DNA of 49,648 nucleotides from Myxococcota bacterium (GTDB lineage: Bacteria > Myxococcota_A > UBA9160 > SMWR01). Positions 1 through 49,648 of the stretch are shown piece by piece. Below the pieces are notes generated by a model, which was not told the DNA's origin, did no database searches, and saw only the letters and a list, made by a program, of their open reading frames with translations. The position numbers and the translations under genes are program-made. Positions within the stretch are counted from its first letter, which is position 1. Each line of letters begins with the position of its first letter. The stretch is taken from the NCBI GenBank assembly GCA_039030075.1, contig JBCCEW010000035.1:1-49648 (forward strand), in the 5' to 3' direction.

Positions 1-100
1 GCTCGGGTTCAGCGGGCTGGGCTCGGGTTCAGCGGGCTGGGCTCGGGTTCAGCGGGCTGGGCTCGGGCTCAGCGGGCTGGGCTCGGGCTCAGCCCGCCGC
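1..100. repeat. 20-bp tandem repeat at left edge
   Basis: The unit GCTCGGGTTCAGCGGGCTGG occurs three times exactly (1-20, 21-40, 41-60), once with a T-to-C change (61-80), and once as a half-diverged copy (81-100). Each unit carries TCA, which is a stop codon on the minus strand, and the last copy supplies the stop codon of the GST-like gene. The array runs off the left edge, so its true copy number is unknown. Such an array is a common place for an assembly to break. Confidence 0.9.
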
Positions 101-1093
101 GATCGCCTCGCGGCAACCGGTTTCGTCGAGCAGGGCATCCAGGCCCGGGTTGCGCGCCGCCGCGTACTTCGCGCGCAGCGCCACGAGCGACTTCGCGTGG
201 TACTTCTGGGGCTTCTGGGTCCAGGTGCGCCCGGCGAGTTCGACGCTGAACTCCTCGGCGCCGTCCGCGAGCGCCGCGGCGTTGGCGACGCTCCAGGGGA
301 GGAAGAGCGTTCCGACCTGGGACCGGAGGAACGGCGTGAGCGTCGGGGCCAGGCTCGCCCAACCCTCGAACGCGCCTTCGTCCTTCGGCTCCAGCATCCG
401 CTCGATCCAGGGGAGGAGCCGCGGCGTGTGCTCGCGGAGGAACGCCCCCGCCGTCGGATCGGTGAAGGCGTTGTAGACCTGTCCCCAGAGCCCGAAGTCG
501 CCGAATGCAGGCCGACCGCCAAACAGATAGGGGCGATCCGCGAGGTGCGCGTCGAGCAGACGAACGCCCTCCTGGAAGGACTCCTCGATCTGGGGACCCG
601 TCTGGGGGCTGCTGCCGACGAACCAGACACGCCCCAGCATGCGTTCGCGCAGCCCGGCCGCGGCGTCGGCGAAGGGCGCTCCCTCGACCCCGGGCATCAT
701 GCTCGCGACCAACCGCTCCGACGCCGAGACCTGATCGGCTTCGCGCGCCCAGCGGTAGTGGAACATCCACTTGTTGCCCCACTCGTCGCCGAACTCCTCG
801 AGCAGCGCCGAGACGAAGGCGGCGATGGAGTCGTCCGGGTGGATCGACGGTTCGGGATGCGCCGCTTCGAAGGTCTCGAGGATGGGCGTCGAGTCCTGTT
901 GGACGCTCCCATCGGAGCCGACGACCAGCGGGATGATCGGCAGCTTCGCGTGCTGCTGATACTCCCCCATCGTCGACTGGTCGCGGACCACCCACTCGTG
1001 GGGAATCTGCTTGTAGCGGAAGTAGGAGCGGACCTTCACCGAGTACGGGGAAAGCTCGACTCCGAAGATGCGGTAGTGGGTGTCGCTGGCCAT
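89..1093 (-). CDS. Glutathione S-transferase-like protein
   Basis: This predicted soluble protein of 334 residues has a thioredoxin-fold GST N-terminus (YRIFGVELSPYSVKVRSYFR near residue 6) and a long helical C-terminal part. The SPYSVKVR motif matches the SxxxxKVR glutathione-binding region of GSTs. At over 300 residues it is longer than a classical GST (about 200-230). I start at the ATG ending at 1093, because residues upstream of it are arginine-rich and not family-like. It shares the segment DEWGNKWMFHYRWAREAD with the GST at 33229-34257, which has DEWLTKPMFHYRWAYEAD at the same place, so the two are paralogues. The substrate is unknown. The gene ends inside the tandem repeat. Confidence 0.8.
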   Translation of the reverse strand: MASDTHYRIFGVELSPYSVKVRSYFRYKQIPHEWVVRDQSTMGEYQQHAKLPIIPLVVGSDGSVQQDSTPILETFEAAHPEPSIHPDDSIAAFVSALLEEFGDEWGNKWMFHYRWAREADQVSASERLVASMMPGVEGAPFADAAAGLRERMLGRVWFVGSSPQTGPQIEESFQEGVRLLDAHLADRPYLFGGRPAFGDFGLWGQVYNAFTDPTAGAFLREHTPRLLPWIERMLEPKDEGAFEGWASLAPTLTPFLRSQVGTLFLPWSVANAAALADGAEEFSVELAGRTWTQKPQKYHAKSLVALRAKYAAARNPGLDALLDETGCREAIAAG

Positions 1094-1172
1094 GCGCGTC
1101 TGCCTCCGGGTGGGGACGCGCGAGTATCGCACGGCGCACCACCCGGGAGGCAAGCGCACGAACGCTACGGCC

Positions 1173-1589
1173 TCAGCAGCAGCGCTCGACCGTCTGGAGC
1201 TCGTTCGGGTCGAAGCCGCCGAAGCTCTCGCTGTGCTCGCGGATCCGATACCACTCCCAGGCGAGACCGTCGGGAGACTGGGTCCACACCTTCCCCGCCC
1301 GTGCGTAGCAGCAGGTGGTGTCTTCCTCGACGCGATGGGCCAGGCCCGCTTCCTGTACGCGGGTGACCGCAGCGTCGAGATCCGCCTCCTCGGGCACTTC
1401 GACTCCGAGATGATTGAGCGACTCGTCGGCGGTCTTGTTCTCGAAGAGCACGAGCTTGAGCGGAGGCGATTCCACTTCGAAGTTCGCGTAGCCGGGCTTG
1501 CGCTTGTGCACCTCGGTCGCGAAGAGCTTGCGGTAGAACTCGATCGCGGCCTCGAGGTCGCTCACGTTGAGTGCCAGTTGCAGACGCAT
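1173..1589 (-). CDS. arsI: ArsI/CadI-type VOC dioxygenase
   Basis: This 138-residue vicinal-oxygen-chelate protein closely resembles ArsI (C-As lyase for trivalent organoarsenicals) and mycobacterial CadI. It starts MRLQLALNVSDLEAAIEFY, has the NHLGVEV segment with the putative metal ligand His60, the diagnostic TTCCYA vicinal cysteine pair (Cys93-Cys94), WEWY with Glu112, and a second vicinal pair at the extreme C-terminus (Cys137-Cys138). Known ArsI proteins use a Q/H/E iron site and the Cys pair to bind the arsenical. No arsR, arsM, arsC or arsB lies beside it, so the arsenic role rests on sequence alone, and a cadmium-responsive CadI role is the alternative. It has its own AT-rich promoter region upstream. 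Confidence 0.8.
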   Translation of the reverse strand: MRLQLALNVSDLEAAIEFYRKLFATEVHKRKPGYANFEVESPPLKLVLFENKTADESLNHLGVEVPEEADLDAAVTRVQEAGLAHRVEEDTTCCYARAGKVWTQSPDGLAWEWYRIREHSESFGGFDPNELQTVERCC

Positions 1590-1625
1590 GCGGGGTCTCC
1601 TGTGCGCGGGGGCGCGTTTCTCATT

Positions 1626-1653
1626 TCTATATTTCGATAATAATCAAAATAAA
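1626..1653 (-). promoter_or_regulatory. Putative promoter of the arsI-like gene
   Basis: This short AT-rich island in otherwise GC-rich DNA reads, on the minus strand, TTTATT, 16 nt, TATAGA, compatible with a sigma-70-type -35/-10 pair about 40 nt upstream of the arsI-like start. The spacer holds TTTGATTATTATCGAAA, an imperfect dyad (TTT...AAA ends) that could be a repressor site. Assignment is by eye only. Confidence 0.4.
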
Positions 1654-1695
1654 GGCTGCGTCAAGCGGGCGCTCGTTCGGGACGGCCTCGCGGCC

Positions 1696-2349
1696 CTAGC
1701 GCCGGCCGAGCAGGAGCGAAACGACCGCGTCGGCGTGGGCTTCGACGGCGGCTTCGGTGGTCGGGTCTTCTCCGCTGGCCGCCTTGGCTTCCGGGGCCTG
1801 GCTGAAGATCAGCCCCGCGGCGCCCACCATGATGTAGTAGAGCGACAGGGGCGGAATCGGCGGCCCGCCGCGTTGCTTGCCGAGCTCTTCGAGCCTTGGA
1901 ACCAGCGCTTCGTAGATCGGGCGCACGTGCCGCTTCACCAACCAACGCATGCGCGCCCCGTTGCGCTTGCCCTCGTCGTTCATCAGGCGGATGAACTCGG
2001 GATTCCGGGACGTGAAATGCACGAAGCGCCGCACCAGCCGCTCGGTCTCGGCCGCGGCCACGTCCTGGTTCGCTGCGGCGTCTCCGAGTTCCCCGGTCAA
2101 CTCTTCGAAGCAGCGGTCGACGGCGGCCTTCCAGAGCTCCTCTTTGCTCGAGAAGTAGTACCGGATGAGGCCGTGGTTGGCGCCGGCCCGCTCGGCGATC
2201 TCCCGGGTCGTGGCTCCATCGAAGCCCCGCTCGGCGAAGGTCTGGAGCGCAGCCGAGAGAATCCGGCCGCGGCGCCCCTCGTCTGCGACGTCCTGCTCCG
2301 CGACTGCCGACCGTCTCCCCGCCACCCGACTGACCTCGTTCCAGGGCAT
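1696..2349 (-). CDS. TetR-family transcriptional regulator
   Basis: This 217-residue TetR-family repressor has an N-terminal helix-turn-helix domain (ILSAALQTFAERGFDGATTR, then EIAERAGANHGLIRYYFSSK) followed by a helical ligand-binding domain. An upstream in-frame ATG at 2406 exists, but starting there would place a strong palindrome inside the coding sequence. I prefer the ATG at 2349, which has GGGGGA just upstream. The gene is divergent from the GST at 2439. The 18-bp palindrome between them (2384-2401) recurs almost unchanged upstream of the FAH-family gene at 14050. The inference is autoregulation plus control of both GST/FAH loci. The ligand is unknown. Confidence 0.9.
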   Translation of the reverse strand: MPWNEVSRVAGRRSAVAEQDVADEGRRGRILSAALQTFAERGFDGATTREIAERAGANHGLIRYYFSSKEELWKAAVDRCFEELTGELGDAAANQDVAAAETERLVRRFVHFTSRNPEFIRLMNDEGKRNGARMRWLVKRHVRPIYEALVPRLEELGKQRGGPPIPPLSLYYIMVGAAGLIFSQAPEAKAASGEDPTTEAAVEAHADAVVSLLLGRR

Positions 2350-2383
2350 TTCCCCCAAACGGGGCTTGCCGACCGGGGGCGAG

Positions 2384-2401
2384 CTTATACGATTGGATAA
2401 G
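2384..2401. promoter_or_regulatory. Palindromic operator, copy 1
   Basis: CTTATACGATTGGATAAG is a near-palindrome (CTTAT...ATAAG arms) in the divergent region between the TetR gene and the GST gene. The core TTATAC[GA]ATTGGATAA is repeated at 13991-14008 with one internal difference. Size and symmetry fit a TetR-family operator. The match between the two distant sites is read directly from the sequence; the regulator assignment is inferred from proximity. Confidence 0.7.
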
Positions 2402-2438
2402 CCCATGCTCGACCCGGGAACCGATCCCAGGAGGCCCG

Positions 2439-3284
2439 ATGCAACTCGATTCGGATGGCGTCACGACCCGCGAGGTCCTCGATTGGAAGGGTCTGCACCT
2501 GCTGCACTTCCAGGCGAGCTCCTGCTCTCAGAAGGTGCGGATCCTGCTGGCGGAGAAGGGACTCGACTGGGAATCACACCCGGTCGACCTGATCCGCCAC
2601 GAGAACACCCACCCCTGGTTCGTGGGCATCAACCCGCGCGGCGTCGTGCCGGTGTTGGTGCACGACGGCGTCGTCCACATCGAGAGCAACGACATCCTGG
2701 CGTACCTCGATGCCTTGCCGTCCGAGGCGTCGCCCTTCTTTCCCCAGGACGCCGCCGAAGGCGAGCGGGCGAAAACCTCACTCGAGCTCGAAGACGGGCT
2801 CCACATGGACCTGCGGACGATCACGATGGGTTTCCTGGTTCCGGCGACCCTCGCGAAGAAGCCGCCCGCCACCCTCGAGCGGTTCGCCCAGGCCGGCGTA
2901 GAAGACGAGAAGCGGGCCATCGAAGTGCGGTGGTGGCGCGACTTTGCCGACCAGGGCATCACGCGCCAGCAGGGCCGCGCGTCGGGTGCCGCCTTCGGTC
3001 GTGCCTTCGAAACCCTCGAAAGCTGGCTCGCGGACGGCGAGTGGCTGCTCGGGGATCGTCTCTCGGTCCTCGAGATCGCGTGGTTCATCTCGGTGCACCG
3101 ACTCGCGGGCGCGGGGTACCCGCTCGAGCGACACCCGAAGCTCGCCGCGCTCTACGCCCGGCTCCTGGAACGCCCCGCGTTCGCGCGCGAGGTCGAAAGC
3201 CGCGGGCTGCCCGGCCTGGCGCTCCAGGCCTACGGCTGGTTCCGCAAGCTCACGGGCACGACGCTGCGCGAGGCGATGCGCTGA
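2439..3284 (+). CDS. Glutathione S-transferase family protein
   Basis: This 281-residue GST has an N-terminal thioredoxin-like domain with SSCSQKVRILLAEKG at about residues 27-41, the cis-proline region (GVVPVLVHDG) and an ES-x-DIL-YL motif typical of glutathione gamma-glutamyl binding. A helical C-terminal domain follows. The start has a good ribosome site (AGGAGG, 5 nt upstream). It is divergent from the TetR gene and shares its operator region. Its N-terminal domain resembles the membrane-anchored GST at 14933, which sits behind a second copy of the operator. The reaction is unknown; isomerase or ether-cleaving activity is possible. Confidence 0.85.
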   Translation: MQLDSDGVTTREVLDWKGLHLLHFQASSCSQKVRILLAEKGLDWESHPVDLIRHENTHPWFVGINPRGVVPVLVHDGVVHIESNDILAYLDALPSEASPFFPQDAAEGERAKTSLELEDGLHMDLRTITMGFLVPATLAKKPPATLERFAQAGVEDEKRAIEVRWWRDFADQGITRQQGRASGAAFGRAFETLESWLADGEWLLGDRLSVLEIAWFISVHRLAGAGYPLERHPKLAALYARLLERPAFAREVESRGLPGLALQAYGWFRKLTGTTLREAMR

Positions 3285-3286
3285 GC

Positions 3287-4483
3287 TCAGCGCGCCGAGA
3301 AGCGGCGCATCACCAGGCTCATCGCCGGACGCAGCGCGCGCCCGAGCCAGCGCTGCCAGCCCGCCAGTGCCGGCGTGTTCCCGGCGGACCCGAACGCGTC
3401 GATGCCGAGTTCTTCGCGCACGTCCGCGCTGAGCATCGCAACCGGCGTGTCGAGGGGAATGCCCGTGCCGTCGGCGATCCGCACCATCCGCGAGAAGTTG
3501 CCGATCACGGCCGCGGCGTCGACGACCGCTGCGTCACCGAGTTCGGTCGCCACCGCTTCGCGCGCGCGTTTCGCGTCGCCCGCGTCTCCGCGCACCGCCG
3601 CTTCGACGAACCCGATCAGCGCCTCTCCGCCCGGAACTCCCGACCCGGCCGCACGCGCGCCGTCGGTCACGGCGAGCAGATCCGGGCTCTCTCCCTGCAG
3701 CGCGCTGCTCTCACGGAGCAGCATGGTGTGTGCCGACGTTCAGTAGAAGCACTCATTGAGCGCCGAGACGCGGCCCGCGACCAGTTCGATCTGCGAGCGT
3801 GAGAGTGCGCGCCCGGTATTCGCACCGAGATTGCCGAGACGTTCGTGGGGCAGATACTGGGCCGAGCTCAGGGTGCTGAGCATCCGCACGTTGCTGGGCA
3901 CCTGGCTCAGCGCACGCAGCACGTTCGGAATCTGGGGCAGCGGCGGGAAGAGATCCTCGTAGGGCCCGACCGCGGCCGCCTTGTCGAGGGTGGCGACGTA
4001 CCCCGGCCCCGGCACCAGGCCGGCGGGAACTTCCCCGGTGGGCTCGCCGGCCACGGGCGCGGGCAGCGGCTCGGGTGCCAGGCCGAGCGCGCGGTGGAAC
4101 GCATCGATCGAGATCGACATGACGACCACGCCGAGCAGCTCGACGTAGGCGCCCTCGGACAAACCAGCCGCCAGCGTGCGGTCGAGCCACCCCTTCGAAA
4201 TCCTCGACGCGTCCGTCACGATCCGGTGGATCGCCTCGCTCGCCGCCTCGGGAAGCTCCCCCGACACGTCGTAGTCGCGCTCGACGGCGCTCGGCGAGAG
4301 CGGGAGGACGCCGCCGCGACGGAGGAAGTCTTCCTTGGCCAGTCGGGCCTCGGCCACGATCGCGACGCGCTGGGCGCCGGTCCAGAACGAGCCCGGCGCA
4401 GCAATCCAGTCCCACGCCTTGCGGAACGCGTCGGCCAGATCGGACCGGATCGGGTAGGGAGCGTCGGAGTAGTCGAAGGCCAT
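3287..4483 (-). CDS. AhpD-like selenoprotein read through in-frame TGA
   Basis: Two open stretches in the same frame (4483 to 3743 and 3739 to 3287) are separated only by the TGA at 3740-3742. Read through as selenocysteine, they give one 398-residue alkylhydroperoxidase/carboxymuconolactone-decarboxylase-like protein. The motif is LNECFY-U-TSAHTML, that is Cys245-x-x-Sec248-x3-His252, matching the CxxC-x3-His active site of AhpD with the second Cys replaced. The region before (SRSQIELVAGRVSALNECFY) and after (continuing to DAAAVIGNFSRMVRIADGTG) is family-like on both sides of the TGA. A hairpin at 3703-3723 fits a bacterial SECIS. A GTG at 4522 overlapping the cupin stop is an alternative start. 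Likely role: thiol/selenol peroxide reduction or redox relay. A standard gene caller would split this gene in two. Confidence 0.82.
3703..3723 (-). promoter_or_regulatory. Candidate bacterial SECIS hairpin
   Basis: In the mRNA (minus strand) GCUGCUC pairs perfectly with GAGCAGC around the 5-nt loop CGUGA, with one further U-G pair at the base. The stem begins 17 nt, and the loop 24 nt, after the UGA at 3740-3742. This fits the general bacterial SECIS rules: it lies within the coding region just after UGA, with a small apical loop and a G in the first two loop positions. It is the main structural evidence for selenocysteine insertion. Confidence 0.72.
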
Positions 4484-4514
4484 GTCCACAGGGTCCGACG
4501 ACCCCTGCAAAGAG

Positions 4515-4880
4515 TCAAGCACGGGAGCCGGAGGCTCCTCCGCCAGACGCGGCGGGGGGATCCTTCAGTTCGATCAGCAGCTCGTAGTACGGCTCTTCGC
4601 CCACGTTGCGTGCCCGCTCGACGCCGCCCCGAGGGATGTAGAAGTGCTGACCGGGCACGACGTCGGCTTCGAGGTATTCGGCGTAGGGAGACTGGGTGCG
4701 CGGATCCGGGACGACGGCCATCCGGTCGCCGGTGATCTGGACCAGGATGTGGTCGAGGTGGTGCTGGTGCAGCGGGCCCTCTTCGCCCGGTGCGAGGCGC
4801 ATCTCCCAGATCTTCACGCGCTCGTTCTCGAACAAGAGCCGCGACGCAACATCGGCCGTGGGTTCGGATGCTTCGGACAT
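4515..4880 (-). CDS. Cupin-domain protein
   Basis: This small protein of 121 residues forms a single cupin barrel. The first cupin motif is visible as LHQHHLDHILVQITGD and the second as GQHFYIPRGGVERARNVG. The histidines in the first motif are likely metal ligands. The second ATG (4880) is preferred over 4886 because it leaves a 6-nt spacing to GGAGG. It lies 15 nt after the hydroxyacid dehydrogenase and just before the AhpD-like selenoprotein on the same strand, suggesting one transcript. Substrate unknown. Confidence 0.8.
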   Translation of the reverse strand: MSEASEPTADVASRLLFENERVKIWEMRLAPGEEGPLHQHHLDHILVQITGDRMAVVPDPRTQSPYAEYLEADVVPGQHFYIPRGGVERARNVGEEPYYELLIELKDPPAASGGGASGSRA

Positions 4881-4895
4881 GGCCATCCTCCGGTG

Positions 4896-5834
4896 TCAGT
4901 AGCCCTGCTCGACGTCCACCCGGTATGCGAGCGGTTCGTCGTTCAGGAAGTGAGTGAGATTCTCGAGGAACGGATCGAGCAATCGGTCGAGTGCGCCCGG
5001 TCCGTTCCAGGAACAGTGCGGGGACAACCGCACGCGCGGGTGGGTGTAGAGCCAATGGCCGGCGGGGAGCGGCTCGGGCGTCACCGTGTCGAGGGAAGCG
5101 AGCGCGACCCGACCGGAGTCGAGGGCCGCACGCAGTGCGTCCTGATCGACGAGGCCGCCGCGCGCGACGTTGATGAGATGCACGCCTTCCTTGATGCGCG
5201 CGAAGGTGTCCTGGCCCAGGAGCCCCCGCGTCGCCGGCGTGTACGGTGCCGCGACCACCAGGTGGTCGGCTTCGGCCAGGAGCGCGTCGAACGACACGAT
5301 CTCGACCCCGTCGAGGTCCGACGGCTGGGTAGAGCGGCGGTGCGCCAACACCCGCATGCCGAAGGGCAGTGCGCGCTCGGCCGTCGCCCGCGCGATGCCC
5401 CCGAAGCCGAGCAAGCCGAGGGTCCGTCCGTCGAGCCCCCCGAGATCGAAGCGGTTCCAGCGCTCGGGAGCCTCTTCGATCCACACATCGGGCAGACGCT
5501 TCTCGGCGGCCAACAGCATCGCCATCACCCACTCGGAGATCGGGGTCGCGCTGGCGCCGCGGGAACAGGTGAGCGGCACGTCGCCGAGTTCCGCGAACGG
5601 AAACGCGTTGACCCCGGTGCCGTAGGCGTGCACCCAGCGCACGCCGCAGCGCAGCAGCGCTCCGAGGTTCGGGCTGCCCCACGCCTGCGTGAGCAGTACG
5701 TCGCCGACGAGCCCCGGTTCGAGCGCGCCTTCTTCCGGCACGACTTCGACGGCGATGTCGGGGAAGCGCTCTCGCAATGGCGCGAGCAATCCGAGCGGGA
5801 AGTGACTGAGGATGCGAAGGGGATGCGAACTCAC
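4896..5834 (-). CDS. NAD-dependent D-2-hydroxyacid dehydrogenase
   Basis: This 312-residue protein belongs to the D-isomer 2-hydroxyacid dehydrogenase family. The Rossmann motif LGLLGFGGIARA is near the middle, followed by INVARGGLVDQDAL (catalytic Arg region), a Glu in TVTPEPLPAGHWLY, and the catalytic His in LSPHCSWNGPG. The start is the GTG at 5834; the stretch upstream is low-complexity and not family-like. The family reduces 2-keto acids to D-2-hydroxy acids or oxidises them, with NAD(P). The gene leads a minus-strand group with the cupin and the selenoprotein, and is divergent from the acyl-CoA synthetase gene with 53 bp between. Confidence 0.88.
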   Translation of the reverse strand: MSSHPLRILSHFPLGLLAPLRERFPDIAVEVVPEEGALEPGLVGDVLLTQAWGSPNLGALLRCGVRWVHAYGTGVNAFPFAELGDVPLTCSRGASATPISEWVMAMLLAAEKRLPDVWIEEAPERWNRFDLGGLDGRTLGLLGFGGIARATAERALPFGMRVLAHRRSTQPSDLDGVEIVSFDALLAEADHLVVAAPYTPATRGLLGQDTFARIKEGVHLINVARGGLVDQDALRAALDSGRVALASLDTVTPEPLPAGHWLYTHPRVRLSPHCSWNGPGALDRLLDPFLENLTHFLNDEPLAYRVDVEQGY

Positions 5835-5887
5835 GCGGTGCTCTCTGGCTTCTTGCTGGCCTCGCACGCACGGGTCATGCTGCGCGC

Positions 5888-7369
5888 ATGGAAATGTTGG
5901 TCGGGGACATCGTGCGTCGCAACGCGGCAGTGGTTCCCGACGACATCGCGGCCTCGCTGGGGGAGCGCACACTCTCGCACCGCGCCCTCGACGCCATGGC
6001 GAACCGGCTCGTTCACGGGTTGCGCGCGCAGGGCATCGGGCACGGCGATCGCGTGGTCACCTGGTCGGACACCTGCCTGGAAGTGCTGCCCCTGTTCGTC
6101 GCGTGCGCGAAGCTCGGCGCCGTCTTTGCGCCACTGAACGCCCGCTACAGCGCCGACGAAGCGGCGCCCGTGGCCGCCCTGGCGCGACCGGCCCTGCTGG
6201 TGAGCGACGCCCAGCGCGCGGCGGCGTCCGAGAGCGTGGCGAAGGCCGCCGACGTTCCGCGCCTCGCCCACCTGGGCGAGTGCGACGGCCCCGGACTCGA
6301 CCTGACCGCCCTGGCCAGCCAGGCCGACGACAGCGGCTGGGTCGAGCCGGCGCTGCGCGAGGAAGATCCCCAGGTCCTCTTCTTCACGAGCGGCAGCACC
6401 GGCCGCCCGAAGGGGGTGGTGCTCTCGCATCGCGCCAACTACCTGCGCGGCTTCCAGGGTGTCTTCCGCGACGTTCCGGAACGCTCGGTCTGCATGTTTC
6501 CGCTCTTCCACATGGCCGGCTTCACGCTGTCGATCGCCGCGTGGCAGACGCGGGGCGAGATCGCCCTGGTCGAGTCCGCAGATGCCGACACCTTGCTGGC
6601 GACCGTCGAGCGCCGACGCGCGAACCGGCTCTACGCGATCCCAGCGGTGTGGGCGCGCATCCTCGACCACGACCCGAGCCGCTACGACACCTCGAGCCTG
6701 CGCGAGGCCGACACGGGCACCTCCGCCGTCCCCATCGAGCTGGTCCGCGCCCTCAAGGAACGCTTTCCCGACAGCGCGACCCGCATCTACTACGGGTCGA
6801 CCGAAGCCGGCTCGGGAACCACGCTTCCCGACGCCGACGTCTTGCGAAAGCCGGGCAGCGTCGGGCCGGCGTCGCCGGGCGTCGACCTGCGCGTCGCCGA
6901 CGACGGCGAGATCGTCCTGCGCAGCAAGTATCTCTTCGACGGTTACTTCGACGACCCGGCCACCACCGCCGAAGCGCTGCGCGACGGCTGGTTCCACACC
7001 GGCGACCTCGGCGAGCTCGACGACGAGGGCTACCTGCAGGTCGTCGGTCGCAAGAAGGAACTGATCCGCACCGGCGGCGAGAGCGTCGCGCCCTCCGAAG
7101 TCGAAGCGGTGGTGCGCGAACACCCGGGCATCGCCGAGGTCGCGATCGTGGGCGTGCCCGATCCGCAGTGGGGCGAGGTGGTGTGCGCCGTGGTCGTGCG
7201 CGGGTCGGGACCCCCGCCCGACCTCGACGCGCTGCAGGCGCTCTGCCGCGATCGACTCGCGTCCTTCAAGAAGCCGCGCCGGCTCGTCTTCGTCGACGCC
7301 CTGCCCCGGACCGCCGCCACCGGCCAGGTCCAGCGCGCCCTGCTGGTCGAGCAGATCGTCAGCGGCTGA
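5888..7369 (+). CDS. AMP-binding acyl-CoA synthetase, catalytic Lys replaced
   Basis: This 493-residue class I adenylate-forming enzyme resembles acyl- or aryl-CoA synthetases. The AMP-binding P-loop TSGSTGRPKG is at about 167-176, the YYGSTEAG motif, the TGDLGELDDEGYLQVVGRKKE hinge region and the C-terminal domain are all present. The conserved C-terminal lysine motif (usually TGKxxR) reads TGQVQR here, with Gln480 in place of the Lys that contacts the carboxylate and AMP. If real, this should weaken the adenylation half-reaction. It precedes the TetR and 2-oxoacid:ferredoxin oxidoreductase genes, so it probably supplies or removes the corresponding CoA thioester. Confidence 0.9.
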   Translation: MEMLVGDIVRRNAAVVPDDIAASLGERTLSHRALDAMANRLVHGLRAQGIGHGDRVVTWSDTCLEVLPLFVACAKLGAVFAPLNARYSADEAAPVAALARPALLVSDAQRAAASESVAKAADVPRLAHLGECDGPGLDLTALASQADDSGWVEPALREEDPQVLFFTSGSTGRPKGVVLSHRANYLRGFQGVFRDVPERSVCMFPLFHMAGFTLSIAAWQTRGEIALVESADADTLLATVERRRANRLYAIPAVWARILDHDPSRYDTSSLREADTGTSAVPIELVRALKERFPDSATRIYYGSTEAGSGTTLPDADVLRKPGSVGPASPGVDLRVADDGEIVLRSKYLFDGYFDDPATTAEALRDGWFHTGDLGELDDEGYLQVVGRKKELIRTGGESVAPSEVEAVVREHPGIAEVAIVGVPDPQWGEVVCAVVVRGSGPPPDLDALQALCRDRLASFKKPRRLVFVDALPRTAATGQVQRALLVEQIVSG

Positions 7370-7452
7370 TCCCACGCGTCCGCCCCCTCCCGGGACCCCG
7401 CCCCGGTCCCGCGAGCGCCGGCGAGACCGGGGGGTTGCTTCGTGTCGCCGGT

Positions 7453-7489
7453 GAGAATACCATTCTCGCGAATCGAGAACGAGGTTCTC
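7453..7489. promoter_or_regulatory. Tandem palindromic operators before TetR gene
   Basis: Two perfect 6-3-6 palindromes lie side by side: GAGAATACCATTCTC (7453-7467) and GAGAACGAGGTTCTC (7475-7489). Both fit GAGAAY-N3-RTTCTC, and their centres are 22 bp apart, about two helical turns. The second overlaps the GAGG ribosome site of the TetR gene that starts at 7493. The arrangement is what one expects of an autorepressor binding as two dimers on one DNA face, and would control the whole downstream oxidoreductase operon. Confidence 0.72.
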
Positions 7490-7492
7490 TTC

Positions 7493-8182
7493 GTGAAATC
7501 GAACACTTCGGACGCTCCCGAGGCAGCTCCCGCGGCGCTGGGGCGCTGGGCGCGCCGATCGGCGCGGAGGGCGGGGGCGTCCCGCGCGGCCCGGCACGAC
7601 GACACCGTGCGCCGCCTGGTCGAGGCGAGCCTCGAACTGATTCGCGAAACGGGCGCGCTCGAGCCCCGCGTCTCCGAGATCCTGCGGCGCGCGGGCCTTT
7701 CGAATCAGGCCTTCTACCGCCACTTCGAATCGAAGGACGAGCTGCTCCTGTGTGTGCTCGACGAGGGCGTGCGGATGCTGGGCAGCTATCTCGACCATCG
7801 CCTGGACCGTGCGGAGGATCCGGCCGAGCAGGTGCGCCACTGGCTGGAGGGCATCCTCGAGCAGGGCTTGCAAGCCGAAGCAGCCGCGGCGACCCGACCC
7901 TTCGCGTGTTCCCGCGCGCGACTCTCGGAACTCTTCCCCGACGAGGTCGCCGCCTCGGAAGCGCGCCTGATCGGGCCGCTGCGGGAACGTCTGGAAAAGG
8001 CCGCGCGCGCCGGTTGGCCCGGACACCCCCAGCGAGACGCCGACACGCTCTACACCCTCGCGATGGGCTGGCTGCAGCGCAGCCTCACCCAGCCCGAGCC
8101 GCCGACGCGCGACGACGCGACACACCTCGTGCGTTTTGCGCTCGCGGGCCTGGCCCTGGCCACCGACGGAGGCAGCGACTGA
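7493..8182 (+). CDS. TetR-family transcriptional regulator
   Basis: This TetR-family repressor has 229 residues. The helix-turn-helix is ASLELIRETGALEPRVSEIL then AGLSNQAFYRHFESKDELLL, followed by a helical regulatory domain. I choose the GTG at 7493: it has GAGG 8 nt upstream and leaves the two operator palindromes outside the coding region. The next gene starts 1 nt after its stop, so regulator and oxidoreductase are almost certainly co-transcribed. The ligand is probably a CoA ester or related acid of the pathway, by inference from neighbours. Confidence 0.9.
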   Translation: MKSNTSDAPEAAPAALGRWARRSARRAGASRAARHDDTVRRLVEASLELIRETGALEPRVSEILRRAGLSNQAFYRHFESKDELLLCVLDEGVRMLGSYLDHRLDRAEDPAEQVRHWLEGILEQGLQAEAAAATRPFACSRARLSELFPDEVAASEARLIGPLRERLEKAARAGWPGHPQRDADTLYTLAMGWLQRSLTQPEPPTRDDATHLVRFALAGLALATDGGSD

Positions 8183-8183
8183 G

Positions 8184-8777
8184 ATGGAACGCGCGATCCT
8201 CTTCACCGGCATCGGCGGCCAGGGCATCCAGCTCGCCGCACAGATCCTCGCGCGGGCCGCGGTGGCCGAAGGACGGCATGCGCTGCTCTTCGGTTCCTAC
8301 GGTGGCACGATGCGCGGTGGCCCCACCGACTCGACGCTGCTCGTCGCGGATGCGCCGGTGACGGGGACACCGATCGTGTCCCGCGCCTGGGCCGGCCTGG
8401 GCATGCACCCGAGCTTCTTCCCCGCCGTCGCCGCGAAGCTCGAACCGGGCGCTGTGGTGTGCGTGAACGCGTCGCTCTTCGAAGACGGCCTGGCAGAACC
8501 CCAGATCGAGCCGCCCTGGCGGGTGTTCTCGGTCGAGGCCACGCGTCTCGCCTCGGAGCTGGGCGCCGGACGCGCGGGGAGCCTGCTCTTGCTCGGCGCC
8601 TTCGCCAACGCGACGGCGCTCGTCTCCCTCGACGCGCTGGTCGCCGCCATGGACGCCACGCTGCCCGCCCGACGTCGCGAACACCGCGAGCTCAACGAAG
8701 CCGCGCTGCGTCGCGGGTTCGAGGTCACGCCTCACGCGGTGGCTCCCGCCTGGACTTCCTCGGAGCGCGCAGCATGA
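8184..8777 (+). CDS. 2-oxoacid:ferredoxin oxidoreductase, gamma subunit
   Basis: This 197-residue protein starts ERAILFTGIGGQGIQLAAQILARAA, the signature of the gamma (CoA-contact) domain of pyruvate/ketoisovalerate ferredoxin oxidoreductases, with SYGGTMRGGPTDSTLLVAD further on. In the family this subunit joins the alpha-beta core and helps bind CoA. It begins 1 nt after the TetR stop and overlaps the ferredoxin subunit gene by 4 nt (ATGA). Together with the next three genes it makes a full four-subunit enzyme. Confidence 0.92.
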   Translation: MERAILFTGIGGQGIQLAAQILARAAVAEGRHALLFGSYGGTMRGGPTDSTLLVADAPVTGTPIVSRAWAGLGMHPSFFPAVAAKLEPGAVVCVNASLFEDGLAEPQIEPPWRVFSVEATRLASELGAGRAGSLLLLGAFANATALVSLDALVAAMDATLPARRREHRELNEAALRRGFEVTPHAVAPAWTSSERAA

Positions 8778-9022
8778 GCGCCGTGGTGTCCCGCGGAACC
8801 GTCACGCTCGCCGCCGACCGCTGCAAGGGTTGCGCCCTGTGCGTCCCCGCCTGCCCGCCGGGCGTGCTGCGCATGTCGGAAACCCACAACGCCCAGGGCT
8901 ATCCGATTCCCGAGCTGGTGCCGGGCTGTACGGGCTGCGGCGCCTGCCTGCTCGTCTGCCCCGATTTCTGCTTCGAGATCTACCGCTACGAGACGCCCCA
9001 GGAACACGAGGTTTCCCCGTGA
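8774..9022 (+). CDS. 2-oxoacid:ferredoxin oxidoreductase, delta subunit
   Basis: This 82-residue ferredoxin has two 4Fe-4S clusters. The two binding motifs are CKGCALCVPACPPG near residue 17 and CTGCGACLLVCPDF near residue 55. It is the delta, electron-transfer subunit of the four-subunit oxidoreductase and carries electrons from the thiamine centre to external ferredoxin. It starts inside the gamma gene stop (ATGA) and ends inside the alpha gene start (GTGA), so translation of the set is coupled. Confidence 0.92.
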   Translation: MSAVVSRGTVTLAADRCKGCALCVPACPPGVLRMSETHNAQGYPIPELVPGCTGCGACLLVCPDFCFEIYRYETPQEHEVSP

Positions 9023-10098
9023 CCGCCGAACTCCTCGAAGGCTCGCTCGCGATCGCCCGCGCAGCGCTGCTCGCGGACTGCCGTTTCTTCGCGGGCTACC
9101 CGATGACCCCCTTCACCGAGCTCCTCGAACACATGGCGGAGGCGCTGCCGACGGAAGGCGGCGTGTGCATCAACGCCGAGAGCGAGCTCGAAGCCGTCGG
9201 GATGGCCTGGGGCGCGCTGGCCACCGGGGCCCGAGCGGCCACTGGATCGACGGGGCAAGGGCTCGCCCTGATGCAGGAGTCGCTCTCGGAGATCACCCGC
9301 GCCGAGCTCCCCCTGGTCGTCTTTCACATGGCGCGCGGCCAGTTCGACTACACCCAGGCGACGCGCGGCGGGGGCCACGGCGACTATCGCCACCTCGTGC
9401 TCGCGCCGAGCGACGTGCAGGAAGCCGTCGAGCTCACCCAGCTCGCCTTCCACCTCGCCGATCACTGGCGCAACCCGGTTCAGATCTACGGCGATTTCTT
9501 TCTCGCCCACACCTACGAGTCGGTGGAACTCGCCCCCCTCGACCTCCCCGCCCTTCCGGAAAAGGAATGGGCCGTCGACGGACGACTCGGGGGCAGCGGG
9601 CGATCGCGAAACCTGAACCCGCTCGGGATGGAGAAGGGTGCGAAGGGCATCGAACCCGAACGCTTCTGGGTGCGCCTCCAGGAAAAGCACGATCGGATGG
9701 CCGAGACCGAGATGCGCCACGAGGCGTTCGCCTGCGAGGACGCCGAGCTGGTGATCGTCGCGTTCGGCTCCCTGGCGCGCTTTGCGCGCTCGGTCGTGCA
9801 GGAGCTGCGCGCCGAAGGCGTCCGCGTCGGCCTGTTCCGCCCGATCTCGCTCTGGCCCTTCCCGGCGCCGGCCCTGTCCGAAGCCGCCAGCGGGGCACGG
9901 CGCGTCGCCGTCCTCGAACAGAACGGGGGCCAGATGATCGACGACGTGCGACTCGCGGTACTCGGACGCGCGCCGGTCGAGGCGATCGGCGGCATCTCGA
10001 GCGACGACGCCGGCTTCGGGGTCGGCGATCTCTATGCGCCGGCCGAGATCCGCCGCCGCGTCGAAGCAGCCCTCGCCGCACGAGGAGGCGTGCAGTGA
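9019..10098 (+). CDS. 2-oxoacid:ferredoxin oxidoreductase, alpha subunit
   Basis: This 359-residue pyrimidine-binding subunit has the N-terminal domain signature CRFFAGYPMTPFTELLEHMA, then ESELEAVGMAWGALATGARAATGSTGQGL, and a C-terminal transketolase-like domain (LVIVAFGSLARFARSVVQEL and LFRPISLWPFP). It starts at GTG 9019, overlapping the delta stop, and ends overlapping the beta start. The set resembles VorABCD/KorABCD. Which 2-oxo acid (branched-chain, 2-oxoglutarate, aryl-pyruvate) is used cannot be read from sequence alone. Confidence 0.92.
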   Translation: MTAELLEGSLAIARAALLADCRFFAGYPMTPFTELLEHMAEALPTEGGVCINAESELEAVGMAWGALATGARAATGSTGQGLALMQESLSEITRAELPLVVFHMARGQFDYTQATRGGGHGDYRHLVLAPSDVQEAVELTQLAFHLADHWRNPVQIYGDFFLAHTYESVELAPLDLPALPEKEWAVDGRLGGSGRSRNLNPLGMEKGAKGIEPERFWVRLQEKHDRMAETEMRHEAFACEDAELVIVAFGSLARFARSVVQELRAEGVRVGLFRPISLWPFPAPALSEAASGARRVAVLEQNGGQMIDDVRLAVLGRAPVEAIGGISSDDAGFGVGDLYAPAEIRRRVEAALAARGGVQ

Positions 10099-10982
10099 GC
10101 GACGACCGCCCCGCCCCGCCGACGGTCCCGATCGACCGGCCGCCCGAGGAGGCGGCGAAGCGCCTGGGTCATTTCCGACCGCGCCTGCTGCTCCACGAAG
10201 ACCACGACCTGTGCCCAGGCTGCGGCGAACCGGTCGCGATCCGGATCCTGCTGGACGCCATCGAGGAGCTCGGCTGCGCCGAGAGTGCGATCGGGGTGAT
10301 CGGCATCGGCTGCTACACCGCCTTCACCAGCACCCTCGACGTCGATCTCGTGCAGGCCCTGCACGGTCGCGCACCGTCGGTGGCGACGGGGGCCAAACGC
10401 ATGCGCCCCGACTGTCTGCTCTTCACGCTCCAGGGCGACGGGGACATGGTGAACGAGGGCCTGCAGGAAGTGCTGCACACGGCCGCCCGCGGTGAAGCGG
10501 TCACCTGCGTGCTGCTCAACAACGGCGTGTTCGGCGAGACCGGTGGACACATGACGGCCACCACGACGCTCGGGCAGCGCACGAAGAACAGCCTCGAGGG
10601 TCGCGACGCCGCCTACCACGGCCACCCGATCCGCATCGGCGACCTGATCGCCCCGCTCGGCGGCACGGCCTACGCCGCGCGCGGCAGCGTCCACGACGCC
10701 GCCTCGGTGGTGAAGACGAAGGCCATGCTGCGCCGCGCCTTCGAAGCCCAGCTCGAGGGGCGCGGCTTCTCGTTCGTCGAGATCCTGACCATGTGCCCGA
10801 CGGGCTGGTTCGTCCCGACCGCGGAGGGTCCCGACTACCTCGAGAACGTGCTCCGCCCGGTGCACTTCACGGGTGAGCTGAAGAACGCCGAGCGCTGCGT
10901 CACCACCGAACAGCTGCTCGAGGAGAACGCCGCCGCCGAACGCGAAGCGGCCGCGCGGGGAGCCCGTCAGCCGGCGAGGTGA
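10095..10982 (+). CDS. 2-oxoacid:ferredoxin oxidoreductase, beta (TPP) subunit
   Basis: This 295-residue protein is the thiamine-pyrophosphate-binding subunit. CPGCGEP near residue 38 is typical of the beta subunit, and the TPP motif runs from GDGDMVNEG to LLNNGVFGETGG. It starts at GTG 10095 within the alpha stop codon. With gamma, delta and alpha it forms the complete enzyme, which oxidatively decarboxylates a 2-oxo acid to an acyl-CoA and reduces ferredoxin. The reverse, CO2-fixing reaction is also possible in anaerobes. Its 3' end overlaps the convergent nitronate monooxygenase gene by 16 bp. Confidence 0.93.
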   Translation: MSDDRPAPPTVPIDRPPEEAAKRLGHFRPRLLLHEDHDLCPGCGEPVAIRILLDAIEELGCAESAIGVIGIGCYTAFTSTLDVDLVQALHGRAPSVATGAKRMRPDCLLFTLQGDGDMVNEGLQEVLHTAARGEAVTCVLLNNGVFGETGGHMTATTTLGQRTKNSLEGRDAAYHGHPIRIGDLIAPLGGTAYAARGSVHDAASVVKTKAMLRRAFEAQLEGRGFSFVEILTMCPTGWFVPTAEGPDYLENVLRPVHFTGELKNAERCVTTEQLLEENAAAEREAAARGARQPAR

Positions 10983-11905
10983 GCCTTCGCCATGCCCTCG
11001 ACCGTCGCGCGGAACTCGCGGACGGTCTCGTCGATGATCTGCGCGACGGGCTCGACGGACCCGATGCGCCCGGCGACCTGCCCCGTGAGTGCGAGCCCGG
11101 CCTCGAGATCGCCCTCGAAGTAGACCCCGCGGACCCCGCCCCCGAGCTCTTCCATGGGGTTGCCCTCGCCCGCCTCGAGACGCGTCGAGCGCTCGGTGCG
11201 GAGCGCGCGCAGCGCCGGCCCCTTCTCGGGCTTCAGCAGCACCGTGTCGGTCTCGGCGGCCCCGACGATCGCGTGCTTCCAGTTCTCGTGCACCGGCGAT
11301 TCGGCCGCCGACACCATCCGCGTGCCCATCTGCACGCCTTCGGCGCCGAGCGCGAAGGCGGCTGCCATTGTCGCGCCGTCGCAGATGCCGCCAGCCGCGA
11401 TGATCGGCACGTCGAGCTTCTCGCGCACCAACGGCAACAGCACCATCGACGAGACTTCGCGGGGGTTCTTGAAGCCGCCGCCCTCGCCACCTTCGACCAC
11501 CAGACCGTCGACACCCGCGTCGACCGCCTTCTCGGCGGCGCGCAGGGTCGGGACGACGTGGAAGACGGTGAGCCCCGCATCCTTGAGCGGGCGGGTGTAC
11601 TTCGTCGGACTCCCCGCCGAGGTGGTCACGAAGCGCACGCCCTGTTCGACCACGAAGTCCACGATCGCGGGATCGCGCACGAAGGCCTGGGCGATGTTCA
11701 CGCCGAAGGGGCGGTCGGTGAGTTCGCGCATCTTGCGGATCTCGCCGCGGATCGCGTCGAGCTCTCCCGAGGAGGTCTCGATGATGCCGAGCGCGCCGGC
11801 TTTCGACACGGCCGAGGCCAGCGGCGAACGGGCGATCCAGCCCATGGGGGCCTGCACGATCGGGATGTCGACTCCCAGGAGTCGGGTCACGCGATTGTCG
11901 AACAT
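10967..11905 (-). CDS. Nitronate monooxygenase (2-nitropropane dioxygenase family)
   Basis: This 312-residue FMN-dependent TIM-barrel protein starts DNRVTRLLGVDIPIVQAPMGW and has GLVVEGGEGGGFKN, IIAAGGICDGATMAAAFALGA and the FMN phosphate region GVQMGTRM. The family oxidises alkyl nitronates; in many soil bacteria it acts on other flavin-dependent oxidations or as an enoyl reductase-like enzyme, so the exact substrate is open. ATG at 11905 has GGAGGG 6 nt upstream. It converges with the oxidoreductase operon and its end overlaps the beta subunit gene. Confidence 0.88.
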   Translation of the reverse strand: MFDNRVTRLLGVDIPIVQAPMGWIARSPLASAVSKAGALGIIETSSGELDAIRGEIRKMRELTDRPFGVNIAQAFVRDPAIVDFVVEQGVRFVTTSAGSPTKYTRPLKDAGLTVFHVVPTLRAAEKAVDAGVDGLVVEGGEGGGFKNPREVSSMVLLPLVREKLDVPIIAAGGICDGATMAAAFALGAEGVQMGTRMVSAAESPVHENWKHAIVGAAETDTVLLKPEKGPALRALRTERSTRLEAGEGNPMEELGGGVRGVYFEGDLEAGLALTGQVAGRIGSVEPVAQIIDETVREFRATVEGMAKAHLAG

Positions 11906-12062
11906 GGGGGCCCTCCGGATGCTCTCGGTCGGAAGTCCGGAGCGGGGCGAGATCCTACCCGGGTGACCCGCTGGCGGCGAACGGGGCCCCCGTTGAGCTT
12001 TCGCCCGGTCCGGGCCATTCTGGGGTGGCCCTGCGGGCGCCGCCCGCCAACCGAGGACCCTG

Positions 12063-12995
12063 GTGAAGCGATTTCTGCCCCACGAAGAACTCGCGCGCGA
12101 TGTGCGCTTCAAGCGCACGAACTCCCGCAACGAACTGTTCCGCTCGCTCCCCCATGACGCCGACGGGATCGTGCGGGTGCTCGAAGAGGTCGCCCCGAAG
12201 ATTCGCGAACGGGTCGAGGGCACGGCCCTGGAGCCCGTCTTCGACGACCTCGGTCCCGGCTTCATGATCCTGACGACGGCCGCGGGTGCGGCCCAGACCG
12301 TCGACCGCACGCCACTCCAGCTGCGCGCCCAGCTCCACGGCATCTTCGTGGGCGAACTCCAGGCCCTCGAAGCCGCCAGCCGCACGGTCTGGGACTTCCC
12401 CGACGCGCCCTGGGAATTCAAGATGAACATGGCGCGGCAGTGCTGGGACGAAGCGCGCCACGTGCAGATCTTCGAGAAGCTGATCGACCACGTCGGCGGC
12501 GAGGTCGGCGAGTTCCCCGAGAACACCTTCCTCTACGAGACCTCCTGCGCGGAAGACCCGGTGCTGCGCGTCGCCGGCGTGAACCGCTGCCTCGAAGGCC
12601 TCGCCTGCGACGCGTTCCGCGCGCTCATCGAGTACGGGAAGGCGAACGACGACGACGTCGTCGCCCAGGCCTCCGACTTCGTCCTCGCCGACGAGCTCAC
12701 CCACGTCCGCTTCGGCAGCGACTGGGTGAAGCGCTTCACCGCGGACGACCCGGAGCGCGCCACGCGGGCGAAGGAGTTCCAGCGCGAGACCGATGCGCGC
12801 TTCGCCTTCGGCACACGTTCGGTCGCGCGCGAAGAGCGCCTCGAAGCGGGCTTCACCGAAGAGGAGCTCGATGAACTCGACGAGATCCTCGACCAGGGGC
12901 CGCCGCGCAGGATCCTGCTCGAAGCGGCCCAGACCCTGATGGAACGCCATCGCGCCCGCAGCCGGGGCGAGGACGTCCCGCCGCTGTCGGCCTAG
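12063..12995 (+). CDS. Ferritin-like diiron protein (DUF455-like)
   Basis: This 310-residue all-helical protein has a ferritin-like core: a helix with Glu98/Glu103 (VGELQALEAA), E130-A-R-H133 (WDEARHVQIFEK), Glu179 and E211-L-T-H214 (DELTHVRFG). The two E-x-x-H pairs plus extra Glu residues are the classic diiron ligand pattern. The sequence resembles DUF455 proteins, whose function is not settled; some ferritin-like relatives are oxygenases. Start is GTG 12063. It is followed 14 bp later by an MBL-fold gene on the same strand. Confidence 0.78.
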   Translation: MKRFLPHEELARDVRFKRTNSRNELFRSLPHDADGIVRVLEEVAPKIRERVEGTALEPVFDDLGPGFMILTTAAGAAQTVDRTPLQLRAQLHGIFVGELQALEAASRTVWDFPDAPWEFKMNMARQCWDEARHVQIFEKLIDHVGGEVGEFPENTFLYETSCAEDPVLRVAGVNRCLEGLACDAFRALIEYGKANDDDVVAQASDFVLADELTHVRFGSDWVKRFTADDPERATRAKEFQRETDARFAFGTRSVAREERLEAGFTEEELDELDEILDQGPPRRILLEAAQTLMERHRARSRGEDVPPLSA

Positions 12996-13009
12996 CCAGC
13001 CACGCGTCG

Positions 13010-13924
13010 ATGCCCGAGGTCGATTGGGGAGAGGCCGAGCGACGGCTCACCGATCGGGTGAGCGTGCTCGTGGGGAACCGCAGCGGCGGCTATCCCTCGG
13101 GCAACAGCGTGCTCGTGCGCGGGTCGAGCGAGACCATCGTGATCGATCCGTCCGTCGATGTCGTCGCGCGCGGAGGCGTACCGGCGTTGCGCGTCGACGC
13201 GGTGCTGAACAGCCACGCCCACGAGGACCACATGCCGGGCAACGGGCTGTTCCCCGATGCGCGGGTGCACATCCACGACGCCGACCTCCCGGGCGCCCAG
13301 AGCACCGAGGGCCTGATGGCGGTCTACGGCATTCGCGATGTCGGCGCGGCCCGCGCCTTCGAGCGCATGATCCTCGAGGAGTTCCACTTCACGCCGCGAC
13401 CCGACGCCGAGGGATTCTCCGACGGGCACGTCTTCGAGCTCGGCGGCCTCGCCGTCGAGGCCGTGCACCTGCCGGGACATACCCGGGGCCACAGCGGCTT
13501 CCGGATCTCGGACGACGTCTTCTTCCTCTCGGACATCGACCTCACCGGCTTCGGCCCGTACTACGGCGACGCCTGGAGCGATCTCGAGGACTTCGAGGAG
13601 AGCCTCCGTCGGGTGCGCGACGAGGACGCGCGCTTCTACGTCACCTTCCACCAGAAGGGAATCATCGAAGGACGCGAAACCTTCGTCGAGATGCTGGACC
13701 GCTTCCACGCGGTGATCGATCGGCGCCACACCGAGATGCTCGGGTTCCTCTCGCAACCGCGAACCCTCGACGACATGGCGGACCGCCGCTTCGTCTACCG
13801 GCCCCACGTCGAGGCCCCGTTCGTGAGTTCGGTCGAGCGGCGGAGTGCCGAGCTCCACGTCGCGCGCATGCTCGCCCGCGGCGAGGCCCGCGACTGCGGA
13901 GACGGCCGCTTCCAGGCCGCCTAG
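13010..13924 (+). CDS. MBL-fold metallo-hydrolase
   Basis: This 304-residue metallo-beta-lactamase-fold hydrolase has the zinc motif H69-x-H71-x-D73-H74 (NSHAHEDHMPGN), a further His in LPGHTRGHSGF, and an Asp ligand in FLSDIDLTGFGP. The C-terminal extension (about residues 230-304) is helical with no recognised domain. It lies 14 bp after the ferritin-like gene and is probably co-transcribed. The substrate is unknown. Confidence 0.87.
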   Translation: MPEVDWGEAERRLTDRVSVLVGNRSGGYPSGNSVLVRGSSETIVIDPSVDVVARGGVPALRVDAVLNSHAHEDHMPGNGLFPDARVHIHDADLPGAQSTEGLMAVYGIRDVGAARAFERMILEEFHFTPRPDAEGFSDGHVFELGGLAVEAVHLPGHTRGHSGFRISDDVFFLSDIDLTGFGPYYGDAWSDLEDFEESLRRVRDEDARFYVTFHQKGIIEGRETFVEMLDRFHAVIDRRHTEMLGFLSQPRTLDDMADRRFVYRPHVEAPFVSSVERRSAELHVARMLARGEARDCGDGRFQAA

Positions 13925-13990
13925 ACCCTCGGCCGCGACCCCGTCGGGCCGGGTGCCCCAGCGGGCCGCTTGACGTGCGCCCCGAGCCGG

Positions 13991-14008
13991 TTTATACAAT
14001 TGGATAAA
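13991..14008. promoter_or_regulatory. Palindromic operator, copy 2
   Basis: TTTATACAATTGGATAAA, a near-perfect palindrome, lies 41 bp upstream of the FAH-family start. It matches the site at 2384-2401 at all core positions except one (G to A), with only the outermost bases changed symmetrically. This links the FAH/GST pair to the TetR gene more than 11 kb away. Confidence 0.7.
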
Positions 14009-14049
14009 TCAAAATCCGGGGCGCACGGCGCCACGCGAGGAGGACTCCC

Positions 14050-14919
14050 ATGCGACTGGTGACCTTTCGGCAAGGCGGTACGCCCCGGCTCGGACGGCTC
14101 GAAGGCGAAGAGATCGTCGATCTCGCAGCGGCCGCTCCCCGCCTGCCCACCGAGATGATCGCGCTGCTCGAAGCCGGCTCCGCAGCCCTCGACGATGCGG
14201 GCCGTGCCGACGGGCCGCGCCTCGCGCTGGACGACGTGACCCTCGCGTCGCCCGTCCTGCGTCCGCCGAAGATCCTGGCGGTGGGGCTGAACTACGCCGA
14301 CCACGTCGCCGAGACCGGGATGGAGACCCCGAAGCACCCGGTGATCTTCAACAAGCAGGCGACCTCGATCACCGGCCCCTTCGATCCTTTCCACCTGCCG
14401 CGCGCTTCCGAGTGCCTCGACTACGAGGGTGAGCTCGCGATCGTGATCGGGCGGCGCTGTCGCCACGTGCCGAAGAACCGCGCCCACGAGGTGATCGCGG
14501 GTTACTGCGTCGCGAACGACGTGTCGGTGCGCGATTGGCAGATCCGCGTTCCCACCATGACGATGGGGAAGTCCTTCGACACCCACTGTCCGCTGGGCCC
14601 GGCGCTGGTGACCGCCGACGAGATCGGCGGCACTCCGGCCGGACACGAGATCAAGACGACGGTGAACGGAGAAGTGCGCCAGCACTCGAACACCAAGGAA
14701 CTCATCTACGACTGCTTCGACCTCGTCGAGCACCTGAGCACGGCCTTCACGCTGGAGCCCGGGGACGTCATCGTCACCGGCACGCCGGGCGGCGTCGGCG
14801 TGGCCATGAAGCCGCCGAAGTGGCTGGTCGCCGGCGACGTCGTGCGCATCGAGATCGAAGGCATCGGGACGATCGAGAACGCGGTGATCGAAGAGCCCGC
14901 GGACACCGTCGTCCTGTGA
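14050..14919 (+). CDS. Fumarylacetoacetate hydrolase-family protein
   Basis: This 289-residue FAH-fold protein has the family core: KILAVGLNYADHVAE, the metal-binding E-x-E in CLDYEGELAIVIG, and VIVTGTPGGVGVA near the C-terminus. Members hydrolyse or decarboxylate 1,3-dicarbonyl compounds from aromatic ring cleavage. The start has GAGGAG upstream. A GST-like gene follows after 13 bp. GST-type isomerases followed by FAH hydrolases are the last two steps of gentisate and homogentisate pathways, which makes an aromatic or lactone breakdown role plausible but unproven. An operator shared with the TetR gene at 1696-2349 lies upstream. Confidence 0.9.
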   Translation: MRLVTFRQGGTPRLGRLEGEEIVDLAAAAPRLPTEMIALLEAGSAALDDAGRADGPRLALDDVTLASPVLRPPKILAVGLNYADHVAETGMETPKHPVIFNKQATSITGPFDPFHLPRASECLDYEGELAIVIGRRCRHVPKNRAHEVIAGYCVANDVSVRDWQIRVPTMTMGKSFDTHCPLGPALVTADEIGGTPAGHEIKTTVNGEVRQHSNTKELIYDCFDLVEHLSTAFTLEPGDVIVTGTPGGVGVAMKPPKWLVAGDVVRIEIEGIGTIENAVIEEPADTVVL

Positions 14920-14932
14920 ACGGGTCCTTGCC

Positions 14933-15949
14933 TTGCTGACCGCCCTCGGGCTCGGACTCGTCGCCCTCGTCGGTGCCTACCTGTGGGAGCGACGCCAGCG
15001 GGTGACCCACGCGATGCCCGGCGGCCTGCACCCGGACATCGCCCTGCCCTACGAGGCCGAGTTCGAGCTCTATCACAACGCGCTCTCGCTCTGTTCGAAG
15101 AAGGTCCGGCTGTGCCTCGCCGAGCTGGGGATCGCCTACCGCGGTCACCCGATCGACCTGATCGAGACCGGCGCCTACGAGAACATCGGGCGGCGCTTCC
15201 TGCGCGTGAACCCGGCCGGCATCTTGCCCGTGCTCGTGCACCGGGGGCACCCGATCTACGAGTCCCACGACATCCTGCGCTACGCGGCCGAGCACGCGCC
15301 GGCGGGAGCCGTACCGCTGGTTCCGAGCGATCCGCAGGAGCGACGCGCGATGGACCGCTGGGTCGACCGCGCCTCGCTCACCGGCGACGACCCGATCGCC
15401 GCCGCCGACCTCTCCGCGGGGAACGCCGTGCCGGGCCTCACCGTGCCGCTCTTCGCAGCGATGATCGACCAGATCCCGGTCTGGCGGATCGGCGAAGGCC
15501 TGCTCTTCCACCGGCTCAAGCTGCGTCCGCTGATCTTCCTGGTGTTGAAGGCGGCGGGACTCTCGTACTTCCATCGCCTGCCCCCCGTCACGGCGGTCCT
15601 CGGGCGCTGCGCCCACCACATGCAGCGGCACCTCGACGCCCTCGAGGACCAGCTGGCCGAGAGCGGCGGCCCCTGGATTCTCGGCGACGCCTTCACCCTC
15701 GCCGACGTGAGCTGGATCGTGATCTTCGAGCGTCTCGTCGAGGGCGACGCGCTCCACGTCTTTCTCGAATCGCGCCCGCGCTGCCGCGCGTACTGGGACC
15801 GGGTCCGGGAACGCAAGAGCTACGCCGAAGCGATCACCGAACACGGCCACCCGACGATCACTCGCGGCATCGCGCGCCTGCGCGCCGCGAAGGAAGCCGA
15901 CCCGGTCCTGCGCGAGGCCCTCGAAGCACCCTGCCGCACTCCGCGCTAA
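14933..15949 (+). CDS. Membrane-anchored GST-like protein
   Basis: This 338-residue GST-fold protein carries an N-terminal membrane segment (LTALGLGLVALVGAYLWE, residues 2-19), which is unusual because most GSTs are soluble. The GST domain follows, with SLCSKKVRLCLAELG, GILPVLVHRG and YESHDILRY, and a C-terminal domain with GDAFTLADVSWIV. A hydrophobic stretch occurs around LRPLIFLVLKAAGL. The start is a TTG at 14933; no strong ribosome site is visible. It shares the N-terminal pattern with the GST at 2439, and both sit behind copies of the same operator. Substrate unknown. Confidence 0.82.
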   Translation: MLTALGLGLVALVGAYLWERRQRVTHAMPGGLHPDIALPYEAEFELYHNALSLCSKKVRLCLAELGIAYRGHPIDLIETGAYENIGRRFLRVNPAGILPVLVHRGHPIYESHDILRYAAEHAPAGAVPLVPSDPQERRAMDRWVDRASLTGDDPIAAADLSAGNAVPGLTVPLFAAMIDQIPVWRIGEGLLFHRLKLRPLIFLVLKAAGLSYFHRLPPVTAVLGRCAHHMQRHLDALEDQLAESGGPWILGDAFTLADVSWIVIFERLVEGDALHVFLESRPRCRAYWDRVRERKSYAEAITEHGHPTITRGIARLRAAKEADPVLREALEAPCRTPR

Positions 15950-16024
15950 GGCGCGCGTGACCGAATCGTCGATTGCGTTTCCCGGCGTCGTGGCGGACCC
16001 TGGTCGCCCAACGAGGAGGCGCCG

Positions 16025-17323
16025 ATGGCCTGGGACTTCGAGACCGAACCGGAATTCCAACGCGAGCTCGAGTGGATGGATGCGTTCGTCCGCGACGAGG
16101 TCGAGCCCCTCGACCTGGTGCTCGGCGACCCCTACGACAAGAGCGACAAGCGCGCCCTCGCCCTCGTGAAGCCCCTGCAGGAGCACGTGAAGGAGCGCGG
16201 CTTGTGGGCCTGCCACCTCGGGGAGGAACTCGGCGGCCCGGGCTTCGGCCAGCTGAAGCTGGGGCTGATGAACGAGATCCTGGGTCGCTCCCTCTGGGCG
16301 CCGTCGGTGTTCGGCTGTCAGGCCCCCGACTCGGGAAACGCCGAGATCCTCGCCCACTACGGCAGCGACGAGCAGAAGAAGCGCTTCCTGCAACCGCTCC
16401 TCGACGGCGAGATCTCGTCCTGTTACTCGATGACCGAGCCCCACGCCGGCGCCGACCCGACCCTGTTCGTCACGCGCGCGGAGAAGGATGGCGATCACTG
16501 GGTGCTCAACGGCGAGAAGTGGTTCTCGTCCAACGCCCGCTACGCCAGCTTCCTGATCGTGATGGCCGTGTCGGACCCGGACGTCTCGCCCTACGAGGGC
16601 ATGAGCATGTTCATCGTGCCGACGGACCTGCCCGGCGTGAACCTGGTGCGCAACGTCGGCGTCGGCACCGAACCCGAAGAGGAAGCCAGCCACGGCTACA
16701 TGCGGTACGAGAACGTCCGGATCCCCGAGGACCACCTCCTCGGGAAGCCGGGTTCGGCGTTCGTGATCGCCCAGACCCGGCTCGGCGGCGGCCGCATCCA
16801 CCACGCCATGCGCACGGTGGGACAGCTCCAGCGCGCCTTCGACATGATGTGTGAGCGCGCGCTCTCGCGAGAAGTCCGGGGCGGCAAGCTCGCGTCGCTC
16901 GGTGTCGTGCAGGAGCAGATCGCCGACAGCTGGATCGAGATCGAGCAGTTCAAGCTGCTCGTGCTGCGAACCGCCTGGATGATCGATCGCTACAAGGACT
17001 ACAAGAAGGTGCGCAAGGACATCGCCGCGGTGAAGGTGGCGATGCCGAAGGTCTACCGCGAGGTCGCGCAGCGCGCGATGCACCTGCACGGCGCGCTCGG
17101 GGTCTCGAACGAGATGCCCTTCGCGCGCATGCTGATGTCCGCCGAAGTGATGGGCATCGCCGACGGCCCGACTGAGGTGCACAAGACGACGATCGCGCGT
17201 CAGGTGCTGCGGGATCACAAGGCCGTCGACGGGCTCTGGCCGAGCGCCCACCTGCCGACGCGCCGGGCCGCGGCGCGCGAGCGCTTCGCCGAGTTCCTCG
17301 AACGCGAGATCGGCAACCTCTAG
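16025..17323 (+). CDS. Acyl-CoA dehydrogenase
   Basis: This 432-residue flavoprotein of the acyl-CoA dehydrogenase family is closest in style to the long ACAD10/11-like group. Visible are the CYSMTEPHAGADPT FAD/substrate motif, the GEKWFSSNARYASFLIV strand, FVIAQTRLGGGRIHHAMR, and the C-terminal GALGVSNEMPFARML and DGPTEVHKTTIARQ. It oxidises an acyl-CoA to the 2-enoyl-CoA and passes electrons to ETF. A strong ribosome site (GAGGAGG) precedes the ATG. It lies 75 bp after the GST gene and may belong to the same operon. Confidence 0.92.
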   Translation: MAWDFETEPEFQRELEWMDAFVRDEVEPLDLVLGDPYDKSDKRALALVKPLQEHVKERGLWACHLGEELGGPGFGQLKLGLMNEILGRSLWAPSVFGCQAPDSGNAEILAHYGSDEQKKRFLQPLLDGEISSCYSMTEPHAGADPTLFVTRAEKDGDHWVLNGEKWFSSNARYASFLIVMAVSDPDVSPYEGMSMFIVPTDLPGVNLVRNVGVGTEPEEEASHGYMRYENVRIPEDHLLGKPGSAFVIAQTRLGGGRIHHAMRTVGQLQRAFDMMCERALSREVRGGKLASLGVVQEQIADSWIEIEQFKLLVLRTAWMIDRYKDYKKVRKDIAAVKVAMPKVYREVAQRAMHLHGALGVSNEMPFARMLMSAEVMGIADGPTEVHKTTIARQVLRDHKAVDGLWPSAHLPTRRAAARERFAEFLEREIGNL

Positions 17324-17336
17324 AGGCCGCCTTACG

Positions 17337-17726
17337 TCAGCGCGGGCGGTGCTCGGTGCGCTCGCCCCAGGTGATGTGCAGGCTCTTGCCGGGCTCGTGG
17401 ACGTCGAGGGTGTGCCAGACGCCTCTGGGCACGACGACGGTCTGCCCGGCGCGCAGGGGTACGCGCACCTCCTCGCCGTCGACCTCGACGAGCATGTCGC
17501 CCGCGCCGGCGAGCACGGCCACCACCTCGTCGCCCGCCGGGTGCACTTCCCAGCTGTCCCAGCTGCTCGAGAAAGGGAAGATCCCGACCATCCGCGGGCC
17601 GATCGCCTCGTTCTCGTGAATCGTCTCCCAGAAATCGGGGCCCACCGGCACCACGCGCACCTCGGAGCTCTGGGCGAGGCCGAGGTAGGTGGTCTCGAGA
17701 TCCAGGGGTTCGATCTTCGTGGTCAT
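17337..17726 (-). CDS. Cupin-domain protein
   Basis: This 129-residue single-domain cupin has motif 1 around EVHPAGDEVVAVLAGAGDM and motif 2 around GQTVVVPRGVWHTLDVHEPG. It lacks a full His-rich motif 1 (HPAGDE rather than HxHxxxxxE), so metal binding is less certain than for the cupin at 4515. It sits 10 bp downstream of the SRPBCC gene and is probably the last gene of the ArsR operon. Function unknown. Confidence 0.78.
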   Translation of the reverse strand: MTTKIEPLDLETTYLGLAQSSEVRVVPVGPDFWETIHENEAIGPRMVGIFPFSSSWDSWEVHPAGDEVVAVLAGAGDMLVEVDGEEVRVPLRAGQTVVVPRGVWHTLDVHEPGKSLHITWGERTEHRPR

Positions 17727-17736
17727 CGCGGTTCTC

Positions 17737-18213
17737 CTAGGCGGCGCGTTTGCGCGCGGCGTTCAAGAGGTCGGCCCACCACAGGCCCATCATCGCATCG
17801 AAGGAGGCGGCGTCCATACCGTGGCGCGCCGGGTGGTCGGCGGCGATCGCGTCCCAGCCGCTGTGCACGACGGTGACCCGGCAACCCTCTCCGACCGCCT
17901 CGAAGGTCACGTCGACCTCGGTCGACTGATCCGGGCTGAAGTTCCGTGCTCGAAAGTCGAAGACGAGCCGCGTGGCCGGTTCCCAGACCCGGACGCGCCC
18001 GACCTCGAACGCGTCGTCGCCGTAGTCCTCGAGGAAGCGACCACCCACGCCGGGCTCGAAGCGCAGCGTGCCGCCGCGCTCGGGGTACCACCGGAAGCGC
18101 GGCCCGCCTTTCCACCAGAGGTCCACCTCCTCCGTGAACAATCGGAACGCGAGGTCCGGCGCCACGGCGAGCGTCGTGCTGACCTCGACGGCATCCGTCG
18201 ACGCGCCGCTCAC
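17737..18213 (-). CDS. SRPBCC (AHSA1-like) domain protein
   Basis: This protein of 158 residues has the START-like fold of the AHSA1/SRPBCC family: VSTTLAVAPDLAFRLFTEEVDLWW at the N-terminus, then PGVGGRFLEDYGDDAFEVGRV and a C-terminal long helix. Such proteins bind hydrophobic ligands. The GTG at 18213 overlaps the ArsR stop (GTGA), which fixes the start. ArsR plus SRPBCC gene pairs are widespread; their ligand is usually not known. Confidence 0.85.
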   Translation of the reverse strand: MSGASTDAVEVSTTLAVAPDLAFRLFTEEVDLWWKGGPRFRWYPERGGTLRFEPGVGGRFLEDYGDDAFEVGRVRVWEPATRLVFDFRARNFSPDQSTEVDVTFEAVGEGCRVTVVHSGWDAIAADHPARHGMDAASFDAMMGLWWADLLNAARKRAA

Positions 18214-18545
18214 GAGCGGCTCCGCTTCTCGGCGTGTTCCTTGAAGGAGGCCAGCTGGTCGGTCCAGAACGACTCGACCTCGGAGAGCCACGCCTGCAGG
18301 TCGCGGAAGGGTTTCGGAAGGAGGCGGTAGACGCGACAGCGCGCGTCGTCAGGGCTGCGGTCCTCGGCCACGAGTCCGCCCTCCTTCAAGATGCGCAGGT
18401 GGCGACTGATGGCGGGTCCGCTCACGTCGAACTCCGCCACCAGCTCGCCTGCGCGGCGGGGACGCCGCTGCAGCAGCTCGACCACGCGACGGCGCGTCGG
18501 ATCGGCCAGCGCCGCGAGGGTTTCGTCGAGCGCGGCCTGGCTCAT
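18210..18545 (-). CDS. ArsR-family transcriptional regulator
   Basis: This winged-helix repressor has 111 residues: ETLAALADPTRRRVVELLQR, then AGELVAEFDVSGPAISRHLRIL (recognition helix), then GGLVAEDRSPDDARCRVYRL (wing). No cysteine metal site is visible in the recognition helix, so it is probably not a metal sensor. It overlaps the VOC gene upstream (ATGA) and the SRPBCC gene downstream (GTGA). The palindrome at 19030-19055 upstream of the operon is its likely operator. Confidence 0.92.
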   Translation of the reverse strand: MSQAALDETLAALADPTRRRVVELLQRRPRRAGELVAEFDVSGPAISRHLRILKEGGLVAEDRSPDDARCRVYRLLPKPFRDLQAWLSEVESFWTDQLASFKEHAEKRSRS

Positions 18546-18991
18546 GCGCCCTCGTAGGCCTTGCGGATCTCTTCGGGCGTCATCTCGCGCAAACGCGTAC
18601 TGAAGATCCAGCGGTGTCCTTCCGGATCGACGACGCGGTACATGCGATCGCCGTGCGGTTGATCGGTCGGCTCCATCGCAATCGTGGCGCCCTGGGACTT
18701 CGCGTGGGCGCAGTGGGCGTCCACGTCGTCGACATCGATGTGCACCTGGCAGTGCACGCCATCCAGATCCTGGGGTGACTGCAACCCCAGCTCCGGATAG
18801 CAGGAAGCGAGCATCACCTGATTGCCAGCGAAGTCGAGCTGGGCGTGGCCGATCTTGCCGTCGCCCATCTCGAGGCGATAGGCCTCCTCGAAGCCGAGGG
18901 CCTTGCAGAGGAACTCGATCGCGGCGGGGGCGTCCTGGTACGTGAGGTAGGGGACGATGGTCTGGGGCGTGCGGACGGGGTTCTGGGCCAT
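18542..18991 (-). CDS. VOC-family (PhnB/glyoxalase-like) protein
   Basis: This 149-residue vicinal-oxygen-chelate protein has two beta-alpha-beta modules: IVPYLTYQDAPAAIEFLCKALGF and, in the second half, VHIDVDDVDAHCAHAKSQGA ending DPEGHRWIFS. It resembles the PhnB-like group often encoded with ArsR and SRPBCC proteins. Enzymatic activity is unproven in this subgroup. It is the first gene of the minus-strand operon VOC-ArsR-SRPBCC-cupin. Confidence 0.87.
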   Translation of the reverse strand: MAQNPVRTPQTIVPYLTYQDAPAAIEFLCKALGFEEAYRLEMGDGKIGHAQLDFAGNQVMLASCYPELGLQSPQDLDGVHCQVHIDVDDVDAHCAHAKSQGATIAMEPTDQPHGDRMYRVVDPEGHRWIFSTRLREMTPEEIRKAYEGA

Positions 18992-19029
18992 GGGGTCTCC
19001 TCTTCGCCGGGGGGCACGGGCCGTTTCTC

Positions 19030-19055
19030 TTTAATTAACTCTTTCGTTAAATAAA
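19030..19055. promoter_or_regulatory. Palindromic operator before VOC-ArsR operon
   Basis: TTTAATTAAC (19030-19039) and GTTAAATAAA (19046-19055) are inverted repeats matching at 9 of 10 positions, separated by 6 nt. The AT-rich palindrome stands out from the GC-rich surroundings and lies between the VOC-ArsR operon and the divergent methyltransferase gene. Its size suits an ArsR-family dimer. Confidence 0.65.
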
Positions 19056-19157
19056 AACAAGCACGATCTCGACCGTGCCGGCGCGCGATAGACTGCGAGC
19101 GCGGAGGGATCGGCGTCCGGCCCTCCGCAGAGCGCGCCATCTCCCGAGGAACGAATC

Positions 19158-19769
19158 ATGGGCCTTCGCGATTTCCTGAAGCCGCGCATCCAGGACTGGA
19201 CGATGCGCTTCATGAACGACATGCGTCCCGAGACGGTGGCCGTCGCCAGCGGCGATGTCCTCGAGGTGGGCTTCGGCACCGGGCTCAACCTCGACCTCTA
19301 CCCGCCGGACGTGAAGTCGGTGACGGGGGTCGATCCCCTCGTCACCGAGGGGCTGCCCGCGGTCGAGTCGCGCATCGCCGCCGCGCCCTTCCCGGTCGAG
19401 CGTCACCCGTTGGCGGCCGACGGCGGCCTGCCCTTCGACGCGGGACGCTTCGACTGCGTGATCACGACCTGGACGCTCTGCTCGATCCCCGATGCCCCGG
19501 CCGCGCTCACCGAGATGCGTCGCGTCCTGAAGCCCGGCGGTCGCTACGTCTTCATCGAGCACGGAACGGCGGAGAACCCGTCGACCGCGCGCTGGCAGAA
19601 TCGCGTGAACCCGCTGTGGAAGCGCATGACCGACGGCTGCAACATCAATCGGCCGATCGATCGCATCGTCGAGGGCAGCGGCTTCGAGTTGAGCCGGCTC
19701 GACCGATTCCGCGCGAAGGGTCCCGGGATCCTCGCGCAGATGTACCGGGGCATCGCGACCAGGTCGTAG
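19158..19769 (+). CDS. Class I SAM-dependent methyltransferase
   Basis: This methyltransferase has 203 residues. Motif I is VLEVGFGTGLNLDLY and the acidic motif II is VTGVDPLV. Further on, FDCVITTWTLCSIPD and EMRRVLKPGGRYVFIEHG give motifs IV-VI of the UbiE/Methyltransf_11 type. It resembles phospholipid or quinone C/N-methyltransferases, but the substrate cannot be assigned. ATG 19158 follows GAGGA. It is divergent from the VOC-ArsR operon. Confidence 0.87.
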   Translation: MGLRDFLKPRIQDWTMRFMNDMRPETVAVASGDVLEVGFGTGLNLDLYPPDVKSVTGVDPLVTEGLPAVESRIAAAPFPVERHPLAADGGLPFDAGRFDCVITTWTLCSIPDAPAALTEMRRVLKPGGRYVFIEHGTAENPSTARWQNRVNPLWKRMTDGCNINRPIDRIVEGSGFELSRLDRFRAKGPGILAQMYRGIATRS

Positions 19770-19780
19770 CCCGCGCGGGT

Positions 19781-22700
19781 TCAGGCCTCGTCCGGCTCCA
19801 CGGTCACGCCCGGCGGCACGCTGCGCAGGTGGAGATCGCGCTGGGGGAAGGCGATCTCGATCCGGGCCGCGCGGAAGGCGCGGTCGATCGCCAGGTGCAG
19901 GGCGTGGAGGATCGGGATCCGGTGATCGATGTCCGGGCTGAAGACGCGTAGCTCGAGGTCGAGGCTGCTCTCGCCGAAGCCCTTGAAGACCACCTCGGGA
20001 CGCGGCTCGGTGAGCACGTGTTCGTTCGCGACGGCGACGGCGTGGAGCTCGCGAATGGCCAGCTCGGTATCGGAGCCGTACGCGATGCCCACCGGGATGT
20101 CGACGCGCAGGATCGGGTCGCTGAGGGACCAGTTCACGAGCTGGGTGGTGACGAACTCCTTGTTCGGCACCACGAGCTCCTTGCGGTCGAAGCTGGTGAT
20201 CCACGTCGCGCGGATCCGGATCTTGGTGACGGTCCCGCTGATGTTGCCGACGGTGACGGTGTCGCCCACGCGGATCGGACGCTCGAAGAGGATGATCAAT
20301 CCGGAGATGAAGTTCGCGAAGATTTCCTGCAAGCCGAAGCCGAGGCCGAGGCCGACCGCCGCCACCAGCCACTGGACGTTCGACCAGCCCACGCCGATCG
20401 CGTTGAAGGCGAGCACGCCGCCGACGACGCTGAGGGCGTACTTCGCGATCGTGGCGTACGCATAGCGCTCGCCCGGCTGGGTCCCGAGCCGCCGGAAGAT
20501 CGAAATTTCGAGCAGCCCCGGCAGGTTGCGCACCAACACCAGAGTCATGAACGCGATCAGGACGGCGAGCACGAGGCTCGCCACGGTGACCGGCACCACG
20601 CGGTCTTCGGTCTCGAAGATCCGCTTCCCATCCGGGTCCGTCGATTCGACGGTCACCGTCTCGGTCGTCGACCACAGCTCGACGCCATCCAGGACGCCGA
20701 ACGCGGGCACGAGGTCGACCCACAGGAACCACAGCCCGAAGAACATCGTGACGACCGCGGACGTCGCGAGCAGTCGCCCCGTCTGGGCGTCGACTTCGGC
20801 CAGATCGAGCTGGGGTTCGGGAATCGCCACGCGTTCGCCGGTGAGCTCGGGCTCGGTCGCCTTCGCGCGCTCGGCCTCCTGGGCTTCGCGGAACTGACGG
20901 AACGCGATCCGGCGCCGCGCCAGGAGCGACCAGCGCAAGGAGAGCTGGAACGCGAAGAGCAGTAGCAGCAGGAAGAAGAGCGTGAGGTGGTAGCTGCCGG
21001 CCAGCTGGAGAGCGGTCCAGTAGTAGCCACGCACGGCGGCGACGATCAGCGCGATCGGCACGAGGACCGCGGCGAAGTGGAGGGCGCGCCACCAACCGTG
21101 CTCGGGCCGGATCCACGGCGTGGCCTTCAGAATCGCGCGCAGCCCGCCACCTTCGCGCAGCATCAGATGGGTGAAGCACGCCATCAACAGCAACAGCGCG
21201 ACCAGCGCGATGCGACCGACCGACTCGCGCCAGGCGTCTTCGGCCCGCATCTCGAAGACCTGGATCACGAACACCAGGGGCACGGCCACCAGCGCGATCC
21301 AGCCGAGCCAGCGACGCAGCGCGCGCACGCTCGCCTCGGGCCAGCCGAAGTGGGCCACGGCCAACCCGTCGCTGCGCAGGAGCTGACGCGGCACCTCCAA
21401 CGTCCCCCAGATCAGCGCCGCGCCCAGCAGACCGTGAGCGAAGCTGCGCACGTACTGGGTGGCGTCGGGGGAAGTGCTGAGACGCCAGCCGACGAACCCC
21501 AGCAGGAGGGGGATCCAGGGAGACGCGAGCAAGGAGAGGAACAGGGCTTCGAGACTGGGCCGGAACTCGACGCAGGTGGGCGGACGCGCCACCTCGGCCG
21601 CCGCCGCGAGCCGCGGCTTCACGCGTCGCCGCACGATCGGGTGAGCCAGCGCCAGGAGCAGCGCGAACAGCGCATTCCCGAACCACGCCTCGCGGCCGAA
21701 GGCGAACAGCGCGCGCACCAGCTGACCCCAGAAACGCGGCGTCACCAACCAGGCGATGCCATCGATGGCATCGCCGAACAGGCCCGGGTGCATCGAGCCC
21801 CCGCTCGGCACCCACAGGATGCGCTGATCGATGAAGCGCAAGAGCTCGGTCGTCTTGTCGATCAGCTCCTGCTGTCGCGCGTCGAAGTCGACCAGCTTCT
21901 GGAAGTAGTCCTCGTAGTCGCCGAGCAGCGCGCCGAGATGCTTGCGCTTCGTCTGCAAGAGGTCGCGCAGCACCGCCGCGAGACGCTCGCGCTCCGGCTC
22001 CGAGAGGGCTTCGCCGAAGCGCGCGAGGTTCGCCTCGACGATCCCGTCGATGTCTTTCAGCCCGGCGAGTTCTTCGCGCAGCTCGTCTTGCCGCGCCTCG
22101 ACCTCCGAGATCTGGCCCTGGCGCATGCGGATGAAGCGCCGGTACTTGCCCACATCCGGCACTTCCGAGCGCGTCTTGCGCAGCAGGAGGCCCACCGAAT
22201 CCGTCAGGCCACTCGACTCGACCTTGTAGGTCAGCCGCTGGAAGTCGGCCTCGACCGCGCTCACCCGTTGGTCGGCGCGCGTGAGCTTCCGCGAAACCGA
22301 GTCGATCTTCTGCAGCAGGCCCTGCTCGCCCGTGCGGCCCTGGGCGAGGTCGGCGTTTTCCTGTGCGAGCTGGCGCACCGCGTCCTGGACGGCCGGATCG
22401 AGGGAGGCGACGGCCTCGAGCGAGGCGAGCGCCTCTTCGGCATCGCGTGTGGCTTCGCCCTCGCGCTTCTCGATGAGCGCGCTGCGCAGCGCTTCGAGCG
22501 AGGCCTCGCCGCTCTTCGCCCGCAGCGTGGCGCGCGCCAGGCTCGCCTCGAGCCATTCTCCGCGTGCCTCATAGCCGAGCAGCTCGAACTCGTGGGCACG
22601 CACCTCGGCTTCGAGCGCCTGCTTTCGGAGCATCCCGACCTGCGTCTGCACCTCCGCGACGGCTTCGTCATCGGGGACGACCTGGGGTGCGGACTCGGCG

Positions 22701-23176
22701 AGGGCGGCGAGTCGCGCCTTCGCCTCCGCGAGCAGCTCGGGGAGCTGTCGTCGCCGCTCGGAGCGCCGATCTTGTTCGGCTTCGAGATCGGCCACCTCGC
22801 GCTGGGCGAGGGCCAGGTCCTGCTCGGCCGACAGCACTTCGACTTCGAGCTCGGCAGCCGTCGTGGACGACGCTGGCTCGGGTGTCGATCGGGCTTCGAG
22901 CGCGGCGATCTCCGCCTTGATCTCCGCCAGCCGCGTGGGCGCATTCTGATAGGCCCGCTCGAACTCGTCGCCGCGCGCTTGCCATTCGGCGAGACGCGTC
23001 CGCAGCCGATCCGCCTGCTTCTGCAGCGCCTCGAGCGACGCTTGCACGTCCTGCGCCTCGGCGTCGTCGCTGCCCGTCCCCGGGATCGCCACTTCCTGGG
23101 TGTGGGCCGGCGCCCCCGCGAAGAGTAGGCCGACCACGAGTGCGGCCGCGAAATGGAGGAGTCGATGGGCGATCAC
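19781..23176 (-). CDS. Large MscS/MscK-type mechanosensitive channel
   Basis: This 1131-residue protein has a signal peptide (LLHFAAALVVGLLFAGAPAHTQE), a long coiled-coil periplasmic region of about residues 30-440, a set of transmembrane helices (about 480-950), and a C-terminal MscS domain (NFISGLIILFERPIRVGDTV, residues about 950-970). The domain continues with GTVTKIRIRATWITSFDRKELVVPN, typical of the MscS beta domain. The architecture matches MscK/KefA channels, which open under membrane tension and release solutes. The start is GTG 23176. It is divergent from pgsB with 38 bp between. Confidence 0.93.
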   Translation of the reverse strand: MIAHRLLHFAAALVVGLLFAGAPAHTQEVAIPGTGSDDAEAQDVQASLEALQKQADRLRTRLAEWQARGDEFERAYQNAPTRLAEIKAEIAALEARSTPEPASSTTAAELEVEVLSAEQDLALAQREVADLEAEQDRRSERRRQLPELLAEAKARLAALAESAPQVVPDDEAVAEVQTQVGMLRKQALEAEVRAHEFELLGYEARGEWLEASLARATLRAKSGEASLEALRSALIEKREGEATRDAEEALASLEAVASLDPAVQDAVRQLAQENADLAQGRTGEQGLLQKIDSVSRKLTRADQRVSAVEADFQRLTYKVESSGLTDSVGLLLRKTRSEVPDVGKYRRFIRMRQGQISEVEARQDELREELAGLKDIDGIVEANLARFGEALSEPERERLAAVLRDLLQTKRKHLGALLGDYEDYFQKLVDFDARQQELIDKTTELLRFIDQRILWVPSGGSMHPGLFGDAIDGIAWLVTPRFWGQLVRALFAFGREAWFGNALFALLLALAHPIVRRRVKPRLAAAAEVARPPTCVEFRPSLEALFLSLLASPWIPLLLGFVGWRLSTSPDATQYVRSFAHGLLGAALIWGTLEVPRQLLRSDGLAVAHFGWPEASVRALRRWLGWIALVAVPLVFVIQVFEMRAEDAWRESVGRIALVALLLLMACFTHLMLREGGGLRAILKATPWIRPEHGWWRALHFAAVLVPIALIVAAVRGYYWTALQLAGSYHLTLFFLLLLLFAFQLSLRWSLLARRRIAFRQFREAQEAERAKATEPELTGERVAIPEPQLDLAEVDAQTGRLLATSAVVTMFFGLWFLWVDLVPAFGVLDGVELWSTTETVTVESTDPDGKRIFETEDRVVPVTVASLVLAVLIAFMTLVLVRNLPGLLEISIFRRLGTQPGERYAYATIAKYALSVVGGVLAFNAIGVGWSNVQWLVAAVGLGLGFGLQEIFANFISGLIILFERPIRVGDTVTVGNISGTVTKIRIRATWITSFDRKELVVPNKEFVTTQLVNWSLSDPILRVDIPVGIAYGSDTELAIRELHAVAVANEHVLTEPRPEVVFKGFGESSLDLELRVFSPDIDHRIPILHALHLAIDRAFRAARIEIAFPQRDLHLRSVPPGVTVEPDEA

Positions 23177-23214
23177 CGGGGCGCAGTGTATCCAAGCCCC
23201 GCGTCGCGCGGGTT

Positions 23215-24453
23215 GTGACCGGCGACGGCTTCCGCGAGCATCCGCTCGTGGCCCTTCCGTTCGCGATCGGCGCTTTGCTCGTGCTCCTGATCGGCCTGGG
23301 CGTCGTGGAGCGCGCGCGCCTGCACCGACACCGCTCTGCCCTCCCCGTCCGGATTCACGTGAACGGAACGCGGGGAAAGTCCTCGGTGGTGCGGCTGCTC
23401 GCGGCCGCCCTGCGCGCCGACGGCCGTCGCGTGTTCGCGAAGACGACCGGCTCGCTGCCGCGCCTGATCACTCCGGACGGCACCGAGCTTCCCGTGCATC
23501 GGCCGGGACTCACCAACGTGATCGAGCAGCTGCGCATCCTGGGACTCGCCGCACGCGAGAACGCCGACGTGCTGGTGATCGAGTGCATGGCGCTCCAGCC
23601 CGCGCTCCAGTCCCTGTGCGAGCTCGAGATCGTGCGCGCCACCCACGGCGTGATCTGCAACGCCTGGCCCGACCACCTCGATGTGATGGGCCCGACCGAC
23701 CGCGATGTCGCCCTGGCACTCGCGGGCACGACGCCGGTGGGCGGTGTTCTGTTCAGCGCGGAACGCGAGCACCGCGCGCTCTTCGAGGCAGCCTGCCGCG
23801 ATCGCGGCAGCGAGTTCGTCGGCATCGGAGACGCCGAGGTGAACACCCTCAGCGACGCCGAGATGGCCCGCTTCGACTACATCGAACACCGCGAGAACGT
23901 CGCGCTCACGTTGGCCGTGTGCGAGCAGCTCGGCGTCGATCGGGAAGTCGCGCTCGCGGGCATGGCCCAGGCGGAGCCCGATGTCGGTGCCCTGCGCGAA
24001 GCCGAGGTGCGGTTCTTCGGCCGGCGCCTCCAGTTCGTGAACGGCTTCGCGGCGAACGACCCGATCGCGACTGAACGCGTCTGGCGCCTGGCCCTCGCGC
24101 GGCATCCGGATCCCGACACGCGCGTCATGGTGCTCAACTGTCGCCTCGACCGACCCGACCGTTCGCGCCAGCTCGGCGAGGCGCTTCCCGCCTGGCCCCT
24201 TGCCGACCACTACTTCCTGGTCGGCTCGGGCACCTACGCGCTGGCACGCACGGCCGTCGGTGCCGGGCTCCCGGCGACTCGACTCACACCCCTCGAAGGC
24301 GAGGGCGCGGCCGACGTCTTCGAGGAGATCCTGGGGGTCGCAGGCCGGCACGCGCTGGTGGTCGGCGCCGGAAACATCGCGGGGATCGGGCTCGACCTCC
24401 ACCGCTACTTCCAGCGGCGCGCCACCCTGACCGACGCGGAGCAGGCCGCATGA
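23215..24453 (+). CDS. pgsB: Poly-gamma-glutamate synthase, PgsB/CapB-type ligase
   Basis: This 412-residue protein has an N-terminal membrane helix (VALPFAIGALLVLLIGLGVVE), then the Mur-ligase-like ATP-binding loop HVNGTRGKSS (GTRGKS at 51-56), TGSLPRLITPDGTE, VIECMALQPALQS and NAWPDHLDVMGPT. This is the signature set of PgsB/CapB, the ATP-dependent amide ligase for poly-gamma-glutamate. I use GTG 23215; upstream residues do not fit the family. It overlaps pgsC by 4 nt (ATGA). Confidence 0.93.
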   Translation: MTGDGFREHPLVALPFAIGALLVLLIGLGVVERARLHRHRSALPVRIHVNGTRGKSSVVRLLAAALRADGRRVFAKTTGSLPRLITPDGTELPVHRPGLTNVIEQLRILGLAARENADVLVIECMALQPALQSLCELEIVRATHGVICNAWPDHLDVMGPTDRDVALALAGTTPVGGVLFSAEREHRALFEAACRDRGSEFVGIGDAEVNTLSDAEMARFDYIEHRENVALTLAVCEQLGVDREVALAGMAQAEPDVGALREAEVRFFGRRLQFVNGFAANDPIATERVWRLALARHPDPDTRVMVLNCRLDRPDRSRQLGEALPAWPLADHYFLVGSGTYALARTAVGAGLPATRLTPLEGEGAADVFEEILGVAGRHALVVGAGNIAGIGLDLHRYFQRRATLTDAEQAA

Positions 24454-24899
24454 GCGAAGTCGAGATCGGCGTCATCGCGATCGGCCTCGTGGTCAGCCTG
24501 CTCTACTCGGAAGCGTTCGGCGTGGCGCCCGGCGGCATCATCGTCCCGGGCTATCTCGCGCTCTCGATCTTCGATCCGGTCCAGATCGGGCTGACCCTCG
24601 GCGTCGCGCTGCTGACCTTCTTCGCCGTGCGCGTCTGGGCGACCATCGCGATCGTCTACGGCCGGCGCCGCACCGTGCTCTCGATCCTGACGGGCTTTGC
24701 CATCGCCAGCCTGGTCCGGGGCGCGCTCGGGGTCGGAACGCCGGTGGGTCCCTTCGAGGTCGACGTCATCGGCTACGTGATCCCAGGCCTGCTCGCGATC
24801 TGGATGGATCGCCAGGGGGTCGTCGTCACCCTGGCCTCGGCCATCACCGCCAGCGTGTTCACCCGCTTGCTGGGCCTGCTAGTCCTCGGGGTGGCGTAG
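24450..24899 (+). CDS. pgsC: Poly-gamma-glutamate biosynthesis protein PgsC/CapC
   Basis: This 149-residue, very hydrophobic protein has about four to five membrane helices, beginning IGVIAIGLVVSLLYSEAFGVAPGGIIVPGYLAL. The motif GVAPGGIIVPGYLAL is typical of PgsC/CapC. PgsC forms the membrane part of the polymerising complex with PgsB. Its start overlaps the pgsB stop and its stop overlaps the next start, so the three genes are translationally coupled. Confidence 0.93.
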   Translation: MSEVEIGVIAIGLVVSLLYSEAFGVAPGGIIVPGYLALSIFDPVQIGLTLGVALLTFFAVRVWATIAIVYGRRRTVLSILTGFAIASLVRGALGVGTPVGPFEVDVIGYVIPGLLAIWMDRQGVVVTLASAITASVFTRLLGLLVLGVA

Positions 24900-26038
24900 T
24901 GCAGCGGCTCTACTGGCGCCAAGCCCACGTCTCCCGCGTCGTACACGTCCTGGTCGCGGTGATCGCGGCCGGAGCGTTGTTCGCCGCCGAGCGATTCCAG
25001 CAGGTGCGCGTCGAGCCCGACTTCGAGATCAAGCGCGCGGCCGCCCAGCGGATGGAGCGCGGCATGGAGCTGCTGCGCAATCACCGCGTGCGCCGCGTCG
25101 CGCCGGTCGACGCCGCCCTCGACCCGACGGGCTCGGGCATGATCGGGGTCGCGAGCTCGTCCACCACGACGAACGCGGGATCCCTCGCCGCGAAGCGCAC
25201 GACGGCCAACCCGAACTGGGCGGCGGCGATGATCGATCTGCTCCGACGCGCCGGCGTCGAACCCGGCGATGCGGTGGCGATCGGGGTGTCGGGATCGTTC
25301 CCCGCGCTCAACCTCGCCGCCTATGTCGCGGTCGAAGAGATGGGCCTCGAAGCCGTCGCCATCTCGAGCGCGGGGGCGTCGAGCTTCGGCGCGAATCTGC
25401 CGGGCCTGACCTGGCTCGACATGGAACGGCTCCTGGCCGCGGCCGAGATCACCCGCACCCGTTCGGTCGCCGCCTCGCTGGGCGGTACCCGCGACCAGGC
25501 CCTCGGCATGCAGGACCGCGGTCGACGCCAGCTGCGCGCGGCGATCGACCGCAACGACGTCGCCTTCATCGATGTCGACACCGAGCAGACGAGCATCGAC
25601 CAGCGCATGGAGCTCTACGACACCCGCGCCGAGGGCCGTCGCTTCGCCGCCTACATCAACGTCGGCGGCTCGCTCGTCTCGATCGGCCCGAAGTCGGTGA
25701 AGCGCCTGTATCGGGCCGGGGTCAACCTGCGCCCCCATCCCCGCGGCACCCACATCGACAGCGTGATGATGCGCTTCCTGAACGACACGATTCCCGTCAT
25801 CAACCTCTCGAAGGTCGTGCCGCTGGCCGAGAGCTACGGGCTGCCCGTCGAACCCGAGTCGGCGCCCCGGGTCGGCGAGGGCGCGGTCTTCGAGAAGCGC
25901 ACCCACGACCGTCGCCTCGTCGGCGCACTGGTCGTCGGCCTGCTCGCGGCGAGCTTCGCCCTGCTGCGGCTCGACTGGGGCGCACGCCTGGTCGAGCTGG
26001 GCGGCGGCGGAGGGTCGAAGCTCGAGCGCATGGTGTAG
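24899..26038 (+). CDS. pgsW: Poly-gamma-glutamate system protein PgsW
   Basis: This 379-residue protein has an N-terminal membrane anchor (HVLVAVIAAGALFAA), a large extracytoplasmic domain with GDAVAIGVSGSFPALNLAAYVA and AAYINVGGSLVSIGPKSV, and a C-terminal hydrophobic stretch (LVGALVVGLLAASFALLRL). It matches the poly-gamma-glutamate system protein found beside pgsB and pgsC in various bacteria. Start is GTG 24899, sharing one base with the pgsC stop. No pgsA/capA is present in this window, so export or anchoring of the polymer may depend on this protein. Confidence 0.86.
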   Translation: MQRLYWRQAHVSRVVHVLVAVIAAGALFAAERFQQVRVEPDFEIKRAAAQRMERGMELLRNHRVRRVAPVDAALDPTGSGMIGVASSSTTTNAGSLAAKRTTANPNWAAAMIDLLRRAGVEPGDAVAIGVSGSFPALNLAAYVAVEEMGLEAVAISSAGASSFGANLPGLTWLDMERLLAAAEITRTRSVAASLGGTRDQALGMQDRGRRQLRAAIDRNDVAFIDVDTEQTSIDQRMELYDTRAEGRRFAAYINVGGSLVSIGPKSVKRLYRAGVNLRPHPRGTHIDSVMMRFLNDTIPVINLSKVVPLAESYGLPVEPESAPRVGEGAVFEKRTHDRRLVGALVVGLLAASFALLRLDWGARLVELGGGGGSKLERMV

Positions 26039-26071
26039 CTTCCGCAGTTCCCCCGTCGCTTGGAGACTCCC

Positions 26072-26380
26072 TTGGCCGAACCGGGTTTTCGTCACGTCGT
26101 CTTGCTGCAGTTCCAGGAAGGCACCGACGGCGCCGCACGCGAAGCGATTCGCGCCGGCCTGGCCGCCCTGCCCGCCCAGATTCCCGAGCTGCGCGCCTAT
26201 CACTTCGGCGACGATCTCGGCCTGGTCTCGGGCAACTTCGACTTCGGCATCGTCGCCGACTTCGACGACGAGGCGGCCTGGCGCACCTACGTCGATCACC
26301 CGAGCCATCAGGACGTGATCGCGCGCTGCATCAAACCCGTGCTGGCCCAGCGCTTCGCGGTGCAGTTCGCGCTGCGCTGA
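26072..26380 (+). CDS. Dabb-family (A/B barrel) protein
   Basis: This 102-residue protein has the stress-responsive A/B barrel (Dabb) pattern: FRHVVLLQFQEGTDGAAREAI at the start, GNFDFGIVADFDDEAAWRTY, and DHPSHQDVIARCIKPVL at the end. Dabb proteins form dimeric ferredoxin-like barrels; some are cyclases, most have unknown roles. I prefer TTG 26072, which has GGAGA 5 nt upstream, over TTG 26060. An MBL-fold gene follows 4 bp later. Confidence 0.82.
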   Translation: MAEPGFRHVVLLQFQEGTDGAAREAIRAGLAALPAQIPELRAYHFGDDLGLVSGNFDFGIVADFDDEAAWRTYVDHPSHQDVIARCIKPVLAQRFAVQFALR

Positions 26381-26384
26381 CCCG

Positions 26385-27176
26385 TTGGCGGAGACGCCCC
26401 TGCGCATCGCGGACCGCTGGTTCGCACGAAGGAGCCACGGCGACGGCCTGACCCAGCTCTGGGAGCCCCACGCCCACCCGCTCCTGCGCTGCAACATCTG
26501 GCACCTGCGCGGCCGCGACGCCGACCTGCTCGTCGACACGGGGCTCGGGGTGACCTCCCTGCGCCGGGAGCTCCAGGACCTCGTCGACAAGCCGCTCGTC
26601 GCCGTCGCCACCCACATCCACTACGACCACGTCGGCAGCCTCCACGAATTCGGAACCCGCTGCGTGCACCGTGCCGAAGCCGCCCGCATGGCCGACTACC
26701 AGGAGTTCTGTGCGCTCGCGCGCTCCCAGTTCCCCGAGGAACTCCTCGATGGTCTGGCCGCGCTCGACATGCCCGTCGAGCTCCCCGCGCTGATCGACGC
26801 GCTGCCCCACGAGTCCTTCGACGTCGAGGGTTTTCGGACGGCGTCGGCTCCACCGACCCGCGAGCTCCAGGAGGGCGACGCCCTCGACCTGGGCGATCGA
26901 CGCTTCGAGGTGTTGCATCTACCGGGCCACTCGCCCGGCAGCATCGGACTCTGGGAGGCCGACAGCGGCGTGCTCTTCTCGGGAGACGCCATCTACGATG
27001 GCCCGCTGCTCGACACGCTTCCCGATAGCGACATCGACGATTACGTGCGCACGATGGAACGGCTGCGGAGCTTGCCGGTGCAGGTCGTTCACGGCGGCCA
27101 CGACCCGAGCTTCGGGCGAGAACGACTCGTCGAGCTCGCGAGTGCCTACCTCGCCTTCCGAGCCGGCGCGGACTAG
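26385..27176 (+). CDS. MBL-fold metallo-hydrolase
   Basis: This 263-residue metallo-beta-lactamase-fold protein has H77-x-H79-x-D81-H82 (ATHIHYDHVGS), a second metal site His in LPGHSPGSIGLWE, Asp in FSGDAIYDG and a C-terminal His in VVHGGHDPS. The start codon is TTG. It follows the Dabb gene by 4 bp. Its stop codon shares the CTAG with the convergent kinase gene. Substrate unknown. Confidence 0.87.
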   Translation: MAETPLRIADRWFARRSHGDGLTQLWEPHAHPLLRCNIWHLRGRDADLLVDTGLGVTSLRRELQDLVDKPLVAVATHIHYDHVGSLHEFGTRCVHRAEAARMADYQEFCALARSQFPEELLDGLAALDMPVELPALIDALPHESFDVEGFRTASAPPTRELQEGDALDLGDRRFEVLHLPGHSPGSIGLWEADSGVLFSGDAIYDGPLLDTLPDSDIDDYVRTMERLRSLPVQVVHGGHDPSFGRERLVELASAYLAFRAGAD

Positions 27177-28024
27177 ACCCAGTCGGCGAGGGCCTGCTCG
27201 GTGGCCCCGACGTACCCGCCGCCGAATTTGATCGCGTGCACCGTGAGCGGTGCAAGCTGATGGAGGGACACGCGCTCCCGCGAGCCGGGCGCCAGAGGCG
27301 CTACCTCGTCGTACGCGCGATGAGCGGCTTCGCCGAAGCCACCGAACAGACGCATCATCGCGAGGTCGAACTCGCGGTGGCCGCCGTGGGCGGCGGGATC
27401 GATCAACCAGCTGTGCCCCGCGGTGTCGATCAGGCGGTTGCCACCCCAGAGGTCGCCGTGCAGTCGGGCCGGCGGCTCGTCGGGAACACCGAGGGTGTCG
27501 AGTCGCCCGGCGAGCGCCTCGAGAGCCCGGATCGCGCGACCCGGCAACGCATCGCCGTCCTTCGCGAGGCGTGCGAGAGGCAGCAAGCGCTGGCTCGCAA
27601 AGAACTCGGACCAACGCGCGCAGGGCTCGTTGGGCAGGCCGCGGCTCCCGGTGGTGCGGCGGTCTTCACGCCCGAAACAGGGCGCGCCGGCGCGGTGCAG
27701 CTCGGCCAGGGCGCGACCGAACGCGGCTTCGCCCCGGGGCTGCGGCGCGCCGACCTCGATCCACTCGAGGACGAGCAACGGGGGCGCCGTCGACACGGCG
27801 AGGACCTCGGGCACCGGCAGGGCCTCGGCCTCGTGCAGCCACGCGAGTCCACGCGCTTCGGTCTCGAAGAAGTCGGGAGCGGCACCCGCGCGCGTCTTCG
27901 CGAAGACCCGGGCCCCGTTCGCGAGGTCAGCGCGGTAGGCCTGGGCTACGTCGCCTCCCGACACGCCACCCAACTGCTCCACCCGGATCCCGAGCAGGCC
28001 TTCGATCTCGGCGGCGAGGTCCAT
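27173..28024 (-). CDS. Fructosamine kinase-family protein
   Basis: This 283-residue protein kinase-like-fold enzyme has an ATP-site lysine in ARVFAKTRAG, the catalytic loop HGDLWGGNRLID, and the metal-binding LIDPAAHGGHREFDLAMM. This is the fructosamine-3-kinase/ketosamine-kinase family, which phosphorylates sugar adducts on proteins or small amines so they fall off (deglycation). It stands alone on the minus strand; its stop overlaps that of the convergent MBL gene at CTAG. Confidence 0.88.
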   Translation of the reverse strand: MDLAAEIEGLLGIRVEQLGGVSGGDVAQAYRADLANGARVFAKTRAGAAPDFFETEARGLAWLHEAEALPVPEVLAVSTAPPLLVLEWIEVGAPQPRGEAAFGRALAELHRAGAPCFGREDRRTTGSRGLPNEPCARWSEFFASQRLLPLARLAKDGDALPGRAIRALEALAGRLDTLGVPDEPPARLHGDLWGGNRLIDTAGHSWLIDPAAHGGHREFDLAMMRLFGGFGEAAHRAYDEVAPLAPGSRERVSLHQLAPLTVHAIKFGGGYVGATEQALADWV

Positions 28025-28137
28025 CGCACTCCCTTCTCACGCGAGGGGCAGTGTGAACCAGCGACGCGGAGTCGGGTAGCCGTCGAACCCGGGCTTCGCG
28101 TAGGCTGCGGAGCGAAGCCCCAGGAGGAGAACCGACC

Positions 28138-28971
28138 ATGTCCACCCGCTCCCTCGACACCGGCACCGAGACCGTACTGGCCTCGGTCTCCGACTCGGTT
28201 GCCACGCTGACCCTCAATCGGCCCGAGCGTCGCAACGCCCTCAACGGGGAGATGCTGCTCGGCATCGAGCGTGCCCTCGACGCCGCCGAGCGCGACCTCG
28301 ACGTACGCGCGGTGGTGCTCACCGGCGCAGGCGGCGCCTTCTGCGCAGGCGGCGACGTGAAGGGCATGGACGCCCAGAATCGCGGCGACGAAGCGCGTCC
28401 CGGCGGCGGTATCGACGCCGCGATCCACGCGCAGCGCCTCAGCCAGCGAAACACCGCGGGCCGCCTCTACACCCTGCCGAAACCGGTGATCGCTTCGCTC
28501 CCGGGGCCGGCGGCGGGCGCCGGGCTTTCCCTGGCCCTGGCGTGCGACCTGCGTATCGCCTCGGAGCAGGCACTCTTGACCACGGCCTTCGCGAAAGTGG
28601 GCTTCAGCGGCGACTACGGCGGCACCTTCTTCATGACCCAGCTGATCGGCTCGGCGAAGGCCCGCGAGCTCTATTTCCTCTCGGACCGGCTCGACGCGAA
28701 GGAGGCGGAGCGCATCGGGCTCGTGCATCGGGTGGTGCCGGCCGACGCGCTCGAGGACCAGACCCGCGCGCTGGCCCGACGCCTCGCCGAGGGCCCGACG
28801 GTCGCGTATCGCTACATGAAGGAGAACCTCAACCGCGCGGTCGGCGGCGACGTGATGGAGTGTCTCGACCTCGAAGCGACTCACCACGTGCACACCGGCT
28901 TCACCGAGGACCACCGCAACGCCACCCGTGCCTTCGTGGAGAAGCGCACCCCCGAGTTCAAGGGCCGCTGA
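28138..28971 (+). CDS. Enoyl-CoA hydratase/isomerase
   Basis: This crotonase-fold protein has 277 residues. The signature includes LNRPERRNALNGEML, the oxyanion strand GAFCAGGDVKGMD, PGPAAGAGLSLALACDLRIA and KVGFSGDYGGTFFMTQLIG. The usual catalytic Glu positions carry Asp/Gly (GFSGDYGG), so an isomerase or another crotonase reaction is as likely as hydration. It is preceded by AGGAGG 9 nt upstream. The GH25 gene follows after 6 bp. Confidence 0.88.
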   Translation: MSTRSLDTGTETVLASVSDSVATLTLNRPERRNALNGEMLLGIERALDAAERDLDVRAVVLTGAGGAFCAGGDVKGMDAQNRGDEARPGGGIDAAIHAQRLSQRNTAGRLYTLPKPVIASLPGPAAGAGLSLALACDLRIASEQALLTTAFAKVGFSGDYGGTFFMTQLIGSAKARELYFLSDRLDAKEAERIGLVHRVVPADALEDQTRALARRLAEGPTVAYRYMKENLNRAVGGDVMECLDLEATHHVHTGFTEDHRNATRAFVEKRTPEFKGR

Positions 28972-28977
28972 CACGCC

Positions 28978-29730
28978 TTGCTGGGTCGCGCCCTTGCCGT
29001 GCTCGGCATCCTCGCCGGCTTCGCGCTGGTGATCCTGAGCGCCCCGCGTCTCTATCCCTACTTCGAGCCCGCGCGGCTGATCTACGGCGTGCACGGCATC
29101 GACGTGTCCCACCACCAGGGTCCCATCGACTGGCCCGCGGTCGTCGGGGGAGGCGTCGCCTTCGTGTACATGAAGGCGACCGAGGGCGGCGACTTCGTCG
29201 ACCCGCGCTTCGCCGAGAACTGGGCCGGCGCCGCCGACGCGGGCGTGAAGCGCGGCGCCTACCACTTCTTCACCCAGTGCCGTTCGGGCGCAGCCCAGGC
29301 CGCGAACTTCATTCGCGTGGTTCCCCGCGACGCCAGCGCCCTGCGCCACGCCCTCGATGCGGAGCACATGGGACCCTGCCGGGAAGGCCCGGCCGTCGAC
29401 GATGTCGTGGCCGAGATCGAGACGTTCCTCGACCAGGTGCAGGCGCACTACGGCCTGCGCCCGCTCGTCTACACGACGCGCGAGTTCCACCGCACCTATC
29501 TCCGAAACGCGCTCGACCGTGACGGCTTCTGGATTCGCAGCCTGGTGCGCCCCCCGAGCTTCCGAACCCAACACTGGGTCGTGTGGCAGTACCACAACTG
29601 GGGACGCCGCCCCGGCATCGAGGGACCCGTCGACCTCAACGTGCTGCGGTGTCCGCTCTGGAGCGACGACGTCCAGGGCGAGAACGGCTGGACCGTCCCC
29701 TTGCATTGCGCACCGCCGGGGGTCTTCTAA
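28978..29730 (+). CDS. Membrane-anchored GH25 lysozyme
   Basis: This 250-residue glycoside hydrolase family 25 protein has an N-terminal membrane segment (ALAVLGILAGFALVILSAP) and the catalytic domain beginning HGIDVSHHQGPIDWPAVV. It continues with AFVYMKATEGGDFVDPRF, AYHFF, the DAE motif and WQYHNWGRRPGIEGPVDLN. GH25 cleaves the beta-1,4 bond of peptidoglycan, here probably on the outer face of the inner membrane. The start codon is TTG. Its stop lies inside a strong hairpin. Confidence 0.9.
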   Translation: MLGRALAVLGILAGFALVILSAPRLYPYFEPARLIYGVHGIDVSHHQGPIDWPAVVGGGVAFVYMKATEGGDFVDPRFAENWAGAADAGVKRGAYHFFTQCRSGAAQAANFIRVVPRDASALRHALDAEHMGPCREGPAVDDVVAEIETFLDQVQAHYGLRPLVYTTREFHRTYLRNALDRDGFWIRSLVRPPSFRTQHWVVWQYHNWGRRPGIEGPVDLNVLRCPLWSDDVQGENGWTVPLHCAPPGVF

Positions 29731-29740
29731 CCCCCGGCGG
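29713..29740. terminator. Bidirectional hairpin between convergent genes
   Basis: CCGCCGGGGGT (29713-29723) and ACCCCCGGCGG (29730-29740) form a perfect 11-bp stem with the 6-nt loop CTTCTA. It covers the GH25 stop codon and lies 6 bp before the stop of the convergent amidohydrolase gene, so it can act in both directions. It has no T-tract, so Rho-independent release is uncertain; it may be a transcription block or an mRNA 3' end protector. Confidence 0.6.
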
Positions 29741-29746
29741 TCGCGG

Positions 29747-30958
29747 CTAGCCCTGGAAGGTCGCGCGCTCGGGACCGACGCGATCGACCAGCGGGGCCAA
29801 CGCGTCGGTATCGAGGCTGTAGAAGTCGGCGGCGTTCCCGCCCAGCATCGCGGCGATCTCGGCGTCGGGCAGACCGTGGAAGGTCTCGATCTGCTGCTTT
29901 CGCGTGTAGGGCCACGAGCCTTCGGGGTGCGGATAGTCCGAGCCCCACATGATCGAATCGAGGCCGATGTCGTGACGCAGCTCGGCCTCGCGGCGCGGCA
30001 TGCACGACGCTCCGAGCCGCACGTTTCGCGCGAAGTACTCGGAAGGCTTCAAGGAGAGATGGCTGCGGTAGTCACCGAGCTTCTGGGCGTAGTGGGTGAC
30101 GTCGTAGCGGAAGTCGAGGAGCGCCAGATACTCGGGCACCCAGACCGTGGTGCCCTCGGTGATCGCGACCTTCAGCTTCGGGAAGCGCTCGAAGGCACCG
30201 CCCCAGATCATGAAGGTCAGGGGGCGCACGTTCCACATGACGACTTCGGACACGTAGATGCCGACGGCGCCCGGCAGCTTCGGCTGCCCTTCCTCGGGCG
30301 GGATCGGGCCGAAGTAGTCCTCGATCGGCGACGGTCCCGAGTGGAAGTGGATCGGCATGTCGAGCTCTTCGCAGACCGCCCACACCGGGTCGTAGCGCGG
30401 ATGGTGGTACGGCGGCTGCTTACCCCACATCACCGGGAAGACGAGCCCGCGCAGACCGTTCTCCTTCGCCCAGCGAATTTCCGCGACGGAAGCCTCGATG
30501 TCCCAGGACACCGGGACGCAGGCCAGACCGATGCGGCGCTCGGGCTGCATCTGGACGAACTCCGCCATCCAGCGGTTGTGGGCGCGGCAACCTTCCCACT
30601 GCAGCTCGGGAACGACCCCCTCGGTGGGCATCGAGAAGCCTCCACCGAAGGGCGGCGCGTTGCGCTCGGTGACCCCGTCCGGGAAGAGCACTTCCGCGGC
30701 GATGCCATCACCGTCGAGCACCCGGTTGCGGGCGTCGTGGTCCCAGGCTCCGGAGAGGTCGGCGTCGCGTCCCTCGCGCCAGTCGGCGTTGATGTCGGCG
30801 ATGAGGAAGCTCTTCTCCATGCGCTTCGTCATCTCGAGCTGAATCGGAAGCGCGGCGTCGAAGGCATCGTGGAGCTTCGACGGGAGGTAGTCCTTGTAGC
30901 GTTCGGGCGGCAGGCCCGCGTGACCGTCGGAAGAAACGACGAGGTAGCGATCGCTCAT
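29747..30958 (-). CDS. Amidohydrolase-family protein (ACMSD-like)
   Basis: This 403-residue amidohydrolase-2-type TIM barrel protein starts DRYLVVSSDGHAGLPPERY (SDGH metal site). It has MPIHFHSGPSPIEDYFG and ends with LDSIMWGSDYPHPEGSWP, giving an Asp near the C-terminus. Related enzymes include ACMSD and gamma-resorcylate decarboxylases, so decarboxylation or hydrolysis of an aromatic acid is plausible. The start ATG 30958 overlaps the Rieske stop; the preceding ATG 30961 is an alternative. Co-transcribed with the Rieske oxygenase and TetR gene. Confidence 0.88.
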   Translation of the reverse strand: MSDRYLVVSSDGHAGLPPERYKDYLPSKLHDAFDAALPIQLEMTKRMEKSFLIADINADWREGRDADLSGAWDHDARNRVLDGDGIAAEVLFPDGVTERNAPPFGGGFSMPTEGVVPELQWEGCRAHNRWMAEFVQMQPERRIGLACVPVSWDIEASVAEIRWAKENGLRGLVFPVMWGKQPPYHHPRYDPVWAVCEELDMPIHFHSGPSPIEDYFGPIPPEEGQPKLPGAVGIYVSEVVMWNVRPLTFMIWGGAFERFPKLKVAITEGTTVWVPEYLALLDFRYDVTHYAQKLGDYRSHLSLKPSEYFARNVRLGASCMPRREAELRHDIGLDSIMWGSDYPHPEGSWPYTRKQQIETFHGLPDAEIAAMLGGNAADFYSLDTDALAPLVDRVGPERATFQG

Positions 30959-31941
30959 CATCGGCCCTCCCCTTCCGCGACGTCGCCGGGCGGGTTGCAG
31001 TAGAACTGCCGCGCCCACTTCCGGAACTCACCGAGGTAGGTGTCGGCTTCGCACAGGACCGGGCGGGCGCGGTGCACCTTGTTCTTCCAGATCGGCATGT
31101 CCTGCTGCACACCCTCGAGCAGCCGGTTCATCCACTCTTCACCAGCGATGTCCACCAGGTTGTTGGTGGCCGTGAGGAGCCAGCGCGACTCGACGCGCTC
31201 GGCGTCGATCGGGGTCGTCGACGAGTAGAGCAGGAGGCCCGCGTCGGGGATGCCCACGCTGCGCACGGCCGTGAGCCCGAGCCCCCAGGAGTCGCGCACC
31301 AGCGACATCTGGAAGGTGCCGAGCGGCGTCTCCTGCTCGTTGTGCGTGGTGATCCGGTAGTGGGTGCTATCCGGGCTGTACTCGATCTCGGAACTCGAGT
31401 CGCCCACCATGCCGTGGACGTACTGGAAGTGGACCGGATCGTTGTTGTTCTCGTGGGTGTCCTGGACGTAGGCCTCCATCTCGAGCGACTCGAGACGAGG
31501 CTCGGACCAATCGGCGTTGCCGATCTCGGGCATCACCGGGAAGTTCCACTCGGGCGGCTTCGCCTCGGCGTGATGCCAGACGAAGATCATTCCGTTCTTC
31601 TCCTGCACCTCCCACGGGCGCAGTCGCGCCTGGCGCGGGACCCGCTCGCAATAGGGAATGTGCACGCATTCCCCCGAGGTGCCGTCGAACTGCCAGGCGT
31701 GGAAGGGGCAGCGCAGCGTCTCGCCCATCACGCGCCCGCCGTGGCCGAGGTGCGCACCGAGGTGCGGACAGAAGGCGTCCAGCACGCGTGCTTCCCCCGA
31801 GCGGGTGCGGAAGAGCACGAGGTCTTCACCGAAGTAGTGGATCGGGCGCACGTCGCCCGGGCGCAGCTCGCGGCTCCAGCCGACGGCGAACCAGCCGTTC
31901 GGGATCGGAAGCGGATCGTGCCAATCGTCGCGCTTGGCCAT
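30958..31941 (-). CDS. Rieske non-heme iron oxygenase (KshA-like)
   Basis: This 327-residue oxygenase has a Rieske 2Fe-2S centre at C58-x-H60 (CPHLGAHLGHGG) and C78-x2-H81 (CPFHAW). Its catalytic domain carries the mononuclear iron motif around NNNDPVHFQYVHG (Asp168, His171, His176) and DMPIWKNK near the C-terminus. This pattern is closest to the 3-ketosteroid 9-alpha-hydroxylase/cholesterol 7-desaturase group rather than to naphthalene-type dioxygenases. Ferredoxin and reductase partners are not in the window. It lies 3 bp after the TetR gene. Confidence 0.9.
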   Translation of the reverse strand: MAKRDDWHDPLPIPNGWFAVGWSRELRPGDVRPIHYFGEDLVLFRTRSGEARVLDAFCPHLGAHLGHGGRVMGETLRCPFHAWQFDGTSGECVHIPYCERVPRQARLRPWEVQEKNGMIFVWHHAEAKPPEWNFPVMPEIGNADWSEPRLESLEMEAYVQDTHENNNDPVHFQYVHGMVGDSSSEIEYSPDSTHYRITTHNEQETPLGTFQMSLVRDSWGLGLTAVRSVGIPDAGLLLYSSTTPIDAERVESRWLLTATNNLVDIAGEEWMNRLLEGVQQDMPIWKNKVHRARPVLCEADTYLGEFRKWARQFYCNPPGDVAEGEGR

Positions 31942-31944
31942 GGA

Positions 31945-32565
31945 CTACTCCTTCGCTGCGGGCGCCAATGCATCTCCGAGGAAACGCGCGACGGCCGTGG
32001 CTTGTTGCTTGAGCGGGAAATTCTCGAGGTTGGCGTAGTTGAAGGTCAGGACGTAGAACGCCCCGATGATCATCTCGGTCAGGGTCTCGGCGTCGTGACG
32101 CCGGGTAACGTCGCGGGCACGCAGCCCGTCTTCGACGATGGCGCCGAACGCATCGTGCAGGCGACGCGCCTGCTCGGACGGCGAGCCCTGGTCGTGCACC
32201 ACGTGCACCAGCTCGGAAACCAGCTCGCGGGAGAGCGGTCCGGCCTGCAGACTGCGTTCGGCGAACGAGTCGAAGAAGCGCGCGAGGCGATCCGCCGTGT
32301 CCGCGCCTTCCTTGCGTGCGGTCTCGACCTCGATCAAGAGTTCATCGATCGCGCGCTGGGCGATCTCGCGGACGAGGTCCTGCTTCGACGGGAAGTGGTT
32401 GAAGAAGGTCTTCTCGGCGACGTCGGCGCGGGTACAGAGTTCCGCCACCGTAGACGCAGCAACGCCGCGCTCGGCAAAGAGTGCCCGAGCCGTCTCGATC
32501 AGACGGTCGTGGAGCTCGAGCTTGCGGCGCTCACGCCGGGTCAGTTCCGCTCGCTGGGGGTCCAT
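31945..32565 (-). CDS. TetR-family transcriptional regulator
   Basis: This 206-residue TetR-family protein has the helix-turn-helix LIETARALFAERGVAASTVA then ELCTRADVAEKTFFNHFPSK, followed by a helical regulatory domain. It heads the minus-strand operon TetR-Rieske-amidohydrolase (3 nt then overlapping stops). Two related 16-bp palindromes, 20 and 38 bp upstream of the ATG, are likely autoregulatory operators. Confidence 0.92.
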   Translation of the reverse strand: MDPQRAELTRRERRKLELHDRLIETARALFAERGVAASTVAELCTRADVAEKTFFNHFPSKQDLVREIAQRAIDELLIEVETARKEGADTADRLARFFDSFAERSLQAGPLSRELVSELVHVVHDQGSPSEQARRLHDAFGAIVEDGLRARDVTRRHDAETLTEMIIGAFYVLTFNYANLENFPLKQQATAVARFLGDALAPAAKE

Positions 32566-32584
32566 GCCCCGAGTGTGGCCAAGG

Positions 32585-32618
32585 GTACAGCCGGCTGCAA
32601 GATTACACCCAACTGTAA
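32585..32618. promoter_or_regulatory. Paired 16-bp operators before TetR-Rieske operon
   Basis: GTACAGCCGGCTGCAA (32585-32600) and TTACACCCAACTGTAA (32603-32618) are two palindromic sites that share the pattern NTACANCC--CTGNAA; their centres are 18 bp apart. The second has perfect arms (TTACA/TGTAA). They lie immediately upstream of the TetR gene start at 32565, where a repressor would block its own promoter. Confidence 0.65.
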
Positions 32619-32641
32619 CGACAACCCCCCTGGGGGAACCT

Positions 32642-33040
32642 CTACTGGACGCCGAGCAGCTCCACTTCGAAGTGGAGGGTGGCGTTGGCCGGGATCCGCG
32701 GCGGGGCTCCGCGGGCGCCGTAGGCGATCTCCGGCGGGCACACCAAGTTCGCCTTGCCGCCCACCTTCATCATCTGGACCCCCTCGGTCCAGCAGCGGAT
32801 CACGCGGTTCAATGGGAAGCGCGCGGGCTGTCCCTTCTCGACGCTGCTGTCGAACACCTTTCCGTCCGGGAACGTGCCGTGGTAGTGCACCTCGACGATG
32901 TTCGCGGCCTTCGGCTGGGCGCCTTCGCCGACGGTGAGATGCGTGATCTGCAGGCCCGAGGCCGTGGTGATGGTCTCCGGTCCGCCCGGCCCGCAGGCGA
33001 GGGCGAGGATGACGAACAGGAGCGAGACGAGGGTGCGCAT
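32642..33040 (-). CDS. FKBP-type peptidyl-prolyl isomerase lipoprotein
   Basis: This 132-residue protein has a lipoprotein signal (TLVSLLFVILALAC, with a LALAC lipobox, so Cys16 would be lipidated) and one FKBP domain: VEVHYHGTFPDGKVFDSS, FPLNRVIRCWTEGVQMM, and IAYGARGAPPRIPANATL. It resembles FkpA/Mip-type periplasmic foldases but has no dimerisation domain. ATG 33040 has GGAGG 5 nt upstream. Upstream sequence (33041-33228) holds the divergent GST promoter. Confidence 0.88.
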   Translation of the reverse strand: MRTLVSLLFVILALACGPGGPETITTASGLQITHLTVGEGAQPKAANIVEVHYHGTFPDGKVFDSSVEKGQPARFPLNRVIRCWTEGVQMMKVGGKANLVCPPEIAYGARGAPPRIPANATLHFEVELLGVQ

Positions 33041-33144
33041 GGGTCCTCCCGGGTTGCGGCCGGCACGGTAGCGGAAGGGGCGCCATTCGCGGGGACCGTT
33101 TTCGCGTCCCGGTTTTCGCTTCCCCAGCGGACCCCTCGGCCCTA

Positions 33145-33176
33145 GAATTGTCACATAGACTGTCAATTCCTATGTT
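33145..33176 (+). promoter_or_regulatory. Promoter with overlapping palindrome before GST
   Basis: TTGTCA (33148-33153) and TATGTT (33171-33176) are separated by exactly 17 nt, a good sigma-70-like pair. Over the same bases, GAATTGTCA (33145-33153) and TGTCAATTC (33161-33169) form inverted repeats matching at 8 of 9 positions, so a repressor could sit on the -35 region and spacer. The GST start is 53 nt downstream. Confidence 0.55.
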
Positions 33177-33228
33177 CCACTCCGTCCGGCCCGCGCCCGC
33201 CGTCCGCGAGGCAATCCCGAGGAGCCCC

Positions 33229-34257
33229 ATGACCGAGATCCCGACGCCCGTCGACTTCATCGGAGCCCCCGGCTCCCCCTACACGCGGAAGATGCGGGCG
33301 CTCCTGCGCTACCGCGGGATTCCCTACCGGATGATCCAGCAAGGAGGCGCGGCCGATCACGACCTGCCGAAGCCGAAGGTGGGATTGCTCCCGACCTTCT
33401 TCCTGCCCGACGACAGCGGCGAGCTCGCGGCGGTCACGGATTCCACGCCGCTCTTGCGGCGCTTCGAGGCCGCGTTCTCCGTCCGCGCGGCGGTCCCGCC
33501 GGATCCCGCGCTCGCCTTCCTCGACGCCCTGCTCGAGGACTACGGCGACGAATGGCTGACGAAGCCGATGTTCCACTATCGCTGGGCCTACGAGGCCGAC
33601 ATCGAGAAGGCGAAGCACGTGCTTCCGCTCTGGCGAGCCGTCGACACGCCGGACGCACAGGTCGACCCGCTGCGGAAGATGTTCTCCGAACGTCAGATCT
33701 CGCGGCTCTACGTGGTGGGCTCGAACGAGACGACGGCCCCTGTGATCGAGGCGAGCTACGTGCGCTTCCTCCGCCTCTTCGACGCGCATCTCAGCGCCCA
33801 CCCCTACGTCCTCGGCAGACGCCCGGGCGCGGCGGACTTTGCGTGGTTCGGCCAGCTCACCCAGCTGGCCCAGTTCGACCCGACCCCCGCCGCGGTCACC
33901 CTCGCCGAGAGCCCGCGGGTCTACGCCTGGGTGGACGTGGTCGAAGATCTTTCGGGGATCGAAGTGAGCGACGACGACTGGCTGTCGCGCTCGGACATCG
34001 GCGTGCTCCGCCCCTTCTTCGAAGAGATGGGGCGGACCTACGTGCCGGTGATGCGCGCCAACGCCCAGGCCCTCCAGGAGGGAAACGACACGGTGCGCTG
34101 CGAAGTCGAGGGATTGCCCTGGGAACAGCAACCGTTCCCCTACCAGGCGAAGTGCCTCGTGTGGCTGCGACGCGACTACGAGGCCCTCTCCGCCGCGGAC
34201 CAGTCCGTCGTCGACGGCGCACTGGCGGGAACGGGCTGCGAGGCACTCTTCGCCTGA
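33229..34257 (+). CDS. Glutathione S-transferase-like protein
   Basis: This 342-residue GST-fold protein is a paralogue of the gene at 89-1093. The N-terminal thioredoxin-like domain has APGSPYTRKMRALLRYRGIP. The shared segment DEWLTKPMFHYRWAYEAD is followed by a helical domain (HPYVLGRRPGAADFAWFGQL). ATG 33229 has GAGGAG 4 nt upstream. A promoter with a palindromic operator lies upstream. Substrate unknown; the family could bind glutathione or another thiol. Confidence 0.82.
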   Translation: MTEIPTPVDFIGAPGSPYTRKMRALLRYRGIPYRMIQQGGAADHDLPKPKVGLLPTFFLPDDSGELAAVTDSTPLLRRFEAAFSVRAAVPPDPALAFLDALLEDYGDEWLTKPMFHYRWAYEADIEKAKHVLPLWRAVDTPDAQVDPLRKMFSERQISRLYVVGSNETTAPVIEASYVRFLRLFDAHLSAHPYVLGRRPGAADFAWFGQLTQLAQFDPTPAAVTLAESPRVYAWVDVVEDLSGIEVSDDDWLSRSDIGVLRPFFEEMGRTYVPVMRANAQALQEGNDTVRCEVEGLPWEQQPFPYQAKCLVWLRRDYEALSAADQSVVDGALAGTGCEALFA

Positions 34258-34298
34258 CGCCCCCGAGTTTCCGGGACGCGGCTACACTGGCATCGAGG

Positions 34299-35414
34299 AT
34301 GGGGAAAGCCAGCGCGCCTCTGCTCGAACGCCGCATCGTGGCCGCGGCACGCGCCGATCGTCGGCCGCCGCGCGCGATCGCGCGCGAGTTCGACGCGCTG
34401 CTCGAAGACGCCGAGCTGCGCTGCGCCGGCTCCTGCGCGAAGCGCCCGGAGCGACTCTTCGGCTGGGGCTACCGGCCCCGCCACCGCGTCGCCCTCTTCG
34501 ACACCACCTACTACTTGTCGCCGGTGCGACAGAACGCGGACCTGCGCTTCTTCGTCGGCTACGTCGCCCAGCCCGCGCCGCCGGGGAAGCCCGAACGGGT
34601 CCACGCGCGCCTCTTCTACAAGGACGTGTCCCTGATCTGGCGGGCGGCGTCCCACTTCGTGCGCTCCGATCGCGAGAACTGGATCGGCAAGGGGGACATC
34701 CGCACGGTCCGGATCGACGGGGAAGAGGTCGAAGTCTCGGACGAGTCGACGACGGATCTTCCGATCGAGATCCAGGACGCCTTCGAGAACCTGAGTCGGA
34801 AAGCGACGCGGGTCCCGCGCGACGATCGCGCGATCGAGCGCGTGCTGCGCCGGGCCCCCGACGATCGCCTCGAGGCTTACCGCGACTTCGTCGAGCCCCG
34901 GCGGCGGGCCCAGGCGAACCCGCGCAATCGAATCCACGGCGGCCGCCCCATTGCGCGTTTCCGGCGCGCCCTCGAGCCGGAATCGCTGGTCTTCGCCAAG
35001 GGATACGCGCCGGACTTCCGGCGCGGCCTGCTCGAGCGGAGCACCTCGAAGAGCTCGCTCTACGGCGGTCGGCTCCGGCGCTACCGGATCCTCTCCCAGA
35101 ACCGGGAGATCCAGTACCTGTTCATGGCCGGGCCGAAGCAGGCCTGGATCATCCCACCCCAGGCGACCACCACGGATCTCTCGAGCTACGGGGTGCGTAC
35201 CATCGACGTGGCTGCCGACGACGAACTCTCGGTACCCGGTTGGGAATACTGGGGAGGAGCCGAAGTCGGACTCTCGAATGTCGACCAGATTCCGGAGGGT
35301 TTCGCCGGCGAGACCCACCCGCGAGATCCCTCGCGCGCCGATGCCTCTCCCTGGCTCGAGCGGCTGCCGGTCATCCGCGACTTCCGGCGCATCGTGCTCG
35401 GCCAGACCCGCTGA
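34299..35414 (+). CDS. Protein of unknown function
   Basis: This 371-residue protein was not recognised. It has strong third-position GC bias and no antisense rival of better quality, and ATG 34299 has GAGG just upstream. TACACT at about 34282 could be a -10 box. The protein is basic, rich in Arg, has no signal peptide or membrane segment, and contains a Cys pair (RCAGSCAK, residues about 46-53) and a WGYRPRHRVALFDTTYYLSPV segment. I cannot assign a fold or a role from the sequence. Confidence 0.6.
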   Translation: MGKASAPLLERRIVAAARADRRPPRAIAREFDALLEDAELRCAGSCAKRPERLFGWGYRPRHRVALFDTTYYLSPVRQNADLRFFVGYVAQPAPPGKPERVHARLFYKDVSLIWRAASHFVRSDRENWIGKGDIRTVRIDGEEVEVSDESTTDLPIEIQDAFENLSRKATRVPRDDRAIERVLRRAPDDRLEAYRDFVEPRRRAQANPRNRIHGGRPIARFRRALEPESLVFAKGYAPDFRRGLLERSTSKSSLYGGRLRRYRILSQNREIQYLFMAGPKQAWIIPPQATTTDLSSYGVRTIDVAADDELSVPGWEYWGGAEVGLSNVDQIPEGFAGETHPRDPSRADASPWLERLPVIRDFRRIVLGQTR

Positions 35415-35538
35415 CCCACTCCGTCGAGCGTCCCTCCGACGCTGGGCGTATGCTGGCCCCATCCCGCGGGCCGCCCTCCTGGCCCTGTTCACCGAGCCCC
35501 CGGCGAGCCCCCTCCGCCCGGGGGCGGCGGGGAAGCCG

Positions 35539-37077
35539 ATGTCCGGATCCCGATTCGGAAGCCACGGAACCCTCGGAGCCCCCACCGCGTGGGCTCGGGG
35601 CCGTGCGCGCGTGCTCGCAGGCGCGGTGGCTTCGGCCGTCCTGGTCACGGCCAGCTTCCCGCCTCTCGACCTCGCGCCGCTGGCCTGGATCGCCCTGGTC
35701 CCGCTCTTCGTCGTGCTGCGCGATGCGCGCCCGGGGCTGGGTGCGCTCGCGGGCAGCACCTTCGCCGTCGCGCTCTGCGCGCTGCTGGCTTCCTGGCTGC
35801 CGGGTCTCGTGGATGGTTTCTTCGCCGTGGGTCTCGGCGGGTCGTTGGCGCTCGCGAGTGGCGTCGCGCTCTACTTCGCCCTGCCCTTCGCGCTGCTCGG
35901 TGCCGGCCTCGCCGCGGCCGGGAATCGCGCCGGCCCGATCGCCGTCGGTGCCGCCTGGTGGTGCTGCGAAGCACTGCGTTTCGCGGGCCCGCTCGAGTTG
36001 CCCTGGGCACTGCTCGCCTACAGCCAGTCGGCAGTCCTGCCCTTCGTGCAGGCAGCCGACACGGTCGGCGCACTCGGGCTCGGCGCCGTGCTCGCCGCCG
36101 CCAACGCCGTACTCGCGGAAGTCGTGCGCGGCCTGCGGCGTCCCGCGTTCCCGCGTGTGGAGAGCGCCGTCGTGCTGGCGTCGCTCATCGCGGCGTGGCT
36201 CTACGGAACCGACGCGCTTCGTCACCACTTCGAACAGGGCGACGCACTCGATGTCGTGGTCGTCCAGGGCGGCCTCTCGCGCACCCAGCGGCTCGCCCCC
36301 GATGCGCACGCCGACAATCTCGGCCACTACCTCGCACTGAGCGAACGTGCTGGCCCGAACGCCGACCTGGTCGTCTGGCCCGAGCTCGCGCTTCGCTTCG
36401 ATCCCTCCCAGCGTCCGGACCTCTGGCAGGAGTTCTCGGAACACACGCGCCGCTCCACCGCCGACTGGTTGGTGGGCGCGCCGGGGTCCCGCACCCGCGC
36501 GCTCCTGCGCGAGCCCGTCAACACCGCGCTGCTCGTGCGCGCGGGTCGGATCCGGGGTCGCCATGAGAAGGTGCGGCTGGTCCCGTTCTCGGAGACGCAA
36601 CCGCGCTGGTCTCCGATCGAGCGCTCGCGCTTCGCGGCGGGCCTCTCCCTGCACCCGCTCGAGGGCGAGGCCGCCCGGGTCGGGGTGTTGCTCTGCTCCG
36701 AAGCCTTGTTCCCCGCGCTCGCGCGCGAGCTCGCCGCGAAGGGAGCGAACCTGCTGGTGAACCCCTCGAACGACGATTGGTTCGCGAGCCCGGCCGCGAC
36801 CGCTCATCAGGTGGCCGTGGGCGTCTTTCGCGCCGTCGAGAACCGACGCCCCTGGCTGCGTCCGTCGACCACCGGGAGCAGCGTCGTCATCGACGCTCAT
36901 GGCCGTGTCCTCGCGCGCGCGCCCTACGGTGAACCCGCCGTACTCCGCGCGCGCGTCCACCCCACGAACGTCAACAGCCCCCGGGCGCGACTCGCAAACT
37001 GGGTGCCCCCGGCCGCGTCGGGCGCCCTACTCTCTTGCGTGTGGCTCTTCGCCGTCGGACGGCGCAGGCCCGAATGA
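35539..37077 (+). CDS. lnt: Apolipoprotein N-acyltransferase
   Basis: This 512-residue integral membrane protein is the same length as E. coli Lnt. Several N-terminal membrane helices are followed by a nitrilase-like domain with the catalytic Glu282 (VVWPELAL), Lys344 (HEKVRLVPF) and Cys386 (LLCSEALFP). It adds the third acyl chain to lipoproteins in the inner membrane and implies a Gram-negative, lipoprotein-sorting envelope. The start ATG at 35539 gives the expected length. Its stop overlaps the next start (ATGA). Confidence 0.93.
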   Translation: MSGSRFGSHGTLGAPTAWARGRARVLAGAVASAVLVTASFPPLDLAPLAWIALVPLFVVLRDARPGLGALAGSTFAVALCALLASWLPGLVDGFFAVGLGGSLALASGVALYFALPFALLGAGLAAAGNRAGPIAVGAAWWCCEALRFAGPLELPWALLAYSQSAVLPFVQAADTVGALGLGAVLAAANAVLAEVVRGLRRPAFPRVESAVVLASLIAAWLYGTDALRHHFEQGDALDVVVVQGGLSRTQRLAPDAHADNLGHYLALSERAGPNADLVVWPELALRFDPSQRPDLWQEFSEHTRRSTADWLVGAPGSRTRALLREPVNTALLVRAGRIRGRHEKVRLVPFSETQPRWSPIERSRFAAGLSLHPLEGEAARVGVLLCSEALFPALARELAAKGANLLVNPSNDDWFASPAATAHQVAVGVFRAVENRRPWLRPSTTGSSVVIDAHGRVLARAPYGEPAVLRARVHPTNVNSPRARLANWVPPAASGALLSCVWLFAVGRRRPE

Positions 37078-37958
37078 GGTCCCTCGTCATGCAGAACACC
37101 CATCCCCGTCGCGCCTCGGCGCCCCTCGTTTCCGCGCTCGCGCTGCTGCTCGGCGCCAGTCTGCTCTCGCCCGGCGCCGCTCGCGCAGGCGGGGCCGGCG
37201 GCAACACCATCCCGTGCGAGGCGACCCAACAGATCCACTTCGTCCTCGACGACGACGGCGACGGTTTCCGCGACCCGGGCGAGACCACGGCGTGTGCGAA
37301 CCCGGTCGTCGACAACAGCGGCGCCTTCCCCGTCGTGACGAACGGGGTCGGCGGAACCGTGTGCCTGCCGGCCGTGCAGGCGCAGATGCGCGGCACGCTG
37401 ACGGTGATCGCCGACGACGACGCCAAGGACTCGAACGTCACGACCCTCGGCCAGAACACGGGCGAGGTGCTGACCCTGCTCTTCGAACTCCGCCACCAGA
37501 ACCAGGTCGCACGCGTCGCCGACTCCTACACCGCGACGAACCTCGTCGATCTGATCCTCGGCAACTGGAACAACCGCATCACCTCCGAGTCTCGCATCTT
37601 CGGTCTGCAGTTCACCGGCGCCCTGCTGCTCACCCCCGCCACGATCAGCGCCCAGCCCGTGATCGAGGGCTCCTTCGACGATCTGGCCATCAAGCTCTCC
37701 CAGGTGGCCCAGGACTTCGGACTCGTCGTGAACGCGAACGACGTGGTGCCGCTCATCTCGGACGCCGCACGCGACGGCGTGCGCAAGCGTTTCATCCAGT
37801 CGAACCCGTCGCTGTGTGGCGACGCGGCGACGAGCACGCCGGCGGGCTGCGGCGAGCTCGAGGCCGAGGAGAGCGGTTCCCTCGCCTCGATCGCCGAGTT
37901 CCGGATCACGCTGAGCTTCGCCGAGAAGGTTCCCGGGGCGCCGCCGACCTGCTCCTAG
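37074..37958 (+). CDS. Secreted protein of unknown function
   Basis: This 294-residue protein has a signal peptide (PLVSALALLLGASLLSPGAARAG) and a mature domain beginning with an acidic, EF-hand-like loop (LDDDGDGFRDPGETTAC) that could bind calcium. Four to five Cys residues are spread through the chain (CEAT, TACANP, TVCLP, LCGDA, GCGEL), which suggests disulfides. No family is recognised. It overlaps the lnt stop by 4 nt (ATGA); the ATG at 37089 is an alternative start. Confidence 0.7.
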   Translation: MRSLVMQNTHPRRASAPLVSALALLLGASLLSPGAARAGGAGGNTIPCEATQQIHFVLDDDGDGFRDPGETTACANPVVDNSGAFPVVTNGVGGTVCLPAVQAQMRGTLTVIADDDAKDSNVTTLGQNTGEVLTLLFELRHQNQVARVADSYTATNLVDLILGNWNNRITSESRIFGLQFTGALLLTPATISAQPVIEGSFDDLAIKLSQVAQDFGLVVNANDVVPLISDAARDGVRKRFIQSNPSLCGDAATSTPAGCGELEAEESGSLASIAEFRITLSFAEKVPGAPPTCS

Positions 37959-37991
37959 GGTGAACGTCTTCGCATCGACTCGGAGGTCCGC

Positions 37992-40322
37992 ATGACCTCT
38001 GCGGGGCCTGCTGCCCGCATCGGACTCGCCGTGCTCGCGGTGGTGGCCGCCGGTGCCTGGATCCTGCACCTGGACCTCGCGCTGCGGGGACGGCTCGCGT
38101 GGGCGCCGATCTACGTGACGCCCGCAACGTCACCGACCGACGCACCGCAGGTCTCCAGCTTCTGGCCCGAGACGCCTGCATCGGCGACGGACCTGCGTCC
38201 CGGCGATCGGTTGATCTCGGTCGGCCAGCGCTCGCTCGTCGGCGCGTCGCGCATGGGCGTGCTCGCTGCGCTCTACGGCGCCGCCGACGCGTCGGGACGC
38301 GTGGATCTCGAAGTCGATCGGGCCGGTGAGACGCGCGCCGCGTTCCTGGAGCTGCGTCCCTACAACGCGCCGTGGAGCTTTACACCGGTCATCCTGGGCC
38401 TCTGGGTCGCCGCAGTCCTGATCGCTTTGCGTTCGGACTCGCGCGCCGGACGCGCGTTCGCCTGGATGTGCCTGGCCTACGCCACGCACTGGGCGGCCTT
38501 CTTGTCGGGAGGGGAGTGGCGCACCGGGTTGGGACTGCCGCTCTACGCGCTGGCGATCGGCTTCACCGGCCCCCTCGCCCTGCGAGCGTTCCTGCTCTTC
38601 CCCGGTGCGGCCCGCGAACCGCGCTGGCCCTGGCTCTTCCTGGTCATCGCGCCCCTCCTGACGAGCTGGCAGATCGGGGCGCCGCTCGCTCCCGAGATCG
38701 GGCTGCCGCTGCTGTTCGCGAGCTACGCGCTCCTGGTGGTGTGCATTCTGGCGGTGGTCGCCCGTGTGTACGTCCGCTCCGACGTTCGCGCCCGGCGGCA
38801 GCTGCGCTGGATCGCACTCGGCCTCTACCTGGCGCTCGTCCCGATCGCGGCCGCAGCCGTCGCCGGCGGGTTCGTCCCGGCCTGGCGTCCCGCCTACGAG
38901 TGGAGCCTGCTCGCGCTGCTGTTCATGCCGGTCTGTCTGACGCTGGCCCTCGTCCGCTACAACCTCTTCGACATCGATCGACTCATTTCGGTGACGGCGT
39001 CGTATTCGCTGCTCGGCGTCGTCGCGTTGGCCTTCGGCATCGGCGTGGCACCACGCGTCGCCGCCGCCACCAGCCGCGCGACGAGCGTCGACCCGAACCT
39101 CGCCCAGGGGGTCTTCGCGCTCGCGATCGGCGCCGGGCTCTTCTTCGGCGGGCGCGCCCTGCGCCCGCGCATCGAGGGGTTCTTCTTCCGGGAGCGACGC
39201 GCCCTCGACGAGGGGGTGCGTGAGCTGCGGGTGCAACTGCGCGGCTTCGACGCGCCGGGACCCCTCTTCGAACGCTTGGGAACCGAGCTCTCACAGCTGC
39301 TCGGACTCACCGACCTGGCCATCTATGCCCGCACCGACGAGCACTTCGTCCCGGTCTTCGGTGCCGGCGCGAGCGTCGCTCCGAGCTTCGACGTCCGCGG
39401 ACGCCTGGCCGCCCTCGTCGAAGACGCGGACCGCGCCATTCCCGAGGAGCGCTGGCGGCGCTGGCAGAGCGCGACGCTCCTCGAAGAGGTCGAGGCCGCG
39501 AGTCTCGAAGCGCTCGACGCGCAGCTCCTGCTCCCGATCCGCGGAGACAAGCACCTCCAGGCGTTCCTGGTGCTGGGCGAGAAGGCCTCGGGTGACGTCT
39601 ACACCCCGGTGGACCTCGCCCTGCTCGAAGGACTCGCCGAGGGGGTGGCCCTGCAGCTCGAGCGTTTCGACGCCGCGGCCATCGTGCGGGTGGAACGCGA
39701 GCGGCAGGAGCGACTGGCGGGCTACGTCCCGGCCGCCGTGCGCGACGCCCTGAGCCGGGCCAGCTCCGACGTCCCGGCGGGCGAACAGGAAGTGAGCGTC
39801 CTCTTCGTCGACATCCGCGGCTACACCGGGTTCTCCGAGCAGCGCCGCCCCGACGAGATCTTCCAGGTCGTCAGCGCCTACACCGCCGCGGTCTCGGACG
39901 TCGTGCGCGAGCACCAGGGCTGGGTCGTCGACTTCCAGGGCGACGGCCTGATGGCGGTCTTCGGAGCTCCGCGCCGCCACCCGCAGAAGGAGGCCGCCGC
40001 GGTGCGCGCGGCCCTGACCCTCGTCCACGATCTCTCGCTCGAAGAGCACACCGGCGAACCCCTCACCGTGGGCGTCGGAGTCGCGACCGGACCGGCCTAC
40101 GTCGGACACATCCAGTCGAGCGAACGGCGGATCTGGTGCGTCCTCGGGAACACCACCAACCTCGCGGCGCGCCTCCAGTCCCTCACCCGCGACCTGGGCG
40201 TCGAAGTCGTCATCGACGACGCCACGCGCAACGCCGCCGGCGAAGCCGCCGCGCGCTTCGAGAGCCGGCCCCCGGTGCGGGTGCGGGGGCGCAGCACCGC
40301 GCTCCCCCTACACGTCGTCTAG
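37992..40322 (+). CDS. Membrane GAF sensor with class III cyclase domain
   Basis: This 776-residue signalling protein has an N-terminal membrane segment, a PDZ-like region (DLRPGDRLISVGQRSLVG), about seven to eight membrane helices (residues 120-370), a GAF-like domain (about 400-570), and a class III adenylate/guanylate cyclase domain (about 595-776). Metal-binding Asp607 (LFVDIRG) and Asp651 (FQGDGLMAVFG) are present, and so are Asn723 and Arg727 (NLAARL). The positions that normally fix the purine base are Asp647 (usually Lys) and Asn720 (usually Asp), so nucleotide choice is not predictable. The last codon overlaps the convergent gene at CTAG. Confidence 0.88.
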   Translation: MTSAGPAARIGLAVLAVVAAGAWILHLDLALRGRLAWAPIYVTPATSPTDAPQVSSFWPETPASATDLRPGDRLISVGQRSLVGASRMGVLAALYGAADASGRVDLEVDRAGETRAAFLELRPYNAPWSFTPVILGLWVAAVLIALRSDSRAGRAFAWMCLAYATHWAAFLSGGEWRTGLGLPLYALAIGFTGPLALRAFLLFPGAAREPRWPWLFLVIAPLLTSWQIGAPLAPEIGLPLLFASYALLVVCILAVVARVYVRSDVRARRQLRWIALGLYLALVPIAAAAVAGGFVPAWRPAYEWSLLALLFMPVCLTLALVRYNLFDIDRLISVTASYSLLGVVALAFGIGVAPRVAAATSRATSVDPNLAQGVFALAIGAGLFFGGRALRPRIEGFFFRERRALDEGVRELRVQLRGFDAPGPLFERLGTELSQLLGLTDLAIYARTDEHFVPVFGAGASVAPSFDVRGRLAALVEDADRAIPEERWRRWQSATLLEEVEAASLEALDAQLLLPIRGDKHLQAFLVLGEKASGDVYTPVDLALLEGLAEGVALQLERFDAAAIVRVERERQERLAGYVPAAVRDALSRASSDVPAGEQEVSVLFVDIRGYTGFSEQRRPDEIFQVVSAYTAAVSDVVREHQGWVVDFQGDGLMAVFGAPRRHPQKEAAAVRAALTLVHDLSLEEHTGEPLTVGVGVATGPAYVGHIQSSERRIWCVLGNTTNLAARLQSLTRDLGVEVVIDDATRNAAGEAAARFESRPPVRVRGRSTALPLHVV

Positions 40323-42097
40323 GATTGGCGGGACGGACGCTCGCGCAGGGCGGACCAGGCCGCGGCCGCGAGCAAGAGCGCCGTCAGCGCGAGCGCGAAG
40401 GGCGTCAAGCCCGGCACGGGGAAGCCGAGCACGACTTCGTCGATGGTGCCCGTGGTGACCACCGTATCGCCGCTCGCCAGCGCGAAGATGCGCTGACTCT
40501 GCAGGGTCGCGTCGGCGTTGATCGCCGCCGCCAGCGCCGACGCGAGCGACGCGGCCGTCTGACCTGCCGTCGTCGCCACGATCACGACGACCCCGTTCAC
40601 GGTGATCGAGACGAAACCCGTCCCGATGACGCTGGGGAGCTGGTAGGCCTGGTCCGCATCGTCGGTATCGAGGGGCTTCACGATCACGATGTAGTTCGAA
40701 CCGGCGCCGGGCGCGAGGTTGCCACCGAGCGCGACGGGACCCGCGGCGAAGTCACGGCGCAGGACGTCGAACTCCTGGACGGGATCCGGGTCGGCGATGT
40801 CGACCAGCATGGTCGTCGGCGTGAAGTCCTGGGCGAGCCAGCTCGGCTCGGCCGTCGCGCGCGTGTCGTAGCCGATGTAGACCGTCGCGTCCTGAGCGAG
40901 CGAGAACTGCAGGTGCGGATTCGTGGAGACGTTCTTGTCGTTGTTGGCGGTCTGGATCCACTCGGCACACTCGAGCTCCTCGGGCACGTCGACCAGCACG
41001 TGGCTCTGGGGGTTCGTGCGATCCGTGTAGTAGTGGTCGCCCCCTTCGAGGGTCGCGAGCACGTAGCTGTTCGCCGTGGAGGCCGAGATCCCCGAGACGA
41101 GGGCCGGGATCGACGGGCAGGCGCGGTCGCGCACCAGCGAGAAGACGTAGTCGAAGGGACCCTCGTCGTGGGTGCCGTCGAAGGCCGTGTCGCCGAAACC
41201 GGAGACCGCGACGGTCCAGCGACCGCCACCGCCCGGCGGCACGGTGAAGGTGCGGGCCGGCAGGAGCGCGCGCGCGGCGTCGTCATCGGCGCTCGAGCTC
41301 GGCGCGACGCCGTTCGGATCCCAGAGGCCGACGACCGGGTCCGGGCGCTCGCCTGCGCCGAAGTCGAAGCCGCTGTCGCGGAGGTCGTAGACCGAGGCGA
41401 ACAGGCGATCGCCCTCTTCCAGCTCGATCGCGTAGTAGTCGACGTCGTTGGCGGCGAGCGTGGCGCGCACCAGGCCGCCGTTGCCGGCGAGCAGGTTCGC
41501 GCGCGCGGCGACGTCGTTGTCCGCGCCCGTGAGGTCGTGCTCGAGGGGCAGCGCTCCGTCGCGCGCGACGGAGAGCACCAGCTCATAGGGCGCCAACGCC
41601 TGGAGTGCCTCATCGTGGGTGCCATCGAAGGCGGCGTCACCGAATCCGCTCACCCCCAGCTCGAACACGCCGGTACCTCCCGCGAGATGACCGAGCTGGT
41701 TGCCGAAGCCCGGTCCCCCGTCGTCGTCGAGGCTGAGCGCGGGAAGTGCCCCTCCGCTGAACACGCCGAGTACGGGGTCGAGGAAGGCGCCCGAATTCGC
41801 GTCGAACAAGGTGGCGAGCAACAAGTCGCCGCTCGTCAGGGAAACCGCATAGGCATCGATGTCGCCCGCATCGAGATGCCCGCGCACCAGCACCGGACCG
41901 CCGCCGAAGCGGTCGAAGAAATCCGCGCCGCCCGTCGGAATCGGCTCGGCGCTGGCCAGCCCGTCCACCTCGGCGCCCCCCGGGTCGAGGAACGGCTGGT
42001 CTTCGAACTCGGTCCAGTCAGCGGAAGCGACGAAGGGCAGGAGCAGCGCGAGCGCGCTCCCCCAGGCCGCGACCTGGCGTCGGAGGGGGGGTCGCAT
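40319..42097 (-). CDS. Surface protein with C-terminal sorting-type signal
   Basis: This 592-residue secreted protein has a signal peptide (AAWGSALALLLPFVASA), two internal repeats of about 110 residues (roughly 70-180 and 210-324) that each carry VSGFGD-AFDGTHDE, and PPC-like beta domains (DIDAYAVSLTSGD, DVDYYAIELEEGD). The end, LGFPVPGLTPFALALTALLL followed by a hydrophobic stretch and RERPSRQS, has the layout of a CTERM sorting signal (motif, membrane helix, basic tail). The usual PEP or IPTL motif is only loosely matched. Binding partner unknown. Confidence 0.8.
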   Translation of the reverse strand: MRPPLRRQVAAWGSALALLLPFVASADWTEFEDQPFLDPGGAEVDGLASAEPIPTGGADFFDRFGGGPVLVRGHLDAGDIDAYAVSLTSGDLLLATLFDANSGAFLDPVLGVFSGGALPALSLDDDGGPGFGNQLGHLAGGTGVFELGVSGFGDAAFDGTHDEALQALAPYELVLSVARDGALPLEHDLTGADNDVAARANLLAGNGGLVRATLAANDVDYYAIELEEGDRLFASVYDLRDSGFDFGAGERPDPVVGLWDPNGVAPSSSADDDAARALLPARTFTVPPGGGGRWTVAVSGFGDTAFDGTHDEGPFDYVFSLVRDRACPSIPALVSGISASTANSYVLATLEGGDHYYTDRTNPQSHVLVDVPEELECAEWIQTANNDKNVSTNPHLQFSLAQDATVYIGYDTRATAEPSWLAQDFTPTTMLVDIADPDPVQEFDVLRRDFAAGPVALGGNLAPGAGSNYIVIVKPLDTDDADQAYQLPSVIGTGFVSITVNGVVVIVATTAGQTAASLASALAAAINADATLQSQRIFALASGDTVVTTGTIDEVVLGFPVPGLTPFALALTALLLAAAAWSALRERPSRQS

Positions 42098-42309
42098 GGC
42101 GGGGGAAATTCTACGCCCATCCTTCCGCGCGACACCACTCCCTCGGGGAAGATCCACCGTTCCAGGCCTCCGCCTCTCGAAATCCACGAGCCCGTGCGTC
42201 GTCTGGACGGCGGTTTTTGGGACATCGGCCCGGGCCGCGCGTCGTCGGTGACCCGGGTGACCCAGGCCGGAAGCGCGTCCGCCGAGGGGCCGCGAAGCGA
42301 TGGGGGCGT

Positions 42310-42663
42310 CTAGAACGGGACGTCGTCGTCGGACGGAGGCGGGGCGTCGTCGACCGGGAACGGGTCCCCCGCGCCGGCGCTCGCCGAGAGGCGCTCGAGG
42401 GTCCACACGTCGAGACTGTTGAAGTACTTCGTCTCGCCGCGCGGGCTCTGCCACTCACGACCCCGCAGGCTGAACTCGACCTTCACCTCTTCGCCCACCT
42501 CGAAGCCGTCGAGGTTCTCGCAGCGATCCCCGGTCAGCTGGAAGAGCACGTACTGGGGATAGCGGGGGTTGTCGCCCAGCTCGACGACGAACTCGCGCTT
42601 GCGAAAGCGCTCGGTCACCTGCTGGGTGTCGAAGAGTGCGTGAATGCGTCCGGTCGTCTCCAT
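42310..42663 (-). CDS. DUF3127-like OB-fold protein with SSB-like tail
   Basis: This 117-residue protein resembles DUF3127: METTGRIHALFDTQQVTERF, then KREFVVELGDNPRYPQYVLFQLTGD and GEEVKVEFSLRGREW. It is predicted to be an OB-fold, like single-stranded DNA-binding proteins. It ends DDAPPPSDDDVPF, the acidic tail with terminal Pro-Phe that SSB uses to recruit DNA-repair partners. I use the second Met (42663), since the family starts with M-E-x-T-G. Role in DNA metabolism is inferred. Confidence 0.78.
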   Translation of the reverse strand: METTGRIHALFDTQQVTERFRKREFVVELGDNPRYPQYVLFQLTGDRCENLDGFEVGEEVKVEFSLRGREWQSPRGETKYFNSLDVWTLERLSASAGAGDPFPVDDAPPPSDDDVPF

Positions 42664-42705
42664 GCCCATGGGCGCGGAGCATACCCGAAGCCCGCCGGGC
42701 CGCGC

Positions 42706-43194
42706 TCAGTTCTCGAAGGCGACGTCGATCGGAAGCGTGAGGTCGCGGCGGACGATCACGCACTGGGATTCGTCGTCTTCACAAATCCCGAACTTCAAGA
42801 GCCCCTGGGCCACGCCGCCGCCGGGGGCTTCGGCGAAGAGTTTCGTCACGAACTCGAAGCCGTTCTCGTGCTTCGCACGCACTTCGGATTGGCGCAGCTC
42901 CGCGGGCTCGAAGGCCATCGTCGCCGGCGCCGTCAGATCGAGACGCGCAGGCGCCTCCTCGGCCACGTGCCAGCCGCCCGTCGTCTCCACGGTCACCCGC
43001 AGTTCGCCCGCCTGATCCGCCGCCGACGGCGAATCCGAGGCGAGGAGCACGCGGAAGCGATCCTCACTGACCAGGAGCTCGGGTTCGGGCGCCTCCGCCT
43101 CCGCCGCACAGCCCAGCCAGGCTCCGAGCGCCACGAGCGCGAAAAGACGCGGGGCAACGGCGCTCGGCCGACGAGGAAGGAAGTGTTCGCTCAC
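42706..43194 (-). CDS. Putative lipoprotein of unknown function
   Basis: This 162-residue protein has a signal peptide and lipobox (LFALVALGAWLGCAAEA) at about residues 17-33. The mature domain has an immunoglobulin-like or beta-sandwich feel (AGELRVTVETTGGWHVAEEA, FEPAELRQSEVR) and two Cys in GICEDDESQCVIVRRDLTLP. No known family is recognised. GTG 43194 has GAGGAG about 10 nt upstream. Confidence 0.68.
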   Translation of the reverse strand: MSEHFLPRRPSAVAPRLFALVALGAWLGCAAEAEAPEPELLVSEDRFRVLLASDSPSAADQAGELRVTVETTGGWHVAEEAPARLDLTAPATMAFEPAELRQSEVRAKHENGFEFVTKLFAEAPGGGVAQGLLKFGICEDDESQCVIVRRDLTLPIDVAFEN

Positions 43195-43226
43195 GCGCGG
43201 GATCTCCTCAGCAGGGACAGGGGCCC

Positions 43227-44090
43227 CTAGAACTTCGACATCACCTGATCGGCGAAACCATCGATTCCCTTGCGCAGGCCGTCGCGATCGAAGCCCGGCG
43301 GTCCCATCACGACGCGCGAGACGCCCTGGTCCTCGAGGCGCTTGATCGCGTCGACGTCGAGTCCGGGAATCGAGGTCGTCACCTCGATCTCGGACGGATC
43401 GCGCCCGACCTTCGCGCACTCGTCCGACATGGCCTCCAGCAGCTTGCCGAGCCGGTCCCCCTCGGTCTTCATCGGGAAGAAGCCGTCTCCCACCCGCGCG
43501 GCACGACGCGCGGCGCCGAGCACGTGCCCCCCCACCACGATCGGCACGCCGCCCGCCTGGACCGGCTTCGGGTTCGACTCGAGCGCCTCCCAGCCGTAGT
43601 GCGTTCCCTTGAACGCGTTCGCGCCGGGCTTCCAGAGCGTCCGCAGGGCGGCGCAGGACTCCTCGGTCCGCGTGACGCGCTCGTCGAAGGGAATGCCGAG
43701 GGAACGGAACTCGTCCTCCATCCAGCCGATTCCGACGCCCAGAATCGTGCGCCCCTTCGAGAGCACGTCGAGGGTGGCGACCTCCTTGGCGACGTAGATC
43801 GGGTGTCGCTGGGGCAGGATCAGGATCCCGGTGGCGAGGCGGATCTTGCTGGTGGCACCCGCGACGAAGGACAGCCAGATCAGCGGGTCGGGGATCGGCG
43901 AATCCTCGTTGCCCGGCATCTTGCCGCTGTCGCTGTAGGGATACTGGGCCTGATAGCCAGCGGGCACGGCCACGTGCTCGACGGTCCAGAGCGACTCGAA
44001 GCCGGCGGCTTCCGCGGTCTGGGCGAAGAAGGCGGCCTCGTCCGGCTGGACGAACGGGCCGACGTTGGCGAAGGCGATTCCGAACTTCAT
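43227..44090 (-). CDS. LLM-class flavin-dependent oxidoreductase
   Basis: This luciferase-like monooxygenase has 287 residues. The start KFGIAFANVGPFVQPDEAAFFAQTAE, the stretch LIWLSFVAGATSKIRLATGILILPQRHPIYVAKEVATLDVLSKGR and GVGIGWMEDEFRSLGIPFDER are typical of the F420/FMN-dependent family (TIGR03619-like). Whether it uses F420 or FMN cannot be read here. It stands alone on the minus strand. Confidence 0.9.
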   Translation of the reverse strand: MKFGIAFANVGPFVQPDEAAFFAQTAEAAGFESLWTVEHVAVPAGYQAQYPYSDSGKMPGNEDSPIPDPLIWLSFVAGATSKIRLATGILILPQRHPIYVAKEVATLDVLSKGRTILGVGIGWMEDEFRSLGIPFDERVTRTEESCAALRTLWKPGANAFKGTHYGWEALESNPKPVQAGGVPIVVGGHVLGAARRAARVGDGFFPMKTEGDRLGKLLEAMSDECAKVGRDPSEIEVTTSIPGLDVDAIKRLEDQGVSRVVMGPPGFDRDGLRKGIDGFADQVMSKF

Positions 44091-44196
44091 CGGGACTCCT
44101 GGGGGTGGGGCTCAGCCCGGTGGAGGGACGAGGATACACCCACGGTCGGGCGAGGTCCGGGCCGCGGCGTGGAGCGGCGCGGGGTACCCTGCCCGC

Positions 44197-44457
44197 ATGC
44201 CCCTCGCCCAGCGGACGCTCCTGGCCGCCCTCCTGCGCTTCGCCGGTCGGCTCCGCTTTCCCACCCTGTTCTTCGTGACGGCCGGGCTGTTCGTCTTCGA
44301 CGTCTTCGTCCCGGACGCCCTGCCCTTCGCCGACGAGATCCTGCTGGGGCTCGGCGCCCTGGTGCTGGCCCGCTGGCGCCGGCCCGAGGAGGCGGAGGAG
44401 ACCCCCGCCGACCCGGTCGAAGCCGCGCGGGTCGTGTCCCCGGACGGGGGCGCCTAG
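44197..44457 (+). CDS. Small membrane protein (DUF6116-like)
   Basis: This 86-residue protein has two hydrophobic segments: LRFPTLFFVTAGLFVFDVFV and, after PFADE, ILLGLGALVLARW. The C-terminus is acidic (EEAEETPADPVEAARVVSPD). The pattern LRFPTLFFVTA...VFVPDALPFADEILLGLG matches DUF6116-type proteins from memory. Function unknown. Confidence 0.62.
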   Translation: MPLAQRTLLAALLRFAGRLRFPTLFFVTAGLFVFDVFVPDALPFADEILLGLGALVLARWRRPEEAEETPADPVEAARVVSPDGGA

Positions 44458-44544
44458 GCCGCGCCCCGCGTTCTCGCGGCAGACACCGGACCCGGTCGAC
44501 GGGTCGGTCACGGCCCTGGCGGCGCGGTTCCCCAGCACGAGGAG

Positions 44545-44585
44545 AAAGCGCCCACGTTCCGGCGCTTTGGGCGCCACGCTACACT
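44545..44585 (+). promoter_or_regulatory. Hairpin and -10-like box before HMGS operon
   Basis: AAAGCGCC (44545-44552) and GGCGCTTT (44561-44568) are perfect inverted repeats around an 8-nt loop; TACACT at 44580-44585 resembles a -10 box. The start of the HMGS gene is about 80 bp downstream. The hairpin could be an operator at the -35 region or an RNA control element. No convincing -35 hexamer is seen. Confidence 0.45.
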
Positions 44586-44662
44586 GCGCCCGCGCTGGGG
44601 GGGAGCGCCCTCGCCCGGTTCCACGGGCGGCGCCGCACCCCTCCCCTTGCCGGGAGACCGCC

Positions 44663-45892
44663 TTGAGCCACGCCCTGCCCGACGTCGGAATCGACGATCT
44701 CCACCTGTACGCCGGGAGCCTCGCCGTCGATGCCGCCACGATCGTGGCCGGGCGCGGGAACCCCGCCGACGAGGTCGCGCGCCTGAAGCTCCAGCGTCGT
44801 TCGCTGGCGCCCCAGTTCGAAGACCCGGTCACCCTGGCGGTGAACGCGGCGAAGCCCGTGGTGGCGTCGAACGATCCGCGCCCGATCGAGCTCTTGATCG
44901 TCGCCACCGAGTCGCCCGTCGACGACGGGAAGCCGCTCAGCTCCTACGTGCACCATTACCTCGACCTCGGTCACCGCTGTCGCAACGTCGAGGTCAAGCA
45001 TGCGTGCTACGCCGGGACGGCCTCGCTGCGTCTGGCATCTTCGTGGGTCGCGACGAACCCGGAGAAACGCGCGCTCGTCGTGATGGCGGACATGGCGCGG
45101 AAGCTCTTCGGGGATCCCGCCGAGCCCGCCGAAGGGGCCGGCAGCATCGCCCTCAGCGTCGCCGCCGATCCCCGCGTGCTGCGCCTCGAGCCGAAGGCGG
45201 GCTACGCCGCGCGCGAGGTCTATGACGTGACGCGGCCGACGCCCACCCTCGAACGCATCAACTCGGGCCTGTCGCTCGGCGCCTATCTCGACCTGCTCGA
45301 GATCGCGCTCGGCGACTACCGCAAGGAGAACGCGGTCGACCGCATCCAGGATCACTGCGCGGCGATCTGTTACCACACGCCGCTGGTGCCGCTGGTCGAA
45401 CAAGCCCACCAGATCGTCGTCGAGAGCGACGACGAGTTTCCCGAGGACGACGTCGTCGCGGCGAGCTGGCAGCGCCTCGTCGCGCCGTCGCTCGCGTACT
45501 GTCAGCAGATGGGCAACCTCTACGGCGGTTGTCTGTACGCCGCGCTCGCGGGACGCATCGACGCAGAGCCCGCGCTCGCCGCCGGTGACCGCATCGGTCT
45601 CTACTCGTATGGGTCCGGCTCGTGCGCCGAGTTCTTCAGCGGGATCGTCGGCGCGGAAGCACGCGCCGTAGTGGGTCGACACGGTCTGGCCAACCAGCTC
45701 GCCGATCGCACGCCGATCGACTTCGCCCAGTACGAAGGCGAGGTGCTCGCGATGGAGCAGAGCCTCACCGAGCCCGACTTCGACCCGAATGCGGAGGCGA
45801 TTCCCGGCCTGTTCGCCGCGCGGTATACGGGAAGCGGCCGGCTCGTCCTCGATTCGGTGCGCGACTACTACCGGCAGTACCGCTTCGCATGA
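44663..45892 (+). CDS. HMG-CoA synthase-family protein (PksG-like)
   Basis: This 409-residue thiolase-fold protein is of the HMGS type used in polyketide beta-branching. Catalytic residues are Glu83 (ATESPVDDGK), Cys115 (VKHACYAGTAS) and His238 (YHTPL), at the same spacing as in PksG and CurD. Further matches are FEDPVTLAVNAAKPVV, LAYCQQMGNLYGG and GLYSYGSGSCAEFFSGI. PksG-type enzymes condense acetyl-S-ACP with a beta-keto acyl chain. TTG 44663 is chosen because it gives the expected length. A mini-ORF and ECH1 follow. The cassette order is HMGS, ECH1, FabG, ECH2, FabL, FabZ. Confidence 0.9.
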   Translation: MSHALPDVGIDDLHLYAGSLAVDAATIVAGRGNPADEVARLKLQRRSLAPQFEDPVTLAVNAAKPVVASNDPRPIELLIVATESPVDDGKPLSSYVHHYLDLGHRCRNVEVKHACYAGTASLRLASSWVATNPEKRALVVMADMARKLFGDPAEPAEGAGSIALSVAADPRVLRLEPKAGYAAREVYDVTRPTPTLERINSGLSLGAYLDLLEIALGDYRKENAVDRIQDHCAAICYHTPLVPLVEQAHQIVVESDDEFPEDDVVAASWQRLVAPSLAYCQQMGNLYGGCLYAALAGRIDAEPALAAGDRIGLYSYGSGSCAEFFSGIVGAEARAVVGRHGLANQLADRTPIDFAQYEGEVLAMEQSLTEPDFDPNAEAIPGLFAARYTGSGRLVLDSVRDYYRQYRFA

Positions 45893-45936
45893 GGCGCCCG
45901 CGCCGCTACGCGGCCGCCGCGGGGTCGGCCTCGTGA
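45889..45936 (+). other. 15-codon mini-ORF bridging HMGS and ECH1
   Basis: An ATG overlapping the HMGS stop (ATGA) opens a 15-codon reading frame (RRPRRYAAAAGSAS after Met). It ends at a TGA overlapping the ECH1 GTG (GTGA). The layout could let ribosomes pass straight from HMGS to ECH1, because no strong ribosome site is seen before ECH1. It could equally be chance in GC-rich DNA; a peptide product is not implied. Confidence 0.35.
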
Positions 45937-46685
45937 GCGACGTGCTGTCGATCCCGCTGCGCGACGAACACGGGCGACCGAAGCTCACGCCCGCCTCGAT
46001 CCGCGGTTGGTCGACCCGTCTCGAGGCCCCGCCCGCGCACGCCTGGGTCGAGATCACGGGCGGCACCGACGCCTTTTGCGAGGGTCTGGACCTCGAGGCC
46101 CTCGCCGGATTCGAGGATCCGGCCGAGATCGTCGGGGTACTCCAGGACTTCGCCGCGCTCTTGCAGGCGATCGAACGTCATCCGCGTCCGGTGCTCGCGC
46201 GGGTGGAGGGTCCGGTGCTCGGCGGGGGCGTGGGCGTGGTCGCGGCCTGCGACTTTGTCGTCGCCGCTCCCGGCACCGAGTTCTCCCTGCCCGAAGCGCT
46301 GGTCGGGCTGATTCCCGCGGTGGTGTTGCCAACCCTCTCGCGTCGCATGGCTCCCACCCATGCTCGCAGCCTCGCACTCGGCAGCCCGGCCCTCGACGCA
46401 GAGGCGGCCTGCCGGCGCGGTCTCGTCGACGAGGTGGCGGAGGACACGCGCTCCGCTGCACGTCGCCATGGAAAACGCTGGGCACGCATGTCGCCGTTGG
46501 CCCAGGCCGCGGTGAAGGAGCTCACGGCGTCGAGCGGCGATGCGCGCCCCTTCCTCGACGCGGCGATCAAGCGCTTCCATGAACTCCTGGCGAGCCCCGC
46601 CAGCCAGGCGCGCCTGCGACGCTTCCTGGCGGGTGAGGCCCCCTGGCCGACGACGGACGACGAACGCGCGTTGGAGGAATCGTGA
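45933..46685 (+). CDS. Enoyl-CoA hydratase, PksH/ECH1-like
   Basis: This 250-residue crotonase-fold protein has DAFCEGLDLEALAGFEDPAE, then RVEGPVLGGGVGVVAACDFV and EFSLPEALVGLIPAVVLPTL, closely following PksH (which has FCQGLDF, GGIGFVAASD and FSLSELLFGLFPACVLPFL). In beta-branching cassettes ECH1 dehydrates the HMG-like thioester made by HMGS. GTG 45933 fits a coupled start and is in frame. The gene ends inside the next start (GTGA). Confidence 0.85.
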   Translation: MSDVLSIPLRDEHGRPKLTPASIRGWSTRLEAPPAHAWVEITGGTDAFCEGLDLEALAGFEDPAEIVGVLQDFAALLQAIERHPRPVLARVEGPVLGGGVGVVAACDFVVAAPGTEFSLPEALVGLIPAVVLPTLSRRMAPTHARSLALGSPALDAEAACRRGLVDEVAEDTRSAARRHGKRWARMSPLAQAAVKELTASSGDARPFLDAAIKRFHELLASPASQARLRRFLAGEAPWPTTDDERALEES

Positions 46686-47446
46686 GCGGAATCTTCGACG
46701 GCAAGGTCGTGGTGATCACGGGCGGATCGCGCGGCATCGGACGTGCGATCGTGCTCGGGGCCCTCGAGCGCGGCGCCTCGGTGGTCTTCTGCGGCCGCAC
46801 GCTCGGCGAGGCCTCGGACGAGGTGTTGTCCGCTGCCGATGCGCTGGGTGCGCGCGACCGCGTGTTGGCCGTGCAGGCCGACGTGTCCTCCGAAGCCGAC
46901 GTCGAGGCGCTCTTTGATCGGACCCTCGAGCGTTTCGAGCGCGTCGACGCGGCGGTGAACAACGCTGCCGTTTCCCGCGACGATCTGCTGTTGCGCATGC
47001 CGACCGAGGTATTCGACGAGGTGATCGCCAACAACCTGACGGGACCCTTCCTGGTAGCGCGTCGCGCCGTTCAGGAATTCCTCGGCCAGGGCGAGGGCGG
47101 CGCGATCGTGAACATCGGCTCCCTCTCCCAGAACGGCGCGACCTCCCAGGCCGCCTACTCCGCGAGCAAGGGCGGGCTGCAGGGCCTCACCCGTTCGATC
47201 GCGAAGGAGTACGGGCGTCGCGGCGTGCGCGCGAACGTCGTCGTCGGGGGCTACGTACAGACCCGCATGTCGGATCAGATCCCCGAAGCCTTCCGCACCT
47301 TCCTGGTCGACCACTGCCCCCTGCGGCGCCTCGGCGAACCCGAAGAGGTCGCCGACATCGCGCTCTTCCTGGCGAGTGAGCGGGCGTCGTTCATCAACGG
47401 CGAATCGATCCATGCGACCGGCGGCCTGGTGGACGTCCCGCTGTGA
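46682..47446 (+). CDS. 3-ketoacyl-ACP reductase, FabG-like SDR
   Basis: This 254-residue short-chain dehydrogenase has the NAD(P) motif VVITGGSRGIGRA and the catalytic Tyr159-x3-Lys163 (AAYSASKGGLQG). It has VNNAAVSRDDLLLRM and the FabG-style C-terminus (LGEPEEVADIALFLAS-ERASF and SIHATGGLVDV). It would reduce a 3-ketoacyl chain to the 3-hydroxy form. Its position between ECH1 and ECH2 suggests action on the same carrier-bound chain. Start GTG overlaps the ECH1 stop. Confidence 0.9.
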   Translation: MSGIFDGKVVVITGGSRGIGRAIVLGALERGASVVFCGRTLGEASDEVLSAADALGARDRVLAVQADVSSEADVEALFDRTLERFERVDAAVNNAAVSRDDLLLRMPTEVFDEVIANNLTGPFLVARRAVQEFLGQGEGGAIVNIGSLSQNGATSQAAYSASKGGLQGLTRSIAKEYGRRGVRANVVVGGYVQTRMSDQIPEAFRTFLVDHCPLRRLGEPEEVADIALFLASERASFINGESIHATGGLVDVPL

Positions 47447-48204
47447 AGCTCGAGACGCTCGAAGACGGCATCGCGAGCCTGCGGATCAGCGAAGACGACG
47501 CGCCCTACCTGGACACCACCGGCGCGGTGCGCGAGCTCGAAGCGGCCGTCGCCACGCTCCGCGCCGACACGACCGTGCGTGCGGTCCTCGTCGAGGGCGG
47601 GCGGCCCTACTTCTCGGCGGGAGCCCACCGCGATCTGCTGACCGACGAAGATGCACGCGCCAAGATCGCGGCCTTCTGTCAGCGGTTCCCGAGCCTGCTC
47701 CTCGACCTGCCGGTCCCCAGCGTCGCGGCGATGGAAGGGCACGCCGTCGGCGGCGGCTGGCTGATCGGCCTCTGGTGCGATGTGCCGGTTCACGCCCGAG
47801 AGAGCCTCTACGGTGCCAACTTCATGCAGCTCGGGTTCACGCCCGGCATGGGCTCGACGGTGATGGTCGAGGCGGCGGTCGGTGCACCGCTGGCCCGCGA
47901 GCTGCTGTTCACCGGGCGCCTCTGCAAGGGCAAGGAACTCGCCGCAAGCGGGGGCCCGCTCGCCCACAGCGTGGTGCCGCGGGCCGAGGTGCGCGAGAAG
48001 GCCCTCGCGATCGCCCGTGACATCGCCGAGGCGCCGCGGACCTCGCTGGTGCTGCTCAAGGAGACCCTCTCGGCCGACCGCCGCGTGCGACTCGAGCGCG
48101 CCCTCGAAGCCGAGCAGCGGATGCACGCCGTGTCCTTCGGAGACGCGGAGGTCCGTGCGGGAATCGACGAGCGCTATCGTCCCGGCTCTCGCAGCGAGGA
48201 CTGA
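47443..48204 (+). CDS. Enoyl-CoA hydratase, PksI/ECH2-like decarboxylase
   Basis: This crotonase-fold protein has 253 residues and follows PksI closely: AMEGHAVGGGWLIGLWCDVP, ESLYGANFMQLGFTPGMGST, LARELLFTGRLCKGKELAAS and VVPRAEVREKALAIARDIAEAPRTSL. The GANFM-x2-GFTPGMG stretch is diagnostic of the ECH2 subfamily, which decarboxylates the glutaconyl intermediate to leave a beta-methyl group. Start GTG overlaps the FabG-like stop. With HMGS and ECH1 it makes the enzymatic core of the cassette; the carrier protein and decarboxylative ketosynthase are not in the window. Confidence 0.88.
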   Translation: MKLETLEDGIASLRISEDDAPYLDTTGAVRELEAAVATLRADTTVRAVLVEGGRPYFSAGAHRDLLTDEDARAKIAAFCQRFPSLLLDLPVPSVAAMEGHAVGGGWLIGLWCDVPVHARESLYGANFMQLGFTPGMGSTVMVEAAVGAPLARELLFTGRLCKGKELAASGGPLAHSVVPRAEVREKALAIARDIAEAPRTSLVLLKETLSADRRVRLERALEAEQRMHAVSFGDAEVRAGIDERYRPGSRSED

Positions 48205-48212
48205 GGAGACCC

Positions 48213-49037
48213 ATGGCCATCACCATCGACCTGAAGCAGAAGGCGGTCCTGATCACCGGCGGCACCCGCGGACTCGGCCGCGCAATGGGACTCGAGTTCG
48301 CGCGCGCCGGCGCGTCGGTCTTCCTGACCCACCGCTGGGGAAGCACCGACGAGGAAGAGCTCATCGCTGACTTCACCAAGGAAGGGCTGGACGCGCCCCA
48401 CATCCTCGAAGCGGACGTCTCCGACGGGGAGGCCACCCGTGAGCTGCTCGGCATCGTGCGCGAGCGCGCCGGTGAGCTGCACACGATCGTGTCGAACGTG
48501 GCCTTCTCGAAGGTGGTGAACGAGCTCTCGGATCTCAAGAAGAAGACCCTCGACCTCTCGCTCTCCTACTCGGCATGGCCCCTCGTCGATCTGGTGCAGG
48601 CCAGCGAGGAAGTCTTCGGTCGGTACCCGCGCTACGTGATCGGCGTCTCGAGCGACGGGGGCGAAGTGTGTCACGCCGGGTACGACTTCGCGGGTGCGTC
48701 GAAGGCCGTTCTCGAGACGCTGATCCGCTACCTCTCCCTGCGTCTGAAGGAACACGGCACGCGGGTGAACGCGTTGCGCCCGGGCTTCCTCGACACCGAC
48801 AGCTCACGGGCGACCTTCGGCAGCGAGAACGTCGACCGCCTGGCCGAAGAGCGGCCGGGGCTCTTCCTCGATCCGCGCGGCGTCGCGCGCACCGCCGTCG
48901 GCATCGCATCGGGCTGCTTCGATGCGGTCACGGGACAGGTGATCGTCGTGGACGAGGGCTGGTCCCACGTGAGCCCGATGTCCCTGGTCGCCGGGGTGGG
49001 CCTGCCCGGCGCCTTCCCCGAGGGCGAATCCTCGTGA
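48213..49037 (+). CDS. Enoyl-ACP reductase, FabL-like SDR
   Basis: This 274-residue SDR-fold protein has the NAD(P) motif VLITGGTRGLGRAMGLEFAR and catalytic Tyr157-x6-Lys164 (YDFAGASKAVLETLIRYLSL). The Y-x6-K spacing is that of enoyl-ACP reductases (FabI/FabL), not the Y-x3-K of ordinary SDRs such as the FabG-like gene. The AGASKAVLETLIRYLSL region resembles FabL of Bacillus. It would reduce the 2,3-double bond. It follows ECH2 by 8 bp with GGAG upstream of the ATG, and overlaps the FabZ-like gene. Confidence 0.85.
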   Translation: MAITIDLKQKAVLITGGTRGLGRAMGLEFARAGASVFLTHRWGSTDEEELIADFTKEGLDAPHILEADVSDGEATRELLGIVRERAGELHTIVSNVAFSKVVNELSDLKKKTLDLSLSYSAWPLVDLVQASEEVFGRYPRYVIGVSSDGGEVCHAGYDFAGASKAVLETLIRYLSLRLKEHGTRVNALRPGFLDTDSSRATFGSENVDRLAEERPGLFLDPRGVARTAVGIASGCFDAVTGQVIVVDEGWSHVSPMSLVAGVGLPGAFPEGESS

Positions 49038-49549
49038 GCGACGTCGACCTCGAGCCCGAGCTCGCCGAGCTCTTCAAGCGGGCCACCAAGGAGCCGCTGG
49101 TGCCGGACGCCCTGCGCGCGGGTCCGCCGATCCTGGACCAGGCCGCCGTCGAGGCACGCCTGCCGCACCGTGACCCCATCCTGCTGGTCGATCGGGTGTA
49201 CGGCATCGACCGCGAAACCCCAGCGATCGCGGCACGCTACGACATCGCCCGGGCGTCGGGTGTGCTGGCGGGGCACTTCCCGCGCTACCCGGTGTGGCCC
49301 GGGGTGCTCCAGGTCGAAGCCGTCGGTCAGGCCGGGCTGGTCCTCTACGCCGAACTCTCGGAAGCGGAGACGCCGGAGAAGGTGGCGCTCACCCACGTCC
49401 GGGGCGCGCGCTTCCTCCACGAAATCGTGCCCGGCGAGGACGTCGAAATTCTCGCCCGGACGCTGGATGACGGCCTCTTTGTTACCATTCTCGGGCAATG
49501 CCTCCAGGCCGGCCGGATCTGCTCGGTGGCCGCCGTGACGGCTCTCTGA
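49034..49549 (+). CDS. fabZ: 3-hydroxyacyl-ACP dehydratase, FabZ-like
   Basis: This 171-residue hotdog-fold protein has LPHRDPILLVDRVYGID, the active-site His81 in AGHFPRYPVWPG, and the catalytic Glu95 in LQVEAVGQAG. This is the FabZ/FabA pattern. An N-terminal extension of about 45 residues (VSDVDLEPELAELFKRATKE) is not part of the usual FabZ. It dehydrates a 3-hydroxyacyl chain and completes the keto-to-saturated cycle with FabG and FabL. Start GTG 49034 overlaps the FabL-like stop. Confidence 0.92.
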   Translation: MSDVDLEPELAELFKRATKEPLVPDALRAGPPILDQAAVEARLPHRDPILLVDRVYGIDRETPAIAARYDIARASGVLAGHFPRYPVWPGVLQVEAVGQAGLVLYAELSEAETPEKVALTHVRGARFLHEIVPGEDVEILARTLDDGLFVTILGQCLQAGRICSVAAVTAL

Positions 49550-49648
49550 GCCAAACCGCCCCCGCATCCCCCCGGACACACCCCGCCCCCGGGGGCCCCC
49601 CCCCCCCGCGCCCGGCCGCCCCCCAAACCCCACCCCGGCGGGGGCCCC
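49550..49648. other. C-rich low-complexity tail at right edge
   Basis: The last 99 bases become runs of C broken by few other bases, with a block of about twelve Cs near 49600. No coding pattern, promoter or hairpin of the kind seen elsewhere is present. This looks like sequencing or assembly error at a contig end; nothing in it should be read as a feature. Confidence 0.7.

Follow-up and report, generated by a model that had tools for sequence, protein, structure and literature searches.

The minus-strand gene at positions 3287-4483 of the window, i.e. of the whole stretch of 49,648 nucleotides that was analysed, very likely encodes a single selenoprotein of 398 residues that belongs to the NF041238 family, receives selenocysteine (Sec) at residue 248 by means of SelB and an RNA hairpin, adopts a tandem AhpD fold and acts most probably as an organic-hydroperoxide reductase. 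Its features are:

3287-4483, minus strand: NF041238 selenoprotein gene (AhpD-related), 398 residues, ATG at 4483-4481, terminal TGA at 3289-3287
3740-3742, minus strand: in-frame TGA, candidate selenocysteine codon (codon 248), in the same alignment column in relatives
3728-3751, minus strand: predicted active-site motif C245-F-Y-U248-T-S-A-H252, with invariant residues and the spacing of 2prr
3704-3722, minus strand: SECIS-like hairpin, 7 bp, loop CGUGA, pairing kept in 50 sequences
3944-4483, minus strand: predicted N-terminal AhpD-fold half, lacking the active-site residues in this copy
3404-3943, minus strand: predicted C-terminal AhpD-fold half, which carries the CxxU...H site

The ORF list splits the gene into two frames, 4522-3740 (260 aa) and 3724-3287 (145 aa), which is the pair of broken genes that the earlier note had expected from conventional annotation. 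As that note had also claimed, the two join in frame across a single TGA, and the joined frame runs from an ATG over all 398 residues on the minus strand, a strand assignment that the note had not given. On the plus strand no comparable selenoprotein frame was found within 3287-4483. The residues around the internal TGA read N-E-C-F-Y-U-T-S-A-H, which corresponds to C-x-x-U-x3-H. The proposed location of selenocysteine at the second active-site cysteine of AhpD is borne out by the motif ECFYUTSAH, and in 6k40 and 2oyo a cysteine is aligned at this position.

The NCBIfam model NF041238 (AhpD_rel_CFYUT, “alkylhydroperoxidase-related (seleno)protein”) matches the protein with 422.7 bits (cut-off 175, E 1e-126), unbroken across the TGA and over model positions 1-356 of 357. 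The CFY[U/C]T motif of this family is present with its Sec position encoded by TGA, and homologues carry the same motif. Two more general models also match: the Pfam family CMD (PF02627) with 26.4 bits, just above its cut-off of 23, and the AhpD core model TIGR00778 with 32.2 bits (cut-off 27.8). In a review of 2026 the entry for NF041238 reads “AhpD-related protein (hypothetical protein 1, Sargasso Sea metagenome)”, with a CxxU motif (PMC13188914). Four Sec-containing sequences of hypothetical protein 1, together with Cys homologues, had been described in 2005 in the Sargasso Sea selenoproteome, where a possible redox function was proposed (PMC1088965). The full-length match and these descriptions mean that the family is already known; the gene at 4483-3287 is therefore a further member of NF041238 and not a new kind of selenoprotein. 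This is in agreement with the earlier note, which had regarded AhpD-like selenoproteins as a known class. The present copy shares with the family the CFYUT motif, Sec at CxxU, the length and the domain layout.

To a reader of the contig the TGA could appear to be an error of sequencing or assembly, or the gene to be a pseudogene in decay: the assembly is a draft of 55 contigs, and ordinary ORF finding shows the gene in two pieces. The probability of this explanation is negligible. NF041238 was found above its cut-off in 57 of 192 related genomes, often with two or three copies each, and in each of the 92 matches a single TGA is the only stop; 379 genomes drawn across the phylum gave the same result, one TGA per above-cut-off match. 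The TGA occupies the same codon in all 58 NF041238 genes that were collected. Two paralogues in the same genome (L053, G000:C5:166159-167214, and L054, G000:C9:184356-185339) each contain one TGA as well, followed by the same hairpin as in the gene studied here, and the protein is conserved on both sides of the TGA. As the same TGA recurs in paralogues and in independent genomes, the reading as an error or pseudogene is refuted. With NF041238 continuous across the TGA and the TGA shared by homologues, an internal TGA within a conserved frame is far beyond chance. A single scan of the genome contigs returned one locus, and the region around its TGA does not differ from that of L025, a genome already among the relatives; the plasmid and viral collections yielded no relatives.

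It could further be argued that the TGA is a true stop, either separating two proteins or terminating translation so that the second half is removed. TGA does work as a stop in this genome, both at the end of the selenoprotein gene itself and at the end (3284) of the adjoining GST gene. None of the above-cut-off NF041238 homologues ends at the internal TGA, however, be it among the 192 related genomes or the 379 across the phylum, and the check suggested earlier for homologues stopping at this place thus favours readthrough. Moreover, the invariant residues F330, R335, A337, G341 and I342 lie after the TGA, an independent downstream ORF would begin inside the active-site helix and without the cysteine, and both a hairpin and the Sec machinery are present. 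We consider a true stop very improbable. General reassignment of TGA was rejected, because the selenoprotein gene and neighbouring genes terminate at TGA.

The source genome contains selA (517.2 bits), selB (322.6) and selD (271.2), all above cut-off, and a tRNA-Sec with 69.7 bits, which ARAGORN also reports as tRNA-SeC with anticodon tca; the set of sel genes that the earlier note had asked for is therefore at hand. A second tRNA-Sec candidate, at C3, turned out to be a tRNA-Ser. Among the related genomes selB was detected at E<=1e-60 in 48 of the 57 with NF041238 compared to 72 of the 135 without it (Fisher p 4e-5). Each of the nine genomes with NF041238 but without selB at this threshold has selA or tRNA-Sec above cut-off, so that no genome with NF041238 lacks all Sec machinery. 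The search for Cys homologues gave a divided answer: Cys replaces Sec in the single-domain solved relatives 6k40, 2oyo, 3c1l and 2pfx, and a full-length Cys version of NF041238 was absent from the 192 related genomes, the 379 phylum genomes and the plasmid and viral collections, a point against the selenoprotein reading, although the 2005 study does report Cys homologues. The reading of the TGA as selenocysteine is supported by the sel genes, the shared TGA and the solved Cys relatives, from which we infer Sec insertion.

Further genes came to light among the relatives. A shorter AhpD-like gene of 256 aa (L090, G084:C42, around 2704) carries an in-frame TGA within DCFYUTQSH and is, judged by its sequence, a separate, single-domain type of AhpD-like selenoprotein. 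Two other relatives (L064, G046:C80, and L065, G056:C12) have a pair of NF041238 genes a short distance apart and on opposite strands, which suggests local duplication.

The hairpin GCTGCTC-CGTGA-GAGCAGC was found as described beforehand, at 3722-3704 of the minus strand: a perfect 7-bp stem with loop CGUGA that begins exactly 17 nt after the TGA and lies inside the coding region. The folding check proposed for it held for the isolated 24-mer (-12.3 kcal/mol; z -3.4, equalled by 1 of 200 shuffles) but failed for the 51-nt piece following the TGA, which folds no better than shuffles (z +0.78). Folding energy alone is thus weak evidence, and the case is carried by conservation. Across 50 distinct sequences 98.3% of the cells of the seven pairs are paired, compared to 28-59% in slid controls, and the pair 19-35, counted from the TGA, occurs as CG in 39, AU in 10 and UA in 1 sequence. 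Kinship of the sequences inflates both the covariation and the codon counts that follow: two-sided changes number 12 versus 2.3 in shuffles, with the score reached by 0 of 500 shuffles; in 59 genes (58 of NF041238 plus the shorter gene L090) the Arg codon in the loop is CGT in 35 and CGG in 24, while CGC does not occur there although it accounts for 54.6% of the Arg codons in the rest of these genes; and the preceding Leu codon is CTC in 58 of 59 (exception L090) versus 42.7% in the rest of these genes. Part of the covariation coincides with an amino-acid change (Leu/Gly versus Met/Ile) and is therefore not purely silent; the codon choice is silent and leads in the same direction. Taken together, covariation and codon choice in these sequences point to selection on the RNA.

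The predicted full-length model is almost wholly helical, with a mean pLDDT of 93.9. Its C-terminal half matches solved AhpD-like chains with Z of about 13-14. The N-terminal half, modelled alone (pLDDT 89.5), matches only AhpD/CMD chains (Z 5.7-8.6), while unrelated chains reach at most 2.5. A profile comparison of the two halves was weak, with E 0.0037 and an hhalign probability of only 8.9%, but aligned the first-half CxLC of the homologues on the second-half CFYC; the profile of the N-terminal half gave no match with the single C-terminal sequence. Since both halves match AhpD/CMD folds, the extra length results, according to the model, from tandem duplication of the AhpD fold, and the active site belongs to the second half. 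The fusion-length protein of about 400 residues postulated earlier was therefore right in length (398), and its nature is corrected to a duplication of one fold.

The best full-length structural match is human Sestrin2 (5t0n/5dj4) with Z 17.3 over 242 residues at rmsd 3.5. Both proteins possess two AhpD-like halves per chain, which form a pseudo-dimer. In Sestrin the active Cys is located in the first half and the second Cys is lost, whereas the selenoprotein has no Cys at the site in its first half and keeps the helix-turn-helix with CxxU in its second. In the second half of Sestrin a helix is replaced by the DDYDY hinge (PMC11429811), and this half has leucine and GATOR2 functions; the selenoprotein has no DDYDY hinge. 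No Sestrin turned up when PDB sequences were searched by profile, and the selenoprotein matched none of the sestrin families in Pfam, so the likeness is one of fold only. With the active site in the other half, no hinge and no sequence match, identity with Sestrin is ruled out.

The active-site helix-turn-helix and all catalytic residues are shared with 6k40 (Deinococcus radiodurans), 2prr (Ralstonia), 2oyo, 3c1l and 2pfx. These solved single-domain AhpD-like proteins comprise about 190 residues and have Cys for Sec, whereas the selenoprotein contains the fold twice per chain. A tandem AhpD fold is also found in the bacterial fused AhpD dimers resembling Sestrin that were reported for Comamonas aquatica, Corynebacterium ureicelerivorans, a Ca. 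Rokubacteria CMD protein and E. coli YciW (PMC11429811). Compared by description, the dimers of Comamonas aquatica and Corynebacterium ureicelerivorans combine a first half devoid of Cys with a second half that is active, as the present copy does, and the fused dimers of that paper, again by description, use Cys where the selenoprotein has Sec. Selenocysteine is not mentioned in PMC11429811, and our literature search found no paper joining Sestrin with NF041238.

Residues E233, C245, Y247, U248 and H252 do not vary among 46 homologues and have the same spacing as Glu74, Cys86, Tyr88, Cys89 and His93 of 2prr (YP_296737.1; numbering from PMC4674687). In the mechanism we propose, SelB with Sec-tRNA(UCA) would recognise the hairpin just 3' of the UGA and selenocysteine would be inserted at residue 248. 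The two AhpD/carboxymuconolactone-decarboxylase-fold halves in tandem would form an internal pseudo-dimer, of which the second half would hold the C245-x-x-U248-x3-H252 site plus E233 and Y247. Sec248 would react with an organic hydroperoxide, Cys245 would resolve the selenenic acid by forming an Se-S bond, and this bond would be reduced by a thiol donor of the cell. We infer the reaction, its substrate and its reductant; by analogy with AhpD and Sestrin2, reduction of an organic hydroperoxide is the most likely reaction, at somewhat better than even odds.

The AhpD fold by itself is no proof of peroxide reduction, as the debrominase Bmp8 shares it. The selenoprotein might instead be a CxxU thiol-disulfide oxidoreductase that reduces a protein partner, or else an enzyme of the AhpD fold acting on a specific carbon substrate of nearby catabolism genes. 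CxxU is a general redox motif, the neighbours, though they differ, frequently belong to catabolism (AMP-ligases, enoyl-CoA hydratase, short-chain dehydrogenase), Bmp8 exemplifies other chemistry on this fold, and the AhpD of M. tuberculosis serves as an adaptor reducing AhpC. We give such a non-peroxidase role a real though lesser chance: the proton-relay residues of 2prr and Sestrin2 are all kept as E233, Y247 and H252, and Sestrin2, to which the full-length model is structurally most similar, uses this site to reduce cumene hydroperoxide (PMC4674687).

A more speculative aspect of the proposed peroxide reductase arises from the first half. A CxLC pair is present there in 31 of 45 readable homologues, for example in the same-genus gene of L032, and is intact in neither the present copy nor its paralogues L053 and L054. 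It is conceivable, if rather unlikely, that in most NF041238 members the first-half CxLC and the second-half CxxU cooperate, for instance with the first pair recharging the second, in a fused, Sestrin-like and Se-dependent dimer; the three copies of this genome, without the first pair, would then need an outside reductant.

Upstream of the selenoprotein gene lie two further minus-strand genes:

4515-4886, minus strand: cupin-like gene of 123 aa (Pfam Auxin_BP), separated from the selenoprotein gene by a 31-nt gap
4896-5972 as listed, minus strand: D-2-hydroxyacid dehydrogenase (Pfam 2-Hacid_dh_C), separated from the cupin gene by a 9-nt gap

The true start of the dehydrogenase is probably further in than 5972, since the ORF overlaps a divergent acyl-CoA ligase at 5888. 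The earlier note had coupled the selenoprotein to these two genes, a coupling that did not recur: a search of about 70 relative loci found neither gene, and in a genome of the same genus (L060) the selenoprotein gene stands directly beside the divergent acyl-CoA ligase. The coupling is thus a local trait of this genome and of little use as a guide to function, and a common operon function with cupin and hydroxyacid dehydrogenase is not supported, both genes having been missed in every relative locus searched. The neighbours of the relatives vary (DNA ligase D/Ku, enoyl-CoA hydratase, phytanoyl-CoA dioxygenase, FAD-linked oxidase), and therefore no function was drawn from them; the relative loci contained no conserved neighbourhood that hints at a substrate. 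The region 5888-10098, with genes for the acyl-CoA ligase, a TetR regulator and 2-oxoacid:ferredoxin-oxidoreductase-like proteins, has the same order in L060, where cupin and dehydrogenase are missing. At the contig end (window positions 1-93) a 20-bp unit is repeated 4.7 times with 98% identity, which is probably where the assembly stopped.

The selenoprotein at 4483-3287 shows cleanly how ordinary annotation cuts such a gene in two. NF041238 is widely used in this bacterial lineage, occurring in 57 of the 192 relatives sampled, and there always with Sec. For the long-uncharacterised hypothetical protein 1, the link to a Sestrin-type tandem AhpD fold provides a testable hypothesis, namely that it may reduce bulky organic hydroperoxides.
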